Source: Anaerococcus sp. Marseille-Q7828 (GTDB lineage Bacteria; Bacillota; Clostridia; Tissierellales; Peptoniphilaceae). From it: DNA of 64,000 nucleotides. Location: assembly GCF_949769285.1 (NCBI RefSeq), contig NZ_OX458331.1, forward strand, positions 1,736,001 to 1,800,000. The letters run 5' to 3'. The stretch's first letter is position 1. Each line of letters opens with the position of its first letter. Under the pieces are notes generated by a model. The model made no database searches and was not told the DNA's origin. It saw only the letters and a list, made by a program, of their open reading frames with translations. Made by a program: the position numbers and the translations under genes. Shown piece by piece: positions 1 through 64,000 of this stretch.

Positions 1-79
1 GACCTGTGTTTAGTAAGGATAATTGGTCTTTGGCTGCAATCAAATTGGCCTTGGTAGGGGCTGTTGATTTTATTTCCAT
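1..79 (-). CDS. atpD: V-type ATP synthase subunit D, N-terminal fragment
   Basis: The first 26 codons of a gene that runs off the left edge. The ATG (77-79) lies one base after the stop of atpB, so the two are translationally linked. The readable start (MEIKSTAPTKANLIAAKDQL) matches the N-terminus of V-type subunit D, which begins with a PTK-x-x-L helix. Subunit D is the central rotor shaft that couples the A3B3 head to the membrane c-ring, and it follows B in bacterial V-ATPase operons. The identification rests on a short sequence plus operon position. Confidence 0.85.
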   Translation of the reverse strand, partial: MEIKSTAPTKANLIAAKDQLSLLNTG

Positions 80-80
80 A

Positions 81-1445
81 TTAATTACCTATAAACTTAT
101 CCAAGTTTTCAGGACTTACCCTGTGAAGCTCTGTTCTTGGTAATATTTTTAGGATTTCCCAACCTAAATCTAAACTTTGGTCAAGCTCTCTATTTTCAGT
201 TGGATCTTGGGATAGGAATCTTTTTTCAAACTCATCGCCAAATTCCAAGTACTTCTTGTCTATATCTGATAGGTCATCTTCACCAACGATTTGGGCTATA
301 TTTCTAACCTCACCGACATGGGAATATGATTCATAAATTTGGTTCATCAAGTCTTCATGGTCTGCTCTCGTATAACCCTCACCAATACCATCTTTCATAA
401 GACGGGATAGAGATGGGAGAACATTGATTGGTGGATAGATACCCTTATTAAATAGACCTCTATCAATTACAATCTGTCCTTCTGTAATATAACCTGTAAG
501 GTCAGGTACTGGGTGGGTAATGTCATCATTTGGCATGGTTAGTATTGGAATAAGTGTTACTGATCCCTTTGTACCACGAATCATACCAGCTCTTTCGTAT
601 AGGGTTGCAAGGTCAGAATAAAGATAACCTGGGTAACCCTTACGAGATGGAACCTCTTGTCTGATTGATGAAACCTCACGCAAGGCTTCTGAATATGAAG
701 TCATATCTGTAATTATTACCAAAACATGGTAGCCTTTTTCATAGGCTAAATATTCTGCTGCAGTTAGGGCACACTTAGGAGCTATAAGACGTTCCATTAT
801 TGGGCTATCTGCAAGGTTTTGGTACATTACTACCTTATCACGGACACCTGCCTTATTGAAGGCATCTTCAAAAAACATAGCTTCATCTTTTTTAATTCCC
901 ATTGCAGCAAATACAAAGGCAAAGTCTTCGTCAGTTTTTAGCTTTGCTTGTCTAACAATTTGTGCTGCTATTTGGTTGTGGGAAAGACCATAACCTGAAA
1001 ATATAGGAAGTTTTTGTCCACGGATTAGAGTTGTCAGAGTATCTATAGCTGATATACCTGTTTGAATAAAATCTCTTGGATACTCACGAGCAACTGGGTT
1101 TAGTGGTTCGCCTTCAACTGGATAAGTTTTTTCTGCATAAACTTCCCCACCATTATCAATAGGACGTGCTAGTCCATCAAAGGTTCTTCCCAAAATATTT
1201 TCATTTAGTGGAATTGCTAATGGTTTTTCCTCAAATTTGATTACTATATCATCTAGGGAGAAGTCTTGGGTATTACCAAAAACCTCTATAGATATAGTAT
1301 CATCGTCTATTTTTACGACTTGACCTACAAAATCCATACCAAGGGCATGAACTGATACTACAGCATTGTAGGCAACGTTAGCAACTTTTTCTATTTCTAT
1401 GATGGAGGATTCAATTCTTTTTACTTTTGTGTATTCCTTACGCAT
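81..1445 (-). CDS. atpB: V-type ATP synthase subunit B
   Basis: Non-catalytic nucleotide-binding subunit of the A3B3 head, 454 residues, the usual family length. It has the N-terminal beta-barrel (about 1-80), a RecA-like core with a degenerate P-loop ([10 protein letters not shown] instead of a GKT loop, as is normal for B), and the conserved stretch [21 protein letters not shown] in the second half. It works with subunit A (the upstream gene, which it overlaps by a few bases) and with rotor subunits D and F. The enzyme either makes ATP or pumps H+ or Na+; the sequence does not decide the direction. Confidence 0.97.
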
Positions 1446-3192
1446 TAATTCCTCCTTTTAAATTTAAAAAATGAGATTCAATCTCATTATTAAGATCTAC
1501 AAATTTGTCTAAATCATCATTTTTGATTGTATATTTCATCTGTGTAATATCATTGATCAAATCTGCACTGAACATATTCTTGTATTGGATACCAGCTTTG
1601 ATGGCATTTTGTGAGTAATTGTAATAATTTCTTATTACTTCAAGCATTTTTATTTGCTTTTCTAATGGTACATACTTATCTGTATCATTGTAGGCATTTT
1701 GTTGCAAGAATCCTACTCTTACAAGTTCTGCAACATCAAGGATGTTTTTTTGGCTATCAGATAGGGCATCTTGACCTACAAGCATAAGGATTGACCTTAC
1801 TTCATCTTCTTGCAAAAGAACATTCATTAGTTCATTTCTTATAGCAATGATGTCAGTGCCCGTATTTTCTTGATAGTAGGCTCTCATTGTATCTAGGTAG
1901 TTTGAGTATGAAGTCATCCAGTTAATAGCTGGGTAGTGACGTGAATAAGCAAGTTTTCTATCTAGTCCTAGAAATACATTTACTGATCTACGTGTGTTTT
2001 CTGTTACTGGTTCAGAGAAGTCACCACCAGATGGAGAAACAGCACCTATTAGGGTAACTGAACCTTCGGATCCATTTAGATTTGTAAAATAACCAGCTCT
2101 TTCATAAAACTGAGAAAGGCGGCTTCCTAGATATGCTGGATATCCTTCTTCGGCAGGTATTTCTTCCAAACGTCCAGATATTTCACGAAGGGCTTCAGCC
2201 CATCTAGATGTAGAATCGGCCATAAGAGCAACGTGGTAGCCCATATCTCTAAAGTATTCTGCTATAGTAATACCTGTATAGATAGAAGCTTCACGAGCTG
2301 CTACTGGCATATTTGACGTGTTTGCAATAAGAATTGTTCTCTCCATTAGACCATAACCTGTATTTGGGTCTATTAGCTCAGGGAATTCTTCAAGTACTTG
2401 GGTCATCTCGTTACCACGTTCACCACAACCGATGTAGATAATTATATCAGCATCTGCATATTGGGCAAATTGGTGTTGGAGCATAGTTTTACCTGTACCA
2501 AATCCTCCAGGAATAGCTACAGTACCACCCTTGGCAACTGGAAAGAATACATCAAGTACTCTTTGGCCTGTATTTAAAAGTAATTCTAGTGGACGAACTT
2601 TTTTGACTGGTCTAGGATTTCTTACTGGCCAATATTGGTAAAGTTTTAATTCCTTTTCGCCATCATTAGTATCTAGGACTACTATAGTATCTTCAATCTT
2701 ATATGTTCCTGATGGCTTTACTTCTTTGACTGTTCCATCAAAACTACTCATTAGCCTGTGTTCAATAGTTTTTGTTTCCATTATTGTAGCGTAGATATCA
2801 CCAACATGAACTTGGTCTCCTACAGCTACTTTCATTTCAACTTCCCATTCTTTGTCTTCATCAAGGTTTTCAAAACCAATACCTGAAGGTATAAAGGCCC
2901 CATTTTTATCTTGTATTTTTTCTAGAGGTCTTTCTATACCGTCAAACATATTTTTCAAAAGACCAGGTCCAAGTCTTACAGATAGGGGTCTACCTGTTGA
3001 AATTACTTCTTCTCCTGCTTTTAGCCCTGAAGTATCTTCATAAACTTCTATAGTTGCAAAGTCACCTTCAACTGATATTACCTCACCAATAAGTTTTAGA
3101 TTTCCAACTGATACCATCTCACGAATCTTAAGGCTGCTGGCATCTTTAGCTACAACTACTGGTCCATTTATTGTTTTAATTTTTGGATTCAT
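1438..3192 (-). CDS. atpA: V-type ATP synthase subunit A (catalytic)
   Basis: Catalytic head subunit. It carries the P-loop GGFGTGKT (about residue 230), the A-subunit-specific non-homologous insertion (about 110-195), the GERGNEM catalytic Glu region and the [27 protein letters not shown] segment (split here only for description). The frame is open up to 3210, but the codon there is TTG. The ATG at 3190-3192 is preceded by a purine-rich GAAAGAGAGAG, so I start it there (584 residues), overlapping the end of atpE by 17 bases. The 3' end overlaps atpB. The order E-A-B-D is canonical. Confidence 0.96.
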
Positions 3193-3781
3193 TAAAACTC
3201 TCTCTTTCAAACAGCTTATACAAGGTTCTTCCTATTTCATACTTATTGTCTTCTATTCTAGCCAAATAAGTCCTATTATATTGGTAAGAACCATCATTAG
3301 CCTTTAGGATAAAGCCACCGATGTACTTATCATCCATGCTTCCAAGATTTGGATAAGACAATAAATCTTTGTCAGCTTCTTTTACAAGTATTGTAAAGTC
3401 ACTTGGATCTTCATCAAGATCATCTAGTTCTTTATCAATATTTTCTTTTAGGCTTTTTTTGTAATCTTCTGTTTTTGTATATTCTTTAAGCTTATTTTTA
3501 ATCTCACTTACCATATCATTTAAAAGGTATTCTTTGTGGGAATAAAAATTAGTTTTTTGCTCTTCTTCTAATTTTGAAATTTTTTCATTGCCACGAATTT
3601 GTGCAAAAGATCTTCTAGATTCTAAAGTTTTTTTCAAATCTTTCTCTAGATTTTCTTTTTTTTCATCAATTTGTGAACTATTTACATGTGTAGAATTATA
3701 TAATTCTTTTTCACTTTTTGCTTTTTCCTCATCCCAAACCATTTTTCTAAATGTTGAGAGTTTAGCATTTAAATCGAGCAT
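3176..3781 (-). CDS. atpE: V-type ATP synthase subunit E (peripheral stalk)
   Basis: A 201-residue protein with a highly charged N-terminal half (about 15-100, rich in Lys/Glu, predicted coiled coil) followed by a compact alpha/beta C-terminal domain (about 105-195). This is the plan of subunit E, which pairs with a G/H-type helix to form the stator stalk that holds the A3B3 head. It lies between atpF and atpA as in other bacterial operons. Family assignment comes from architecture and position more than from strong motifs. No separate G/H gene is present; see the 294-residue gene at 6324-7208. Confidence 0.85.
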   Translation of the reverse strand: MLDLNAKLSTFRKMVWDEEKAKSEKELYNSTHVNSSQIDEKKENLEKDLKKTLESRRSFAQIRGNEKISKLEEEQKTNFYSHKEYLLNDMVSEIKNKLKEYTKTEDYKKSLKENIDKELDDLDEDPSDFTILVKEADKDLLSYPNLGSMDDKYIGGFILKANDGSYQYNRTYLARIEDNKYEIGRTLYKLFERESFNESKN

Positions 3782-3792
3782 ATTACCTCCAA

Positions 3793-4032
3793 TTAACCAT
3801 CTATTACAACAATTAAAGGAATACTTTCACTTTCTTTGTGCTCTTTTACTTCTTTTATCAGCCAGCCTTCGACAGTTTTTGTAAGAATCAAGACTGCAAG
3901 GTCATCTTCTTTTATTGACTCATAAAACTTATCTTTTGCTTCGTCATAGTTAGAAGTTTGTATTCCTTCAATAGACCCAAGCCTAAACATTACTATAAGA
4001 CTTGGATCGTCAGTTAATATTCTAGCTTTCAT
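3793..4032 (-). CDS. atpF: V-type ATP synthase subunit F
   Basis: A small 79-residue protein that starts right after the K subunit gene and precedes atpE. The pattern (hydrophobic strand, VMFRLGSIEG, then a helix, then a strand LAVLILTKTV and a final strand IPLIVVIDG) is the Rossmann-like fold of subunit F, the small central-shaft partner of D. It is shorter than the usual roughly 100 residues because it ends right after the last strand and lacks the C-terminal helix that reaches into the head. The missing tail could weaken regulation or coupling; that is inference. Confidence 0.82.
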   Translation of the reverse strand: MKARILTDDPSLIVMFRLGSIEGIQTSNYDEAKDKFYESIKEDDLAVLILTKTVEGWLIKEVKEHKESESIPLIVVIDG

Positions 4033-4033
4033 T

Positions 4034-4468
4034 TTAAGCGTTAAGAATCATAATTGAGATGATAACACCAAAGATAGCGATACCTTCTGCTAGACCTACG
4101 AAGATAATTGTACGACCTAAGATAGATTGGTCTTCAGAAATTGCTCCAAGTGCTGCAGAACCTACATTACCTACTGCAAAGCCTGTACCAATAGTAGCAA
4201 GACCTGTTGATAATGCTGCACCAATGTATTTTAGTCCATCAGCACTACTTGCTGCAGTACCTGCTGCTTCAGCTGCTGCTGATGAGTTAGCTGGCAATAG
4301 TAATACTACTATCATTGCCATGATTGGAACAAAAGTGAATAAATTAATTTTGAGTGCTTTTTTTATTTTATCTTTTGAAGTATCTTCGTTATTTTTTAAT
4401 AAATATAAACCTGAGTAAATTGTAATTACTACAACAGCTAGTGCTAAAAATCCAATATTTTTAATCAT
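4034..4468 (-). CDS. atpK: V-type ATP synthase subunit K (c-ring proteolipid)
   Basis: Rotor-ring proteolipid of 144 residues with four hydrophobic segments (about 5-25, 43-60, 80-108, 119-143). The last two form a typical Gly/Ala-rich c-subunit hairpin with the loop GAISEDQS and the ion-binding carboxylate E128 in GLAEGIAIFG. The first two are not a second c hairpin: they lack the Gly-rich pattern and a carboxylate, and segment 2 ends in an Ala/Ser-rich stretch (PANSSAAAEAAG) that resembles a signal-peptide end. Translocated ion (H+ or Na+) cannot be told with confidence. It sits directly after the subunit I gene. Confidence 0.93.
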   Translation of the reverse strand: MIKNIGFLALAVVVITIYSGLYLLKNNEDTSKDKIKKALKINLFTFVPIMAMIVVLLLPANSSAAAEAAGTAASSADGLKYIGAALSTGLATIGTGFAVGNVGSAALGAISEDQSILGRTIIFVGLAEGIAIFGVIISIMILNA

Positions 4469-4491
4469 AATTTTTCCTTATCTTTCCTTTT

Positions 4492-6318
4492 CTACTTGTT
4501 AAAATTTCTTTGATTAATTGGTCTAAATAAATGACCATTTCCTTCGTAATACTTGCTAAACATTTCGTAAAATTCTAGTCTTAGTCCTTGGATACCTACA
4601 ATCATACCCTCTAGGCCGATTATAAAAATATTTCCAATGACTAATATTATAAAGCCTTTGATACCACCACCAGCAAGTTTTGCCATAACTTCAAAAGCCA
4701 TATACAAACCAACGTGGTTTATAGCAAAGGCTCCAACTCTTGTAAATGATACAAGATTTGAAAATACTGAAAGCAAAGCTTCTATCACTGAAAATGAACC
4801 TTCAAGATAGTAATCTCCCTTTGCTTGGTCGTATAGTTTCTTATTTCCTTCTAACTTTCTTGCTATAGGTTGCTTAAATACCATCATCACTATTGAAATT
4901 ATAAGCAAAATCACACCAATATTTTTTGGAACTGGACCTACATTTACAATTGCAAGAACTATTATGATAAATGAAGCCATCATCATAAGTCCGGCAAAAC
5001 CTTCTTTACCAAAGATTCCTTCTTCAATATTTTTTTGAAGATGGACTTTGTTATAAATACCAATTATATATGAAATCACCATTAAACTTACACCAAATAC
5101 AACTGATGCAATTAGAACTGTCATGATGTTATCAAATGGTTTTATGAGCAAGGCAGGAATCAAATCTTCTCTACCAAAGAAAGATCCATACATAAGTCCA
5201 AAGATGGACGCTGATATTCCAATTCTTTTGAGTATTGCTCCAAAAGTCTCATTTTTCTTTGATAACCAGAATCCAAGTCCTAAGAAAACTAAACCTTGAC
5301 CAAGGTCACCAAACATTAGTCCGTATAGTAACATATATGTTATTGCAAAAAATGGTGTCGGGTCAATCTCATCATAGTTTGGAGCGCCATACATATTGAC
5401 CATATATTCAAATGGTCTTACAAACTTGTTGTTTTTAAGCTTAGTAGGAGGCTGCTCATTTACACTATCAACATCTTTGGTTGTGATAATAGTATTTTTG
5501 TACTTATCTTCCAAGCTTTCGAATTTATTTAGTTCGCTTTCTGGTACCCATCCGGATAAGTAAAAATACTCATCACCATGGGCCATATTGTTCTTCAATT
5601 CGTCAGACTTTTTCTCATATTCAATAGAGTAAGAAATATTGCCAAGTATATCTTGGTAGTCTCTATTGATTTCTTCTATTTGACTATTTATTTCATTTAG
5701 TCTTTTTTTGGTCTGACTTTGTTTTTCATCTATATCTTTAATCAGCAAATCTTTAGGCAGGTCTTTATCGACAAAACCCAAAGTATTTACAGATCTAGAT
5801 ACATCCTTTTTTACCTTATTAGGATAAATTAATAGATAATCTTCTTCATTTGAAAGTTTTTTATTATCCTTATTAGGGTTGACTTTAAAATCAGAATTAT
5901 CATCATTACTTATCCTAGTATCAGGATATTTGTCTGCCATATCTTCTAATTCCTTTAACTTTTTTTCAGGAACCTGGGCTGAGAAGTAGAAATATTTTTC
6001 ACCGTAGGCCATAGACTCTTCAAAGTGCTCGGCCTTTTTTTGATAATTAATATTATAAGGAATATTGTCAACTATATCTTTATAAGAATCTTTCAAATCA
6101 TCAATTTTGTGATCAATATTTTCTAGGTCCCTTCTTGTAACATCTAATTCATTTGCTATATCATAGTCAGATTTTTCATTAGATAGGTCCTTATCTACAA
6201 AACCCAATGAATTTATAGATCTGGAAATATCTTCCAATACTTTCTTTGGATAAAGTAATAAATAATCATCCTCCAATGCCTGACTATTGACTTTCGGCGT
6301 ATTTAATCTATTTGCCAT
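4492..6318 (-). CDS. atpI: V-type ATP synthase subunit I, C-terminal part with duplicated soluble lobe
   Basis: Membrane stator subunit that forms the ion path with the c-ring. The C-terminal half (about 322-608) has seven to eight membrane segments and the critical Arg (R527, in SFTRVGAFAINH). The soluble N-terminal part holds two copies of one module, residues about 17-136 and 159-279. Both open with D-Y-L-L-x-Y-P and share SLGFVDKDL-like and YFY-x-S-x-x-VPE sequences; copy 2 keeps the canonical GWVPE, copy 1 has AQVPE. The distal N-terminal lobe expected in a one-chain subunit I is missing here and is found in the upstream gene, five bases away. No clear Shine-Dalgarno precedes this ATG, so coupled translation is likely. 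Confidence 0.9.
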   Translation of the reverse strand: MANRLNTPKVNSQALEDDYLLLYPKKVLEDISRSINSLGFVDKDLSNEKSDYDIANELDVTRRDLENIDHKIDDLKDSYKDIVDNIPYNINYQKKAEHFEESMAYGEKYFYFSAQVPEKKLKELEDMADKYPDTRISNDDNSDFKVNPNKDNKKLSNEEDYLLIYPNKVKKDVSRSVNTLGFVDKDLPKDLLIKDIDEKQSQTKKRLNEINSQIEEINRDYQDILGNISYSIEYEKKSDELKNNMAHGDEYFYLSGWVPESELNKFESLEDKYKNTIITTKDVDSVNEQPPTKLKNNKFVRPFEYMVNMYGAPNYDEIDPTPFFAITYMLLYGLMFGDLGQGLVFLGLGFWLSKKNETFGAILKRIGISASIFGLMYGSFFGREDLIPALLIKPFDNIMTVLIASVVFGVSLMVISYIIGIYNKVHLQKNIEEGIFGKEGFAGLMMMASFIIIVLAIVNVGPVPKNIGVILLIISIVMMVFKQPIARKLEGNKKLYDQAKGDYYLEGSFSVIEALLSVFSNLVSFTRVGAFAINHVGLYMAFEVMAKLAGGGIKGFIILVIGNIFIIGLEGMIVGIQGLRLEFYEMFSKYYEGNGHLFRPINQRNFNK

Positions 6319-6323
6319 ATAGC

Positions 6324-7208
6324 TTACATCTCAAAATCTTTATCTTCTATGAGGAAGTCGACAATTTTATCAATAACCTCACCCTTATATTCTTTGTAGA
6401 TACTATCCATAAAGTTTATTTTGGATTGGTAGTCAGCATTAATACTATTAATTTTATTATTAGCATCATCCATTATTTCATTATAAATCTTATCTGACTC
6501 TTCTTTTGTCTTCTTGTTATATTCTTGATCAAGAGAAAGAGATACATTTCTAGTATTTATTCTCTCATTAGCAAGAACTTTTTCAGTTTGATCGTTAAGA
6601 TTATATGTTGCTTCATCTAGAGCATATATTTCTTCTATAGCTTTTAGGCTGGCCCTATCTACGTCATTATCCAAGTGGATTATTAGAGATGGGATATTTT
6701 CATAGTTGTTTTTTAATATGAAACGACCATCTTCAGAAACTGAACCATACCTATAATCAAAGAATTTGAGATTTTGGATTTTCTCTATATCAATATTATA
6801 ATCTCTTAATTTGTCTACATTTTCTTTGTAAATGTTTAGTTGCCTAGATTTTTCTTCTAACTCTTCTTTTTCTTTTATTAATGACTTTAACCTATCATAG
6901 AACTCGTTAACTCTTTGGGGATCGACAAGATTCCCATTTTGACTATCGGCTAGATTTAGCGAATTTTTAAGTTCCACTAATTTTTCATTGTAGCCATCAT
7001 CTTCTTTTTGAAAACCTGATAGTTTATTGATATCTTCAGTAATATCAACATTTTCAGCGCTTGCGCGTATATTAAACGTCCTATTAGTAACTTGGTTAAA
7101 GGCATCAACTGGTTCTATTTCACCAATCTTAATAACATCTTCTAGGAAGTTATCCAAATTATCCAAGTTAGATATCATATTTACCAGATACATTTTTTCA
7201 ACTGCCAT
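6324..7208 (-). CDS. V-type ATPase subunit I N-terminal part fused to a stalk (G/H-like) helix
   Basis: A 294-residue soluble protein between atpC and the membrane part of subunit I. Residues 1-60 (MAVEKMYLVNMISNLDN...) match the N-terminal lobe of subunit I, followed by a coiled coil (about 70-145) and the RYGSVSEDG...IPSLIIHL segment (about 153-180) typical of the same subunit. Residues about 205-290 are different: a long charged helix (KKTKEESDKIYNEI...) ending in VIDKIVDFL, resembling the small G/H stalk subunit that normally precedes atpI and is otherwise absent here. I read this as I-N plus stalk; the stalk part is inference. A frameshifted single I gene is less likely because each part has its own start and a natural domain border. 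Confidence 0.65.
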   Translation of the reverse strand: MAVEKMYLVNMISNLDNLDNFLEDVIKIGEIEPVDAFNQVTNRTFNIRASAENVDITEDINKLSGFQKEDDGYNEKLVELKNSLNLADSQNGNLVDPQRVNEFYDRLKSLIKEKEELEEKSRQLNIYKENVDKLRDYNIDIEKIQNLKFFDYRYGSVSEDGRFILKNNYENIPSLIIHLDNDVDRASLKAIEEIYALDEATYNLNDQTEKVLANERINTRNVSLSLDQEYNKKTKEESDKIYNEIMDDANNKINSINADYQSKINFMDSIYKEYKGEVIDKIVDFLIEDKDFEM

Positions 7209-7210
7209 TG

Positions 7211-8185
7211 TTACCTCACTATTAAATATTCTAAACGTTCATCTTTATTGAAACTATCATCTAATTCCATGAGGGCTTCTATATTTTCTCCACTAATAAA
7301 AATAATATTCATCGCAGAAATCACATATAATATGTCTGATTCTTCCTTAGTTATTTCACTTTTATAAAGTTTCAGCTCATATTTTCTAATCTCTTTGTGA
7401 ATATTATCAGTATTTGCAAAGACTTTCTTATACTTGCCCAATCTCATCTTTTCTAAAAACTCATCTTTTGATAATAGGGAAAGTTCTTTTAATCTTTCTC
7501 CATTAAAACTATTACCACCTTCAATCAGATAATTGAAAATATCACCATCGTTGAGGTCATAATAGTTCTTGAGCCTATAAAGCATTTCAAAATTTAGTAG
7601 ATTTATCTCTTCACCCAAAAATTTTCTAATAAGTTTATGCTCTTTTAGTTTCTTAGACAATTTTAACAAGGATCTATAATAGAACTTCATTAGAGCATTA
7701 CTTGTTAGAAATATTAAGTTCTCAGCCTGCATATTTTTATTTAAAAATGGTAGCAGGGTTCTATAATATCTACTATTTTGATTTGCTTTTATAAAAGATT
7801 CCAAATCCATCTTGCTATCTAGAATAAAGTTTTCAGATAGAGGATTTGATTTGAAAGTCAGATAATTTCTAGAAAAATTGTCGTTTACAAGAGATTCAAT
7901 TATCTCCTGCAAAAACAAAATCTCATATTTAGAAAAATATAGGTTAAAGAAGTCACTTTCAAGACCTGTTAGAAAATAATCTATACTTTTGATTTCTGCA
8001 AACATCCTCTTAAAGTTGTTAGCTTCAAGATTAACTTTCTCCCTACTATAATCAATATCGGGATAAGCTTTTGAAAGTATGTCAACTTTTTTATCAAAAT
8101 CGCCATAGCTTGCAAGATTTAAGTAAAGATCATCATCGGGAATTCTTCCCATTTTAGCTTTTGCTTTTACTACTACATCTCTCAT
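7211..8185 (-). CDS. atpC: V-type ATP synthase subunit C
   Basis: First gene of the ATPase operon, 324 residues, almost entirely helical. Subunit C (the eukaryotic d homologue) is the funnel-shaped adapter that fits the shaft onto the c-ring. The YGDFDKKVDIL segment near the N-terminus and the repeated three-helix pattern are family-like, and length fits (about 320-340). A good ribosome site, AAAGGAGATGA, lies 5-6 bases before the ATG. Position at the head of the operon supports the call more than any single motif. Confidence 0.87.
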   Translation of the reverse strand: MRDVVVKAKAKMGRIPDDDLYLNLASYGDFDKKVDILSKAYPDIDYSREKVNLEANNFKRMFAEIKSIDYFLTGLESDFFNLYFSKYEILFLQEIIESLVNDNFSRNYLTFKSNPLSENFILDSKMDLESFIKANQNSRYYRTLLPFLNKNMQAENLIFLTSNALMKFYYRSLLKLSKKLKEHKLIRKFLGEEINLLNFEMLYRLKNYYDLNDGDIFNYLIEGGNSFNGERLKELSLLSKDEFLEKMRLGKYKKVFANTDNIHKEIRKYELKLYKSEITKEESDILYVISAMNIIFISGENIEALMELDDSFNKDERLEYLIVR

Positions 8186-8210
8186 TTAAGTCATCTCCTT
8201 TAACGGATAA

Positions 8211-8240
8211 ATAATAACACTTTTATAATAGTTATAAAAG
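8211..8240 (-). promoter_or_regulatory. V-ATPase operon promoter with PerR/Fur-type operator
   Basis: On the minus strand an extended -10 (TGT-TATTAT, 8211-8219) lies upstream of atpC. Directly upstream is a perfect 9-3-9 inverted repeat, CTTTTATAA-TAG-TTATAAAAG (8220-8240). Its core TTATAATAGTTATAA (8223-8237) matches the 7-1-7 PerR consensus TTATAATNATTATAA at 13 of 14 defined positions. The location between -10 and -35 would suit a repressor. The -35 itself is weak. The regulator is inferred from consensus similarity only; the AT-rich background raises the chance of a random match. Confidence 0.55.
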
Positions 8241-8280
8241 CATAATAAATATTTGATATCATTTATAATTTAATTGATTA

Positions 8281-9630
8281 TTAGTTAACCAATTCACCAC
8301 TTATGGTAAATGAAGTATTATCTGTAATCTTGACTTTGACGATTTGACCAATCAAATCCTTTGGAGCCTTTACATGAACTAATTTGAAAGTATCGGTTCT
8401 ACCTGTTAGAATTTCAGGATTATTCTTTGATTCTCCCTCTATGAGAACTTCTACAGTACGGCCAATATATTCCTTGTTCTTTTGATTGAATATTGGATAT
8501 AGCTCATCTAGAAGCCTTTGGAACCTATCTTGAACTATATCTTCATCTATTGTAGGCATCTTAGCTGCCACTGTCTTTGGCCTAGGGCTATACTTAAAAG
8601 TAAAGGCTGAATCAAATTCTATTTCCTTACAAGCATCTATTGTGGCCTGGAAATCTTCTTCTGTTTCTGTAGGAAAACCTACTATAATATCAGTAGAAAG
8701 TGCTATACCTGGTATTTCTTCTTTTAATTTATTTGCTCTTTCAATATATTTTTCTATTGTGTAGTGACGGTTCATTTTTTTAAGTACTTCATTTGATCCT
8801 GATTGCATAGGAAGGTGGAAGTAATTGCAAATGTTGTCATTATCGCGCATTACATAGATTAACTCATCTGATAAGTCTTTTGGGTGGCTTGATGTAAATC
8901 TTAATCTTTCTACACCAGGTATTTTTGCAACCCTATTTAACAGTTCTGGGAAAGTAAAGCCATCATTAGTCTTGTTGCCGTATGAGTTTACATTTTGTCC
9001 TAATAATGTGAATTCTTTGAAACCTTTACTGGCTAAATATTCAACTTCTTCTATGATTGAGTAAGGCCTTCTGGATTCTTCTCTACCCCTTGATTCTGGA
9101 ACTATGCAATATGAACAGAAATTATCACAGCCACGCATTATATTTACATAGGCTTGGAAGTTGTTGGTAGAGTTGTATTTTTCAAAATCATCTTTTGCAT
9201 TATCAGTTGATACGTCAACTACTCTTTCCCCAGTTTCAAGATACCTATATATCAAATCAGCAAGTGAATTGATGTTTTTTGTACCAAATACTATATCAAC
9301 TTCTTTATGTTTTGTTACTATCACCTCTCTTGCTGTTGACGTTTGCATCATACAACCAGATACTGCTATAATTTTTTCTGGATGAGCTTTCTTAAGTTTT
9401 TTAAGTGATGATACCTGACCATATAGTTTTAGTTCTGCATTCTCACGAACCAAACATGTGTTAAATAGGATAAAGTCAGCTTCTTCTCTAATTTCTGTAT
9501 AAGTATATCCTAAATCTTCTAATATATAGGATATTCTCTCAGAATCATGCTCATTCATTTGGCAACCAAAAGTTGTTATATTGTATTTCTTACCTTTAAA
9601 ATAATCTTTATATTTTTCTTTAATTTCCAT
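8281..9630 (-). CDS. miaB: tRNA-2-methylthio-N6-dimethylallyladenosine synthase MiaB
   Basis: Radical-SAM methylthiotransferase that converts i6A37 to ms2i6A37 in tRNAs reading UNN codons. Length 449. The N-terminal UPF0004 domain has the three cluster cysteines C23 (FGCQMN), C59 (NTC) and C93 (SGC); the radical SAM cluster is C168-x3-C172-x2-C175 (RGCDNFCSYC); a TRAM domain ends the protein (about 380-449). The ATG follows GAGGAG at good distance. It stands between the ispH-rpsA terminator and the ATPase operon; no strong terminator is seen after it, so some readthrough into atpC is possible. Confidence 0.96.
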   Translation of the reverse strand: MEIKEKYKDYFKGKKYNITTFGCQMNEHDSERISYILEDLGYTYTEIREEADFILFNTCLVRENAELKLYGQVSSLKKLKKAHPEKIIAVSGCMMQTSTAREVIVTKHKEVDIVFGTKNINSLADLIYRYLETGERVVDVSTDNAKDDFEKYNSTNNFQAYVNIMRGCDNFCSYCIVPESRGREESRRPYSIIEEVEYLASKGFKEFTLLGQNVNSYGNKTNDGFTFPELLNRVAKIPGVERLRFTSSHPKDLSDELIYVMRDNDNICNYFHLPMQSGSNEVLKKMNRHYTIEKYIERANKLKEEIPGIALSTDIIVGFPTETEEDFQATIDACKEIEFDSAFTFKYSPRPKTVAAKMPTIDEDIVQDRFQRLLDELYPIFNQKNKEYIGRTVEVLIEGESKNNPEILTGRTDTFKLVHVKAPKDLIGQIVKVKITDNTSFTISGELVN

Positions 9631-9642
9631 TTACTCCTCATT

Positions 9643-9675
9643 GAAAAAAGAAGATGACTTTAATCACCTTCTTTT
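9643..9675 (-). terminator. Rho-independent terminator after ispH-rpsA
   Basis: On the minus strand an 11-bp stem (arms 9664-9674 and 9647-9657, one G-U pair, six-base loop) is followed by a run of six T. It ends the long efp-to-ispH gene train just ahead of miaB. Confidence 0.85.
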
Positions 9676-9697
9676 ATTGTTAATTTTATAGATTTTC

Positions 9698-11911
9698 TTA
9701 TTCTATTTCTTCGTCAGCTTCACTTGCTTCTTCTTCAGCTATTGATTCAGCAGCTTCTTCAGTGTTGATTTCTGTTTCGCTAACTTCTTCATGTTCTTCA
9801 ACATTTTCGCTAGCTTCGATATCATCTATAACTCCATCAACTTCGCTTTCTTCGCCGATAAGATCTGTTTCACCAGCACCAAGTAGAGCTTGTTCTAGAA
9901 GATTACCTAGGTTGTTGTTTAGGTCAGCATCTGAAGAGAAGTTTTGGCTTTGACTTCTTTCTGCTTTTCTTCTTGGTCTATTTTGGTTATTGTTAGCTCT
10001 GTTTTCTCTTCTAGGTTTTCTTTCTGGTCTTTCTGGAGCTTCTTCTAGTTGTTTGATTGATAAACCAACTTTTTCTTCTTCTTTGTCAATTGAGATAATC
10101 TTAACTTCGATTTCATCACCAACATTAAGTTCATCAGATGGTTTTTCAACGTGATCCCAAGAAATTTCTGAAACGTGAACTAAACCTTCAACTCCGTCAG
10201 CTACTTCTACAAATGCGCCAAAGTCAAGTAGGTTAACAACTTTACCTTTTACTACATCTCCAACTTCGTGGCTGTTTACAAAGGAATCAAATGGTTTGTC
10301 AAGTAATTGTTTGCGTCCAAGAGAAATTCTGTTCTTTTCTTTATTTAGTTTTAAGATTTTAACTTCGATTTTATCTCCAACATTAAGTACATCAGATGGA
10401 ACTTCAACTCTACTCCAAGCAATGTCAGAAACGTGAAGTAATCCGTCAAGTCCATTTACTTCAACAAAAGCACCGAAGTCTGTAAGTCTAGCTACTTCAC
10501 CTTCTACAACTTGACCTTCCTCAAGTTCTTCCCATCTTTCTTCAAGTTCTCCTTCAAGAACGTCTTTACGAGATAAAACTAATCTATTTTTTCTTTCGTC
10601 AATAGAAACAATCTTTAAATCCCATGTTTCACCAACGAATTTTTTGAAGTTTTTAACAAAATATGTTGCAACTTGGCTTGCAGGAATGAATCCTTGGATT
10701 CCGTTAACTTCAGCAGTTAGACCGCCTTTGTTAAATCCTGTTACATGGCCTTCAACTATTTCGTCGTTTTCATATTTTTCTAATAGTTCTTTCCAGCTCT
10801 TCATTCCTAGAACTCTTCTTGTTGATAATGATACGTTTCCTTCACCATCATCAAGTTTAATAACATAAACATCAAGTACTGATCCTACTTCAAAATGTTC
10901 TTTAGGATTTTCTCTTTCTTCTTCTGTCATTTCATCAAGTTTTATGATACCATCTGCACGGTATTGAATGTCAACAAAAACCTCATCTTCTTTAACATCG
11001 ATAACTGTTCCTGTTACAATATCTTTTGGATAGATTTTTTTCATACTATCTTCAAGACTATTCATAAAATCTTCTTTTGTAAATTCATCCATTTTACTTA
11101 CTACCTCCTCAATAATCTCATCAGGTGTGGACGCACCCGCGATTATTCCAATTTTTTTAAATTCTGAGAGCTTTTGCAAAGGTAGATCTTTAACAGTTTC
11201 AATCCTAAAAACATTATTATTATACAAACTTGCCACGTCATATAGCTTGTTTGTATTAGAACTATTAAAACCACCAACTACAATCATACAATCTACATCC
11301 TTAGCAAGGTCTTTTGCAGAATCTTGCCTTAGTTTTGTAGCATTACAAATTGTGTTATCTATTACTACACTATCATTATTATCTTTTAAGATGTTCGCAA
11401 CATTGTAGTAAAAATCCGATCTGTTTGTAGTTTGACTTACTACATAGATTGGCTTCTTACATCTAATATTTTTTGCTTCAGTCTCATTCGTAATTATTAT
11501 ACCATCTTTTAAATAAGAGTCCATAGCTTTTATCTCAGGATGATTCCTATCTCCGATGATAATTACTTGGTATCCTTCTTCTTCTTTTTCCATTATTTTT
11601 TTATATATATTTGTAAGAACTGGACAGGTTGCATCTAAAATTTCGTTACCATTTTCAATTAGAGCTTTTTTGAAATCTGCACTTTCTCCATGGGCTCTAA
11701 TAAGTATCAAAGAATCCTTGATATTTAGGGCTTCTTCTTTTGTAATTACCTTAAGTCCTTCTTCTTCCAGTTTCCCTACAAGTTGTGGATTATGGATTAA
11801 TGGTCCTACTGTATACTTTTCTTTTGTGCTATCTAGGGCTTGGTTGGCCAAGTCTACCGATCTTTTTACACCAAAGCAAAATCCAGAATTATCAGCTATA
11901 ATTATTTGCAT
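9698..11911 (-). CDS. ispH: IspH (HMBPP reductase) fused to ribosomal protein S1-like domains
   Basis: Residues 1 to about 278 are 4-hydroxy-3-methylbut-2-enyl diphosphate reductase, the last MEP-pathway enzyme making IPP and DMAPP. Cluster cysteines are visible in SGFCFGVKR (C12), DATCPV and NTICNATKLRQ, plus the substrate motifs IRAHGE and VSQTTN. From about 295 to 635 follow four S1 RNA-binding repeats, the last two the best (TDFGAFVEVNGLDGLLHVSD and LDFGAFVEVADGVEGLVHVS). Then comes an Arg-rich stretch and a very acidic tail of about 70 residues. The IspH-S1 fusion is known in clostridia; the tail is less usual. It overlaps plsC by 20 bases, in the order cmk-plsC-ispH/rpsA. Confidence 0.96.
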   Translation of the reverse strand: MQIIIADNSGFCFGVKRSVDLANQALDSTKEKYTVGPLIHNPQLVGKLEEEGLKVITKEEALNIKDSLILIRAHGESADFKKALIENGNEILDATCPVLTNIYKKIMEKEEEGYQVIIIGDRNHPEIKAMDSYLKDGIIITNETEAKNIRCKKPIYVVSQTTNRSDFYYNVANILKDNNDSVVIDNTICNATKLRQDSAKDLAKDVDCMIVVGGFNSSNTNKLYDVASLYNNNVFRIETVKDLPLQKLSEFKKIGIIAGASTPDEIIEEVVSKMDEFTKEDFMNSLEDSMKKIYPKDIVTGTVIDVKEDEVFVDIQYRADGIIKLDEMTEEERENPKEHFEVGSVLDVYVIKLDDGEGNVSLSTRRVLGMKSWKELLEKYENDEIVEGHVTGFNKGGLTAEVNGIQGFIPASQVATYFVKNFKKFVGETWDLKIVSIDERKNRLVLSRKDVLEGELEERWEELEEGQVVEGEVARLTDFGAFVEVNGLDGLLHVSDIAWSRVEVPSDVLNVGDKIEVKILKLNKEKNRISLGRKQLLDKPFDSFVNSHEVGDVVKGKVVNLLDFGAFVEVADGVEGLVHVSEISWDHVEKPSDELNVGDEIEVKIISIDKEEEKVGLSIKQLEEAPERPERKPRRENRANNNQNRPRRKAERSQSQNFSSDADLNNNLGNLLEQALLGAGETDLIGEESEVDGVIDDIEASENVEEHEEVSETEINTEEAAESIAEEEASEADEEIE

Positions 11912-12503
11912 TTCTACCTTCTATTTCTCCCAATTTACTAGTATAAATCTTTGTAAATACTTCATCTGTCATCTCTTCCATAGCAACTTTTGTTTTCATA
12001 TCCAGATACTTATCAAGTCTTACAGGCTCGTGAATATTTACAAAAGTTTTTCTAAATGGCTTAAATGTTGATATAATTTCAACAGGAATGATATCTACCT
12101 TTGCTTTTAAAGCCATAAAGCTTACCCCATCTTTCATATTGGCCCTATCAATATTCTTAGTCCTTGTTCCCTCTGGCATAATCCCTATAGTCTTGTCTTC
12201 TTTAAGCAATTTAATACAATGTTTAAGACTTGCCAGGTCTCTACCATCTCTTTCCACTGGGATTACTCCAAGTTTTTTTACAAGCCAACCTACAATTGGC
12301 CAAGTAGTGATTTCTTTTTTGGCCACAAAATATATTTGATTTGGAATAGAAATGGCCAAAAATATTGGATCCCAATTGGACTTATGATTGGCACATAGGA
12401 TATAGTCATTATTTTCCGGCAAATTTTCAAGTCCATCCACATGGACTCTCATAATAGGCTTGATAAAAAATATCAAGATAGCCCTTAAAACTTTATAAAA
12501 CAT
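11892..12503 (-). CDS. plsC: 1-acyl-sn-glycerol-3-phosphate acyltransferase
   Basis: Makes phosphatidic acid by acylating lysophosphatidate at the membrane. Length 203. A hydrophobic N-terminal helix (about 5-18) precedes the catalytic H-x4-D motif, H40 to D45 in NHKSNWD. The phosphate-binding motif is PEGTRTKN (E111, R114). It overlaps cmk by 11 bases and ispH-rpsA by 20, so the three are one transcription unit; the same cluster occurs in many Firmicutes. Confidence 0.94.
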   Translation of the reverse strand: MFYKVLRAILIFFIKPIMRVHVDGLENLPENNDYILCANHKSNWDPIFLAISIPNQIYFVAKKEITTWPIVGWLVKKLGVIPVERDGRDLASLKHCIKLLKEDKTIGIMPEGTRTKNIDRANMKDGVSFMALKAKVDIIPVEIISTFKPFRKTFVNIHEPVRLDKYLDMKTKVAMEEMTDEVFTKIYTSKLGEIEGRNANNYS

Positions 12504-13146
12504 CTTCTTTATCCATATGGCTTAAAATAGCATCTATTGTTTGGTCTATGCTTTGCATAGAACTATCAATTTCTATTGCATCGTCTGCCTTTCTAAGAGG
12601 CGAATTTTCCCTTGATGAGTCATATAGGTCCCTATCTATTATAGATTTTTCTATTTCTTCTATAGTTAACTCTGACTCATTTTGCAAAAATCTCCTCCTA
12701 GCCCTTTCTTTGCTTGAGGCTGTCAGATAGAATTTATATTTTGCATCAGGAAATACAACTGTACCAATATCCCTACCGTCAAGGACAAAGGATTTTTCAT
12801 TGGCTATTTCTCTTTGCATTGATACTAGCTTTTCTCTTACTAGGGCATTTGCTGAAACCCAAGATACATTTTTGGTAACTTGGTCAGTCCTTATTTCTTT
12901 TTCAATATTTTTGCCATTTAAATAAATCTCGTTGTCTATAAAATTTATTTTTATCTTACCAAGCATTGAAAGTATTTGCTCATCACTTGCATCTTCATTT
13001 ATACTATTTTCTAAGAAAAAATGAGTAACAGCCCTATACATTGCCCCTGTATTTAAGTATTGTATCTTTAAAATCTCTGCCAATTCATTTGATATTGTTG
13101 ATTTGCCTGAACCACTTGGTCCATCTATTGCAATAATATATGTCAT
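12493..13146 (-). CDS. cmk: Cytidylate kinase
   Basis: Phosphorylates CMP and dCMP to the diphosphates with ATP. 217 residues, standard length. The P-loop GPSGSGKST lies at 9-17; LNTGAMYRA and LDGRDIGTVVFPDA are the nucleotide-monophosphate-binding motifs typical of Cmk, and RARRRFLQ forms part of the LID region. The start overlaps the stop of the upstream FAD protein gene by four bases. Confidence 0.96.
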   Translation of the reverse strand: MTYIIAIDGPSGSGKSTISNELAEILKIQYLNTGAMYRAVTHFFLENSINEDASDEQILSMLGKIKINFIDNEIYLNGKNIEKEIRTDQVTKNVSWVSANALVREKLVSMQREIANEKSFVLDGRDIGTVVFPDAKYKFYLTASSKERARRRFLQNESELTIEEIEKSIIDRDLYDSSRENSPLRKADDAIEIDSSMQSIDQTIDAILSHMDKEDVL

Positions 13147-14357
13147 AGTTTCTCCTTTATAGCATTAGCTGCTGCATAGGCACTAGTGAAAGCTAGCTGT
13201 AGGTTGTATCCACCTGTTAATCCATCTATATCAAGAACTTCTCCTATAAAATATAGGTCAGGAACTTTTTTTGATTCCATGGTTTTGGGGTTTATTTCAT
13301 CTACATTAACCCCACCTTTTGTTATTACAGCAGTATTAAATCCACCAAATCTATCAAAGGTCAATTTAAAATTAATAATATTTTCTATTATATTATGGCG
13401 GTCATTTCTTGTAAGCTCTGATGCTTTCCTAGACAAATCCACATTTGACCTGCTTAGGATAATAGGACAAAGTGCTTCAGCCATATATTCTTTAAGAATA
13501 TTTACCACATCTTTCTTTGGATTTTTATTTAATAGTTCTATAAAATCCCTATCAAGCTCATCGAAATCTTTGCCCGTAAAGTTAAGTCTTATTTCCGTTA
13601 TATTTTCATTGATAGCCATAGATGATATTTTCAAAACACAAGGACCTGTTATAAAGTTTTTTGTTATTAGAACTGGTCCATAATCTTCTTTAGATCCCCT
13701 ATCACTTATAAGCCTTATCCCTATACTATCAAAGGATAAAGCTTTTATGGTTTTCAAATCCTTATCCTTAAAAAATATGGGAACTAAGGACGGCCTTAAT
13801 TTTGTTATACTATGGCCAAAGTCTCTGGCAAAATTGTAGCCATCACCAGACGAGCCTGTATTGGGATATGAAAGTCCGCCTGTCGCAATGATCAAATAGT
13901 CAAATTGATAATCTTTTTTTGCTGTTGTTACAAGAAAATTGTCATTCTTTTTGATTTTTAGGACCTCAGCATTTGTAACAAGCTTGATGTTTTTCTCTAC
14001 TATCAACTTTTCAAAAAAGCTAATAACATCTTTTGCTTTTTGTGACTTAGGGAAAATCCTGTCATCGTCTTCTCTCACAAGTTCTAGGCCATTATTTTCA
14101 AAAAATTCAATACTAGCATAATTATCGTGAAGATTAAAGGCAGAGTATATAAACTTTTTGTTGGTAACAATATTTTCTAAAAATTCATCATAGTATTTGC
14201 CATTAGTAATATTGCACCTACCATTGCCTGTCATAAGAATCTTCTTGCCTATTTCAGAATTTTTCTCTAATATGGTAACTTCGTTATTTTCATTTTTTAA
14301 GTTTACGGCAGCATAGAGTCCACTTGCCCCAGCTCCGATAATTCCGATTTTTTTCAT
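13143..14357 (-). CDS. FAD-dependent oxidoreductase of the HI0933/BaiN family
   Basis: A 404-residue flavoprotein. The dinucleotide-binding motif GAGASG is at 8-13, followed by the acidic end of strand two (ILEKN); MTGNGRCNITN is a family hallmark, YLIIATGGLSYPNTGSSGDG is the second FAD contact, and the C-terminus has the family ending GGYNLQLAFTSAYAA. Family members include BaiN, a bile-acid-related reductase, but most have no known substrate, so no function is claimed. No Shine-Dalgarno is visible. A TGG-TAAAAT extended -10 (14369-14377) ends only about 12 bases before the ATG, so the 5' leader may be about five bases. Confidence 0.88.
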   Translation of the reverse strand: MKKIGIIGAGASGLYAAVNLKNENNEVTILEKNSEIGKKILMTGNGRCNITNGKYYDEFLENIVTNKKFIYSAFNLHDNYASIEFFENNGLELVREDDDRIFPKSQKAKDVISFFEKLIVEKNIKLVTNAEVLKIKKNDNFLVTTAKKDYQFDYLIIATGGLSYPNTGSSGDGYNFARDFGHSITKLRPSLVPIFFKDKDLKTIKALSFDSIGIRLISDRGSKEDYGPVLITKNFITGPCVLKISSMAINENITEIRLNFTGKDFDELDRDFIELLNKNPKKDVVNILKEYMAEALCPIILSRSNVDLSRKASELTRNDRHNIIENIINFKLTFDRFGGFNTAVITKGGVNVDEINPKTMESKKVPDLYFIGEVLDIDGLTGGYNLQLAFTSAYAAANAIKEKL

Positions 14358-14380
14358 ATACTATAAAAATTTTACCATAA

Positions 14381-14403
14381 AAAAAAGAAATAGATAACTA
14401 TTC
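14381..14403 (-). terminator. Possible weak terminator after rluB
   Basis: On the minus strand GAATAG-TTAT-CTATTTC (one bulge) overlaps the rluB stop region and is followed by eight T. The stem is short, so it may only attenuate transcription into the downstream FAD gene, which has its own -10-like sequence. Confidence 0.45.
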
Positions 14404-15093
14404 CTTAATCAATCTTACAAAATCCATTTCTTTTTGGTTAAATCTTTGATAGCACCCTTCTTTCAAATCATCAAGGTAAATGCCACCAATTCTTTCTCTC
14501 TTTAGGTCGACCACCCTAGACCCTAGGACATCAAACATTCTCCTGATTTGGCGGTTATAACCTTGTCTTATTAGGACCCTATAAGTATTTGCTCCTATAT
14601 ATTTTATCTTCGCATCTGAAGTAAACTCATTGTTGCCTATATCAAGGCCAGTTTCAAACTCTCTTATTTGGTCTTGATCTAAAAGTCTATTAACTTTTAC
14701 CACGTATTCTTTGCTAATTCCAGAGGATGGATGAGTTAGGGAACTAGTAAAATCACCATCGTTGGTAATTATTAAAAGTCCGTGGCTATCCTTATCAAGC
14801 CTACCTGCAGCAAAAAACCTTTGGTCAATATCTATCAAATTATTCAAATCTTTGTCATTGTGGGGATCAAAGTTGCTGGTAATGTAGCCAACTGGTTTGT
14901 TTAGCTTATAGTATACATATTCTTCTACTTTTAATATTTCTCCACCAATAGAAACCACATCAGAAGAACTTACTTGGTAACCAAGCTCAGTTAAGACTTT
15001 GCCATTAACCTTAACTTTGCCTGCTTTAATCAATTCATCTGCTTTCCTACGTGAACTATAGCCAGACTTGGCTATAAATTTATTTATCCTCAT
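14398..15093 (-). CDS. rluB: Pseudouridine synthase RluB/RsuA family
   Basis: Isomerises a uridine in rRNA to pseudouridine. An N-terminal S4 RNA-binding domain (about 1-50, SGYSSRRKADELI) precedes the synthase domain. The catalytic Asp is D100 in AAGRLDKDSHGLL; YNRQIRRM is the second family motif. The frame is open to 15105 (a GTG), but the ATG at 15091-15093 has GTGAGGAT six bases ahead, so I start there (231 residues), overlapping scpB by 14 bases. In Firmicutes rluB usually follows scpAB, as here. The large-subunit RluB (U2605) role is inferred from this context. Confidence 0.9.
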   Translation of the reverse strand: MRINKFIAKSGYSSRRKADELIKAGKVKVNGKVLTELGYQVSSSDVVSIGGEILKVEEYVYYKLNKPVGYITSNFDPHNDKDLNNLIDIDQRFFAAGRLDKDSHGLLIITNDGDFTSSLTHPSSGISKEYVVKVNRLLDQDQIREFETGLDIGNNEFTSDAKIKYIGANTYRVLIRQGYNRQIRRMFDVLGSRVVDLKRERIGGIYLDDLKEGCYQRFNQKEMDFVRLIKE

Positions 15094-15616
15094 ATATATC
15101 CTCACTTATATCCTTTATCTCTGGCAATTCTGACAAATCTTTTATATCAAAATATTGCAAAAATAAGTTTGTAGTAACATATATAATTGGTTTGCCAATT
15201 TTATCAAGTCTACCATTTTCTCTAATAAGCCCCCTATCAAGCAGATTGTCTATAGTTGTTTGTGAACTTACGCCCCTAATCTTATCTACTTCTGCCCTTG
15301 TGATGGGCTGTTTGTAGGCAACAATTGATAGGGTTTCAAGGGCTGATGAAGTAAGCTTTTTGGGACTTTGCTTTACTAGGGATTCAAAATATTTGTCATG
15401 TTTTGCTCTTGTTACAAATTGGTAAGAAGAATCAAACTCTTTTATTATAAGTCCACTATCCATAGAATTCCTCTCATCAATCATTTCCCCTAAGGCTATT
15501 TTTATTTGATTTTTATCACTATTTTTAATAATCTTGCTTAAATCATCTATATCAATGGGCTGGCCCCATACATATAAGATTTCTTCTATTAAGCCTTTTA
15601 GATAATCATTTTCCAT
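15080..15616 (-). CDS. scpB: Segregation and condensation protein B
   Basis: Two winged-helix domains in 178 residues. The motif LETLSIVAYKQPITRAEVDKIRG spans about 90-112 and is the strongest signature of the ScpB family. ScpB dimers bind ScpA and, with SMC, form the bacterial condensin that compacts and segregates chromosomes. Five bases separate it from scpA upstream and it overlaps rluB downstream. The SMC gene is not in this window. Confidence 0.95.
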   Translation of the reverse strand: MENDYLKGLIEEILYVWGQPIDIDDLSKIIKNSDKNQIKIALGEMIDERNSMDSGLIIKEFDSSYQFVTRAKHDKYFESLVKQSPKKLTSSALETLSIVAYKQPITRAEVDKIRGVSSQTTIDNLLDRGLIRENGRLDKIGKPIIYVTTNLFLQYFDIKDLSELPEIKDISEDIYEDK

Positions 15617-15621
15617 ATTTC

Positions 15622-16314
15622 CTACATTCTTTTTTTGATGTGAAATTTGTTCCCATCTTTTTGAAACAAATATATTTCCTTTAGTTTAAAAAGTTCTAAT
15701 AGAGCCAAAAAACTTGCTATGCATTCTGCCTTGGAGTGGATATTATTAATTATAAGATCAAGTCTTAAGTCTCCTCTTATTTCCAAAGCTTTCCTATAGT
15801 TGCCTATATAATCATTGATATCTGGCAAGCTTACTATTTCAACTTTCTTATTATTCTCTGGCTCTTCATTTAGCCTATTTAACAACTTTTCAAATTGTTT
15901 GGCAAGTATTCTTACATCCTTTGCTATTATTTGATCAGAAGTTTCAAACTGTGATAAGTCTTCTTGGTATTTGGAATGAATTTTGGAAGCTTCCTCTTCC
16001 AAGTATTTCAAATCATCCTGGACAGATTTGATTTTCTTGTATTCTATAAGATAGGATATAAAATCTTCTTCCAGGTCATCTTCGTCATCTTTTGGCAAAA
16101 GTTTGTTTGACTTTATGCTAAGAAGTACTGAAGCAATGTAAATAAATGAACTTATGTCATCAATTTCTCTATCAAGCTTTTCTATCCCAAGAAGATACTT
16201 ATTTGTAATATCACCTAAGTTTATATCATATATATCTATCTTTTCTTTTTCTATTAATTTTAATAGCAAATCAAAAGGGCCTTCAAAGCCCTCAAATTCA
16301 ACATTTAAATTCAT
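15622..16314 (-). CDS. scpA: Segregation and condensation protein A
   Basis: Kleisin subunit of bacterial condensin, 230 residues. The N-terminal helical part (FEGPFDLLLKLIEKEKIDIYD, about 8-28) binds the SMC neck, the acidic middle (LPKDDEDDLEED) is a flexible bridge with the ScpB-binding region, and the C-terminal winged helix (FLALLELFKLKEIYLFQ) binds the SMC head. It overlaps the Nudix gene by four bases (ATGA). Confidence 0.95.
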   Translation of the reverse strand: MNLNVEFEGFEGPFDLLLKLIEKEKIDIYDINLGDITNKYLLGIEKLDREIDDISSFIYIASVLLSIKSNKLLPKDDEDDLEEDFISYLIEYKKIKSVQDDLKYLEEEASKIHSKYQEDLSQFETSDQIIAKDVRILAKQFEKLLNRLNEEPENNKKVEIVSLPDINDYIGNYRKALEIRGDLRLDLIINNIHSKAECIASFLALLELFKLKEIYLFQKDGNKFHIKKRM

Positions 16315-16856
16315 TTGTTTCTGTGATTTACTGCATGTAGTACTGCAATAATTGTCTTGGCATCAGTGATTTCACCATTTAAAACCATCTCATATAAGTC
16401 ATCTATTGGAAAAGATTCTGCATGCAAAAATTCATCTTCATCCAAGTCCAATTTTGACTCTACAAGTTCATGAGCTTCGAAAAATGACAGTTTATCATTG
16501 GTAAATCCTGGAGATGCGTACATGGTAAATAAGAAGTCAATCTTTTCTGGGTAATAGCCTATTTCTTCTTGAAGTTCCCTTTTTGCTGTCTCTATTGGTG
16601 CTTCATTGCTTTCTACTAGACCTGCAGGTATTTCTAGCATTACCTTATCGACTGCTATCCTATATTGACTAACCATCCAAAGTCTATCATCTCCATCATA
16701 AGCTATGATTCCAACACCTTTTTGGTGGTCAACTATCTCTCTTTTGGAATATTTTTTGTTTTGAAGTTCTACAGTATCAACTCTAAGCTTTAATATTTTA
16801 CCATCATATATGGTATCTGATTTGATTGATTTCTCGTAAAATTTATCTTCGGTCAT
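16311..16856 (-). CDS. nudF: Nudix hydrolase, ADP-ribose pyrophosphatase type
   Basis: 181 residues. A complete Nudix box, G79-x5-E85-x7-R93-E94-x2-E97-E98, holds the Mg2+ that cleaves a nucleoside diphosphate linkage. The upstream HQKGVGIIAYDG and the Pro about 15 residues after the box (MYASPGFTNDK) are typical of ADP-ribose pyrophosphatases, which clear free ADP-ribose. Exact substrate is an inference from family. It sits between recN and scpA, overlapping both by a few bases, a usual Firmicutes order. Confidence 0.9.
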   Translation of the reverse strand: MTEDKFYEKSIKSDTIYDGKILKLRVDTVELQNKKYSKREIVDHQKGVGIIAYDGDDRLWMVSQYRIAVDKVMLEIPAGLVESNEAPIETAKRELQEEIGYYPEKIDFLFTMYASPGFTNDKLSFFEAHELVESKLDLDEDEFLHAESFPIDDLYEMVLNGEITDAKTIIAVLHAVNHRNK

Positions 16857-18543
16857 TTCTTAACTCCTCTGCCATTGTTAGCATTTCCCTTGCCGAATGT
16901 AAGGTAATATCAGTAATATTTACTCCACCTATTAATCTTGAGATTTCTTCTACTCTCTTTTCGTCTTCAATTTTTTCCGTTTTTGATATTGTAAAATCAC
17001 CTTCATCATTTTTTGTAATCAAAATGTGATTTTGTGCCAAAGCCGCTATTTGAGGCAAGTGGCTGATAGATATTACCTGTCTTTTCTTTGATAGATCTAG
17101 GATTTTCTCTCCTACCACTTGAGCCGTCCTACCAGAAATCCCAGTATCTATCTCATCAAATATCATTGTATCAACATTATCAAAGTCTGCAAATATTTCC
17201 TTAAAAGCAAGCATAATCCTTGATATTTCACCACCAGAAGCTGTGGCAGAAAGTGATTTTAGCTTCTCTCCCTTGTTTGTTCTGATTAGGAAATCTACAT
17301 CATCATAACCTGTCATATCAATATGGTCTTTTTTTGAAAATTCTATCTTAAAAAGTCCATTTTTGATATTTAATTCTCTAATAGAAGTATTAATTGCTTT
17401 TTCTAAGATCTTGCTTTTTTTAAGACGAATTTCATGTAGTTTACTTGCATATATGTCAAGCTTCTGGTCTATTTCTTTTATTTTTTGGTCTTTACTTAAG
17501 CGTAGGCTTTCTATCTCATCTAGTTCTTTTAATCTACTTGAGATTTCATCATAATACTTTATTATCTCTTCTATACTTTGCCCATATTTACGCTTTAGAT
17601 TAAACAATACTTGCATCAGCTCTTCAAGTTCTTTTTCTCTTTCTGGATCACCTATTAGGCTTTCTTCGTAGAGATCCATATCAGAATATAGGTCATTGAT
17701 TTCATCATTTATAGCAGAAAGTCTATCATAAAAATCACTAATTTTCTTATCAATATTAGTGAAATTTGATATCTCAGAAAGAGAAGCTCCTAGCATACTT
17801 GTAAGTGACTGTTGGTCATAATCAGTAGAATCAAGTATAGATTTAGCCGCTCCAATGGCAGTTCTTAAATCGTTTATGTTGTTTAGTTTCTTATACTCTT
17901 CATCGATTTCTTCTTCATTTATAGAAAAAAGATCAATGGCCTCAATTTCTTCAATTTGATACTTAATCAAATCTCGCTCTCTTTGGATTTCCTCGTCAGT
18001 TAGATTGAGATTTGCAAATTTTACTAAATAATCATTTTTTTGATTATTTAAAGCCTTTATCATTTTTCTTAAATCGGAAGTTTCTTTGTCATTAGAGTAG
18101 TTATCTATGAGGTAAATATAATTTGCCTTGTTCATAAAGGCATTTGAATCACCCTGGTTATATATATCGATTAATATAGGTGAGATTTCTCTTAGAATGG
18201 TTAAATTCGCCACTCTACCGTTAATCCTAAGAGTGGACGATTTTGGAGTAATGGTCCTATTTACTATAAGTTTGTTGTCATTTTCATCAAATAAAACAGT
18301 ATTATTTTCTAGTATTTTCTTAGTTTCTTCATCAACTATAAAAATACCTTCAATAGTTGTTGAGTCAGCAAAACGACCAACAATATCCTTGTTAGCCTTT
18401 TTTCCCAATAACAAATTGATGGCTTCAAGTATGAGGGATTTACCAGATCCGGTCTCTCCAGTTAGTACATTAAAGCCATCTTCAAAAAATATGTGATTTC
18501 TTTTTATAATTACAAAATTATCTATAAAAAGCTCAGCTAACAT
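16843..18543 (-). CDS. recN: DNA repair protein RecN
   Basis: SMC-like ATPase acting early in double-strand break repair. 566 residues. Walker A is GETGSGKS (29-36); two long coiled-coil arms (about 150-215 and 265-385) flank a central hinge-like segment; the ABC signature is TASGGEISRIML and Walker B is MIFDEIDTGISG. It directly follows argR (overlap at the ATG), the standard argR-recN pairing of Firmicutes. Confidence 0.97.
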   Translation of the reverse strand: MLAELFIDNFVIIKRNHIFFEDGFNVLTGETGSGKSLILEAINLLLGKKANKDIVGRFADSTTIEGIFIVDEETKKILENNTVLFDENDNKLIVNRTITPKSSTLRINGRVANLTILREISPILIDIYNQGDSNAFMNKANYIYLIDNYSNDKETSDLRKMIKALNNQKNDYLVKFANLNLTDEEIQRERDLIKYQIEEIEAIDLFSINEEEIDEEYKKLNNINDLRTAIGAAKSILDSTDYDQQSLTSMLGASLSEISNFTNIDKKISDFYDRLSAINDEINDLYSDMDLYEESLIGDPEREKELEELMQVLFNLKRKYGQSIEEIIKYYDEISSRLKELDEIESLRLSKDQKIKEIDQKLDIYASKLHEIRLKKSKILEKAINTSIRELNIKNGLFKIEFSKKDHIDMTGYDDVDFLIRTNKGEKLKSLSATASGGEISRIMLAFKEIFADFDNVDTMIFDEIDTGISGRTAQVVGEKILDLSKKRQVISISHLPQIAALAQNHILITKNDEGDFTISKTEKIEDEKRVEEISRLIGGVNITDITLHSAREMLTMAEELRNDRR

Positions 18544-18995
18544 TATCTAACCATGTCCCTCAAATCTTCTATTAATTCATCTAAGCGATCGAAATCTTTT
18601 GGCGTTATAAATATAGTATCAATTCCTGTAACCATACCCGCTACATTTTCAAGCTTAGAATTTGTAATATACTGGCCGCATACTGTAGCACAATATGATA
18701 TAGTTTTTATGACACATAATTGAGCTGATTTTTCAACTGAAAGTACTGATTCCTTGAAAATTTTTTCCATTCTCTCATTTAAGGTATCGTATACGGTGTC
18801 GACAACTGTATATTTGTACTCATAATCGTCAGTTTGAACTTTGGATATCCTGAGTTCCTTTATATCTCTTGAAATTGTAGCCTGAGTGGCATCAACTCCA
18901 TGGTCTTTTAGCATATCCGATAATTGTGATTGTGTTTTGACCTCATTATTTTGTATAATATCAAGAATAAGTCTTTGTCTAGTGTATTTTTTCAT
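18543..18995 (-). CDS. argR: Arginine repressor ArgR/AhrC
   Basis: 150 residues with an N-terminal winged helix (about 1-70, with TQATISRDIKELRISKV as recognition helix) and a C-terminal arginine-binding, hexamer-forming domain (about 80-150). The ligand motif near the end reads GIDTIFI rather than the common GDDTIL, keeping the second Asp. With arginine bound it represses biosynthesis or activates catabolism. No arginine genes lie in this window. AAGGAT precedes the ATG. Confidence 0.94.
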   Translation of the reverse strand: MKKYTRQRLILDIIQNNEVKTQSQLSDMLKDHGVDATQATISRDIKELRISKVQTDDYEYKYTVVDTVYDTLNERMEKIFKESVLSVEKSAQLCVIKTISYCATVCGQYITNSKLENVAGMVTGIDTIFITPKDFDRLDELIEDLRDMVR

Positions 18996-19004
18996 ATGTA
19001 ATCC

Positions 19005-19847
19005 TTAATTGTTACGATTTGTAAGGTAATCAACAAGGTATAAGAGAAATTCATTATCATCAAAGTGACTAATATTCTCCTTGGCCTTTTTATTAATATC
19101 ATAAAGCAAATCTAAAGCTTCATTTCTACTAATAAGATTTAAAATATTTAATTCATCTTGGTAATTTTCTTCTAGTAAATCATCTTGAATTTGGAAAGCT
19201 AAACCTAAATTACTTGCATATTGATCCAGATTTCTAAAGTCTTTTGCCCTATTTTCTTTGAAATTATTGTCGCTTGCCAAGGCTGCACCGATGATTGCTG
19301 CCCTAAATAAATCGCTAGTCTTTTTTTCATAGACAAGGAGCAAATAATCCAAATCTACAATCTCATGGCTTCTTATGTCTAATACTTGGCCATAAATCAT
19401 ATTTTTGTAGCCAGCCATCTCCATAAGTAAGGATGCAGGATATATGTAAGTAGAATCCTCCTTGCAAATTTCAAATAAAGTGTGGCTTGCCTCTGTGATT
19501 AGAGCATCTCCTGTCAAAATAGCTATGTCTTCACCAAATTTTTTATGGCAAGAGTATTCTCCTCTTCTGTAATCATCATTATCCATAGCTGGTAAATCAT
19601 CGTGGACTAGGGAATAAGAATGAATCATCTCTAGGCATAGGGCAAATTTTATGTCCTTATCGTTAATATCCTTGCCAAGCATCTTAAGCGTTTCAAAGAA
19701 AAGGTTTGGTCTAATCCTTTTGCCAGATCTAACAGCGTAGGTTAAAGGCTCAGATAGATTATATGAATCATCAAAAAAGTCCTTAAACTTTTCATCTATA
19801 ATTTTTTTGTTGGATAAAAGTGTACTTTCAAAACCTTTCTTATTCAT
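19005..19847 (-). CDS. ispA: Polyprenyl synthetase (farnesyl/geranyl diphosphate synthase type)
   Basis: Condenses IPP with allylic diphosphates to make C10-C15 prenyl chains, using the IPP and DMAPP that IspH (same gene train) supplies. 280 residues. The first Asp-rich motif is D83-D84-x4-D89; the second is QDDLLE, where the usual last Asp is Glu. GKRIRP is the IPP-binding site. The ATG (19845-19847) follows an in-frame GTG and overlaps xseB. In many clostridia dxs and tlyA lie next to ispA; here argR follows at once. Confidence 0.92.
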   Translation of the reverse strand: MNKKGFESTLLSNKKIIDEKFKDFFDDSYNLSEPLTYAVRSGKRIRPNLFFETLKMLGKDINDKDIKFALCLEMIHSYSLVHDDLPAMDNDDYRRGEYSCHKKFGEDIAILTGDALITEASHTLFEICKEDSTYIYPASLLMEMAGYKNMIYGQVLDIRSHEIVDLDYLLLVYEKKTSDLFRAAIIGAALASDNNFKENRAKDFRNLDQYASNLGLAFQIQDDLLEENYQDELNILNLISRNEALDLLYDINKKAKENISHFDDNEFLLYLVDYLTNRNN

Positions 19848-20025
19848 CACTAGCTATAACCTCTATTTTCGCCTTGTAGTCCTTAAGTTGTTCTTGCATT
19901 TCCTTGTACAAGCTGTTAGCCTTTTCATAAATTTTGATAGACTCGTCCAGATTATCCTTGTTTTCTTCAAGACTAGTTAAGTATTCTTCCATTTTTTTGA
20001 AATTTTTATCTAAAGATTTATCCAT
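19840..20025 (-). CDS. xseB: Exodeoxyribonuclease VII small subunit
   Basis: 61 residues, slightly shorter than usual. The helical motif KKMEEYLTSLEENKDNLDESIKIYEKA (about 10-36) is the family signature (L-E-x-I-V-x-x-L-E-like pattern followed by L-x-x-S-x-x-x-Y-E). Several copies pack on XseA and are needed for processive single-strand DNA degradation. It overlaps xseA upstream and ispA downstream by eight bases each, indicating coupled translation. Confidence 0.92.
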   Translation of the reverse strand: MDKSLDKNFKKMEEYLTSLEENKDNLDESIKIYEKANSLYKEMQEQLKDYKAKIEVIASDE

Positions 20026-21205
20026 CTATCACTACCGCCTTTATAGATCCATCAGAAAATCTAACATCAATCTTATCACCTTCATTTAATGAGTATTTTG
20101 AATAAATAGGCACATTATTATCATCGAAAATTCCTATATTTTTCTTTCTGATATGTAATATTCTATCAGCTGATTTTAGTCTGCTTTCGACCATACTTAG
20201 CCTCTGCTCATTATAAGTTAAGTTATTTATAATAGCTTTATCTAAAGATTTTTTGATATTAGTAATCTCTTTTTCTTTAACTTTGATATCATTTTGTGGA
20301 TTGAAAGATTTAAGTTTACTTTCTAGAGCCATCAACTTTAGCGACCTTATCTCTACTATCCTATCTACCATATCTTTCATCTGAGTCAAAAGACTTTTAC
20401 TGTCCTTAGCTATATTCGCATAATTTGCAATAATATATGACCCAGCTTCTGTTGGGGTTTGCAAAGATAAGTCTGCGACTAAATCCAAAAGAGTGCTATC
20501 AATCTTATGCCCTATGGCAGATATAATTGGAGTTTTGGCTTTGAAAACTTCCTCTATGATATCCTTGTCGTTAAAAACTGATAAATCCAAAGAAGAACCA
20601 CCGCCACGGGTGATTACAATCACATCTAAATCCATCATATCAAGTTTTACTATAGCATTTACTATGGCTTGGTATGAGCTTTGTCCTTGGACTTTTACTG
20701 GAGCAAGCTTGATATCTATATCATTTGCCTTTTGGTTTATTACTGACAGAAAGTCTACAACAGCAGCCCCATCAGCCGATGTTATTAAACCAACGTTTTT
20801 TGGATACTTTGCTATTTCTTTCTTTTTATCTAAATCAAAAAAACCCCTTTTCTTGAAGTCTTCTTTCATTTTTAAAAACTTTAGATATTCTTCAGAAAGG
20901 CCTTTTTCCTCTATGGTGCTGACAGCAATATTGATTCTCGATGAATAGTTATTTAAGTTGAGATTACCCTTAACCAAAACGTCTATACCATCAGTAAAAG
21001 TAAAATCTATGTCCTTATCTTCATAGTAAAATATAACACAGTCAATGACATCATATCCTTCCTTTAGGGAAAAATATATGTGGTTGCCGTTATATTTTAT
21101 ATTTGATAGGGTCCCTGTGATATAGACTTTGGTGAAAAATGGATCGTGCTTTATGCTTGTTTTAAAATACTCATTAAATTGTCTAACTGTAAGGGCTTTA
21201 AGCAT
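20018..21205 (-). CDS. xseA: Exodeoxyribonuclease VII large subunit
   Basis: Catalytic subunit, 395 residues. An N-terminal OB fold (about 1-100) binds single-stranded DNA. The central catalytic domain has VITRGGGSSLDLSVFND and GHKIDSTLLD (the GHxxDxT motif), and a long helical C-terminal region (about 270-350) recruits XseB. The enzyme cuts single-stranded DNA from both ends into oligonucleotides. It overlaps nusB by eight bases. Confidence 0.95.
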   Translation of the reverse strand: MLKALTVRQFNEYFKTSIKHDPFFTKVYITGTLSNIKYNGNHIYFSLKEGYDVIDCVIFYYEDKDIDFTFTDGIDVLVKGNLNLNNYSSRINIAVSTIEEKGLSEEYLKFLKMKEDFKKRGFFDLDKKKEIAKYPKNVGLITSADGAAVVDFLSVINQKANDIDIKLAPVKVQGQSSYQAIVNAIVKLDMMDLDVIVITRGGGSSLDLSVFNDKDIIEEVFKAKTPIISAIGHKIDSTLLDLVADLSLQTPTEAGSYIIANYANIAKDSKSLLTQMKDMVDRIVEIRSLKLMALESKLKSFNPQNDIKVKEKEITNIKKSLDKAIINNLTYNEQRLSMVESRLKSADRILHIRKKNIGIFDDNNVPIYSKYSLNEGDKIDVRFSDGSIKAVVIDG

Positions 21206-21578
21206 CAGTTCTTACAATCTTTCCTAAAATAGAATTTATCATTTGATAATCCATCTGGTTGCTATAGGTCTTTGCTAGTTCTACTGCCTCATTTATAGAA
21301 ACTTGATGAGGAATATCCATAAAATAAATTTCATTTACAGATAAAAAAAGAATAGCTTTTTCCACCTTGGACAAACGATTGTAGCGTTTCTTACTAGCAT
21401 TTTTAATAATTTCTTCAATTTTTTCATAATTTTCATTATAAGATTTCAAAGAATTGATGATGAATTCTTCCCCATCCAAGTCGTGGTTATTTAGGGATTG
21501 TTCAACATCTTCTATTTTATTAATGCTATCTTCAAAAATTAGCTTAAAAACCCAATCTCTTTGCTCTGTTCTATTCAT
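21198..21578 (-). CDS. nusB: Transcription antitermination factor NusB
   Basis: 126 residues, all helical. The C-terminal core PHQVSINEAVELAKTYS is the clear NusB signature; an N-terminal NRTEQRDWVFKLIFE matches the first helix that, with S10, binds boxA RNA of rRNA operons to prevent early termination. It overlaps the Asp23 gene stop by one base and xseA by eight, in the common asp23-nusB-xseA order. Confidence 0.93.
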   Translation of the reverse strand: MNRTEQRDWVFKLIFEDSINKIEDVEQSLNNHDLDGEEFIINSLKSYNENYEKIEEIIKNASKKRYNRLSKVEKAILFLSVNEIYFMDIPHQVSINEAVELAKTYSNQMDYQMINSILGKIVRTDA

Positions 21579-21904
21579 TAGATTTCTAGTTTCGCTATAT
21601 TAACATTGACACGTCCAACAGATATTCCAGTCATAGTTTCAATAATTCTAATCACATTTTCTTGGATATCTTTTACAGTTTTTCTCACATTTACATTCTT
21701 ATTAAGAAAAACTGTAAGGTCAATATTAAGCTTATCTTCAATAAATCCTATACTTGCCTTAGGATCTTGGTTTTGAAGGTTAATCTTATTGGTAGAGTCA
21801 TCGCTGTTATGTACTCCATTGATTTCTTTACAAGCTCTAATAGCCAATTGATCTAATATTTCATTGGCAATTTTAACTTGTCCATGTCTAAATGTATTAG
21901 CCAT
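21578..21904 (-). CDS. Asp23/Gls24 family envelope stress protein
   Basis: 108-residue Asp23/Gls24 (DUF322) protein. After a basic N-terminus it has the strand pattern KIANEILDQLAIRACKEINGV, then VDLTVFLNKNVNVRKTVKDIQENVIRIIETMTGI, and ends in VGRVNVNIAKLEI, as in the YqhY branch found between accessory acetyl-CoA genes or efp and nusB. YqhY-type proteins are linked to fatty acid and cell envelope homeostasis; the precise role here is unknown. A second paralogue lies at 28869-29222. Confidence 0.88.
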   Translation of the reverse strand: MANTFRHGQVKIANEILDQLAIRACKEINGVHNSDDSTNKINLQNQDPKASIGFIEDKLNIDLTVFLNKNVNVRKTVKDIQENVIRIIETMTGISVGRVNVNIAKLEI

Positions 21905-21914
21905 TATTTTCTCC

Positions 21915-22472
21915 TTAAACTCTGGATAAATAATCTCCAGTTCTTGTGTCTATTTTGATTGTGTCGCCTTCATTTACAAACACTGGTACGTTAACAACTG
22001 CTCCTGTTTCAACTGTTGCTGGTTTTGTAACGTTCGTTGCAGTATCACCCTTGATACCTGGTTCAGTTTCAATTACTGCTAGCTCAACAAAGTTTGGTGC
22101 AACAACATCAAATGGTTTACCTTGGTAAATTCTCATAGTAACTGTATCATTTTCACGAACGTATTTAATAGCTTCTTCAACTGTTTCATAGTCTAGACCA
22201 ATTTGTTCAAAGCTTTCTGGGTCCATGAAATAATATAATTGACCGTCATTGTATAAATATTGCATTTCTTTTGTTGTAATAACAGCATTTTCAAATTTTT
22301 CATTTGGGTTAAATGTTACATCCTTAGCGCCGCCGTTCATTACTGATCTAATCTTTGCACGAACAAAAGCTGCTCCCTTGCCTGGTTTTACGTGTTGGAA
22401 ATCAACCACTTGGTAAACATCATTATCATAAACAAAGGTTACACCTTTTCTTAAATCATTTGCAGAAATCAT
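21915..22472 (-). CDS. efp: Elongation factor P
   Basis: Rescues ribosomes stalled at consecutive prolines. 185 residues in three beta-barrel domains: KOW-like (1-64), OB (65-125) and S1-like (130-185, ending [17 protein letters not shown]). The loop that reaches the peptidyl-transferase centre is KPGKGAAF, with K32 at the modified-lysine position. AGGAGG sits upstream of the ATG. It is the first gene of the long minus-strand train and has its own strong promoter. The Pro-rich surface protein in this window is a plausible client. Confidence 0.97.
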
Positions 22473-22498
22473 AAATCCTCCTAATATTTTCTTACATT

Positions 22499-22526
22499 AT
22501 TATACCATATGACCTATGGCTTTGAA
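22499..22526 (-). promoter_or_regulatory. efp promoter (extended -10)
   Basis: On the minus strand TGG-TATAAT (-10 at 22499-22504) with a weak -35 (TTCAAA, 16 bases upstream). It leaves a leader of about 20 bases containing AGGAGG before efp and would drive the whole train to ispH-rpsA. Confidence 0.75.
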
Positions 22527-22565
22527 AACTTTGTTAACTTAATTTACCCAATTTTATATAAATCA

Positions 22566-22595
22566 TTGAAAATATATACATTATTAGGGTATATA
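22566..22595 (+). promoter_or_regulatory. tmcAL promoter giving a leaderless transcript
   Basis: TTGAAA (22566-22571) and TATATA (22590-22595), 18 bases apart. The expected start of transcription, about seven bases after the -10, is 22602, which is the A of the tmcAL ATG. No Shine-Dalgarno at proper distance is seen. Confidence 0.6.
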
Positions 22596-22601
22596 TCAAG
22601 T

Positions 22602-23759
22602 ATGAAAACACTAGCAATTATTTCTGAATTCAATCCATTTCATAACGGACACGAATATCTATTAAAAAAATCAAAAGAGCTAACAAAAGCAGACTTAGCC
22701 ATAAGCCTAATGAGTGGAGATTTCGTCCAGAGAGGAGAGCCTGCTATCGTTGATAAATTCTCCAGGGCTGATATGGCTATGATGGCTGGCTTTGATATGG
22801 TCGTTGAGATGCCTATCCACATATCTTTACAGTCAGCCGAATATTTTGCTCTTGGATCTGTTAAAATCCTCGATAAATTAAATGTAGACTACCTCTGCTT
22901 TGGTATAGAAAATATGGAGCCTAATGATTTTTTAGAAAAAGCTAACCTGCTATTGGAAAAAGAACATCTCTTAGAAGAGCTTACAAAAAAACATTTAGAA
23001 AATTCTTCCTTTACAAAGGCAAGATATGACGCAACTGTTGAGGTTTTAGGAGATGATGGCTTTATAACTTCTAATAATATCCTCGCCTTAGAATATATGA
23101 GAGCTATAAGAAAGATTGCTTCTTCTATGACTCCTATGCCTATCAAGAGAATCTCATCAGCTAATTCTGATACTGATTTACTTGATAGCAAAATTTCTTC
23201 ATCAACTGCTATCCGCAATAACATACTTACCAATTACAAAGACCATGTCCCAACCTATGTCTATGAACTAATAGAAGAAAGCAAAAAATCTTTTGGCCTT
23301 CCAAATATGGATATCATTTATGACATATTTAGATTTTTGCTATTATTAGAAAGACGTCCAATGGAAGGGGTATTGGCATATGAAGAGGGATTAGAAAACT
23401 ATCTGACTAAAGTTTGTGAAAATAACCATAGTTTTTCTAGCTTTATTATAGATGCTACAAACAAAAGATACACCTCATCTAGGATAAAAAGGTTGTTGAT
23501 AAATTATATTTTGGAGAATCGATCTACATTTAATGCCTATGACATCAATTTCTACAAGGTCCTATCCTTTAATAAAAACGCAGAGCTTATCTTTAAGAAT
23601 TCATCAAGCAAGCCTGTAATAAGAAAAAAAGATTATGATAATCTTTCCATCACAGACCAAATGATTTTATCACAAATGGTTGACGGATCAAATCTATACA
23701 GCTTATGTCAAAAAAGAGATTTTAACTTAGATTACAAGACAAAAATAAGACGCTATTAG
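22602..23759 (+). CDS. tmcAL: tRNA(Met) cytidine acetate ligase
   Basis: Forms N4-acetylcytidine at the wobble base of elongator tRNA-Met from acetate and ATP, as YlbM/TmcAL of Bacillus does. 385 residues. The nucleotidyltransferase signature SEFNPFHNGH is at 8-17, followed by ISLMSGDFVQRGEPAIVDK and the ISSSTAIR-like segment (residues about 205-212). The reading frame is open 93 bases further upstream, but that part resembles no TmcAL, and the ATG at 22602 starts exactly with the family N-terminus MKTLAII. It is divergent from efp and ends inside a terminator stem. Confidence 0.94.
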   Translation: MKTLAIISEFNPFHNGHEYLLKKSKELTKADLAISLMSGDFVQRGEPAIVDKFSRADMAMMAGFDMVVEMPIHISLQSAEYFALGSVKILDKLNVDYLCFGIENMEPNDFLEKANLLLEKEHLLEELTKKHLENSSFTKARYDATVEVLGDDGFITSNNILALEYMRAIRKIASSMTPMPIKRISSANSDTDLLDSKISSSTAIRNNILTNYKDHVPTYVYELIEESKKSFGLPNMDIIYDIFRFLLLLERRPMEGVLAYEEGLENYLTKVCENNHSFSSFIIDATNKRYTSSRIKRLLINYILENRSTFNAYDINFYKVLSFNKNAELIFKNSSSKPVIRKKDYDNLSITDQMILSQMVDGSNLYSLCQKRDFNLDYKTKIRRY

Positions 23760-23786
23760 GAATTTCCTAAATGCGTCTTTGTTTTT
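23748..23786. terminator. Bidirectional terminator between tmcAL and the coiled-coil gene
   Basis: Long hairpin with arms starting AGACGC (23748) and ending GCGTCT (23778), plus TTAGGAA/TTCCTAA inside; the tmcAL stop codon lies in the left arm. T-rich runs follow on both strands (TTTGTTTTT on plus, TTATTTTTG on minus), so it can serve both converging genes. Confidence 0.85.
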
Positions 23787-24270
23787 ATCTAGATTCTAAA
23801 ATACTTCTTCTGTTTTTCTCTAATTGTTGAGCTAGAGTGCTGAAGTTTTCAGCTGATGAAGAGAATAGTTTGTCGATGTATTCGTATGATTGTTGACGAA
23901 GTTTGTTTGCTTCTGTAGCTGCTTCTTGTAAGATTCTATCAGCTTCAGCCCTTGCTTGTTGAGTGATTTCGTGGTCAGAAATCATCTTTTGATATTGATT
24001 TTTAGCTTGATCTTTGAATTGAGAAATTTCTTTGTCAGTTTGTTCAAGTCTTCTCTTTGCTTCTGCTTCTGCTTCACCGATTATTCTATCTTTTTCTTGA
24101 TAGGTCCACTCAGCTTGTTTGATTTCTTGTGGTAAGGAATCTTTCATCTCAGCAAGAATTTCGTAAATTTCATCTGGATCTACTGATACTTTTCTAGAAA
24201 AAGGTACAGCAGATGCCTCATCCATTACATCTTCCATTTCGTTGATCAATTGTGTTAAAGTACTAGCCAT
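23785..24270 (-). CDS. Coiled-coil protein resembling ATPase stalk subunit b/H (function unknown)
   Basis: 161 residues, mostly one long helix (about 55-135) rich in Ala, Glu, Gln and Arg with an 11-residue-like rhythm (IIGEAEAEAKRRLEQ, ARAEADRILQEAATEANKLRQ). No membrane segment or signal peptide. Similar proteins next to coaD in clostridia are often labelled ATP synthase b-like or vacuolar H+-ATPase subunit H-like because of the helix; resemblance to DivIVA-like scaffolds is also possible. It is the last gene of the yloU-fakA-recG-rsmD-coaD train, with an unusually G-rich ribosome site (AGAGGGGGG). No function is claimed. Confidence 0.7.
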   Translation of the reverse strand: MASTLTQLINEMEDVMDEASAVPFSRKVSVDPDEIYEILAEMKDSLPQEIKQAEWTYQEKDRIIGEAEAEAKRRLEQTDKEISQFKDQAKNQYQKMISDHEITQQARAEADRILQEAATEANKLRQQSYEYIDKLFSSSAENFSTLAQQLEKNRRSILESR

Positions 24271-24282
24271 TTTGCCCCCCTC

Positions 24283-24765
24283 TTAGTAATTATATTTTTC
24301 TTTCAATCTTTTTTCTACATTTTTTGTTACAAATGGTGATATATTGCCTTTAAAACTTGCTACTTCCTTGACTCCGCTTGAACTAATGAATGAGTAATTT
24401 GTATTAGCAAGCAAGAATATAGTTTCTAGGCCCTCATACAAGGATGAATTTATCCTAGCTATATTTTTCTCATATTCGTAGTCAGCAACAAGTCTTAGAC
24501 CCCTAGCAATAATTTTGCAATTTTCTTCTTTTGCAAAGTTTACCAAAAGTCCATCAAAGGATTTGATAGTCACATTTGTAATATCGTTGGCTATTAATTC
24601 TTCTTTAATCATTTCTTCTCTTTCACTAAGAGTAAAAAGTGATTTTTTATCTTCATTTATTAGAATTGCAACAATCACTTCATCAAACATATTGTCTAGT
24701 CTTTTTATGACATCTATATGTCCAAGTGTAAGTGGATCGAAGCTTCCTGGGTATATTACTTTCAT
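24283..24765 (-). CDS. coaD: Phosphopantetheine adenylyltransferase
   Basis: Fourth step of coenzyme A synthesis: transfers AMP from ATP to 4'-phosphopantetheine. 160 residues. The nucleotidyltransferase motif T-x-x-H lies at 13-16 in YPGSFDPLTLGH, ARGLRLVADYEYE is the substrate-binding segment, and ISSSGVKEVASF is the second ATP motif. It overlaps rsmD by four bases (ATGA), the usual rsmD-coaD pairing. Confidence 0.97.
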   Translation of the reverse strand: MKVIYPGSFDPLTLGHIDVIKRLDNMFDEVIVAILINEDKKSLFTLSEREEMIKEELIANDITNVTIKSFDGLLVNFAKEENCKIIARGLRLVADYEYEKNIARINSSLYEGLETIFLLANTNYSFISSSGVKEVASFKGNISPFVTKNVEKRLKEKYNY

Positions 24766-25304
24766 TTTGTGTAAAAGTTTACTATCTTCCTTCCGTATTT
24801 TTTCTCTTTTAAAAGGTTAATATCATATTTATCATCAAGCTTTAATTCTTTATCTGATTCTGTTATTATTATACCATCCTCGCTTAACAATTCATAACTA
24901 ATGATAAGATTTATGGCCTCATCATAAAATTCTGTATAGTAAGGAGGGTCCAAGTATATATAGTCAAAATATAAACCCTTGGATTTGTAAGCTTCCAAGG
25001 CTTTTTTAAAATCTAGTTTTGTAAGTTCAAATTTATCTGTCTTAAGTTTCCCCAGGTTTTCTTCTATGATTTTATAAGAATTGCGATCTTTCTCATTAAA
25101 ATAAACCTTACTTAGGCCCCTTGATATGAATTCTATACCCATTTGTCCACTTCCTGCAAACAAATCTAGAGCAAGACCATCTGTTTTCATTGGAAAAAGC
25201 ATATCAAAAATAGCTTCTTTTACCTTACTCTCTGTTGGTCTTGTGGTATTTGATTTTGGTGCCTTTAGGTTAAAACCCTTGTATATACCTGAAACAACTC
25301 TCAT
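24762..25304 (-). CDS. rsmD: 16S rRNA (guanine966-N2)-methyltransferase
   Basis: Methylates G966 of 16S rRNA during small-subunit assembly. 180 residues. RVVSGIYKGFNLKAP is the family N-terminus, the SAM-binding loop is LDLFAGSGQMG (46-56), and the catalytic motif is D119-P-P-Y. The start overlaps the recG stop by one base. Confidence 0.95.
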   Translation of the reverse strand: MRVVSGIYKGFNLKAPKSNTTRPTESKVKEAIFDMLFPMKTDGLALDLFAGSGQMGIEFISRGLSKVYFNEKDRNSYKIIEENLGKLKTDKFELTKLDFKKALEAYKSKGLYFDYIYLDPPYYTEFYDEAINLIISYELLSEDGIIITESDKELKLDDKYDINLLKEKKYGRKIVNFYTK

Positions 25305-27292
25305 TAATTTAATATTATCCTTTTATCTTCTTTAAAAAACTTTTCAATGTAAGAAAAATTTACATCTTTATAATCATTAGCTTTTATATATTCTAAAATT
25401 TCAAAACTCTTATCAACTTCAGCCTGATTCATTGATAGATATTCAATCTGGTTGAGATTTCTACCGTGTTGGATGGCGGATAAAATTTTACCACCTCCAC
25501 GCAAATCGTAGTCTTTTTTAGCTATATCAAACCCATTTTCATTGCCTACTAAGATATTGAGCTTAGAATTATTATCCACATTCTTGCTTATTAGATAACA
25601 ATAAGAATCATATGGTCCACGACCTACCCTACCCCTTAGCTGGTGGAGGGATGATAGACCAAAATGATTTGCATTGTATATGACCATAGTGTTGGCATTT
25701 GCTACATCTATCCCTACTTCTATAACCGTTGTTGATATTAGTATATCAATTTTACCATCAGCAAAATCTTTTAAAGTCTTGTCCTTATCACTTGCCTTCA
25801 TATCTCCATGAAGTTTCTTGATGATTTTAGATTTAAAAACTTTTTTATATCTCTTATATAAATTTTCGACGCTATTTTTATCATCAGAATCGATATTATT
25901 TGATACTACATATACTTGTCTACCTTGGGATAGGTTAGCATCTATCTCTTCAAACAAAATCTTTTCCATAGACTGGGCTATTACTTTGGTTGTGATTGGT
26001 TTTCTTCCTTTAGGAAGTTCAGTAATCATTGATAAATCCAAGATTTTGGCAAGCCTAAGGCTTATGGTCCTTGGTATTGGTGTCGCTGTCATAGAAAGGT
26101 AGTTGACACCATCTGCTTTTAGGCCAAGTTCTTGCCTTTGATTGACCCCAAATCTATGTTGCTCATCATTTATTACAAGTTTTAGATTTTTAAAAATAAC
26201 ATCATCTTGGATAAGGGCATGGGTACCTATAATTATATCAACCTTTCCATCTGCCAAATCCTTTTTGATCTTCTCTTTATTTCTGCTAGATCCCGTCAAA
26301 ACTTGGGCTTTTAGTCCTAAACTTTCAATCAAGCCCAAATTTTTTTCAAATTGTTGGATGGCTAAGACCTCAGTTGGAACCATCATTGCTGATTGGTAGC
26401 CATTTAGACCAAAGACTATCATGGCAATAATTGCAATTATAGTTTTGCCTGATCCTACATCGCCAATCAAAAGCCTATTCATAACTAAATTGCTTGAACA
26501 ATCGAATAGAATTTCTTTTAGGGCTATCAATTGAGACCTAGTTAAATCAAATCCTATATGACTTAATATATCATCTAAATTATATGAAAGTCCCAAATCT
26601 TGGCTTTTCTCAAATCTCTTGCTAATGTAGTCTATATAGACAAGGTCTTTGGCAAAATCCAATACCTTTAGCTCTGATTTTGCTTTCATAAGCTTATCTA
26701 TATCGCTAGGCTTGTGGATTTCTAATAAGTTATTATATTTAGAAGAAAATTTAAAATTATCCAGTATGGTTTTTCCAAAAATCTCTTCATCTTCCTCATA
26801 ATTTTTTAGGGATTCGCCTATAAAACTCGAAATGTTTTTTTGGCTTAAACCCTTTGTAAGAGGATAAATTGGAATTATTGCCCCAATATTATCATCATTA
26901 AGATCACAAGTTATTGGATTGATAGCTTCAAAAGTGCCATTTTCAAATTTTATTTTGGTAAAAAACTTATAAGTCTCGCCATTTTTAAATTTAGTCGGTG
27001 TAAATCTATCATTAAAATAAATGATCTTTATCTTATCATTTGTATCTGGCTCAATGGCATAAATATATGATATAAAGCCGTTTTTTGTCCTGTTTTGATA
27101 TAGCCTACTTGCTATTTGCCAGATGAAATAATACTTAACATCTTCCCTAACATTTGGAATAACGCCCCTATTTCTCCTATCTTCAAAAGAAGTTGGATAG
27201 TAATTATATAAGTCACTGATATTATGAATATCAATTTTAGCTAATAAGTCTTTTTTCTTTGGACCAATTCCCTTTAAATCAGTAAGTTCCAT
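25304..27292 (-). CDS. recG: ATP-dependent DNA helicase RecG
   Basis: Branch-migration helicase that regresses stalled forks and processes recombination intermediates. 662 residues. The N-terminal wedge domain contains a helix-hairpin-helix-like start (LKGIGPKKKDLL), an OB fold (about 50-130), then two helicase lobes: Walker A GDVGSGKT (277-284), the DEQH box, SMTATPIPRT, and the C-terminal ELRGRVGR-type motif (HQLRGRVGRG). It overlaps fakA by one base (TAATG type). Confidence 0.97.
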   Translation of the reverse strand: MELTDLKGIGPKKKDLLAKIDIHNISDLYNYYPTSFEDRRNRGVIPNVREDVKYYFIWQIASRLYQNRTKNGFISYIYAIEPDTNDKIKIIYFNDRFTPTKFKNGETYKFFTKIKFENGTFEAINPITCDLNDDNIGAIIPIYPLTKGLSQKNISSFIGESLKNYEEDEEIFGKTILDNFKFSSKYNNLLEIHKPSDIDKLMKAKSELKVLDFAKDLVYIDYISKRFEKSQDLGLSYNLDDILSHIGFDLTRSQLIALKEILFDCSSNLVMNRLLIGDVGSGKTIIAIIAMIVFGLNGYQSAMMVPTEVLAIQQFEKNLGLIESLGLKAQVLTGSSRNKEKIKKDLADGKVDIIIGTHALIQDDVIFKNLKLVINDEQHRFGVNQRQELGLKADGVNYLSMTATPIPRTISLRLAKILDLSMITELPKGRKPITTKVIAQSMEKILFEEIDANLSQGRQVYVVSNNIDSDDKNSVENLYKRYKKVFKSKIIKKLHGDMKASDKDKTLKDFADGKIDILISTTVIEVGIDVANANTMVIYNANHFGLSSLHQLRGRVGRGPYDSYCYLISKNVDNNSKLNILVGNENGFDIAKKDYDLRGGGKILSAIQHGRNLNQIEYLSMNQAEVDKSFEILEYIKANDYKDVNFSYIEKFFKEDKRIILN

Positions 27293-28863
27293 TATTCAAT
27301 TGTGATTGTGTAATAATAGACTGGTTGACCACCGTAAACTAATTCTATATCAACTTCTTTAAACTTTTTGCCTAGTTTCTTGCACAAGTCTTTTGCGTTT
27401 CTTTTTTCTATTTCTTCACCATAATATATTGTCACAAGTGAAGAGTCTTGATAATCTTCTAAGGCTTTTTGTAAAGTTTTTTCTACTGATTTTTCCAAGT
27501 CTTTTTCACTTGCCAAAATTTTGCCGTCTAGAATTCCTAGATAATCGTCTTTTTTGATTTCAACTCCTGATACAGAAGTATCTCTAATTGATATAGAAAA
27601 TTCTGCCACATGAACATCTTCAATGGCTTCTTGCATATTAAGAGCATTTTCTTCTATGCTACTATCTTCGTCAAATTCAAGCATAGCAGTAAAGGTCTCA
27701 GGTATTGACCTAGTTTCTATAACAATTGCATTTTTATCTGTTATGTCGCAAGCTTGTTTAGCGCTCATTATTATGTTCTTGTTATTTGGGAAGATAATAA
27801 TATTTTCAGCATTAATCCTATCCAAAGAATTATATATATCCTCTGTGGAAGGATTCATAGTTTGGCCACCAGAAATGATTTCATCTATCCCCATGCTTTC
27901 TAAAATCGCATCGTATCCCTCACCACGGCTAACTGCTATGAAACCATATTTCTTTTGAGGAGCTGATTTTAATTTTTCTTTTCTTTCTTGGTCAGCTTTA
28001 AGGTTAAGAAGCTCAGCTTTTATCACTACACCATCAACTGTAAGCATTTGTAATAAGCCAAAAACATTATCAGTTGTAAGTTTTATTTTTAATATATCAT
28101 CTTCATAAGAAGAATCGCTAACATTTGCCAAAGATTCTACAGATTCCATACAATGTTGGTAAGAATTTTCGTCTATCGCTATTTCAATATTTAATTGATA
28201 TTGTAAATCTTCTTTATCAGCTTTGCTATCCTTAATTTCGTTAATATCAATATCGCTATTTAGGGCAGAAAATGCACCCTTAAGAAGTATTATTAATCCT
28301 TGACCACCAGAATCCACTACTCCAGCTTCTTTTAGTACTGGAAGTTGATTTGGTGTATTATCTAGGGCCTTTTGTCCTTCTGCTATAATCTCATATAGGT
28401 ATTGGTCAAAGGATATGTCATCGCTATAAATTTCAGCTGCCTTATCAGTCATTTTTTGGCTAACTGTCAATATAGTACCTTCAGTAGGTTTCATTACTGC
28501 CTTGTATGCAGTTTGATTAGCTATATCAAAGATTTCCTTGATATCTGCTGTTGTAATCTTATCCTTACCTTTAGTTGCTTTTGATAGACCGCGAACCAAT
28601 TGGGATAAAATTACTCCTGAGTTGCCACGAGCTCCCATAAGAGTTCCTTGAGATAGAGCCTTTGTAATATCTCCTACACTTGCATTTGATAGGCCGTTTA
28701 CCTTATCAACACCTGATCTCATTGTCATGGTCATATTTGTTCCTGTGTCCCCATCTGGTACTGGGAATACATTCAGGTCATTTACTAATTGTTTATTCTC
28801 ATCTAACAATTCATAAGCTCCAATTATCATCTGTTGGAGTTTATTTGCATCAATTTCTCTCAT
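27292..28863 (-). CDS. fakA: DAK2-domain fatty acid kinase FakA (YloV)
   Basis: 523 residues. The N-terminal DhaL/DAK2 ATP-binding domain (about 1-195) has the Mg2+ motif NVFPVPDGDTGTN (D37, D39) and GARGNSGVILSQLVRG; the middle and C-terminal parts match the YloV family, ending QPVYYYTI. FakA phosphorylates fatty acids held by FakB (DegV) proteins for use by PlsX/PlsY in phospholipid synthesis. No FakB gene is in this window. It lies between asp23/yloU and recG, the standard Firmicutes order. Confidence 0.93.
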   Translation of the reverse strand: MREIDANKLQQMIIGAYELLDENKQLVNDLNVFPVPDGDTGTNMTMTMRSGVDKVNGLSNASVGDITKALSQGTLMGARGNSGVILSQLVRGLSKATKGKDKITTADIKEIFDIANQTAYKAVMKPTEGTILTVSQKMTDKAAEIYSDDISFDQYLYEIIAEGQKALDNTPNQLPVLKEAGVVDSGGQGLIILLKGAFSALNSDIDINEIKDSKADKEDLQYQLNIEIAIDENSYQHCMESVESLANVSDSSYEDDILKIKLTTDNVFGLLQMLTVDGVVIKAELLNLKADQERKEKLKSAPQKKYGFIAVSRGEGYDAILESMGIDEIISGGQTMNPSTEDIYNSLDRINAENIIIFPNNKNIIMSAKQACDITDKNAIVIETRSIPETFTAMLEFDEDSSIEENALNMQEAIEDVHVAEFSISIRDTSVSGVEIKKDDYLGILDGKILASEKDLEKSVEKTLQKALEDYQDSSLVTIYYGEEIEKRNAKDLCKKLGKKFKEVDIELVYGGQPVYYYTITIE

Positions 28864-28868
28864 ATTTA

Positions 28869-29222
28869 CTACTCACCAATTCCTTGAACTAATATATTCA
28901 CTTCCTTAACTCTAACATTAAGTGATTTTTCCACCTTGTATTTTACATTATCAATTATGTTTTGGCTAACTACTGCTATTCTAACTCCATATAAGATAAA
29001 TATGGATATATAAATACTTATAGTTCCATCATCATTTTTTTGTATTTGAACACCCTTGCTCATATTATCTAATCTCAAAAGTTCATAGATATCATCTTTA
29101 GCTGAACGGCGTGCAAGGCCAACTACTCCATAAGATTCCATAACTGTTGCTGCAACTATATTTGCAAGCACAGAATCATCTATTGTAACCTTACCATAAT
29201 TATTGACATATTTGATAGCCAT
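28869..29222 (-). CDS. Asp23/Gls24 family protein (YloU-like)
   Basis: 117-residue Asp23/Gls24 protein, start MAIKYVNNYGKVTIDDSVLA, with the family core VVGLARRSAKDDI and VNILVQGIGE at the end. YloU-type members always precede fakA (yloV) as here, five bases away, and likely act with it at the envelope; the molecular role is unknown. It has AAGGAGG upstream and is the first gene of the run to coaD. Confidence 0.9.
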   Translation of the reverse strand: MAIKYVNNYGKVTIDDSVLANIVAATVMESYGVVGLARRSAKDDIYELLRLDNMSKGVQIQKNDDGTISIYISIFILYGVRIAVVSQNIIDNVKYKVEKSLNVRVKEVNILVQGIGE

Positions 29223-29258
29223 GCTACCTCCTTATTTGAACTTATACATTTATTTAAT

Positions 29259-29267
29259 ATTATACCA
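29259..29267 (-). promoter_or_regulatory. yloU-fakA-recG promoter, extended -10
   Basis: On the minus strand TGG-TATAAT (-10 at 29259-29264); the -35 is weak. It lies between the IS element and the yloU-like gene, so the insertion left the promoter in place. Confidence 0.65.
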
Positions 29268-29305
29268 TAATTTTATTTATAAATTTTAAAGCTAATATGA
29301 ATCAG

Positions 29306-29425
29306 AACTACCAGCTTAGCTGGTAGTTTCCACAGCGCCTATAAGGCGCGAATACCGGCACGCCCCTACTGGGGCTCCGAGTATTATCTCCACATGCACC
29401 ACTTTCGCAGCTTCTGCTTAAGCAG
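29306..29425 (-). repeat. Structured right-end region of the IS element (four hairpins)
   Basis: Read on the minus strand after tnpA: a 12-base palindrome CTGCTTAAGCAG (29414-29425); a compound hairpin with arms AATAC/GTATT (29351-29355, 29381-29385), CGG/CCG and GCCCC-TACT-GGGGC (29362-29375); GCGCC-TATAA-GGCGC (29335-29349); and a perfect 10-bp hairpin AACTACCAGC-TTA-GCTGGTAGTT (29306-29328). The region is clearly more GC-rich than the chromosome around it. Confidence 0.7.
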
Positions 29426-29426
29426 T

Positions 29427-29900
29427 TTATTTATTGCTTCTTTTTACTGACTCTCCCGTAAACGGGTCATAGTATTCCTTGATACTTATTTGATCCGCAT
29501 AATAGTCTTCTTTTAGTTGATTTTGTATATATTCTTTTATCATTTTTTCATTGCGACCTACTGTATCAACATAGTAACCTCTACACCAGAAATGTCTATT
29601 ACCATATTTATATTTTAAATTTGCATGGCGATCAAATATTATTAGCGAACTTTTTCCTTTTAGATAGCCCATTATTTCTGATATGCTATATTTGGGTGGT
29701 ACTTCTATCAGCATATGTACATGGTCTATGCATAGTTCTGCTTCTATTATATTTATGCCTTTTCTTTGACACAGTTCTCGTAATATTTGCCCTATGTCTT
29801 TTTTTAGTTTCCCGTATATTTCTTGTCTTCTAAATTTCGGTGCAAATACTATGTGATATTTACATCTCCATTTTGTATGTGATAAACTATTCTTGTCCAT
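29427..29900 (-). CDS. tnpA: IS200/IS605 family transposase TnpA (Y1 HUH)
   Basis: 157-residue single-domain HUH transposase that cuts and joins single-stranded DNA at the hairpin ends. The metal-binding motif is H60-V-H62 (IDHVHMLIEVPP); the nucleophilic Tyr is Y124 in KEYIQNQ, with Q128 four residues on, as in IS608 TnpA. FWCRGYYVDTVG is another family motif. The frame is open 31 codons further upstream, but that part runs through the left-end region; the ATG at 29898-29900 has AAGGAG ahead and starts the known N-terminus. All catalytic residues are intact, so it may be active. Confidence 0.93.
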   Translation of the reverse strand: MDKNSLSHTKWRCKYHIVFAPKFRRQEIYGKLKKDIGQILRELCQRKGINIIEAELCIDHVHMLIEVPPKYSISEIMGYLKGKSSLIIFDRHANLKYKYGNRHFWCRGYYVDTVGRNEKMIKEYIQNQLKEDYYADQISIKEYYDPFTGESVKRSNK

Positions 29901-30060
29901 TAAATTCTCCTTGTTTTTATTGTGCATGTGGTTATCACAATTATATATCAAGCGAGAATTTTTTGGCTTGAAGCTAAAGCTAAATTCCTCCACCTGCAGA
30001 GCAGGTGGTTTTTTGTTTCGCTCACATTCGTTCGCTCAACTCACTTAAGTGAACAACAAC

Positions 30061-30091
30061 AAAAAAAATCGCCAAATGAATGGCGACTTTT
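30061..30091 (-). terminator. Terminator after nifJ
   Basis: On the minus strand TCGCCA-TTCATT-TGGCGA (30069-30086) followed by eight T. It lies directly at the edge of the IS element. Confidence 0.8.
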
Positions 30092-30106
30092 TCTTAATAT
30101 TTATTC

Positions 30107-33100
30107 TTATTTTCCAGCAAGTCTTTTGTATGTCTCGTATCTTTCTTTAGCAGCTTTTTCTGCTTCAGCATACAATTCATCAGCGCTTTCTGGGAATGAT
30201 CTCTTAAGTGATGAGTATCTTACTTCACCTTGAATAAATTCTTGGAAGGACTCAGATGGTTCTTTAGAATCTAATTGGAATGGATTCTTACCTTCGTCAG
30301 CTAGACGTGGGTCGAATCTCCATAAGTGCCAGTAACCAGCTTCTACAGCTTGTTTTTCTCTGTATTGTGATTTGCCCATACCCATTCTGATACCGTGGTT
30401 GATACATGGAGCATAGCAAATGATTAGAGATGGTCCATCATAGCTTTCAGCTTCTTTGATAGCCTTTAATGTTTGGTTTTGGTTAGCACCCATAGCAACT
30501 TGAGCTACATAGATATAACCATAAGTTGTCATCATTAGACCAAGGTCTTTTTTACGTACTTTCTTACCAGAAGCGGCAAATTGTGCTACTGCTGATAATG
30601 GTGTTGATTTAGATGATTGTCCACCTGTATTTGAGTAAACTTCTGTATCAAATACTAGGATGTTGATGTTTTCACCACTTGCTAATACGTGGTCAACTCC
30701 ACCAAATCCGATATCGTAGCTCCATCCGTCACCACCAAAGATCCACATAGATTTTTTAATCATGTAGTCTTTTAGGTTTAGAATCTTATTAACTAGGTCA
30801 GATGCTTCTTCACCTTCAACTTTTTCATCTTGAAGTGTTAATATCTTAGCTGTTGCTTCTTTAGATTTTGCAACATCATCTTTTCCTTCAACCCACATCT
30901 TGAATGCTTCGTTAAATGGAGATTCAATACCTAGGTCTAGGAATTTGTTCATGTAGCTTTCTAGTAGGTGAGCATTTGATTCTGCTGCAAGTTTCATACC
31001 ATAACCGTATTCAGCTGCATCTTCAAATAGTGAGTTACCCCAAGCTGGACCCTTACCTGTTTCAAGGTTTTTGGTGTAAGACATAGCTGGTGCACTTGCT
31101 CCCCAGATTGATGAACATCCTGTAGCATTTGCAATGTACATTCTATCACCAAATAGTTGAGTAACTAGTTTAGCATATGGTGTTTCACCACAACCTGCAC
31201 ATGCGCCAGAGAATTCTAGTAATGGTTGTTTGAATTGGCTACCTTTAAGTGTCATATCATCCATTACATCTTCTTTATATCCAACTTCTTCGTGAGCGTA
31301 TGTCCAGTTGTCTTTTTGGTTTTCTACTTGTTCTTCGAATGGTTTCATTAGAAGAGCTTTTTGTGGAGCTGGACAGATATCAGCACAGTTACCACAACCT
31401 GTACAGTCTAGTGGAGATACTTGAATTCTAAATTCATATTCATCCATGCCCTTACCAATAGCTTTCTTTGTTTCAAAGCCTTCTGGTGCATTTGCTTTTT
31501 CGTCAGCTGTTACTAAGAATGGTCTGATTACAGCGTGTGGACAAACAAATGAACATTGGTTACATTGGATACAGTTATCTATTTGCCATTCTGGTACATT
31601 TAGAGCTATACCACGTTTTTCGTGTGCTGTTGTACCTGATGGGAATTCACCATTTTCAAGGTCTAGGTCTGTAAATGCAGAAACTGGGATTTGATCTTCT
31701 TTTTGTTCAATCATTGGTCTTAAAATGTTTTTAACAAATTCAGACATTTCTACTTCTTCTTTTTCAGGATCTACTGCATTTGCCCAGCTTTCTGGAACTT
31801 CTACTTTGTGAGCTGCATTTAGTCCTGCATCAACAGCTGCATAGTTCATGTTAACTATGTCATCACCCTTGTGACCATAAGATTTAACTATAGAGTCTTT
31901 TAGGTATCCAACTGCTTCTTCAATTGGAAGAACTTTTGATAGGTTGAAGAATGCTGATTGCATGATCATGTTTGTTCTTGAACCTAGTCCAATTTCTTGA
32001 GCAATGTGGCTTGCGTCGATGATGTAGAAATCAATGTTGTGTTCTACAATATATTTTTTGATTGATGCTGGTAAGTGTTGGTCAAGTTCTTCTTCACTCC
32101 ATACGCAGTTAAGTAGGAATGTACCACCATCTTTAAGTCCAGCTAAAAGATCATATTGGTGAACATATGCTTGTTTTGAACAAGAAATGAAATCAGCTTC
32201 ATCAAGTAGGTATGTTGATCTGATTGGATCTTTACCAAATCTTAAGTGAGATACTGTTAGACCACCTGATTTTTTAGAGTCATAGTCAAAGTATCCTTGT
32301 GCATACATTGGTGTGTTATCGCCGATGATTTTGATAGCTTGTTTGTTAGCACCAACAGTACCGTCTGAACCGAATCCCCAGAATTTACATCTTGTTGTTC
32401 CTTCTTGACGTACTTTGAAATCATCTCTTTCTAGAGATGTGTTTGTAACATCATCTGTGATTGCCAATGTGAAATGATCTTTAGTATTTTCGCTTCTTAG
32501 GTTATCAAATACTGCTTTAACATCAGCAGGAATTGTATCTTTACCAGCAAGACCATAAACACCACCATAAACTTCTGGAGCGTCTTCCACACCGTAGAAT
32601 ACTGATTTAACATCTAGGTATAGTGGTTGGCCTTCTGCACCTTTTTCTTTTGTTCTATCAAGAACAGCGATTTTCTTAACTGTATTTGGAATAGCTTTTA
32701 GTAAGTGTTCTTTTGAGAATGGTCTGTATAGGTGAACTTCTACTAAACCTACTTTGTATCCGTCTTCTAGTAATACATCGATTGTTTCTCTAGCTGCTTG
32801 GTTGAATGAACCCATTGCTACGATTACTTGTTCTGCATCATCAGCACCATAGTAGTTGAATAGTCCATAGTTTGTTCCAAGTAAGTCGTTTACTTGATTC
32901 ATGTATTCTTCTACAATGCCAATAATTTCTTCGTATGCATGGTTAGAAGCAACTGTTCTTTGGAAGAATGTATTCTTTTCAGCTGTACCCATGTGTTTTG
33001 GTCTTTCTGGGTTAAGTGAATTGTTTTTGAATGCATCAACAGCATCAAAGTCTACAAATTCTTTTAATGTATCGTAGTCCCAAACTTCGATTTTTGATAC

Positions 33101-33643
33101 TTCATGGCTTGTTCTAAATCCATCAAAGAAGTTAATAAATGGTAATCTACCTTTGATAGCAGCTGCATGAGCTACTGGAGATAAGTCCATTACTTCTTGA
33201 ACAGAGTTTGAGCAAAGCATTGCACAGCCTGTTTGTCTAGCTGCCATAACGTCAGAGTGGTCACCATATATAGAAAGAGCGTGTGTTGCTATAGTTCTAG
33301 CTGCAACGTGGAATACACCTGGTAATCTTTCTCCAGCAATTTTGTACATATTTGGGATCATTAGTAATAATCCTTGGCTGGCTGTATATGTAGTAGTTAG
33401 TGCTCCAGCTGCAAGTGAACCGTGTACTGCTGCAGCAGCGCCTGCTTCAGATTGCATCTCTTTTACGATTACTTCTCTATCGAAAACATTCTTACGGCCA
33501 TTAGCAGACCATACGTCTACTGATTCTGGCATTGGTGAAGATGGAGTGATTGGGTAAATTGTTGCAACATCAGTAAATGCATATGATACGTGAGCTGCAG
33601 CGGTGTTACCATCCATAGTCTTCATCGCTCTATTAATTGTCAT
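30107..33643 (-). CDS. nifJ: Pyruvate:ferredoxin (flavodoxin) oxidoreductase
   Basis: Oxidises pyruvate to acetyl-CoA and CO2, reducing ferredoxin: the main pyruvate outlet of anaerobes. One chain of 1178 residues holding all PFOR domains: pyruvate-binding domain I (GNTAAAHVSYAFTDVATIYPITPSSPMPE), domain II-III, two ferredoxin-type 4Fe-4S sites (C691/694/697/701 and C747/750/753/757), and the thiamin diphosphate domain (ACAGCGETPY, ATGCSSIWG, and GGDGWSYDIGFGG). AGGAGG precedes the ATG and the gene has a near-consensus promoter, fitting high expression. It needs three Fe-S clusters, which matters for the iron control suggested at ldh. Confidence 0.97.
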   Translation of the reverse strand: MTINRAMKTMDGNTAAAHVSYAFTDVATIYPITPSSPMPESVDVWSANGRKNVFDREVIVKEMQSEAGAAAAVHGSLAAGALTTTYTASQGLLLMIPNMYKIAGERLPGVFHVAARTIATHALSIYGDHSDVMAARQTGCAMLCSNSVQEVMDLSPVAHAAAIKGRLPFINFFDGFRTSHEVSKIEVWDYDTLKEFVDFDAVDAFKNNSLNPERPKHMGTAEKNTFFQRTVASNHAYEEIIGIVEEYMNQVNDLLGTNYGLFNYYGADDAEQVIVAMGSFNQAARETIDVLLEDGYKVGLVEVHLYRPFSKEHLLKAIPNTVKKIAVLDRTKEKGAEGQPLYLDVKSVFYGVEDAPEVYGGVYGLAGKDTIPADVKAVFDNLRSENTKDHFTLAITDDVTNTSLERDDFKVRQEGTTRCKFWGFGSDGTVGANKQAIKIIGDNTPMYAQGYFDYDSKKSGGLTVSHLRFGKDPIRSTYLLDEADFISCSKQAYVHQYDLLAGLKDGGTFLLNCVWSEEELDQHLPASIKKYIVEHNIDFYIIDASHIAQEIGLGSRTNMIMQSAFFNLSKVLPIEEAVGYLKDSIVKSYGHKGDDIVNMNYAAVDAGLNAAHKVEVPESWANAVDPEKEEVEMSEFVKNILRPMIEQKEDQIPVSAFTDLDLENGEFPSGTTAHEKRGIALNVPEWQIDNCIQCNQCSFVCPHAVIRPFLVTADEKANAPEGFETKKAIGKGMDEYEFRIQVSPLDCTGCGNCADICPAPQKALLMKPFEEQVENQKDNWTYAHEEVGYKEDVMDDMTLKGSQFKQPLLEFSGACAGCGETPYAKLVTQLFGDRMYIANATGCSSIWGASAPAMSYTKNLETGKGPAWGNSLFEDAAEYGYGMKLAAESNAHLLESYMNKFLDLGIESPFNEAFKMWVEGKDDVAKSKEATAKILTLQDEKVEGEEASDLVNKILNLKDYMIKKSMWIFGGDGWSYDIGFGGVDHVLASGENINILVFDTEVYSNTGGQSSKSTPLSAVAQFAASGKKVRKKDLGLMMTTYGYIYVAQVAMGANQNQTLKAIKEAESYDGPSLIICYAPCINHGIRMGMGKSQYREKQAVEAGYWHLWRFDPRLADEGKNPFQLDSKEPSESFQEFIQGEVRYSSLKRSFPESADELYAEAEKAAKERYETYKRLAGK

Positions 33644-33691
33644 TAAGACCTCCTAAAAATAATATAAGCTATTATCGTTAACACTACTTTA

Positions 33692-33720
33692 AGTATAATG
33701 ATATTTATCTCAAATGTCAA
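33692..33720 (-). promoter_or_regulatory. nifJ promoter
   Basis: On the minus strand TTGACA (33715-33720), exactly 17 bases, then TATACT (33692-33697): the best sigma-A promoter in the window. The leader is about 42 bases with AGGAGG near its end. Confidence 0.88.
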
Positions 33721-33765
33721 CAGTTTATCAAAAACAAGAATTTACATTTCTTAGAAATAAGCTTC

Positions 33766-33797
33766 AAAAAAGCGACAATTTAGACCAAATCGTCGCT
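33766..33797 (-). terminator. Terminator after hprK
   Basis: On the minus strand an 11-bp stem (AGCGACGATTT / AAATTGTCGCT, one G-U pair; arms 33787-33797 and 33771-33781) that includes the hprK stop region, followed by six T. Confidence 0.85.
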
Positions 33798-34826
33798 CTC
33801 ATCAACTAATTCTTTGTGAAATATATTATTTGTCATAGCCCTTGCTGCATTGTATCCAAAATTTTTCTCTCTTTGGTTCATACAAGCAACCTCTACAATC
33901 ATGGCAAGGTTCCTACCTGCTCTAACAGGAACAACTAGGTGTGGAATTTTGACATCTAACATTTTTATATAATTTTCGTCAAGACCCAACCTATCATACT
34001 CATAGTCTTCTTTCCACTGTTCTAGTTCTATGACTAGTTCAATTTGGGTAACTTTTTTTACAGAACCTGTACCATACAAGCGCCTCACATTTACAATGCC
34101 AAGTCCACGAATTTCCATATAATGGCGGATATTATCAGGTGCTGAACCCATAAGCTTATTATCTGTCGCTACTATATCAACCATATCATCAGCAACAAGC
34201 CTGTGGCCCCTATTTATCAAATCAAGGGCTGTTTCTGACTTACCAACTGACGATTTGCCCATTATAAGTACTCCAATACCAAATACTTCCAGAAGCTCCC
34301 CATGGACATTGCTTCTTGGAGATAATTGGTACTCTAGCTCATCTGACAAATCAGAAATCAATTTGGTAGTTTTAGCTGGAGATCTTAAGACTGTCTTGTC
34401 ATAATAATCAGCCAAATCCAAGATGTCTGGATGAATGTCTGCATTATAGGAAAAAATGCAAGCAGGTATTTTATAAGATAAAATCCCCCTAAATCTCTCA
34501 TATTGGAGCTTGCTATCAAGACTGGTTAGGTAGGTATATTCTACAGAACCAATTATTTGAAGCCTCTTATATGGAAACTCTACAAGATATCCTGTTAATT
34601 GCAGACCAGGTCTATTTACATCAGCACTTGATAGGGATATATCATAGTAATCAGAAGACTGGTGGACAATTTCAAGGCCCAAGCTTTCTACAATGCTGTG
34701 AAGTTTGACACTTCGCTCTTCGTTGGCATTTATAAGTTCTTTTACTATGACTTTGCTATCATCGAACTCTTCTGCCACTTTGTCAAAACTACTGTTGGTG
34801 TATTCATTTAAATTATTATCTGTCAA
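33780..34826 (-). CDS. hprK: HPr kinase/phosphorylase
   Basis: Phosphorylates or dephosphorylates Ser46 of HPr to control sugar uptake and catabolite repression. 348 residues, slightly long because of an acidic N-terminal extension of about 30. Catalytic His is H175 in VHGELLEVFG, the P-loop is G190-KSSVGKS (to S197), D213/D214 follow, and EIRGLGIVNVRRLYG is the family signature. The start codon is TTG with AGGAG five bases ahead; the only nearby ATG hits a stop. It follows uvrC by 14 bases. Confidence 0.95.
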   Translation of the reverse strand: MTDNNLNEYTNSSFDKVAEEFDDSKVIVKELINANEERSVKLHSIVESLGLEIVHQSSDYYDISLSSADVNRPGLQLTGYLVEFPYKRLQIIGSVEYTYLTSLDSKLQYERFRGILSYKIPACIFSYNADIHPDILDLADYYDKTVLRSPAKTTKLISDLSDELEYQLSPRSNVHGELLEVFGIGVLIMGKSSVGKSETALDLINRGHRLVADDMVDIVATDNKLMGSAPDNIRHYMEIRGLGIVNVRRLYGTGSVKKVTQIELVIELEQWKEDYEYDRLGLDENYIKMLDVKIPHLVVPVRAGRNLAMIVEVACMNQREKNFGYNAARAMTNNIFHKELVDESDDLV

Positions 34827-34840
34827 AACATCTCCTATTA

Positions 34841-36703
34841 CTAACCTTTTAGCCTAAAATATTTGTAAATTTCCAAGGCTTGAGTCTTTCCAACTAAAGG
34901 AACTTCCATAAGTTCTTCTACACTAGCTTTTTTGATATTGGATATGGATTTGAAGTGCTTATATAAATTTGCTCGAGTCTTTTCTCCAACACCTTTTATA
35001 TTATCAAGCTCGCTTTTTTTCATAGTGTTTTGCATAAGTTTCCTATGGTAGTTTATAGCAAAACGGTGAGCTTCTTCTTGGATTTCATAAATCAACTTAT
35101 AAACAGGATCACACCTATTTATATAAATCTCCTTACCCTCATAGATTATAGCACGAGTTGTATGCTTGTCGTCTTTTACAAGACCTGCAATGTTAATACT
35201 AAGTCCATACTTTTCTAATATTTCCTTTGCAGCAGAAACTTGACCCTTGCCCCCATCCATCAAAATCAGATCTGGCATCTTTCCAAATCCTGTGTTGGTG
35301 TTGTCATTTTCAATTTCTTTTAGGCCGTTTTTGAGGCGTCTATCAATTACTTCCCTAAGTGAACCATAGTCATCTGGGCCTTCTATAGTTTTTATCTTAA
35401 ACTTCCTGTATTCTTTCGGATTGGCTATGCCATCTTCAAAAACAACCATAGATCCTACAGATTGGACTCCAGAAGTATTTGATATATCATAAGCTTCTAT
35501 CCTATAGATATCATCTATAGCAAGGATTTCTTTAAGCTGCTTTAGGCCAGCAGATTTCTTTCTTTCCTTTTTTTCTATGCGCTTTTCATATTTGATACGC
35601 ATATCGTTAGCATTATTCAAAGCCATATTTAGCAAATCTTTTTTCTTACCAAGTTTTGGCTTGTGTATATATACTTTTCTTCCCTTTTTTTGATTCAAAA
35701 ATTCATTGATAGTTGGCAAATCATTTGGTTCTACTTCTATAAGGATTTCTTTTGGTACATACATTATATCAAGGTAAAATTGTTTCAAAAATGATGAATA
35801 AATTTCATCATCATTTTCCTTGTAATCATTTTTGATTATAAAGTGTTGCCTATCGACAATTTTTCCCTTTCTCATCAAGAACACTTGCATTACTATGGCT
35901 GCAGTACCCTTGCTCATAGCAATTATATCCATATCTTCGGCTGACTGGTCTGTTACATTTTGCCTTTCAGATATTACAGATAAGGCTCTGTAATAGTCCC
36001 TGTACATACTTGCCATTTCAAAATTTAGCTTTGAACTTTCTTCATTCATCCTAGCTAAAACCCAATCAGCAATCTTAGATGATTTATTTTCCAAAAATGA
36101 CCTAACATCAGTAATTGCATCCATGTATCTAGTTTCATCTTCATTTTTGATACAGGGAGCATTACACTTTTTGATAAAGTAATTTAAGCATGGTCTTGGC
36201 AAGGTCTGACCCTTATCAAAGTCTAGGTTGCATGTCCTAAATGGGTAATACAAGTGAAATAAGTCTATGGCATCATTTACTGCATAGGCGTCTGGATATG
36301 GTCCGAAATATAGGGCCTTGTCATTGTATATCTGCCTTACCTTTTGTATCCTCGGGAATTTCTCATTGGTAATTTTGATATATGGATATTGCTTATCATC
36401 CCTAAGGACAATGTTGTATTTTGGCCTATTTTTCTTTATTAAGTTTGACTCTAAAACAAGAGCCTCCACTTCATTTTCCACTATGATATATTCAAAATGG
36501 TCAATATGGGAGACCATGGCAAGGACCTTGGCCCCCTTGTTTTTATTATTATCAAAGTATTGGCGAACTCTTTTTTTAAGCGATATGGCTTTACCTACAT
36601 AGATGATTTCATCATCCTTATCCCTCATTATATAGACGCCAGGTAGGTCTGGAAGTTCTTTTAACTTGTCCTTAACTTGTTTGTTTGTCAAATTTCTTTG
36701 CAA
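34841..36703 (-). CDS. uvrC: Excinuclease ABC subunit C
   Basis: Makes both incisions around DNA lesions in nucleotide excision repair. 620 residues. GIY-YIG domain at about 15-95 (PGVYIMRDKDDEIIYVGKA), a Cys-rich segment (RTCNLDFDKG...CLNYFIKKCNAPC), a UvrB-binding helix (about 200-235), the RNase H-like endonuclease core (EAYDISNTSGVQSVGSMVVFEDG), and C-terminal helix-hairpin-helix motifs (LDNIKGVGEKTRANLYKHF). Overlaps the pepP gene by 16 bases. Confidence 0.97.
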   Translation of the reverse strand: MQRNLTNKQVKDKLKELPDLPGVYIMRDKDDEIIYVGKAISLKKRVRQYFDNNKNKGAKVLAMVSHIDHFEYIIVENEVEALVLESNLIKKNRPKYNIVLRDDKQYPYIKITNEKFPRIQKVRQIYNDKALYFGPYPDAYAVNDAIDLFHLYYPFRTCNLDFDKGQTLPRPCLNYFIKKCNAPCIKNEDETRYMDAITDVRSFLENKSSKIADWVLARMNEESSKLNFEMASMYRDYYRALSVISERQNVTDQSAEDMDIIAMSKGTAAIVMQVFLMRKGKIVDRQHFIIKNDYKENDDEIYSSFLKQFYLDIMYVPKEILIEVEPNDLPTINEFLNQKKGRKVYIHKPKLGKKKDLLNMALNNANDMRIKYEKRIEKKERKKSAGLKQLKEILAIDDIYRIEAYDISNTSGVQSVGSMVVFEDGIANPKEYRKFKIKTIEGPDDYGSLREVIDRRLKNGLKEIENDNTNTGFGKMPDLILMDGGKGQVSAAKEILEKYGLSINIAGLVKDDKHTTRAIIYEGKEIYINRCDPVYKLIYEIQEEAHRFAINYHRKLMQNTMKKSELDNIKGVGEKTRANLYKHFKSISNIKKASVEELMEVPLVGKTQALEIYKYFRLKG

Positions 36704-38457
36704 CTTTCTTTCAAGTATTCTAGGTCAGATCCTTCTAGGTGTGGGCTTAAAACTTCTTGGCATTTCTTGTTGTAGTCATTGATCCAATCAATTTCTTCAT
36801 TTGTTAACATTTCTGTTTTGATTGGTCTGGTATCTATAGGTACATAGGTTAGGTTTTCAAATTCTAAGAATTTGCCAAATTCATTTTCGAATGCTTTTTT
36901 AACTACTGCTTGGTTTTCGATTCTGATACCGTGGCTGTTTGCAATATATAGGCCTGGTTCAACAGAAGTGAACATATTTTCTTTAAACTCAATGTCAGAG
37001 CCTTGGGCAATTCTTTGTGGTCCCTCATGTACAGTTAGTAGGTATCCTACACCGTGTCCAGTTCCGTGGAAGAAGTCCTTGCCAGCCTTCCAAAGAGGAT
37101 ATTTTGCAATAGCATCAAGCCTTTGACCAGTGGTTTTATTTTTAAATTTAGTTAAAAATACTGCTATATGAGATTTTAATACCAAGGTATAGTCAATTTT
37201 TTCATCTTCTTTTAAGTTACCTAAGGCTATAGTTCTTGTAATATCAGTAGTTCCCTCAAGATAATGAGCACCTGAGTCTATTAATATTAGTCCTTCTTTT
37301 GTGATTGTCTTTGACCCAATATTTGATGGTTCATAGTGGACAATTGCAGCATTATCCTTAAATCCAACTATAGCTTCAAAAGAATCCTCGATGAAAGTTT
37401 CATTTTCACTTCTTAATTCATGAAGTTTCTTGCTAGCCACATATTCATTTAATGTGCCAGTGCTTGCTCCAACTTCTAACCAGTTAAAGAATTTAACCAA
37501 AGTAACTCCATCGATAATGTAAGCTTCTTTTGTATTTTTTATCTCTGTTTCGTTTTTAATGGCCTTCATATTTTCAGTAATATTTGTGCCAGTAGAAATC
37601 TTTACATTAGAATTAATAGCATCGTATATAGCTACATTACATCTTTCCGGATCTAGGAAAATTCTATTTTTACCTGGAATATTTTTTAGTAATGTGAAAA
37701 TATAATCGTATGAATGGATTTTTATATTATTTTCATCAAGATAAGCCTTAACTTCATCATCAAGCTTGTTTTCATCTATGCATAGGTAAACCCTGTCTTT
37801 GCTAATCAAACAATATGATAAAACAACAGGATTGTAGTCTATATCATTGCCCCTGATGTTTAATAGCCAGCAAATATCCTCAACGGCACCAATAAAGTAG
37901 TAGTCATAGCCATTTGCATCCATGACATCACGAATTCTAGATATCTTTGACTCTGCACTTTCACCAGCGTACTTTTCATCTAGTAACCAAACTTTATCTT
38001 CTGGCAAAGCAGGCCTATCATTCCATAGTTTTGATATGTAGTCCACATCAGAAACCAAGGTCCTAGAGCCCATTGATTCGCTTAGCTTTTTGTATTCTTT
38101 GACAGAAAACACATTTCCATTAAAGGCTATTTTGCCAAATTCACTAACTACTTCGTCCAAATATTCTTCAATAGTTGGATAGTTGTCATCAGCAATTTTC
38201 ATAAGTTCAAATTCACTATTGGCTAATTCTTTGTCAGCTTGCAAGAAATATCTAGAGTCTGTCCAAAGTTTTGCCTCATCGGTTGTAACTACTGCAGTTC
38301 CAGCAGATCCGGTAAATCCGGATATAAATTCCCTATCCTTGTATGAATCGCCCAAATATTCTGATTGGTGAGGGTCAGAAGTTGGTATAATGTAAGCTTC
38401 TATTTTTCTATCATTCATCAATTTTCTTAAAGATTCTATGCGTTGGTTGATATCCAT
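36688..38457 (-). CDS. pepP: Xaa-Pro aminopeptidase (M24B family)
   Basis: Removes an N-terminal residue ahead of proline. 589 residues, the long form with two creatinase-like N-terminal domains and a C-terminal M24 pita-bread domain. Metal ligands are visible: two Asp in DSGAHYLEGTTDITRT, His in FFHGTGHGVGYLLTVHEGP, and Glu in TSVEPGLY and GIRIENQ. A C-terminal M24_C segment ends it. AAAGGAG precedes the ATG. It likely serves peptide catabolism in the cytoplasm, since no signal peptide is seen. Confidence 0.94.
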   Translation of the reverse strand: MDINQRIESLRKLMNDRKIEAYIIPTSDPHQSEYLGDSYKDREFISGFTGSAGTAVVTTDEAKLWTDSRYFLQADKELANSEFELMKIADDNYPTIEEYLDEVVSEFGKIAFNGNVFSVKEYKKLSESMGSRTLVSDVDYISKLWNDRPALPEDKVWLLDEKYAGESAESKISRIRDVMDANGYDYYFIGAVEDICWLLNIRGNDIDYNPVVLSYCLISKDRVYLCIDENKLDDEVKAYLDENNIKIHSYDYIFTLLKNIPGKNRIFLDPERCNVAIYDAINSNVKISTGTNITENMKAIKNETEIKNTKEAYIIDGVTLVKFFNWLEVGASTGTLNEYVASKKLHELRSENETFIEDSFEAIVGFKDNAAIVHYEPSNIGSKTITKEGLILIDSGAHYLEGTTDITRTIALGNLKEDEKIDYTLVLKSHIAVFLTKFKNKTTGQRLDAIAKYPLWKAGKDFFHGTGHGVGYLLTVHEGPQRIAQGSDIEFKENMFTSVEPGLYIANSHGIRIENQAVVKKAFENEFGKFLEFENLTYVPIDTRPIKTEMLTNEEIDWINDYNKKCQEVLSPHLEGSDLEYLKESCKEI

Positions 38458-38563
38458 AAATACTCCTTTAAACTCCTTATCTTAAAGTTTATATATCTCT
38501 CATATAAACTTGTTTATAGGATAACTATACTTAATATGACCACCATTTCCTAGCTTACAAGTG

Positions 38564-38592
38564 ATTGATTTTTGCCACAAATCAATTATAAT
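38564..38592 (+). promoter_or_regulatory. ychF-tdk promoter with an inverted repeat
   Basis: TTGATT (38565-38570), 16 bases, TATAAT (38587-38592). A perfect inverted repeat ATTGATTT-N7-AAATCAAT (38564-38571, 38579-38586) fills the -35 and spacer exactly, a position suited to an operator. The regulator is unknown. Confidence 0.65.
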
Positions 38593-38633
38593 ATTAACAT
38601 CGTGTAAATAAGAAAATTGAGGTGATTTAGTAT

Positions 38634-39731
38634 ATGAAACTTGGAATCGTAGGTTTGCCAAACGTTGGAAAATCAACTTTATTTAATGCTATTACCAAGG
38701 CGGGAGCTTTGGTTGCAAACTATCCTTTTGCAACTATAGATCCAAATGTTGGCCTTGTAAATGTCCCAGACCCAAGACTTGAAGTTTTGTCCGATATGAG
38801 CAATTCAAAAAAAATCGTGCCAGCTGTCATAGAATTTTATGATATAGCAGGACTTGTAAGAGGTGCTAGCAAGGGAGAAGGACTTGGCAATCAATTCTTG
38901 TCAAATATCAGAGAAACAGATGCTATTGTAGAAGTATTAAGATGTTTTGATGATCCAAATGTGACCCACGTTGATGGATCTGTTGACCCAATCCGTGATA
39001 TAGAAACCATAAATCTAGAGCTTATCTATGCTGACTTTGAAATGGTAGATAAGGTCCTAGAAAAACGTAGAAAAGTAGCCAGAAATGACAAAGAAGTTGC
39101 TAGAGAAGTTGAAGTCTTAGAAAAAGTTCATAGGGTCCTAGAAGAAGGAAAGTCAGCTAGAACATTGAGCTTAACTGATGATGAGAAAAAACTTCTCAAG
39201 GCCTACCAACTTTTGTCAAATAAGCCAATAATATATGTTTGCAATGTCAACGAAGAAGACGCTGCAGATGACGGCAAGTCCAACCCTTATGTAGAGAAGG
39301 TTCGCGACCTTGCCAAGGGAGAAAATGCAGAAGTAACCATAGTATCTGCCAAAATCGAGTATGAAATTTCTGAGCTAGAATCAGAAGAAGAAAAAAAAGA
39401 CTTCCTAGAAATGATTGGTCTTGAAGAATCTGGTCTTGATAAGGTAATACGTGATTCTTATAGAACTCTAAACCTTATATCATTTTTGACAACAGGTGAA
39501 ATGGAAACTAGGGCTTGGACTATAAAAAATGGTACAAAGGCAGTTGATGCAGCAGGTAAAATCCACTCGGATATTTCTAGAGGTTTTATTAAAGCAGAAA
39601 TCGTATCATATGATGAATTAGTAGACTCTGGTTCCCTGCTAAACGCCAAGGAAAAAGGTCTATTGAGGATGGAAGGCAAGGATTACATCATGAAAGACGG
39701 CGATGTAGTAAACTTCCGATTTAATGTTTAG
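38634..39731 (+). CDS. ychF: Redox-regulated ribosome-binding ATPase YchF (OLA1)
   Basis: Obg-related P-loop NTPase that prefers ATP, binds ribosomes and takes part in stress responses. 365 residues. P-loop GLPNVGKST at 7-15, DIAGLVRGASKGEGLGNQFL as G2/G3 region, a helical coiled-coil insertion (about 130-200), and a C-terminal TGS domain (RGFIKAEIVSYDEL ... GKDYIMKDGDVVNFRF). A GAGGTGAT ribosome site precedes the ATG. It is followed eight bases later by tdk. Confidence 0.97.
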   Translation: MKLGIVGLPNVGKSTLFNAITKAGALVANYPFATIDPNVGLVNVPDPRLEVLSDMSNSKKIVPAVIEFYDIAGLVRGASKGEGLGNQFLSNIRETDAIVEVLRCFDDPNVTHVDGSVDPIRDIETINLELIYADFEMVDKVLEKRRKVARNDKEVAREVEVLEKVHRVLEEGKSARTLSLTDDEKKLLKAYQLLSNKPIIYVCNVNEEDAADDGKSNPYVEKVRDLAKGENAEVTIVSAKIEYEISELESEEEKKDFLEMIGLEESGLDKVIRDSYRTLNLISFLTTGEMETRAWTIKNGTKAVDAAGKIHSDISRGFIKAEIVSYDELVDSGSLLNAKEKGLLRMEGKDYIMKDGDVVNFRFNV

Positions 39732-39739
39732 GATATGAA

Positions 39740-40351
39740 ATGAAGAAACAAGGAAAACTAATAGTTCATACCGGTTCAATGTTCTCAGGCAAAACCACTT
39801 CACTATGGCGCGAGCTTTATAGGATGAAGATTGCAAATTACAAAATAGCTGCCTTTAAACCAGCAGTTGATGACAGGGATGATGAAAGAAAGATAGTTAG
39901 TCATGATAATCTAGAACTAGATGCAATAAAAGTCGAAGACTTAAATGATATTTTAGACTATGCAACCAACCATGAACTTGATGCAATTGGCATAGATGAA
40001 GTTCAATTTTTTCCAAATGATCCAACAGAAGTCATAGATATTTTTAATAAGCTAATGGAGAAAAATATAACCATAGTTGTATCAGGACTTGATATGGACT
40101 TTAAGACTAGGCCATTTGAAATCATAAAAGAAATCATGCCTATAGCAGATGAGCTAACCAAACACCACGCCATCTGTGCATCATGCGGTGAAGATGCCTG
40201 GGCTTCTTATAGGAAATCTGCTGATGAATCTAGGATTCAAATAGGATCTAAAGATAAGTATGAACCTCTTTGCAGAGAATGTTACAACCAAAAAATGAGC
40301 GAAAGAGAAAAAACCAAAAACCAAATTTCACTAGAAGAATTGGACAATTAA
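39740..40351 (+). CDS. tdk: Thymidine kinase
   Basis: Type II thymidine kinase of the salvage pathway, 203 residues. P-loop GSMFSGKT at 12-19, Walker B-like IGIDEVQFF with the catalytic Glu, the lasso region near the C-terminus, and a zinc site made of CASC and CREC pairs. An AGGAT box lies six bases before the ATG. It forms a small operon with ychF and ends within a terminator. Confidence 0.96.
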   Translation: MKKQGKLIVHTGSMFSGKTTSLWRELYRMKIANYKIAAFKPAVDDRDDERKIVSHDNLELDAIKVEDLNDILDYATNHELDAIGIDEVQFFPNDPTEVIDIFNKLMEKNITIVVSGLDMDFKTRPFEIIKEIMPIADELTKHHAICASCGEDAWASYRKSADESRIQIGSKDKYEPLCRECYNQKMSEREKTKNQISLEELDN

Positions 40352-40369
40352 GTTCATTCTTCTTTTTTT
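40334..40369 (+). terminator. Terminator after tdk
   Basis: GAAGAAT (40334-40340) pairs with ATTCTTC (40356-40362), followed by seven T. The stop codon of tdk lies in the loop. Confidence 0.75.
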
Positions 40370-40433
40370 GTGTATAATAAGTCTATCTTATATTATTATA
40401 TAAGTATGAGGTAAATATCCTTTTAAAAAGACA

Positions 40434-40471
40434 AAGAAAAAAAGCCTTAAAGTTTTTAACTTTAGGGCTTT
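40434..40471 (-). terminator. Terminator after the GNAT gene
   Basis: On the minus strand a stem of AAAGCC-x-TAAAGTT / AACTTTA-x-GGCTTT type (40441-40471) with a TTT loop and one mismatch, followed by T-rich sequence. The gap 40370-40440 between the two converging genes holds only AT-rich DNA without a recognisable element. Confidence 0.75.
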
Positions 40472-41007
40472 TACATATTCAAAAGTTTTATATTGTCATT
40501 GACAAAATCATCATCAAAGATATTTAAATAAGTTTCCATATACTCGTCTATACCAGCATCTTTTGTAGTAGCCATAAGTTCCATCTCTATGCCAAAATAG
40601 TCTACTTCAGCATCAAGAATTTTGAAGCCATTTCTGATATAAAAGGCCTTTCTCCTATTTCTCAAACTATAGTCATCTGCATCCTTAAACTTAGTTGACT
40701 CGATTTCAATCATCAAATCATCATATTTTTCCTTTAGTAACTTTAAGGACTTACTTCCATAGCCCATACCTCTTAATCTAGGGTCAATGGCAAAGTACGA
40801 AAGCAAGTGAATATTTTCATTTAGGTAAATTACTGCAAAACCAATATTTTTATCATTATGATTGATAAGGTCTATTTCTATCAAACCCTTATTATATAGG
40901 TCATAGAGATCAGAAGTATCAATGCGTTCATCTCCTGGGAAAGCAGAAAAATATAAATTTTCAAAAAATTCTTTATTCTTCTGACTGGGTGTATTTATTA
41001 AGTCCAT
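40471..41007 (-). CDS. GNAT family N-acetyltransferase
   Basis: 178 residues. The acetyl-CoA-binding motif A is FAIDPRLRGMGYGSKSLKLL (about 75-94), preceded by the hydrophobic strand IHLLSYFAI. The acceptor substrate cannot be told. The frame extends to 41016 (a GTG), but the ATG at 41005-41007 has AGGTGTGG ahead. It follows map closely (12 bases) and is probably co-transcribed. Confidence 0.85.
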   Translation of the reverse strand: MDLINTPSQKNKEFFENLYFSAFPGDERIDTSDLYDLYNKGLIEIDLINHNDKNIGFAVIYLNENIHLLSYFAIDPRLRGMGYGSKSLKLLKEKYDDLMIEIESTKFKDADDYSLRNRRKAFYIRNGFKILDAEVDYFGIEMELMATTKDAGIDEYMETYLNIFDDDFVNDNIKLLNM

Positions 41008-41019
41008 AGACCACACCTA

Positions 41020-41826
41020 TTAAAATTTATAAGATTTTATAAAGTCTTTATCTTCTTCAGTCAATGAATATTTGCTCTGGTCGGTGATTACCTCAGGACC
41101 ATCTTCGTGAATTATTAGTTGGTGTTCAAATTGGCAAACATTTGATCCATCACGAGTCTTGGCAACCCATCCATTGTCTTCTAGTTCCATTGGCCAATTG
41201 CCGCTAGCTATCATAGGTTCTATAGTAAAGACCATGCCAGTTTGTATACGTGGACCCCTATGAGCTTTGCCATAATGAGGCACTTGTGGGTCTTCGTGCA
41301 TTTCTTTGCCTATACCGTGGCCTATAAAATCACGTATAACTGAAAAATCATTTTCTACTTCGCAGTATTCTTGGATAGCATGGCCAATATCACCAATCCT
41401 ATTGCCAACAACTGCTGCCTTTACCCCACGATTTAGGGCTTCTAGTGTCACATCCATTAGCTTTTGATCCCTGTCAGCCAATTCACCAACTTTGTAAGAC
41501 CAGCAAGAATCAGCTAGTCCCCCATCAAGGTCAATTACGTTGTCAATTGAAACTATATCCCCCTCTTTGAGAACATAATCGCTTGGAAAACCGTGACATA
41601 TCTCATCATTTACTGATATGCAAAGTGTATATGGAAAACCACTATAACCAAGTTGAGCTGGTACTGCTTTTTTGTGATCAACTATAAATTTGTGGGCAAA
41701 GTCATCTAAGGACTTTGTAGTCATTCCTGGCCTTATAACTTCTCTAAGTGCTAGATGAGTTTGGCATAATATTTCTGCTGCCTTTCTCATCTTTTCAAAA
41801 TCTTTTTCTGTATATAATCTTATCAT
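41020..41826 (-). CDS. map: Methionine aminopeptidase, type I
   Basis: Removes the initiator Met from new proteins. 268 residues. All five metal ligands are present: D95 (SIDN), D106 (LADS), H170 (GHGIG), E203 (TIEPM) and E234 (FEHQ). The IDN...ADSCWSYKVG segment differs slightly from the common Map form, like some secondary Firmicutes paralogues, so this may not be the only Map in the genome. It is not next to secY/adk, where the main map usually lies. GAGAGG precedes the ATG. Confidence 0.94.
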   Translation of the reverse strand: MIRLYTEKDFEKMRKAAEILCQTHLALREVIRPGMTTKSLDDFAHKFIVDHKKAVPAQLGYSGFPYTLCISVNDEICHGFPSDYVLKEGDIVSIDNVIDLDGGLADSCWSYKVGELADRDQKLMDVTLEALNRGVKAAVVGNRIGDIGHAIQEYCEVENDFSVIRDFIGHGIGKEMHEDPQVPHYGKAHRGPRIQTGMVFTIEPMIASGNWPMELEDNGWVAKTRDGSNVCQFEHQLIIHEDGPEVITDQSKYSLTEEDKDFIKSYKF

Positions 41827-41868
41827 TCTAACCTCTCAATAAAATAAAGCGACCGAGGCCGCTTAATC

Positions 41869-42666
41869 TTACATTTTCTTTGTTGCAATATAAGTGTATT
41901 TCTCGGATTCAATCTTTGGATTTATATCCCAGCCACTTGTCATTGCTAAAGATTTACCAAGTTCATCAATATAATACATTATTATACCTGCATCTATTAA
42001 ATTTACATCTCCTTGGTAGTCTTCTATATATAGATTTATCTCATCATCTACTATTACAAATCTCCACTCTTGCTTGTTTTGAGCTGATGGAGCAAATTTG
42101 GCATAGTCAAATATATCATTTAGGCCTCTTTGTTCTAAGTCTTCATCTGTAGCTGGTGTGTCAAAATCACCTAAGAAAACTAAATCTTCTGTAGCAATTC
42201 TGTCATCGTATTTGTGAGTACGAACTTCATCGCTAAGTGGATAACCGATAGCTAGTAATATGTTAATCTTTCCTTCTGAATAATTGAAGGCTGATTGTTT
42301 TACTGTATCTTCTACTCCATCAAGTGTTATCCAGCAATTTCCTAGGCCAATTTCATTTAGTTTAGTAATTATTTCTTCAAGTCCATAAGCACCCTTAACA
42401 AGTGTTGATGGATCATTGTTTTTTGCATCAAGAGCTATATAAGCAGGTGCTTTGATCATTACTCCGCTATAACCTGCCACTCCATTAAGAGCATTGTAAA
42501 CTGAATCACCATCAGTATTTAGTAAGAAGCTTAGACTTTCTTTGCCTAGTTTTTCTGCTTCTTCATCTACTATGGCATATACTTTCTTTAATGTTCCTTC
42601 ATCTAATTTTGTATCTTTATAATCTCTAGTTGAAGTTCTAGATTTTAGAAAATTTGTTGTTAGCAT
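41869..42666 (-). CDS. Nitroreductase family protein
   Basis: 265 residues. It looks like a TM1586-type nitroreductase: SRTSTRDYKD at the start (FMN-binding Arg/Ser segment), APAYIALDAK, GLGNCWITLDG and FAPSAQNKQEWRFVI in the second half, suggesting a monomer made of two nitroreductase-like halves. It would bind FMN and reduce an unknown substrate with NAD(P)H. The ATG at 42664-42666 has GGGGGA seven bases ahead; a further ATG 12 bases upstream lies inside that ribosome site and is less likely. Confidence 0.85.
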   Translation of the reverse strand: MLTTNFLKSRTSTRDYKDTKLDEGTLKKVYAIVDEEAEKLGKESLSFLLNTDGDSVYNALNGVAGYSGVMIKAPAYIALDAKNNDPSTLVKGAYGLEEIITKLNEIGLGNCWITLDGVEDTVKQSAFNYSEGKINILLAIGYPLSDEVRTHKYDDRIATEDLVFLGDFDTPATDEDLEQRGLNDIFDYAKFAPSAQNKQEWRFVIVDDEINLYIEDYQGDVNLIDAGIIMYYIDELGKSLAMTSGWDINPKIESEKYTYIATKKM

Positions 42667-42724
42667 TTTATCCCCCATATATGTATTTAATATTATTTTA
42701 CCATATTTCTATAAATTTTTATAT

Positions 42725-42732
42725 GGTATGAT
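42725..42732 (+). promoter_or_regulatory. Helicase gene -10 box giving a leaderless transcript
   Basis: TGG-TATGAT (TATGAT at 42727-42732) with no convincing -35. The expected transcription start (42739) is the first base of the helicase ATG; no Shine-Dalgarno is present. Confidence 0.5.
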
Positions 42733-42738
42733 AATTCT

Positions 42739-44544
42739 ATGAAACTAACAGACAAACAAATACTAGCAAAAAATCATAAAATTGGCCCTTGTATGGTCCT
42801 AGCAGTACCTGGAGCAGGAAAGACAACCATGCTATTAGAGCGAATTGATGAGCTTTCAAAGGAAATTAATCCTGAAAAAATCCTATCTCTAACTTTTTCG
42901 AGGACTCAGGCTATGGATATGAAAAAAAGATTTGAAAGAAAAGAAGCCATAGACTACAAAACGAATTTTATGACAATCCATGCTTTTTGCTACCTAGTGA
43001 TTAGAAATTATTACAAAAGGCAAAATCGCAAGCTTAAAATCTTGGAAAGTGATGATTCCTACAACAAGTACAATCTCATACAAAAAATATATTTTGACAT
43101 AAATAATCGCACTATGAGCAATGAAGACCTAAAAAACTTTTTTTCCTACGTGGGTTACATGAGAAATTCCCTATCTGACATATCCTATCTTAAAAAATCT
43201 GATATCAAAAATATAGAAAAGATTTATAGGATATATGAAAACTTCAAAAAAGAAAATTTTTATATTGACTTTGACGATATGCAGACTTTAGCTTACAAGC
43301 TCCTATCCGAAGATTCACACTTATTAAAATCTGTTAAGAACAAATACAAGTACATACAACTAGACGAGGGGCAAGATACTTCTCTATTGCAATTTAAAAT
43401 CCTTGAAAAAATAGTCTACCCAGAAAATAATCTCATGGTAGTAGCTGATGATGACCAGTCCATTTACGGTTTTAGGGCTGCCAATCCAGAGTACCTATTA
43501 AACTTTACAAATGTTTTTAAAGATGCAAAGATTATTACAATGAATGAAAATCACAGGTCCTCTACTCAAATTGTCAATGTGAGCGATAGCTTTATAAAGC
43601 AAAATAAAAATAGGTACGAAAAAGAAATATTTACCAATAATCCTCCAAGAAACAAGGTAAATCTAGTCTGCAGAAAAGATTCATATGATGCCTACAAATA
43701 CATAATAAATCACATAGAAGATGGTAAAACAAATGCGATTTTATATAGGAACAACATCTCCTCCCTAAATCTAGTGAGTTTTCTCATGGAAGATAAGATC
43801 AAATTTGCTATAAATAGTGGATCCTATGATTTCTTTGACTCTATAGTCATCAAAGATATGGAAAAAATAATTTATTTCTCAGAAAATCCAGACGATGTAG
43901 AAGTTTTTTCTGATATTTATTACAAGATAAAAACTTACCTAAGTAAAGAAGAGGTCGCACAACTCGAATATAAACCAATTAACTCCAGCATATTTGACTA
44001 TCTCTATGAAACTATAGATGATGAGAAAGCCTACAATCTCATGGATAAGGAAAAACAGATAAAGCACATAAAAAAGTTTACTATAGATCGCAAGATCTCC
44101 TATATTTATTCCTATATGGGTTACAAAGACTACATCAAAATGTTCTCATCAAAATACAATGAAGTAATTTTCAACAAGGACTTATACCTTGAAAGTATTA
44201 TTAATTTTACTAAGGGGCTAAAAACTATAGATGAATTTTACGAAAGAATTGAGACCTACAAGAATTATGTCAACAGAAATAAAAATTCTAATCTAATCCT
44301 TTCAACCATCCACAAGTCCAAGGGGCTGGAGTACGACAATGTTTTTGTCGTAGACCTAGTCAAAAATGAGTTTCCAATGATAGTTGACCAAGATGATAAG
44401 GAAAACGAACTAGAAGAAGAACGTAGAGTTTTTTATGTAGCTATGACCAGGGCTAGGGAAAATCTCCACCTAATAAGCCTCAAAAAACGCTTTGGAATCA
44501 AGGTCGAGCCGTCTCCTTTCTACCTAGATATTAAAAATCAATAA
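42739..44544 (+). CDS. UvrD/PcrA-like superfamily 1 helicase (short form)
   Basis: 601 residues, over 100 shorter than PcrA or UvrD. Motifs: Q (ILAKNHK-like), Walker A LAVPGAGKTT (21-30), Ia LSFTRTQAMDMKKRF, II LDEGQDTS, III ADDDQSIYGFRAANPE, V STIHKSKGLEYDNVFVVDLV and VI YVAMTRARENLHL. The 2B/1B insertions look reduced, explaining the length. It translocates 3'-5' on single-stranded DNA by family. It stands alone, not next to ligA or pcrB, so it is probably an accessory helicase rather than the main PcrA. Confidence 0.9.
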   Translation: MKLTDKQILAKNHKIGPCMVLAVPGAGKTTMLLERIDELSKEINPEKILSLTFSRTQAMDMKKRFERKEAIDYKTNFMTIHAFCYLVIRNYYKRQNRKLKILESDDSYNKYNLIQKIYFDINNRTMSNEDLKNFFSYVGYMRNSLSDISYLKKSDIKNIEKIYRIYENFKKENFYIDFDDMQTLAYKLLSEDSHLLKSVKNKYKYIQLDEGQDTSLLQFKILEKIVYPENNLMVVADDDQSIYGFRAANPEYLLNFTNVFKDAKIITMNENHRSSTQIVNVSDSFIKQNKNRYEKEIFTNNPPRNKVNLVCRKDSYDAYKYIINHIEDGKTNAILYRNNISSLNLVSFLMEDKIKFAINSGSYDFFDSIVIKDMEKIIYFSENPDDVEVFSDIYYKIKTYLSKEEVAQLEYKPINSSIFDYLYETIDDEKAYNLMDKEKQIKHIKKFTIDRKISYIYSYMGYKDYIKMFSSKYNEVIFNKDLYLESIINFTKGLKTIDEFYERIETYKNYVNRNKNSNLILSTIHKSKGLEYDNVFVVDLVKNEFPMIVDQDDKENELEEERRVFYVAMTRARENLHLISLKKRFGIKVEPSPFYLDIKNQ

Positions 44545-44592
44545 TTAGGGTAAATATATAAGGACTCGATGTAAGATACAAAGGAGATATTA

Positions 44593-45102
44593 ATGAAAAA
44601 AATAGCAGTGCTAATTGAAAATAATTTTGAAGAAAGTGAATTACTTTATCCTTACCATAGATTTAGAGAAGATTTTGAAGTGGACCTAGTAGGTACAGAA
44701 AAAGATACGGAATATGTCGGCAAATCTGGTGGATTAAAAGTAAAATCTGACCTAGCTAGTAAAGATGTAAAAGCAAGCGACTACGACGGTGTATATATTC
44801 CAGGTGGATATTCTCCAGATGCTATGAGAAAATGTGAAGCTACAGTTAAATTTGTAAAAGAAATGCATGAAGCTGGTAAAGTTGTTGGAGCTGTATGCCA
44901 CGGTCCATGGGTCCTAGTAGAAGCAGACATCCTAGAAGGTGTAAAGGCAACATCAGTAAAAACTATCAGCACTGATGTGAAAAATGCTGGTGCAAACTGG
45001 GTTGACGAAGAAACTGTAGTTGATCAAAAAATTATAACAGCAAGAACACCAAAAGACTTGCCAGTTCAAATCAAAACTTTTGTAGAAGAACTTTCAAAAT
45101 AA
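44593..45102 (+). CDS. DJ-1/PfpI family protein
   Basis: 169 residues, the YraA/YhbO/PfpI type once called intracellular protease I. The nucleophile elbow is GAVCHGPW with C102, next to H103; Glu in NNFEESELLYP (about 13-16) completes the likely site. Family members act on glyoxal-modified substrates or as stress chaperones; a protease role is doubtful. AAGGAG lies before the ATG, and a strong terminator follows. It comes 48 bases after the helicase gene. Confidence 0.92.
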   Translation: MKKIAVLIENNFEESELLYPYHRFREDFEVDLVGTEKDTEYVGKSGGLKVKSDLASKDVKASDYDGVYIPGGYSPDAMRKCEATVKFVKEMHEAGKVVGAVCHGPWVLVEADILEGVKATSVKTISTDVKNAGANWVDEETVVDQKIITARTPKDLPVQIKTFVEELSK

Positions 45103-45107
45103 AGCTA

Positions 45108-45135
45108 AGACCTGCTCAAACGCAGGTCTCTTTTT
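45108..45135 (+). terminator. Terminator after the DJ-1/PfpI gene
   Basis: AGACCTGC-TCAAAC-GCAGGTCT (45108-45129), perfect 8-bp stem, then CTTTTT. Confidence 0.88.
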
Positions 45136-45224
45136 GTCTTAATTGAACCTAAAATAACTTAAAAAATAAGCTACATATACTCCTTTTTTAATTAAGATTT
45201 TAAACTAAACTATTAATAAAACAG

Positions 45225-45233
45225 TGTTATAAT
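45225..45233 (+). promoter_or_regulatory. Membrane acyltransferase -10 box giving a leaderless transcript
   Basis: TGT-TATAAT (TATAAT 45228-45233), a perfect extended -10; the -35 is weak. The expected start of transcription (45240) is the A of the ATG, and no ribosome site is present. Confidence 0.6.
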
Positions 45234-45239
45234 ATAAGT

Positions 45240-45947
45240 ATGAAGAGAAATTATTTTATAGACAAATTCCGTGGATTTACCATAATTTCTATGGTATTAT
45301 TCCACCTTATGTATAACATCGACTACTACTGGCAAGTTTCTTGGTATGACGGGACACTTTTAAATAAGATTTGGCAGCTATCAATAGCCACATCTTTTTT
45401 TACTATTTCTGGCCTAACATCCAATTTTTTAAATGCCAGTAAAAATATCAAAAGGGGTATTATCACATCACTCATCGGCCTTGCCATAAGTCTTGTAACC
45501 TACCTATTTGCTCCCGAACAGTCAATAATTTGGGGAGTTTTAAATGGACTTGGAGCTGCCATGATAATAACAGGACTTTTGCAAAAATATCTTAAGATAA
45601 ATGATAAGTTATTTTTTGTATTTTTCTTATTATTTATCATAACTTACAATGTACCGAGAGGGTCCTTGTATGGTATATTCAAAAATTTATATGACAAAAA
45701 CTTATTTATCCTAGGTTTTCCTGGAGAATCTTTTGCTTCTAGTGATTATTTTCCTATAATCCCTTGGCTTTTTATATTTATAGGAGGATACTTACTAGGA
45801 AAATTTGTAAATATCAAAGACAAATCTTCAAAAACTAATGACTCATTCTTAGCAAAAATCGGCCGTCATTCTATGGAAATTTACCTAGCCCATCAGATAA
45901 TTTTGTATCCCCTTGTCACACTTATCTATAATTTGACACAAAAATAA
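45240..45947 (+). CDS. DUF1624/HGSNAT-like membrane protein (acyltransferase-like)
   Basis: 235 residues with about seven membrane segments. The start RNYFIDKFRGFTIISMVLFHLMYN resembles the heparan-alpha-glucosaminide N-acetyltransferase catalytic domain (DUF1624), with a conserved Arg-Gly and a His in the first helix (FRGF and VLFHL). GVLNGLGAAMI and HSMEIYLAHQ near the end are also typical of this acyl-transfer fold. It may acetylate an envelope sugar; the acceptor is unknown. It starts without a Shine-Dalgarno, directly downstream of an extended -10. Confidence 0.8.
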   Translation: MKRNYFIDKFRGFTIISMVLFHLMYNIDYYWQVSWYDGTLLNKIWQLSIATSFFTISGLTSNFLNASKNIKRGIITSLIGLAISLVTYLFAPEQSIIWGVLNGLGAAMIITGLLQKYLKINDKLFFVFFLLFIITYNVPRGSLYGIFKNLYDKNLFILGFPGESFASSDYFPIIPWLFIFIGGYLLGKFVNIKDKSSKTNDSFLAKIGRHSMEIYLAHQIILYPLVTLIYNLTQK

Positions 45948-45977
45948 GGCTTAAGAAAATGCTTAAGCCCTATTTTA
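45944..45977. terminator. Bidirectional terminator between converging genes
   Basis: GGCTTAAG-AAAATG-CTTAAGCC (45948-45969), perfect 8-bp stem. T-rich tails on both sides (CTATTTT on plus, TTATTTTT on minus). Confidence 0.82.
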
Positions 45978-46584
45978 CATTTATTGTATAATGTTCTGCT
46001 ATTTCTGGGTTGATTTTTAAAATATCTTCTACAGCTTTTTTGCTTTGTTCATCAGCTTCGGTCAATAAACCTTTGTCTACCGCTTCTTTTTCTACCTTTG
46101 CTTCTTCTTCTTTTCTAAAATTAGAATAATCTTCAAGCTCTAAGGGATTAAAAATCGAATTCTTCTCATCGTAGAACATTACAGACTTCTCGTCAATATC
46201 GTGACTTAAAATCTTGGATTTTGGTAAAGTGACGCTAACTGTTTTATCTTCGTTATTAACATCCACCTTTGCCTTATCTAGGTCCACGCCAGCGTGAATG
46301 ACGCCCGCGTAAGTATACAAAAATCTTTTTGTAGTAAATGGTAATTTGAAACCTTGAAATTCTTGGCTATTTTCAAAAGACGCTATATTTTTGTAGTGGT
46401 ATTTGAGAGTGGTTAGCTCCTTAGCTTCTTTGAGCGAAGATTCAACTGTTTCGGAACTAATAAGGGTTTCTTCCTTGGGAACAAAGTTATTTTTGACATA
46501 GATGCTGCCGCCTATCAAAATAATGGTAATTATCAAACTAGATATCAGACCTTGTTTGAGTCCTCTTTTTTCTTTTTTATTCAT
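45970..46584 (-). CDS. DUF4230 membrane-anchored protein
   Basis: 204 residues. A basic N-terminus and one membrane helix (about 12-30) anchor it, with the rest outside the cell. The external part has the DUF4230 pattern: SSLKEAKELTTLKYHYKNIASFEN, GFKLPFTTKRFLYTYAGVIHAGVDL, then VSVTLPKSKILSHDID. The function of this family is unknown. It lies after trmB in the same direction, with its own AT-rich promoter region, and is terminated by the shared hairpin. Confidence 0.82.
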   Translation of the reverse strand: MNKKEKRGLKQGLISSLIITIILIGGSIYVKNNFVPKEETLISSETVESSLKEAKELTTLKYHYKNIASFENSQEFQGFKLPFTTKRFLYTYAGVIHAGVDLDKAKVDVNNEDKTVSVTLPKSKILSHDIDEKSVMFYDEKNSIFNPLELEDYSNFRKEEEAKVEKEAVDKGLLTEADEQSKKAVEDILKINPEIAEHYTINVK

Positions 46585-46655
46585 TTATCATCATTCCTTT
46601 TTTCATATTTCAAATATAATATACTATATTTTTCAAGAAATCAAATTTTATTTTA

Positions 46656-47285
46656 TTAATTCTTAAATTTTGCCTTTGCATAATTAATTGGAATACCTCT
46701 TTCCCTCCACTTTCTTTCGTATTCTGTCACGATAGAATCTTCTTCGGCAAGATCATGGTTATAATCCAATATTTCCATATCAAAATCTTCAAAATATTTT
46801 AGTGAATCGTCAAAAAAAGGTCTATCATCAGTTTTTTGTTCAACTATGCCACAAGGAACCATAATTTTTTTATATATCTCCAAAAACCTAGGATGGCTTA
46901 GTCTTCTCTTGTGGTGCCTAGTCTTTGGCCAAGGTGTCGAAAAGTTAATGTAAATACGGTCAATTTCACCCTCATCAAAAGCTTCTTCCAAGTCTTCTGC
47001 ATAGTCGACTAAGCCTATCACATTTGTTAGACCTTCTTCTTCAATTTTCCTGCTGGCAATTACAAAGGCATTTGTATTCATCTCAAGGGCAATAAAATTG
47101 ATATCTGGATATCTTTTTGCCATTTCTATGATAAAATCTCCTTTCCCAGCTCCAATTTCTAGATAGATAGGGTTATCGTTGGCAAAAACACTTGCCCATT
47201 TTCCCCTCATATCTTTGGGATAAAAATATATCTTGTCATTTTCCTTCATCTCAGGAATTGCATTTGGTTTAAATCTCAATCTCAT
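46656..47285 (-). CDS. trmB: tRNA (guanine46-N7)-methyltransferase
   Basis: Makes m7G46 in the variable loop of tRNAs. 209 residues. SAM site YLEIGAGKGDFI (about 42-53), NFIALEMNTNAFV as second SAM contact, and the catalytic/tRNA motif FSTPWPKTRHHKRRLSHPRFL. AAGGAG precedes the ATG. A terminator separates it from brnQ upstream. Confidence 0.96.
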   Translation of the reverse strand: MRLRFKPNAIPEMKENDKIYFYPKDMRGKWASVFANDNPIYLEIGAGKGDFIIEMAKRYPDINFIALEMNTNAFVIASRKIEEEGLTNVIGLVDYAEDLEEAFDEGEIDRIYINFSTPWPKTRHHKRRLSHPRFLEIYKKIMVPCGIVEQKTDDRPFFDDSLKYFEDFDMEILDYNHDLAEEDSIVTEYERKWRERGIPINYAKAKFKN

Positions 47286-47297
47286 AAAATTCTCCTT

Positions 47298-47325
47298 AAA
47301 AAAACTGGCAATTTTACTCGCCAGT
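47298..47325 (-). terminator. Terminator after brnQ
   Basis: On the minus strand ACTGGC-N10-GCCAGT (47304-47325) followed by seven T. Confidence 0.8.
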
Positions 47326-48672
47326 AGTCTTACTTATCTTACTATTTTTCTTTGATTTATCAATGATTATTCCTATTGCAAATCCTATAGCTGCTGGTAT
47401 TATCCATGCAAATCCTAGGTCAAAGCCAGGAAGAAAATTTTCTGGAAACTTTAGGATATTTACAACCAAATCGGATTTTGCAAATGGGCTTGCCTTTAGC
47501 AAGTCAAAAATTGCCGCAAAGGCTGTAAATCCTATTGTCCATTTGTAAATCGTCTCATTTTTGCCTATTTTTACTGATAGCATTGATAAAATTATCAAAA
47601 CTATGGATAGTGGGTACAAAAATAGCAAGACAGGTAGTGATAAGCTTATTATCGTTTCAAGTCCAAGGTTTGCAATAGCAAATGAGATAATTGCAAATAT
47701 ATAGCAGTACTTTTCATAAGATATCTCAAAGCTAAGCATTTCGCTAAACATTTCTGAACAAGCTGATATTAACCCTATTGATGTCTTAAGGCAAGCAACG
47801 ATAACAATCGAGGAAAGTAGGATATGGCCTATATCTCCTAGATAGTACTTGCTTATCTCAGCAAGGATTATAGCTCCGTTTGCTGCAGGCTCCATTATAT
47901 TTGTTGAACTAGCGCCGAGCAAAGCCAATGATACATAAACAAGGCCCATGGCTAATAGGCATACAAGTCCTGCCTTTAGTGTTTGCTTGGCTATATTTTG
48001 TGGATCTTTTAGTCCAAAAGACTTGATAGCTCCTATAATTATAACAGCAAAAGCAAGAGATGCTGGAGCATCTAAGGTATTGTAACCATCAATTACTCCC
48101 TTTAAAAATGGAGAACTTAGATAATTGTTAGTAGGCTCAATTGCCCCAACTGGCCCCATAGGTTTAAATATCCCTAGTAACACTATTACACCTAACAATA
48201 CGAGAAAAATAGGTGTCAAATATTTTCCTATAGTATCGATAAGTTTTCCCTTATTTAGAGCAAAGCCTAAGGCTAGGGCAAAAAATATCAATGAAAAGAT
48301 AAATAACCCCAAGCTTTGGTTTATGGAAAATGATCCAAATGATACCTCATAGGAAACTGTGGATGTACGTGGAATAGCAAATCCTGGTCCAATGGTTAAG
48401 TATAGTAAAATTGTAAAAAAGTATGCGAATTTCTTACCTGCAGGCACTGCTATGTCAAAAAGTGACTGGCTATCAGACATGGCTGCAGCAACAACACCCA
48501 ATATAGGAAGTCCTACCCCAGATAACAAAAATCCTAAAGTAACAGGGCCTATATTAGATCCGGCATCTTGGCCCATTTTAAGTGGGAATATCAAGTTTCC
48601 TGCTCCAAAAAATAGTCCAAATAAAAGCGATCCTATAAGTAGGATCTGTTTAAAGTTTAATGTCTTTTTCAT
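47314..48672 (-). CDS. brnQ: Branched-chain amino acid carrier BrnQ (LIVCS family)
   Basis: 452-residue membrane carrier with about 12 hydrophobic helices that imports Leu, Ile and Val with Na+ or H+. The N-terminal motif GLFFGAGNLIFPLKMGQDAG is diagnostic for the family; GFLLSGVGLPILGVVA and GPGFAIPRTSTVSYE follow. An extended -10 (TGA-TATAAT, minus strand, near 48700) lies upstream and GAAGGAT serves as ribosome site. The short leader leaves no room for a T-box. Confidence 0.95.
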   Translation of the reverse strand: MKKTLNFKQILLIGSLLFGLFFGAGNLIFPLKMGQDAGSNIGPVTLGFLLSGVGLPILGVVAAAMSDSQSLFDIAVPAGKKFAYFFTILLYLTIGPGFAIPRTSTVSYEVSFGSFSINQSLGLFIFSLIFFALALGFALNKGKLIDTIGKYLTPIFLVLLGVIVLLGIFKPMGPVGAIEPTNNYLSSPFLKGVIDGYNTLDAPASLAFAVIIIGAIKSFGLKDPQNIAKQTLKAGLVCLLAMGLVYVSLALLGASSTNIMEPAANGAIILAEISKYYLGDIGHILLSSIVIVACLKTSIGLISACSEMFSEMLSFEISYEKYCYIFAIISFAIANLGLETIISLSLPVLLFLYPLSIVLIILSMLSVKIGKNETIYKWTIGFTAFAAIFDLLKASPFAKSDLVVNILKFPENFLPGFDLGFAWIIPAAIGFAIGIIIDKSKKNSKISKTTGE

Positions 48673-48733
48673 AGTATCCTTCTTTCATAATGAATAATTA
48701 TATCATAAAATGAATTAAAATACCATAAAAAGA

Positions 48734-49219
48734 CTATAAATATTTTTCTATTAACCTAGCTAGCTTATCAAAAGTTTCTATTTCTAGTTCAGTGAAGCGA
48801 TTTTTGCTTGGGCTATCTAAATCTAGGACTCCATAAACTTTACCATCTCTAAATAAGGGTATGACAAGCTCACTTTCTGATGCACTATCACAAGCTATGT
48901 GGTCGGCAAATTCGTGGACATCATCTACTTTTGTGATTTTCTTATCATTAAAGGCCTTGGCACATACTCCCTTATCTAGGCTTAACCTGGTGCAAGCAGG
49001 CAATCCTTGAAAGGGTCCTAAGACCAATTCCCCATCTTTTAGCAAATAAAATCCTGCCCAGTTGAGATCCCTAGTACAAGACATTATAAAGGCAGAAATA
49101 TTGCTCATAAGTGCTAGTGGATCTTTTTCATCTTCAACTTGTATTTTGACAAAATTTAAAAGCTCGACCATGCGAGCTTTATCATCCATTTTATCCATAC
49201 CTCTAAGAGTATAAGTCAT
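48734..49219 (-). CDS. msrC: Free methionine-(R)-sulfoxide reductase (GAF domain)
   Basis: 161-residue GAF-domain enzyme that reduces free Met-R-sulfoxide. The catalytic cysteines are all present: C76 (LPACTRL), C86 (KGVCAKA) and C110 (HIACDSAS), with LGPFQGLPAC and DVHEFADHIACD as family motifs. AGGAG lies five bases ahead of the first ATG. It follows the ArsC/Spx-like gene by eight bases, making a two-gene redox unit, useful to an anaerobe meeting oxygen at a host surface. Confidence 0.92.
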   Translation of the reverse strand: MTYTLRGMDKMDDKARMVELLNFVKIQVEDEKDPLALMSNISAFIMSCTRDLNWAGFYLLKDGELVLGPFQGLPACTRLSLDKGVCAKAFNDKKITKVDDVHEFADHIACDSASESELVIPLFRDGKVYGVLDLDSPSKNRFTELEIETFDKLARLIEKYL

Positions 49220-49227
49220 CTCATCTC

Positions 49228-49578
49228 CTACAAGGCTTCGATGTATTTTTTTACATCAGGGCCTACATAAATTTCCCCATCATCTGTAAATAAAATAGGT
49301 CTTTTCACAAGCATGCCGTCTTTAGAAAGAAGTTCGTAAGCCTGGTCATTTGTAAGGTTTGGCAATTTATCTTTTATATTTTCTTCCCTGTAGATTTTGC
49401 CAGAAGTATTGAAAAATCTCTTGATTGGAAGTCCAGTCTTTTCGTGCCATTCTTTTAGCTCAGCTGCTGTTGGATTATCTTCCTTGATATCTCTATAGTC
49501 ATAGGAAATATTTTTTTCTTCTAGCATTTTTTCAACACCCTTACAGGTTGTACATCTTTTATAACAAATTAATTTCAT
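49228..49578 (-). CDS. ArsC/Spx family thiol protein
   Basis: 116 residues with a thioredoxin-like ArsC fold. It has C5 and a C9-T-T-C12 pair (CYKRCTTCKG), the Spx/MgsR-type CXXC rather than the single Cys of plasmid arsenate reductases, and the conserved Arg in MLVKRPILF. It could be a redox-sensing regulator or a thiol reductase; annotation pipelines usually say arsenate reductase family. GGAGG precedes the ATG. It is divergent from the M17 peptidase and linked to msrC. Confidence 0.85.
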   Translation of the reverse strand: MKLICYKRCTTCKGVEKMLEEKNISYDYRDIKEDNPTAAELKEWHEKTGLPIKRFFNTSGKIYREENIKDKLPNLTNDQAYELLSKDGMLVKRPILFTDDGEIYVGPDVKKYIEAL

Positions 49579-49685
49579 AGTATTACCTCCATCTTATAAT
49601 ATATGATACCCTATCTATTTTTATTCTATTGATTATAAATGCAAAACTTCCTCACATGTACTATAATAATATAAAAGGAGTGTAT

Positions 49686-51059
49686 ATGAAATTTATTTTT
49701 AATGATAGTAAAAACAATTTAGTAAAATTTGTCTTTGAGAATGAATCCAACAATCCATTTTTTGATGGATCAAAAGGTTCAGTTTTACCTATTGTTGGAG
49801 AAGAAACAATTCTCTTAGGTCTTGGTGATAAAGACAAATTTTGCAAAGAAAAATTCAAAGAAGCAGTTTATAAACTAGGAAGATTTTTGGCTGATAAGGA
49901 TATCAATAAGATTTCTTTTGAAAAATCTGACCTAAACCTAGAGGAAAAATATTATGTCCTTGGACTTGTAGAAGCTTTGCAAGTTTCAACATATAATTTT
50001 GACCATTATAAGAGCCAAAAGTGCGAAAATAATCTTGAAAGCATAAATTTACCAGTTGGTTTAAAATCTTACGAAAATGATGTCAACGAACTTTTAGATA
50101 CTTTATGTGGTCAATTCTTAGCTCGTGATCTCATTAACCTACGTTCAAATGACATCTATCCAGAAACACTAGCAAAATATGCCAATGATGAACTTAGTGA
50201 CCTTGGTGTTGATGTAAAAATTTATGAAGAAGATCAAATCCGTGATATGGGTCTTACAGCTTATCTTGAAGTTGCCAAGGGATCAGCTAACAAACCTCGT
50301 TTCATAGTAATGGAATACTTACACGGCGATAATGAACCACTAGTATATGTAGGAAAGGGCCTTACCTACGACTCAGGTGGATACTCTATCAAAACTAGCG
50401 AGGGAATGAAAACTATGAACTCTGATATGGGTGGATCTGCTACTGTTATCGGTGCTATGAAGGCTATAGCGAAAAATAAACTAAAGGTAAATGTAGTTGC
50501 CCTAGTTGCAGCCTGTGAAAATAGCATTTCTGGAGGGGCTTACAAACCTGGTGATGTTATAAAGGCAAGAAATGGCATGACAATAGAAGTAGACAATACC
50601 GATGCAGAGGGTCGCATCACCCTTGCTGATGCAGTAAATTATGGCATAACAGAATACAAACCAGAACTTATTGTAGACCTTGCAACCCTCACTGGGGCAG
50701 TTCTAGTAGCCCTTGGAGAAACCTACACCGGTGCTGTTACCAACAACCAAGAAGCTTTTGAAAAAGTTATGGCTGCTGCAAAAGAATCTGACGAAAAAAT
50801 CTGGCAATTGCCAAATGATGACTTCCTAAGAACTTACAACGATTCTGAAGTAGCAGATATCAAAAACTCTGGTGGAAGATATGGAGGATCAATTACAGCT
50901 GGTCAATTCGTAGGAGCCTTTGTAGAAGACTATCCATGGGTTCACCTAGACATAGCAGGAACAGCCTACCTATCAAAGTCTCAAGGACTAAACGAAAAAG
51001 GTGGTACTGGAGTCCATGTAAAAACTCTTTACAAGCTAGCAAAATCATATAGTAAATAA
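49686..51059 (+). CDS. pepA: M17 family leucyl aminopeptidase
   Basis: 457-residue cytosolic aminopeptidase with two metal ions. Signature and ligands are clear: VGKGLTYDSGGYSIKTSEGMKTMNSDMGG, NTDAEGRITLADAV, and DLATLTGA. The N-terminal part (about 1-160) is divergent, as usual. The frame is open from 49629, but the ATG at 49686-49688 has AAAAGGAG seven bases ahead and a TATAAT (49662-49667) lies just upstream, inside the longer frame, so the short form is right. It serves peptide breakdown along with PepP. Confidence 0.95.
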   Translation: MKFIFNDSKNNLVKFVFENESNNPFFDGSKGSVLPIVGEETILLGLGDKDKFCKEKFKEAVYKLGRFLADKDINKISFEKSDLNLEEKYYVLGLVEALQVSTYNFDHYKSQKCENNLESINLPVGLKSYENDVNELLDTLCGQFLARDLINLRSNDIYPETLAKYANDELSDLGVDVKIYEEDQIRDMGLTAYLEVAKGSANKPRFIVMEYLHGDNEPLVYVGKGLTYDSGGYSIKTSEGMKTMNSDMGGSATVIGAMKAIAKNKLKVNVVALVAACENSISGGAYKPGDVIKARNGMTIEVDNTDAEGRITLADAVNYGITEYKPELIVDLATLTGAVLVALGETYTGAVTNNQEAFEKVMAAAKESDEKIWQLPNDDFLRTYNDSEVADIKNSGGRYGGSITAGQFVGAFVEDYPWVHLDIAGTAYLSKSQGLNEKGGTGVHVKTLYKLAKSYSK

Positions 51060-51066
51060 GCAAAGA

Positions 51067-51095
51067 AGCTACCAATTATTACGGTAGCTCTTTTT
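51067..51095 (+). terminator. Terminator after the M17 peptidase
   Basis: AGCTACC-N9-GGTAGCT (51067-51089) followed by CTTTTT. Confidence 0.85.
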
Positions 51096-51149
51096 AATCT
51101 TATAAATATCATAAGATATACTAAAACTTATCAGTCATAAAAATGGGCA

Positions 51150-51182
51150 AAGAAAAAGTGGAGAGAGTCTCCACTTTTTAAA
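51150..51182. terminator. Terminator after the giant surface protein
   Basis: Perfect 12-bp stem AAAAAGTGGAGA-GAG-TCTCCACTTTTT (51153-51179). On the minus strand the T run is in and after the descending arm; it is symmetrical enough to work in both directions. Confidence 0.85.
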
Positions 51183-51190
51183 ATGAACCA

Positions 51191-54100
51191 TTATTCATCT
51201 TCTTTTTTCTTTTTACTAGCAAATAATCCAGCACTTGCTGCTGCTAATATTGATGCTACACTGAATGCACCACTTACACCTGTTTTCACGTTCGTGTTAG
51301 ACGTTTTGTTGCCATCTTTTGAACTTGAATCCTTTTGAGTTTTTTGATTATTCAAAGTTTTTGTTTCTACTTTTATATTATTATCAGATTTATTACCCGG
51401 ATTATTAACTATATTGTTGCCACCATTATAGTTTGGTTTCTCTGGATCTTTTGGATTCTCTGTTTCTGGTGTATTTGGCTTACCTGGTTTATTTGGTTTT
51501 TCTTCACCTGGCTTGCTTGGTTCTTCCGGTTTTTCCTCGCCTGGCTTACCTGGTTCGTTTGGTTTTTCTTCACCTGGTTTACCTGGTTCATTTGGCTTTT
51601 CTTCGCCTGGTTTACCTGGTTCATTTGGTTTTTCTTCGCCTGGTTTACCTGGTTCATTTGGTTTTTCTTCGCCTGGTTTACCTGGTTCATTTGGTTTGTC
51701 TTCACCTGGTTTACCTGGTTCGTTTGGTTTGTCTTCACCTGGCTTGCTTGGTTCTTCTGGTTTTTCTTCACCTGGTTTTCCTGGCTTTTCAGGATCTTTG
51801 TCACCTGGTTTACCTGGTTCTTCTGGATCCTTATCGCCTGGTTTGTCTGGGTTTTCTGAATCCTTGTCTCCTGGTTTGTCTGGGTTTTCTGGATCCTTAT
51901 CGCCTGGTTTATCTGGGTTTTCTGGATCCTTATCGCCTGGTTTATCTGGGTTTTCTGGATCCTTATCGCCTGGTTTGTCTGGATTTTCTGGATCTACTGG
52001 TGGGATTTCACAGACATTTTTAGTTCCGATTTCTATAATCTTATCTTGTTTTTCTGTGATTGTTTTAGTAGTCCTATCAACTTCTTTGCTGTTTTCAATC
52101 TTAACAGTAGTTTCAGTTTTTCCTACAATACCTTCTTGGATAACATTAGTCTTTCCAGCTTCAAGGTTTGGATTTTCTCTGATGATGATATCAAAAGCTT
52201 GTTCGCTTTCATATGTGAATTCGCCTTCAGTCTTAGAACCATACTCTACAACCTTATTCTTTGGTTCAGTTCTTTCTTCTTTGACTTCAAGTTTACCTGT
52301 TTCCTTGTTGAAAGTAGTTGTATATTTTACAGAACCCTTAGAACCTTCTTCGATAACTTTTGTTTCGCCTTCTTTAAGTTCTGGATTGTGTCTATACTCA
52401 GTGTCGTGACCTAATTCAACAGTCTTCTCAACAGGTTTAACACCAATTCTTACTACCCTATCTTCTTTTTCGGTTATAGTTTTAGTAGTTTCTGTTGGGT
52501 CTCCTACTGGCTTAGAGTCCTTAATCTTTTGAGTAATTGTAACTTTTTCCTTACCTGGCTTACCTTCTTTTTCAATTACTTGGCTACCAGCATCAAGATT
52601 TTCATCATAGATTACCTTTGTTTCATAAGGGATTTCTCTTTCGATAGTCTTTGTAGTTTCACCTTCAGTAGAGTCAGTAGGTTTTGTACCTACACGAACT
52701 ATGTGTTTCTTAGGCTCTAGAGTTACTTCTTCGCTAATTTTCTTAGCTTCACCATCTGGCTTGCCATTTTTAATGTTTTGTTCATATTTTGTAGTCTTAG
52801 AACCTGGTATTCCTTTTTGTTCTACTTCACTTTTACCTTTTTCTAAGGTGTCATCCTCGATAATTTCTACTTCAAATGGAATTGGGCAAGTCTTGCTGTA
52901 TTCGTATTTACCTGTGAAGTCTTTTGTACCTACAATAACTTTTTGCTTAGCCTTCGTTACCACTTGTTCTGTAGTTTGTTCTATCTTACCTGTTTCTGGG
53001 TTGTATTTATCAACTACCTTAGTTTCTACTTTACCTGGTGTTAACTCGCCAGTTTCTACTACTCCTTTGTCTTTTGTATCATCGTATACATATTCGATTT
53101 CAACTTCCACATCTTTAGAATAGTTGTTTTCTGGAGTTTCTACCTTTGTTCCTACTTCGATAATGTGCTTCTTAGCTTCTACCCTATTGGATTCAACTTT
53201 GAGCAAGTCACCATCTGGTGCACCATTTTTAATCTTTTGGTTAAATTCTATATCATAGGAACCTTGGACACCTTTTTGAATTTCTTTGCTAGTTCCAGCT
53301 GGAAGTTCACTGTTATATCTAACTTCAACTTCAAATGGAATTTCAAAGTGTTCAGTGTGTTTTACTTCACCTGTAAAGTCCTCGTCACCTACAAGGATAA
53401 CTGCCTTTTTAGGCTCTTTAACTGTTTTGTATTCTGATGTTTCTGTTATTTGAGAATTTTCAATAGTTAGAGTTCTTTCTCTTAGGCCGCTTTCTCCAGT
53501 TTGTGGCACTCCACCAACTTCGTTGTACTTCCATTCACCCTTTTTAAGTGATGGGTCTTTTCTAACTTCAACTTCAAATGGAATTGTTTCTGTTTCCTTG
53601 TATTGGCCATTAGTTTTAGAGCCTATTCTTAACTTTCTAGTAACTGGATCTTTTGTTACTTTAGTTTCTCCACGGTTTTCTTCGCCTGCTTCACCATTTG
53701 TAATTGTTCTTGTAATCTTAGTTTCTTGTTCACCAAGCTCACCCTTTTGGTCTTCTACGATTTGGTTTGGAGCTAGGCTTGGATCAACTATGATTTCAGT
53801 TTCAAATGGAACTGGGTCTTTGTCCACATATTCAACTGTGCCAGTAAAGTCTTTATCACCTACTTCGATAATTTCTTTAACTGGTGTTTTTATTATTGAT
53901 GGTTCAGAAGTATTTGTCACCTTAGAGTCTACTATAGTAAGTGTATATTTTTCTTCTCCAGCAACACCTTCTTGAACAACTTTATACTCACCCTTTTTAA
54001 GGTTTGGATTTACTCTAACTTCTACATCATATGGAATTTTGTTGGTATATTCATGTGTTCCATTAGATTTTGCAGCACCTACTTTTACAATTCTCTTAGA

Positions 54101-57100
54101 TGGAGCCTTAGTTTGTACTGGGTCTCCTTCTTTTGAGTCTGTAACTTCTCCATTTTTAATTGTGTGAGTTACTGTTGTTTCTTCCTCTCCAAGTTCACCT
54201 TTTTGGATAACTTCTGTTGTACCTGGTTCTAAAGAATTATCTACAATATATTCTATTTCAAATTCAATAGGGCTTGTCTTCTTAGTTTCGAAAGTTCCTG
54301 TAAAGTCTTTTTTACCAACTTTAATTACTGCGTTTACTGGTTTTGTTTCTACAACTTTTGGTTCTCCAACGACTTTAGAGTTTACAATTGTCCAAGTTGT
54401 AATTCTTTCTCCTACTTTACCTGGAGTTACTTCTCTATATTCTCCTGCTTTTAATTCAGGATCATATTCAACGGTGTACTCAAAAGGAATTTCTTCCTTA
54501 TGTTGATGAGTTCCGTCGGTCATAGAGCCCACTCTAACCACCCTATCTTCCGCTGGTGTTTCAGATATAAGTTTTTCTTCAGTTGATTTCTGTTCACCAT
54601 TTTCAAAGTGTTGAATAAATTCCTTTGTACGCTCTCCTACCTTACCTGGTTTATCTACCTTCATAGTGCCAGCTGGGAGAGTATCATCAAATATCACTTC
54701 AGTTTTAAAAGGAATTACTTCCTTAATTTCGTTCTTGAATTCACCAGTGTATTTGTTGGTACCGACTATGATTTCTTGAACAGGAGGTGTAACGACTGTT
54801 TCTTCAACAGATTCTATCTTTCCAGTTTCAGGGTTGTATTTGTTAGTTACAACTGTCTTGACTTTACCTGGAGTGAACTCACCTGTTCTAGCTTCTGTAA
54901 CATCTAAGTTAGGATCAAAGGTATATTTAATAGTAACATTTACATCACTTTCTACTCCAACAGAGTTTTGGGCAGGTTTAGTACCTACTTTGATTACATG
55001 TTCAACAGGTTCAGTCTTTGAAGTTTCTTCTGATTTTAGTTCGCCATCAGCTTCGCCATTTTTAATAGCTTGAGTATATTTAGTTGTTTTTGAGCCTGGT
55101 ACACCTTGAGTTACTAATTCACTCTTACCAGCTTCTAGAGTTTCATCTTCAATAACTCTTACAGTAAATGGAATTTTTTCTGTTACTTCGTGTGAAAATT
55201 CGCCTGTAAAGTCTTTTCGTCCCACTCTAATCACAGCATCAACTGGATTAGTTGTTTCTACACTTGGCTCTCCAACTATTTCAGAGTTTTTGATAGTCCA
55301 AGTAGTTTTCTTTGTTCCTTCTTTTCCTTCTACATCTATTACATATTCACCAGATTTTAGTTCTGGATCATAAGAGATGTTGTATTTGAATGGAATCTTT
55401 TCTTCGTAGGTGTGGGTACCTTCAGTATTTCTACCTACTTTGATGATTCTATTTACAGGTGCTTTTGTTTGAGTATATTCGCCTTCTTCAGTTTTAGTTA
55501 CTTGGCCATCTTCTATAGTAAGGGTATTTGTTCTAGTTTTTTCGCCAAGTTGTCCTTCTTGAGTTACTTTTTGTTCACCTGGTTTTAGGCTGTCATCAAA
55601 TTCTATAATAGTTTCAAATGGTACTTCAACTTTTTCTGTTACTTCGTGAGTACCGCTATTTGTTCCCTTACCAACATTGATTATTGCATCTTCTGCTGGG
55701 ACTTCTGTTACAGTAGGTTCGCCATCAACTTTAGAGTTTACAATCTTCCATGTTGTAGTTTTAGTTCCAACCTTACCTTGTTTTACAATTTCGTATTCAC
55801 CTTTTTTAAGGGTGTCGACTTCTCTGACTGTATATCCAAATGGTAATTCTTCAACGTGTTTAAACTCATCTACAAAGTCTTTGCTACCAACTTCGATAAC
55901 AGCATCTTCTGGATCAATTGTATCTTCTTTGGTATCTACAATCTTTGAGTCCCTTATAGTATAGGTGGTTTTTTTGCTTCCAGCCTTACCTTTAAGCTCA
56001 ACACCGTTAACTTTTTTGTATCTCCACTCGCCCTTTGCTAGGTCCTCTACAACTTCGACTTTTGTTTCAAATGGAATTTCTTGCTCATGAACAATGGTAT
56101 TTTTTGTACCTGAAGCTATAAATTGTACTTCTGTTACCCTTGTGCCTTTTTCTGTAGCTCCATCATAATAATGAGCAGTTACAGGTACGTTTAATAAAGC
56201 TCCGTCAATATTTTCCCCATCTGGAACAGTTGCTGTCACTTTACCTGTGTTTTCATCTATTGAAACTTGCCAAATATTGCCTTTATCATCTGTGTAGGCA
56301 TTGGTATTAAGGGTAAATTTAGTTGGTCTTCTGTTAAAAGTATCTTCATCGTTTAGAATAACATCAGAAGAAAGCACATCTCCTGCCTTACCTGCTTTTG
56401 CATTGTAGCGAGGAGTCATATTGGCTCTTTCTTTAATGATAAATTCAGCAAATGTTTCGTCGGTGATGTCCTCATCTGGTTGTTTTGGATCATTATAATG
56501 GGCAACTACTGGGACAAAAAGCTTTTCTCCACCATTAAAGTTACCGTCTTCTTTTGGCTTGGCAGTTACTTGGCCAGTTTTTTCATCAATAGAAACAGTC
56601 CATTCATTGCCGTGGTCGTCCTTATAATCAAAACCATCTTTTATAGAGTAACTTGAAGGGCTTAGCTTCTTTTCATCTTCAGAAATCACTGGTAGTGAGG
56701 TCTGTTCTTCTGATGGGAAATTTACTTTAGCCTCATACTCTGGTTTGTTTAATGTTGATTCCTGAACAACAAAGTGGAACCAGCGTGTATCTGTTGAGCC
56801 ATTTGTATAGGTATATTCAACAGGTAGGGCTATGGTATCTCCAGCTTTGGCATTTTTTGGCGCAGTTATGTCAAAATATGATATATTGTCAGACTTACCA
56901 TCAATAACCCATCTCTTGTCCTTGTTTTCTTCCTTCATCAATTCATCGTAAGATATTCCTAATTCTCTTGCGATTTTTTTATTTGCTGCTATAAGGTATT
57001 CTTCCTTAAGTTTTCCTGTGGCTTCTCCTGCTTTATATGCAGCATCCATTTCTGCACCAGTTTTTTGAGTTCCACCAGGTGTACTTGGATCTAAAATTTT

Positions 57101-58705
57101 TATAGTAGCTTTTTTCCCAGGACCTACACTTGTAGAATCGTTTGGATCAATTTTATTTCCTTTTTCATCTTTGAATTCTTGATCATAGTATCTAGTGTCG
57201 TCAAGGTTTAGGCTAAAGTCACCAATAAGATTGTAATGGTCGTAGCGGTCGATGCCTTGCTTGTCTATTGTAACATTAGTTCCCTTATGGTTGATGGTAG
57301 CAGATCCTGCACCTGTTTCTGTGTAAGTTCCTGTTTCACCAAAATCATCTGGTGTGTTGGCTATATTGATAAATTCTTCTGCTGTTCTTGGGCGGGCAAA
57401 AAATTTGACATCTAGGTGTGTTAATCCCTTATAATCTGGATCTTTAGCAAAGATAGAATCTTCATTTACTACATACTTGCCACCCTCTAATTTTAGAGCG
57501 CCTGCTGGCATCTTTACATGTACCTTGCCCTTATCGTCAATATAGGCACTAGCCTTTGGCACAACTTTGCCAGTTACTGGATGGTAAACTTGGCCAACTA
57601 ATCTTTCTTTAGCGCTTTCATCTATATTTTCTACCTTAATACCAGTGTCAATATCTTGACCTTTGACGAAGACTTTTTCATTGTATTCGCCATTGAGTTT
57701 CATTAGCTTAAGTCTGTCATTTTCATTTGGCCATGGATTTACCTTGTAAGCTAAAGCGAAGTTATTTCCAAAAAACTTAACACCTGGGTTTTCTTTAGTG
57801 TAGTTATCCTTCATACCAAAGGAAGTATAAAGATTGTCCTTATTATTAATATGCTTAAGGGTATCTTCGCTAGCTACATAGTTTAAATTTATTTGTCGTC
57901 CACTAGCAGTTACTTCTCCATTTTCACCCGGTTTAAATGTTACCTTAGGGGATTCAGAAGTTAATCCTTCTCCCACACCCATCATAGGCTTTTCACCTAT
58001 TTGTGCTGGTATAAGACCAGAATCTGTAACAGAAATACTAGTATAGGTCCTTTGACCAGTCTTCTTGTCTATGGTAATTTGGTAACCATATTGGGTTAAA
58101 CTAGGCGATTGTGAACCTGGGTTATTAAGTTGGAATTTAAAACCGTCTTTTTCTACCTTCGCATCAGTTTTAACGAAATTTTGGTTTGTATCTCCAGGTT
58201 GAAGATCTGTTGTCCTATAACGTTCACTGCCGTTATAGTCTTTGATTTTCTTTTCATCATTGCTATAGTTTGTCTCAGTTGAAGCTGATGCCTGCTGCCT
58301 AGATGGAGCATTAGCCTCAGACATTTCAAGGGCCGGACTCACTTCTTCGGTCGTATTTGTGCTGTAAGTTTGAGCTCTTACTGGTTGTTCTTTGCTTTTT
58401 CTTTTTGTACTTTGAGCATTTGTGGTGCTTTCACTTACATTGGTCGTTTCTACATCATTAACACTAGCTTCAGAAGATCTAGTATTGTTAGTTTCAGTAT
58501 TGCTTGCACTATCATTGCTTATAACGATAGTTTCATCGTATACACCGTCTAGTTCGTCTGCAATATATGACGGAACACTATCAGCATATACTTCATTAGT
58601 ATTCCCCATAAGGCCAAATCCACCAGCAATAATAGTAGCACCCAAAAGTGCCTTTTTGATGGTTTCATTGGACAAAGGAATTATAGATTTTTTATTATTA
58701 ATCAC
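51191..58705 (-). CDS. Giant cell-wall-anchored G5-domain surface protein (Aap/SasG-like layout)
   Basis: 2504 residues. Signal peptide 1 to about 41 (hydrophobic 18-32, cut after VYA), then a Ser/Thr/Asn-rich linker to about 150 and an N-terminal region (about 150-655) that I cannot assign to a known fold. Two YPDG/Rib-like modules follow (about 655-868, each with VSIDE-x-TG-x-V-T-A and VPV-x-AHY). Residues about 869-2231 hold some 18 tandem G5-like modules of 70-85 residues (IPFE...GE...G-x-x-G...VGT). A Pro-rich stalk of 11-residue repeats (2238-2413), a linker, the sorting-type motif NVKTG (2472-2476), a hydrophobic helix and KKKKEDE complete it. The start is GTG with AGGAG six bases ahead. 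Layout suggests an adhesin or biofilm accumulation protein; function is inference. Confidence 0.9.
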   Translation of the reverse strand: MINNKKSIIPLSNETIKKALLGATIIAGGFGLMGNTNEVYADSVPSYIADELDGVYDETIVISNDSASNTETNNTRSSEASVNDVETTNVSESTTNAQSTKRKSKEQPVRAQTYSTNTTEEVSPALEMSEANAPSRQQASASTETNYSNDEKKIKDYNGSERYRTTDLQPGDTNQNFVKTDAKVEKDGFKFQLNNPGSQSPSLTQYGYQITIDKKTGQRTYTSISVTDSGLIPAQIGEKPMMGVGEGLTSESPKVTFKPGENGEVTASGRQINLNYVASEDTLKHINNKDNLYTSFGMKDNYTKENPGVKFFGNNFALAYKVNPWPNENDRLKLMKLNGEYNEKVFVKGQDIDTGIKVENIDESAKERLVGQVYHPVTGKVVPKASAYIDDKGKVHVKMPAGALKLEGGKYVVNEDSIFAKDPDYKGLTHLDVKFFARPRTAEEFINIANTPDDFGETGTYTETGAGSATINHKGTNVTIDKQGIDRYDHYNLIGDFSLNLDDTRYYDQEFKDEKGNKIDPNDSTSVGPGKKATIKILDPSTPGGTQKTGAEMDAAYKAGEATGKLKEEYLIAANKKIARELGISYDELMKEENKDKRWVIDGKSDNISYFDITAPKNAKAGDTIALPVEYTYTNGSTDTRWFHFVVQESTLNKPEYEAKVNFPSEEQTSLPVISEDEKKLSPSSYSIKDGFDYKDDHGNEWTVSIDEKTGQVTAKPKEDGNFNGGEKLFVPVVAHYNDPKQPDEDITDETFAEFIIKERANMTPRYNAKAGKAGDVLSSDVILNDEDTFNRRPTKFTLNTNAYTDDKGNIWQVSIDENTGKVTATVPDGENIDGALLNVPVTAHYYDGATEKGTRVTEVQFIASGTKNTIVHEQEIPFETKVEVVEDLAKGEWRYKKVNGVELKGKAGSKKTTYTIRDSKIVDTKEDTIDPEDAVIEVGSKDFVDEFKHVEELPFGYTVREVDTLKKGEYEIVKQGKVGTKTTTWKIVNSKVDGEPTVTEVPAEDAIINVGKGTNSGTHEVTEKVEVPFETIIEFDDSLKPGEQKVTQEGQLGEKTRTNTLTIEDGQVTKTEEGEYTQTKAPVNRIIKVGRNTEGTHTYEEKIPFKYNISYDPELKSGEYVIDVEGKEGTKKTTWTIKNSEIVGEPSVETTNPVDAVIRVGRKDFTGEFSHEVTEKIPFTVRVIEDETLEAGKSELVTQGVPGSKTTKYTQAIKNGEADGELKSEETSKTEPVEHVIKVGTKPAQNSVGVESDVNVTIKYTFDPNLDVTEARTGEFTPGKVKTVVTNKYNPETGKIESVEETVVTPPVQEIIVGTNKYTGEFKNEIKEVIPFKTEVIFDDTLPAGTMKVDKPGKVGERTKEFIQHFENGEQKSTEEKLISETPAEDRVVRVGSMTDGTHQHKEEIPFEYTVEYDPELKAGEYREVTPGKVGERITTWTIVNSKVVGEPKVVETKPVNAVIKVGKKDFTGTFETKKTSPIEFEIEYIVDNSLEPGTTEVIQKGELGEEETTVTHTIKNGEVTDSKEGDPVQTKAPSKRIVKVGAAKSNGTHEYTNKIPYDVEVRVNPNLKKGEYKVVQEGVAGEEKYTLTIVDSKVTNTSEPSIIKTPVKEIIEVGDKDFTGTVEYVDKDPVPFETEIIVDPSLAPNQIVEDQKGELGEQETKITRTITNGEAGEENRGETKVTKDPVTRKLRIGSKTNGQYKETETIPFEVEVRKDPSLKKGEWKYNEVGGVPQTGESGLRERTLTIENSQITETSEYKTVKEPKKAVILVGDEDFTGEVKHTEHFEIPFEVEVRYNSELPAGTSKEIQKGVQGSYDIEFNQKIKNGAPDGDLLKVESNRVEAKKHIIEVGTKVETPENNYSKDVEVEIEYVYDDTKDKGVVETGELTPGKVETKVVDKYNPETGKIEQTTEQVVTKAKQKVIVGTKDFTGKYEYSKTCPIPFEVEIIEDDTLEKGKSEVEQKGIPGSKTTKYEQNIKNGKPDGEAKKISEEVTLEPKKHIVRVGTKPTDSTEGETTKTIEREIPYETKVIYDENLDAGSQVIEKEGKPGKEKVTITQKIKDSKPVGDPTETTKTITEKEDRVVRIGVKPVEKTVELGHDTEYRHNPELKEGETKVIEEGSKGSVKYTTTFNKETGKLEVKEERTEPKNKVVEYGSKTEGEFTYESEQAFDIIIRENPNLEAGKTNVIQEGIVGKTETTVKIENSKEVDRTTKTITEKQDKIIEIGTKNVCEIPPVDPENPDKPGDKDPENPDKPGDKDPENPDKPGDKDPENPDKPGDKDSENPDKPGDKDPEEPGKPGDKDPEKPGKPGEEKPEEPSKPGEDKPNEPGKPGEDKPNEPGKPGEEKPNEPGKPGEEKPNEPGKPGEEKPNEPGKPGEEKPNEPGKPGEEKPEEPSKPGEEKPNKPGKPNTPETENPKDPEKPNYNGGNNIVNNPGNKSDNNIKVETKTLNNQKTQKDSSSKDGNKTSNTNVKTGVSGAFSVASILAAASAGLFASKKKKEDE
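51467..51994 (-). repeat. 33-base tandem repeats encoding the Pro-rich stalk
   Basis: About 16 in-frame units of 33 bases, coding 11-residue repeats. Two subtypes: DPENPDKPGDK at the G5-proximal side (four identical plus variants) and KPNEPGKPGEE towards the wall (six near-identical). Such a stalk spans peptidoglycan in wall proteins. Near-identical DNA units suggest copy number can change by slippage or recombination. Confidence 0.9.
52010..56100 (-). repeat. Array of about 18 G5-like modules
   Basis: Coding repeats of roughly 210-260 bases. Modules fall into types that recur: short ones with DFTGEF/DFTGTF endings, ones with NGEADGELK-like inserts, and two atypical modules with NKYNPETGKIE that lack the usual GxxG (near 54750-54960 and 52900-53110). 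The recurring order suggests past duplication of several modules at once. Counted by eye; the number may shift by one or two. Confidence 0.8.
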
Positions 58706-58754
58706 TTTAAACTCCTAATCTCTTGTATATATTATAGCTACATATTTGTTACAT

Positions 58755-58782
58755 ATTATACTGTTTTGCTTATATTTGACAA
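58755..58782 (-). promoter_or_regulatory. Promoter of the giant surface protein gene
   Basis: On the minus strand TTGTCA (58777-58782), 16 bases, TATAAT (58755-58760). Leader about 45 bases. A second TATAAT lies closer to the gene. The rest of the 183-base gap (58783-58865) is AT-rich with no clear element. Confidence 0.75.
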
Positions 58783-58863
58783 TAGAAATATAATGGTTTT
58801 AATAAAAAACTTATTGGTATTATTACTTCAACATTCCATTTCTTATGCCAACATTTTAAATAT

Positions 58864-58888
58864 CAAAAAAGCCCCACATTTGGGACTT
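58864..58888 (-). terminator. Terminator after the HAD gene
   Basis: On the minus strand AAGTCCC-AAATGT-GGGGCTT (58869-58888, one G-U pair) followed by TTTTTT. Confidence 0.8.
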
Positions 58889-59590
58889 CTATCTTAGATC
58901 GTCTAGTATATCTACAACCTTATTTAATTGGTGGATGGTATAATCAATCCTTATGCCTATATCATTGTCTAAATCTTTTGGATTGTACCAAATGTTTCTA
59001 ATACCTGCATTGTTCGATCCAAGCATATCTGATGTGAGAGAATCACCTATTAGGATGTATTCATCTCTATTTTTTGATCCAATATTTTCAAATACTAAGT
59101 CAAAGTATTCTAGGCTCGGCTTATCATAGCCCAAGTCTTCTGATATAAAGACCCCATCAAAGATTTTATCTAGACCAGAGTTTTTGAGCTTACCTGATTG
59201 GGCGACTTTGGATCCATTGGTTACAGCGTATTGCTTGTAGTCTTTGCCTAATTTTTGGAGAACTTCTTCGGCATAGTCGTTGAAAAATACTTGTTTGCCT
59301 AGTTCTTCTTGGTAAAAGAGATTAAAATCATTTACCAATCTATCATCATAGGCTATGTCATAGAGGTCAAAGAATTCCTCAAACCTCTCCGTCAAGATTT
59401 CTTCACGAGTCTTCTCTCCTTTTTCCAGCATCTTCCAATATTTATCGTTTATATTTTTGTAAACATCTAGGGCCTTTTCATCGTCTATATCTAGGCCAAA
59501 TTTATCAAAACCCTTGGTCATAGATGCCCTTTCTGCCAAGTCGAAGCTTAAAAGTGTATTGTCAATATCCCAAAGTAAATATTTTATCAA
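58889..59590 (-). CDS. HAD hydrolase, YjjG-type nucleotidase
   Basis: 233 residues. Catalytic motif I is D8-I-D10-N-T (LLWDIDNTLLSFD), motif II AVTNGSK, motif III region KPSLEYF, and motif IV ILIGDSLTSDMLGSNNAG. The N-terminus, NTLLSFDLAE and the cap resemble YjjG pyrimidine 5'-nucleotidases, which remove non-canonical nucleotides; substrate is inferred. The start is TTG with AAAGGAT six bases ahead. It follows the NSS transporter gene by 13 bases. Confidence 0.88.
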   Translation of the reverse strand: MIKYLLWDIDNTLLSFDLAERASMTKGFDKFGLDIDDEKALDVYKNINDKYWKMLEKGEKTREEILTERFEEFFDLYDIAYDDRLVNDFNLFYQEELGKQVFFNDYAEEVLQKLGKDYKQYAVTNGSKVAQSGKLKNSGLDKIFDGVFISEDLGYDKPSLEYFDLVFENIGSKNRDEYILIGDSLTSDMLGSNNAGIRNIWYNPKDLDNDIGIRIDYTIHQLNKVVDILDDLR

Positions 59591-59603
59591 TTGCTTATCC
59601 TTT

Positions 59604-60905
59604 CTAGAATGAAATTTTGAATACTAAGGCCAATATAGTTATGGTAATAGCTATCGGCACATATACATACTTACCTATTTTATACCACTTTTGTCCATAA
59701 TTTCTTTTGGCAGATAAATTTATCTCCGCGAGGAGCTTATCTTTTTGCAAGACATAGAACCAAGTGATAGCTCCAATTGATGCTCCTATAGGTATGATGT
59801 AGATAGAAACTATATCCATATATGGACCAAAGGAATCTATGGTTTCAAGATTGATACCAAGTAGAAATACTAGAAGACCTAGGCTAATAAAAACTGTTTT
59901 TCTAGTAAGTTTTTCAAACCTATGGGTCATTGATTCAGCTATTACTTCAAACATATTTTGCAAAGATGATATGCCTGCAAATACTACAGCTAGATAGAGT
60001 ATGATTGCAAATATTCTCCCAAATCTTATGTTATTTAAAATAGTAGGCAGGCTTACAAATAGCAAGGCTGGGCCAGCCAGCTTATCCATAGCAAATACAC
60101 TTACTGCAGGAATCATAACACATGATGATATCAGACCAGCCATAGTATCTAAAAATCCAGTTTGAACTGACGATTCTACTATGTCTTCATCCTTGTCTAT
60201 ATATGCACCAACTACAATCATGCCAGATCCTGTTATAGATAGGGAGAAAAACGCTTGGCCCATGGCATTTACAATAGTTCTTATGTTCAAATTGTCTGGA
60301 TTGTAGGCGAACATATTTTTATATCCGTCTAGGGCATGTGGTAAAGTCGCTACCTTTATTGCTAGTACTAAAAATAATATAAAGAATGTTGGCATCATTA
60401 TCTTGTTTGTTTTTTCTATGGAAGAAGCTCCACCAAAACAAGTTAAAAGTGTGATTATAATTATTAGAATGTGATAGATTACTACAGAATGTTCTCTGTT
60501 AGCAAAACTTTCAAACCAAATATCTGAAGATTTGAGGAAAATTTCACCCGTTAGGGAGTCAATAAATCCTTTCAATACATATGCAACTATTATGCTATAG
60601 CCTACAGCTATTAAAAATGTCCCTATGAGAGGAATATAGCCTATAAATCTTCCAATATTTTTATTTTTAGATTTAAAAGCATGGTCATAGGCGCCTAAGG
60701 TACCTGTCTTTGCCATCCTACCGACTGCGAACTCAGATGATAGGCCTACATAGGAAAATATTCCAGCAAATAATATATAAAATAATAAAAATACTAGGCC
60801 TCCCTCTTGGAATTTATATGGGAAACCCCATATATTTGCCATTCCTACAGCAGAACCTACTGCTGATAAGATGAGACCTAGTCTTGATGAAAATTTCTTG
60901 TTCAT
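59604..60905 (-). CDS. Sodium-dependent amino acid transporter (NSS/SNF family), copy 1
   Basis: 433 residues and about 11 membrane helices, the short bacterial NSS form (like Tyt1/MhsT). The hallmark first helix AVGSAVGMANIWGFPYKF, with the unwound Gly-Met-Ala-Asn ion and substrate site, is at 16-33; AFFSLSITGSGMIVVGAY (helix 6 region) and GISSLQNMFEVI follow. Substrate, probably a hydrophobic or aromatic amino acid, is not known. It is a clear paralogue of the next gene, arranged in tandem, with its own promoter. Confidence 0.92.
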   Translation of the reverse strand: MNKKFSSRLGLILSAVGSAVGMANIWGFPYKFQEGGLVFLLFYILFAGIFSYVGLSSEFAVGRMAKTGTLGAYDHAFKSKNKNIGRFIGYIPLIGTFLIAVGYSIIVAYVLKGFIDSLTGEIFLKSSDIWFESFANREHSVVIYHILIIIITLLTCFGGASSIEKTNKIMMPTFFILFLVLAIKVATLPHALDGYKNMFAYNPDNLNIRTIVNAMGQAFFSLSITGSGMIVVGAYIDKDEDIVESSVQTGFLDTMAGLISSCVMIPAVSVFAMDKLAGPALLFVSLPTILNNIRFGRIFAIILYLAVVFAGISSLQNMFEVIAESMTHRFEKLTRKTVFISLGLLVFLLGINLETIDSFGPYMDIVSIYIIPIGASIGAITWFYVLQKDKLLAEINLSAKRNYGQKWYKIGKYVYVPIAITITILALVFKISF

Positions 60906-60910
60906 AATTT

Positions 60911-60969
60911 ATTCCTTTAAAGCAACAGTGTTTATAAAGGAATTATATCACAAATATTAATTTATTCAA
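60911..60969 (-). promoter_or_regulatory. NSS copy 1 promoter with inverted repeat
   Basis: On the minus strand TTGAAT (60964-60969), 16 bases, extended -10 TGA-TATAAT (60942-60947). A perfect inverted repeat ATTCCTTTA-N15-TAAAGGAAT (60911-60919, 60935-60943) reaches from the -10 to the AAAGGA ribosome site. It may be an operator; most of the left arm on the mRNA side would lie ahead of the transcript start. Confidence 0.6.
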
Positions 60970-62277
60970 TTAAAAAGATATTTTAAATATCAAAGCTATC
61001 AAAGTCAAAACTACCGCTATTGGCACATATACATACTTGCCTATCTTGTACCATCTATCACCATAAGTTTTCTTAGATGATTTGTTTATTTCTGCTAATA
61101 GCTTGTCCTTTTTTAGTATATAAAACCAAGTTATAGAACCAATAGAAGCTCCAATTGACATTATATAAATAGACACTATATCCATGTAATGGCCCACCTT
61201 GTCTATAGTTTCCATATTTAAACTTATGGCTATTGTGACAAGTCCTATAATTAACAAGGCAAGATTTCGGCTAAGTTTGTCAAATCTGCCGGTTAAAGAA
61301 GCTACAACTGGTTCAAACATATTTTGCAAGGATGATATACCTGCAAATATTACTGCCAAATATAAAATGATGGAAAATATGCGTCCAAAGAATATGTTTT
61401 GTAGTATTGTTGGTAAGGATATAAATAATAATCCCGGTCCACCCACTTGTTGCATATTAAACACGGATAAGGCTGGTATCATGACACAAGAGGCTATCAA
61501 AGCTGCCAATGAATCATAGATGCCAGTTTGCTTGGATGAATTCATAAGATCTACACTATCGTCTGTATATGAGCCTACAGTCACCATAGCAGCTCCTGTT
61601 AAGGATAGGGAGAAAAATGCCTGACCCATGGCTGCTATGATGGTGTCTAGATTTAATTTACTAGGATCAAATCTAAACATATATTTGTAGCCTTCTATGG
61701 AGCCATCTAAGAATAGTATCCTGATTACTAATATCAAAAACAAAACAAAAAAAGTCGGCATCATTATTTTGTTGGATTTTTCTATGGTTTTTGCCCCACC
61801 TATGCAGGTTAGGATAGTGAGTATGATTATTACTATGTGGTAGGCGACTACCCCATAATTCTCACTAGAAAAGCTATTAAACCAATCTTCTGCTGGCATA
61901 GTAAAAAGCTGGCCACTTAAAGAATCAATGAATGCTTTTGATACATAGGCTACTATAACTGAATAGCCAATAGCTATGAGAAATAGTGCAAATAGTGGTA
62001 TGTAGCCAAAAATTCGTGCAATTTTTTTGCCTTTGCCAGCCGATTCAAAGGCAATCTCATATGAACCAAGAGATCCCTTTGGACTCATCCTACCTGCAGC
62101 AAATTCACTGGATAGGCCCACGTAGGAAAAAAGTATTACAAAGGCTAGGTAAAATAGCAAGAAGACTAGGCCTCCTTCTTGAAACTTGTAAGGAAAGCCC
62201 CAAATATTCGCCATTCCTACGGCTGAACCTACTGCTGTTAATATAAATCCTATTTTTGAAGAAAATTTCTTTTCCAT
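60970..62277 (-). CDS. Sodium-dependent amino acid transporter (NSS/SNF family), copy 2
   Basis: 435 residues, about 11 membrane helices. The first helix AVGSAVGMANIWGFPYKF is identical to copy 1, and most helices are close, but loops and the region around 90-140 differ, so the two likely have different substrates or regulation. AGAGG before the ATG and an extended -10 (TGA-TATACT, minus strand, near 62310) lie upstream. The promoter of copy 1 starts right after this stop codon. Confidence 0.92.
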   Translation of the reverse strand: MEKKFSSKIGFILTAVGSAVGMANIWGFPYKFQEGGLVFLLFYLAFVILFSYVGLSSEFAAGRMSPKGSLGSYEIAFESAGKGKKIARIFGYIPLFALFLIAIGYSVIVAYVSKAFIDSLSGQLFTMPAEDWFNSFSSENYGVVAYHIVIIILTILTCIGGAKTIEKSNKIMMPTFFVLFLILVIRILFLDGSIEGYKYMFRFDPSKLNLDTIIAAMGQAFFSLSLTGAAMVTVGSYTDDSVDLMNSSKQTGIYDSLAALIASCVMIPALSVFNMQQVGGPGLLFISLPTILQNIFFGRIFSIILYLAVIFAGISSLQNMFEPVVASLTGRFDKLSRNLALLIIGLVTIAISLNMETIDKVGHYMDIVSIYIMSIGASIGSITWFYILKKDKLLAEINKSSKKTYGDRWYKIGKYVYVPIAVVLTLIALIFKISF

Positions 62278-62340
62278 TGTTTACCTCTTATTGAAAAATT
62301 TTAATAAAGTATATCACACTTTAAAGCGAAATAAAAGACA

Positions 62341-62366
62341 TAAAAAAAAGGATGCACAGTGCATCC
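62341..62366 (-). terminator. Terminator after ldh
   Basis: On the minus strand GGATGCA-CTG-TGCATCC (62350-62366) followed by eight T. Confidence 0.88.
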
Positions 62367-62372
62367 AAATTT

Positions 62373-63311
62373 TTATATCTGACTTTTGTCAATAATATCT
62401 TTCAATGTTTTGGCAGATTTGTCCATGTTTTCCTTTTCTATGTCGGTTAATGGGACTTCTATTACCCATTTTGCTCCATCTTTGCCAATGATAGTTGGAA
62501 CTCCTAGGTAGATATCATCTAGGCCATATTCGCCTTTTAGGTATGATGATGTCGAATAAACAGAATTTTCATCGTCTATTATGGCTCTTACTAGGGCTGT
62601 CAGTGCCATGCCTATACCATAGAAAGTTGCTCCCTTTTTCTTTATAATCTCATAGGCTGCATTCTTTGACTTTTCGAAGGTATCTAGTAGGGCTTTTTCG
62701 TCAAGTTCGCTTTGGTTTCTGACCCATTCGTATATTGGCAATCCACCTATGTTAGTATGTGACCATACTGGAAATTCTGTATCTCCATGCTCACCCATGA
62801 TGAATGCTTCCACACTTCTTGGATCTATACCGATAAGCCCCGCTATTTCCTTTTTGAACCTAGATGAATCTAGGGTTGTACCAGTTCCTATGACCTTGGA
62901 TGCAGGAAATCCTGAATATTTCCATGTAGCATAAGTTAGTATGTCAACTGGGTTACTTGCTATTAAAAATATGCCATCAAAGCCACTGTCAACGACTTTT
63001 CCTATCATATCTTTGAAGATGGCAAGGTTTTTGTCTACTAGATCAAGTCTTGTTTCGCCTTCTTTTTGGGCGGCTCCTGCAGTAATTACAACAACTTCTG
63101 CATCCTTGCAGTCGCTATAGTCAGCCTTGTATATATTTTTAGGTTTAGTGAAGCTTATGGCATCTGTTAAATCCATTACTTCGCCTTCTACCTTATCTTC
63201 GTTTATATCAATGATGCCAAGCTCTCTGCCAACTCCAAGTAGTGTAGAAGCATAGGCAAAGGAAGAACCTACAGCACCAGTTCCTATTAGGATTATTTTG
63301 CTATCTTTCAT
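62373..63311 (-). CDS. ldh: L-lactate dehydrogenase
   Basis: Reduces pyruvate to L-lactate with NADH. 312 residues. NAD-binding GTGAVGSSFAY at 10-20; Q82 ahead of G-E-T-R88 marks a lactate rather than malate enzyme; catalytic H175 in MGEHGDTEF, with D148 and R151. AAGGAG lies before the ATG. It competes with PFOR (nifJ, same window) for pyruvate, needs no iron, and has a Fur-like box over its promoter. Confidence 0.96.
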   Translation of the reverse strand: MKDSKIILIGTGAVGSSFAYASTLLGVGRELGIIDINEDKVEGEVMDLTDAISFTKPKNIYKADYSDCKDAEVVVITAGAAQKEGETRLDLVDKNLAIFKDMIGKVVDSGFDGIFLIASNPVDILTYATWKYSGFPASKVIGTGTTLDSSRFKKEIAGLIGIDPRSVEAFIMGEHGDTEFPVWSHTNIGGLPIYEWVRNQSELDEKALLDTFEKSKNAAYEIIKKKGATFYGIGMALTALVRAIIDDENSVYSTSSYLKGEYGLDDIYLGVPTIIGKDGAKWVIEVPLTDIEKENMDKSAKTLKDIIDKSQI

Positions 63312-63350
63312 ATTAACTCCTTATCTTTTCTAAAAAGTTCTACAATATAT

Positions 63351-63390
63351 ATTTAACCATATCTGACCTTAGATAACAATTATCACTATC
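63351..63390 (-). promoter_or_regulatory. ldh promoter overlapped by a Fur-like box
   Basis: On the minus strand TTGTTA (-35, 63374-63379), 17 bases, TGG-TTAAAT (extended -10, 63351-63359). The sequence GATAACAATTATCACTATC (63372-63390, plus strand) matches the classic 19-base Fur box (read as its reverse complement) at 16 of 19 positions, and overlaps the -35, where a repressor would block RNA polymerase. Fur as regulator is inferred from the match. Confidence 0.65.
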
Positions 63391-63410
63391 ATTTATAGGA
63401 TTTATAAATT

Positions 63411-63454
63411 AAAAAAGAGCTTTTGCAAATAAATCTAGCAATTTGCAAAAACTC
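63411..63454. terminator. Terminator after trpS
   Basis: 14-bp stem (GAGCTTTTGCAAAT / ATTTGCAAAAACTC, one G-U pair on the minus strand; 63417-63430 and 63441-63454) followed on the minus strand by six T. T-rich on the other side too. Confidence 0.88.
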
Positions 63455-63460
63455 ATTTTT

Positions 63461-64000
63461 TTATTTATTGTATTTTTTCTTCATTTCTTCTATATAGGCA
63501 CCATCTGCAAAATAGTCTATGCCCATGGCTTTTTTGACAGCATCAATCTTTGCTCTTCCTACTTTCCTAGCATCTGCTGTGCCTTTTTCAAGAATAGCCA
63601 CTACATCATCTATATGGTTTTCATAGTAGGCTCTTTTTTCTCTGATTGGTTCTAATTCTTCTTCCAAAACTTTGATGAGGAATTTTTTGACCTTGACATC
63701 TCCAAGTCCTCCTCTTCTGTAGTGGTCCTTGAGTTCGTCTAGGTTCTTATAATCTGGCAAATATTTTTCAAAATGACTGTCATTTGAAAAGACATCTAGG
63801 TAGGTAAAGACTATATTGCCCTCTACCTTGCCTGGATCATCGATATTGATATGGTTAGGGTCTGTGTACATGGCCATAACCTTTTTCTTGATGGTCTTCT
63901 TATCATCAGCTAGGTAGATAGCATTGCCCAAAGACTTGCTCATCTTAGCATTGCCATCTATGCCTGGCATACGGCGTGCATTTTCATTTTCCGGCAAAAC
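63461..64000 (-). CDS. trpS: Tryptophan--tRNA ligase, C-terminal part
   Basis: The last 179 codons; the gene runs past the right edge (the frame stays open to base 64000). The class I KMSKS loop is present as NAKMSKSLGNA, followed by the TrpRS-like VMAMYTDPNHI and GLGDVKVKKFLIKVLEEELEPIREKRAYYE. It charges tRNA-Trp. The sequence after KMSKS separates it from TyrRS. Start and promoter lie outside the window. Confidence 0.92.
   Translation of the reverse strand, partial: VLPENENARRMPGIDGNAKMSKSLGNAIYLADDKKTIKKKVMAMYTDPNHINIDDPGKVEGNIVFTYLDVFSNDSHFEKYLPDYKNLDELKDHYRRGGLGDVKVKKFLIKVLEEELEPIREKRAYYENHIDDVVAILEKGTADARKVGRAKIDAVKKAMGIDYFADGAYIEEMKKKYNK

Follow-up and report, generated by a model that had tools for sequence, protein, structure and literature searches.

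A predicted Fur operator at the lactate dehydrogenase promoter of an Anaerococcus genome

The box at the ldh promoter

Does the L-lactate dehydrogenase gene (ldh) of this Anaerococcus genome carry an operator for the repressor Fur, and would iron shortage then move pyruvate towards lactate, as an earlier note on this DNA had suggested? We have addressed this question in a window of 64 kb, the whole stretch of DNA analysed, which spans positions 1736001-1800000 of a genome assembled as one contig (1,946,085 bases), the nearest named relative by LDH being A. provencensis (98%). In the literature collection searched, no paper dealt with a Fur regulon in Anaerococcus. The features at the locus are as follows, in window coordinates.

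62373-63311, minus strand: ldh, L-lactate dehydrogenase, 312 aa (TIGR01771 405.9 bits and NF000824 450.8 bits, both over cut-off)
63351-63356, minus strand: possible extended -10, TG-G-TTAAAT, as read from the sequence
63371-63391, minus strand: predicted Fur-type operator of 21 bases, TGATAGTGATAATTGTTATCT in gene direction, with three half-sites, GATAGT-GATAAT-T-GTTATC
63374-63379, minus strand: possible -35, TTGTTA, within the operator, as read from the sequence, the promoter scan being silent
63404-63456, minus strand: hairpin with a T run after trpS, a likely terminator (fold of 63401-63460, -18.2 kcal/mol)

The product of the gene at 62373-63311 is a true L-LDH, the TIGR01771 cut-off for this call being 303.55 bits. 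A strong hairpin with a T run separates trpS from ldh, so that ldh is very likely transcribed from its own promoter. Downstream of ldh are two sodium-dependent transporter genes, tandem paralogues, at 59604-62277, and 51191-58705 encodes a giant repetitive surface-type protein of 2504 aa that ends in NVKTG, a hydrophobic stretch and KKKK.

The 19-base Fur-like box described in the earlier note is present at 63372-63390, where GATAACAATTATCACTATC matches the Fur consensus GATAATGATAATCATTATC in 16/19 positions, and it is the sole match with three or fewer mismatches in the window. At the scale of the whole window such a match is only moderately unusual, 0.14 being expected per 64 kb and at least one occurring in 12 of 100 shuffles. 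Judged against the ldh upstream region alone the match is unusual, as none of 1000 dinucleotide shuffles of this region reached 16/19 and 0.6% reached the 12/14 observed for the Gram-positive 7-1-7 form of the box (TGATAATTGTTATCT, 63371-63385). Extending the window-wide expectation to approximately 55 promoters of 100 bp gives an estimate of ∼0.01 chance matches.

The overlap with the ldh -35 that had been claimed is plausible. A candidate core promoter element is covered by the box under either of two promoter readings; the possible -35 itself is absent from the promoter scan. Read by eye, TTGTTA (63379-63374) and the extended -10 (63356-63351) are separated by a spacer of 17 nt; the scan instead lists TTTATA-18-GATAAT, the -10 of which falls inside the box, a type of hit whose frequency is no higher than in shuffles.

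Fur-family proteins and related boxes in the genome

Three Fur-family proteins are encoded in the genome (PF01475 matches). The earlier note had regarded a genome lacking Fur as fatal to its reading; a Fur-like protein, L001, is encoded, for which the best model and the closest crystal structures are Fur and whose gene adjoins an RNase J-like gene. The best model for L003 is PerR and its gene adjoins one for a zinc-binding lipoprotein-like product. On the basis of best model and neighbourhood L001, L002 and L003 are likely, but not certainly, Fur, PerR and Zur, respectively, all three scoring under the NCBIfam equivalog cut-offs.

The genome-wide view consists of pattern searches and fetched stretches with genes called as simple ORFs, which makes the location 'between genes' approximate. 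TGATAATNATTATCA with two or fewer mismatches occurs at 66 sites, compared with 38 for the reversed control, and 26 of the 66 are situated between genes. Approximately half of these sites are thus expected by chance and the list does not amount to a proven regulon; weight is carried by the boxes at feo and flavodoxin because the same boxes recur across the genus. The earlier note had proposed searching for the same box at iron-uptake genes, and it is found at feoA-feoB and an ABC transporter and, in addition, at flavodoxin (genome coordinates, TGATAATNATTATCA-type pattern search).

603325: Fur-type box at an ABC transporter
943401: Fur-type box at feoA-feoB
946379: Fur-type box at flavodoxin

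A further intergenic Fur-type box is located at a gene for a reductase-like protein. The flavodoxin, ABC transporter, reductase-like protein and the ferredoxin described next are named from their sequences alone. A perfect 7-1-7 Fur box (L144:1501-1515, genome 1668838) is present upstream of a gene for a 57-aa 2[4Fe-4S] ferredoxin, with a strong promoter located closer to the gene than the box; a Fur box at this position is unexpected for an iron-sparing regulon. FecCD-type transporters yielded just two weak matches as motif anchors, one of them beside a zinc locus, and were dropped.

The ldh box was also scored with 21-mer and 15-mer models, trained on promoters of feo and flavodoxin from related species and on no sequence from this genome or from any ldh promoter. 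In the 21-mer model the box scores 14.67, a level expected 0.29-0.61 times per 64 kb (P about 0.0005-0.001 per 100 bp), and is outranked in the window by a single site, at 61812 within a transporter gene. In the 15-mer model it scores 10.1, whereas the flavodoxin and feo boxes reach 19-21; 3.6 sites are expected per 64 kb at its score, and other sites in the window outscore it. These scores point to a likely Fur site, weaker than the boxes at feo and flavodoxin.

Conservation in Anaerococcus and competing explanations

A. provencensis (G029) and a second relative, G021, have exactly the same 21-base ldh site. Comparison of G021 with this genome indicates 21/21 identities in the box, 55/59 from box to start codon and 16/57, that is unrelated DNA, upstream of the box, similarity starting at about the box itself. 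The G021 promoter near the box is therefore also well kept, and the box does not stand out by its conservation. Seven species of the A. vaginalis/hydrogenalis clade, in which the gene upstream of ldh differs from that in this genome, have Fur-like sites upstream of a TATAAT at the -35 distance of ldh. With the 15-mer model these have P values of 0.0004-0.025, and with the 21-mer model six of the seven fall below 0.03, G003 being at 0.24. The sites of this second clade, at the same promoter position, are Fur-like but weaker. Neither model detected a convincing ldh Fur site in the nearest outgroups (G012, G013, G015 and G026) or in the tetradius-type clade, most other species compared have no Fur-like site at the ldh promoter, and in G013 and G017 scoring Fur sites occur at other positions. 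The two site-bearing clades form separate groups in the LDH tree, where a change count of 1, which skips unlabelled rows, is compatible with one origin or with two.

Other arrangements are observed at ldh elsewhere in the genus. In the A. lactolyticus/degeneri clade a CRP/FNR-like TGTGA-N6-TCATA occurs ∼70-100 bases upstream of ldh (L129, L130, L132, L133), in the tetradius-type clade a hairpin (ATCCTA...TAGGGT or CTAG...CTAG) lies just before the ldh ribosome site, within the last 40 bases before ldh (L118, L119, L122, L120), and in G002 and G016 flavodoxin adjoins ldh in convergent orientation. We tentatively suggest that ldh control may have been rewired within Anaerococcus, being Fur-type in two clades, CRP/FNR-like in the A. 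lactolyticus group and neither elsewhere, in which case lactate production would respond to different signals in anaerobes that are close relatives.

An unlikely, but the best surviving, alternative is that the ldh box resembles a Fur site by chance, the promoter being AT-rich, its conserved bases belonging to the core promoter only and Fur being uninvolved. In its favour are the equally good matches in the shuffled windows, the modest 15-mer score and retention of the whole ldh promoter in close relatives. Against it are the low probability inside the ldh upstream region, in both the shuffles and the 21-mer model, and the similar sites at the same position in another clade, where the gene preceding ldh is not the same.

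An element common to ldh and crotonase raises the possibility, which we consider improbable, that a diverged Rex or another factor binds a GANAACAATTATCA-type motif in the ldh and crotonase (crt-hbd) promoters. Rex is encoded in the genome and typically targets ldh and crt, and AACAATTATCA recurs at ldh, at crotonase, where it is kept in G029 and G021, and at the A. jeddahensis ldh; however, the AACAATTATCA core also suits Fur, with full Fur symmetry at 1469882. The crotonase element is itself Fur-like, TGAGAACAATTATCA (L183:957-971, genome 1050556) preceding the genes for crotonase and hydroxybutyryl-CoA dehydrogenase. It is kept in G029 and differs by one change in G021, and as a candidate second metabolic Fur site it was not found in a search of more distant relatives. 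Least credible is binding of the ldh box by PerR (peroxide) or Zur (zinc), paralogues of Fur, in place of Fur itself, for although the three Fur-family proteins encoded have overlapping motifs, the PerR-type box of this genome is TTATAATGATTATAA, at a peroxiredoxin (ahpC-like) gene (L169:989-1003, genome 471888), and the ldh box instead carries the G and C that belong to GATA/TATC.

Operators for other regulators were also sought at the ldh promoter. Rex candidates reached 10/14 for TTGTTAANNNNTTAACAA (p 0.37) and 8/12 for TTGTGANNNNNNTCACAA (p 0.39) against shuffles and were rejected, as were TTATAATNATTATAA and TCGTAATNATTACGA, the PerR and Zur operators, which did not beat shuffles (PerR p 0.26, Zur p 0.52). 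Consensuses for CcpA, FNR, CRP, MntR/DtxR, NrdR and CodY matched no better than shuffles, and genome-wide the Rex motif was not enriched (386 sites, control 467).

The ldh box is probably an operator for the Fur repressor. The Fur-like protein, the boxes of this kind at feoA-feoB and flavodoxin, conservation of the ldh box in close relatives and the similar sites of the second clade uphold the Fur part of the earlier reading.

Iron, pyruvate and comparison with known systems

If the box is a Fur operator, sufficient iron would let Fe(II)-Fur occupy the three half-sites at the ldh promoter and keep ldh low; when iron is short Fur would be released and ldh would rise along with feoA-feoB and flavodoxin. 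Derepression of ldh in low iron seems fairly likely, if less so than the Fur operator itself. The enzyme competing for pyruvate is encoded in the same window.

30107-33643, minus strand: pyruvate:ferredoxin (flavodoxin) oxidoreductase (PFOR) (TIGR02176 1841.8 bits)

The proposed switch from PFOR to lactate is only half there, as a predicted Fur box is present at ldh but no Fur site is found upstream of PFOR, where the best scores are 3.45 and 2.28. Even so, pyruvate could be drawn off by derepressed ldh alone, and a shortage of clusters could lower PFOR activity; a shift of flux from PFOR to lactate caused by ldh derepression is possible, though we regard it with some doubt. Should this scheme be correct, these anaerobes would produce more lactate under iron scarcity and the genus would offer a natural comparison between species with and without the ldh site.

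A link between low iron and lactate has already been reported in other Firmicutes, namely C. acetobutylicum, Roseburia and S. aureus. In C. pasteurianum lactate increases in low iron with LDH not among the changed proteins (PMC5395762), indicating that flux can shift without ldh regulation. In Staphylococcus aureus, which differs in being a facultative anaerobe, lactate is raised by iron starvation or by loss of fur (PMC1557832). The phenomenon proposed here has been described for Roseburia intestinalis, in which low iron increases ldh 1.8-fold, decreases pfo to 0.6-fold and raises lactate, although in the sections of that paper drawn upon here the ldh change is not ascribed to a Fur site (PMC4659462). 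A similar box is present at the ldh -35 of C. guangxiense (L081). In Clostridium acetobutylicum ldh, feo and flavodoxin are reported to be under Fur-mediated iron control, with ldh increased in low iron (Vasileva et al. 2012, as cited in PMC6311696 and PMC4659462). As represented in those citing papers, the evidence there comes from a transcriptome and a fur mutant, whereas that for Anaerococcus comes from sequence alone; the likeness is that ldh, feo and flavodoxin also have Fur-type boxes here.
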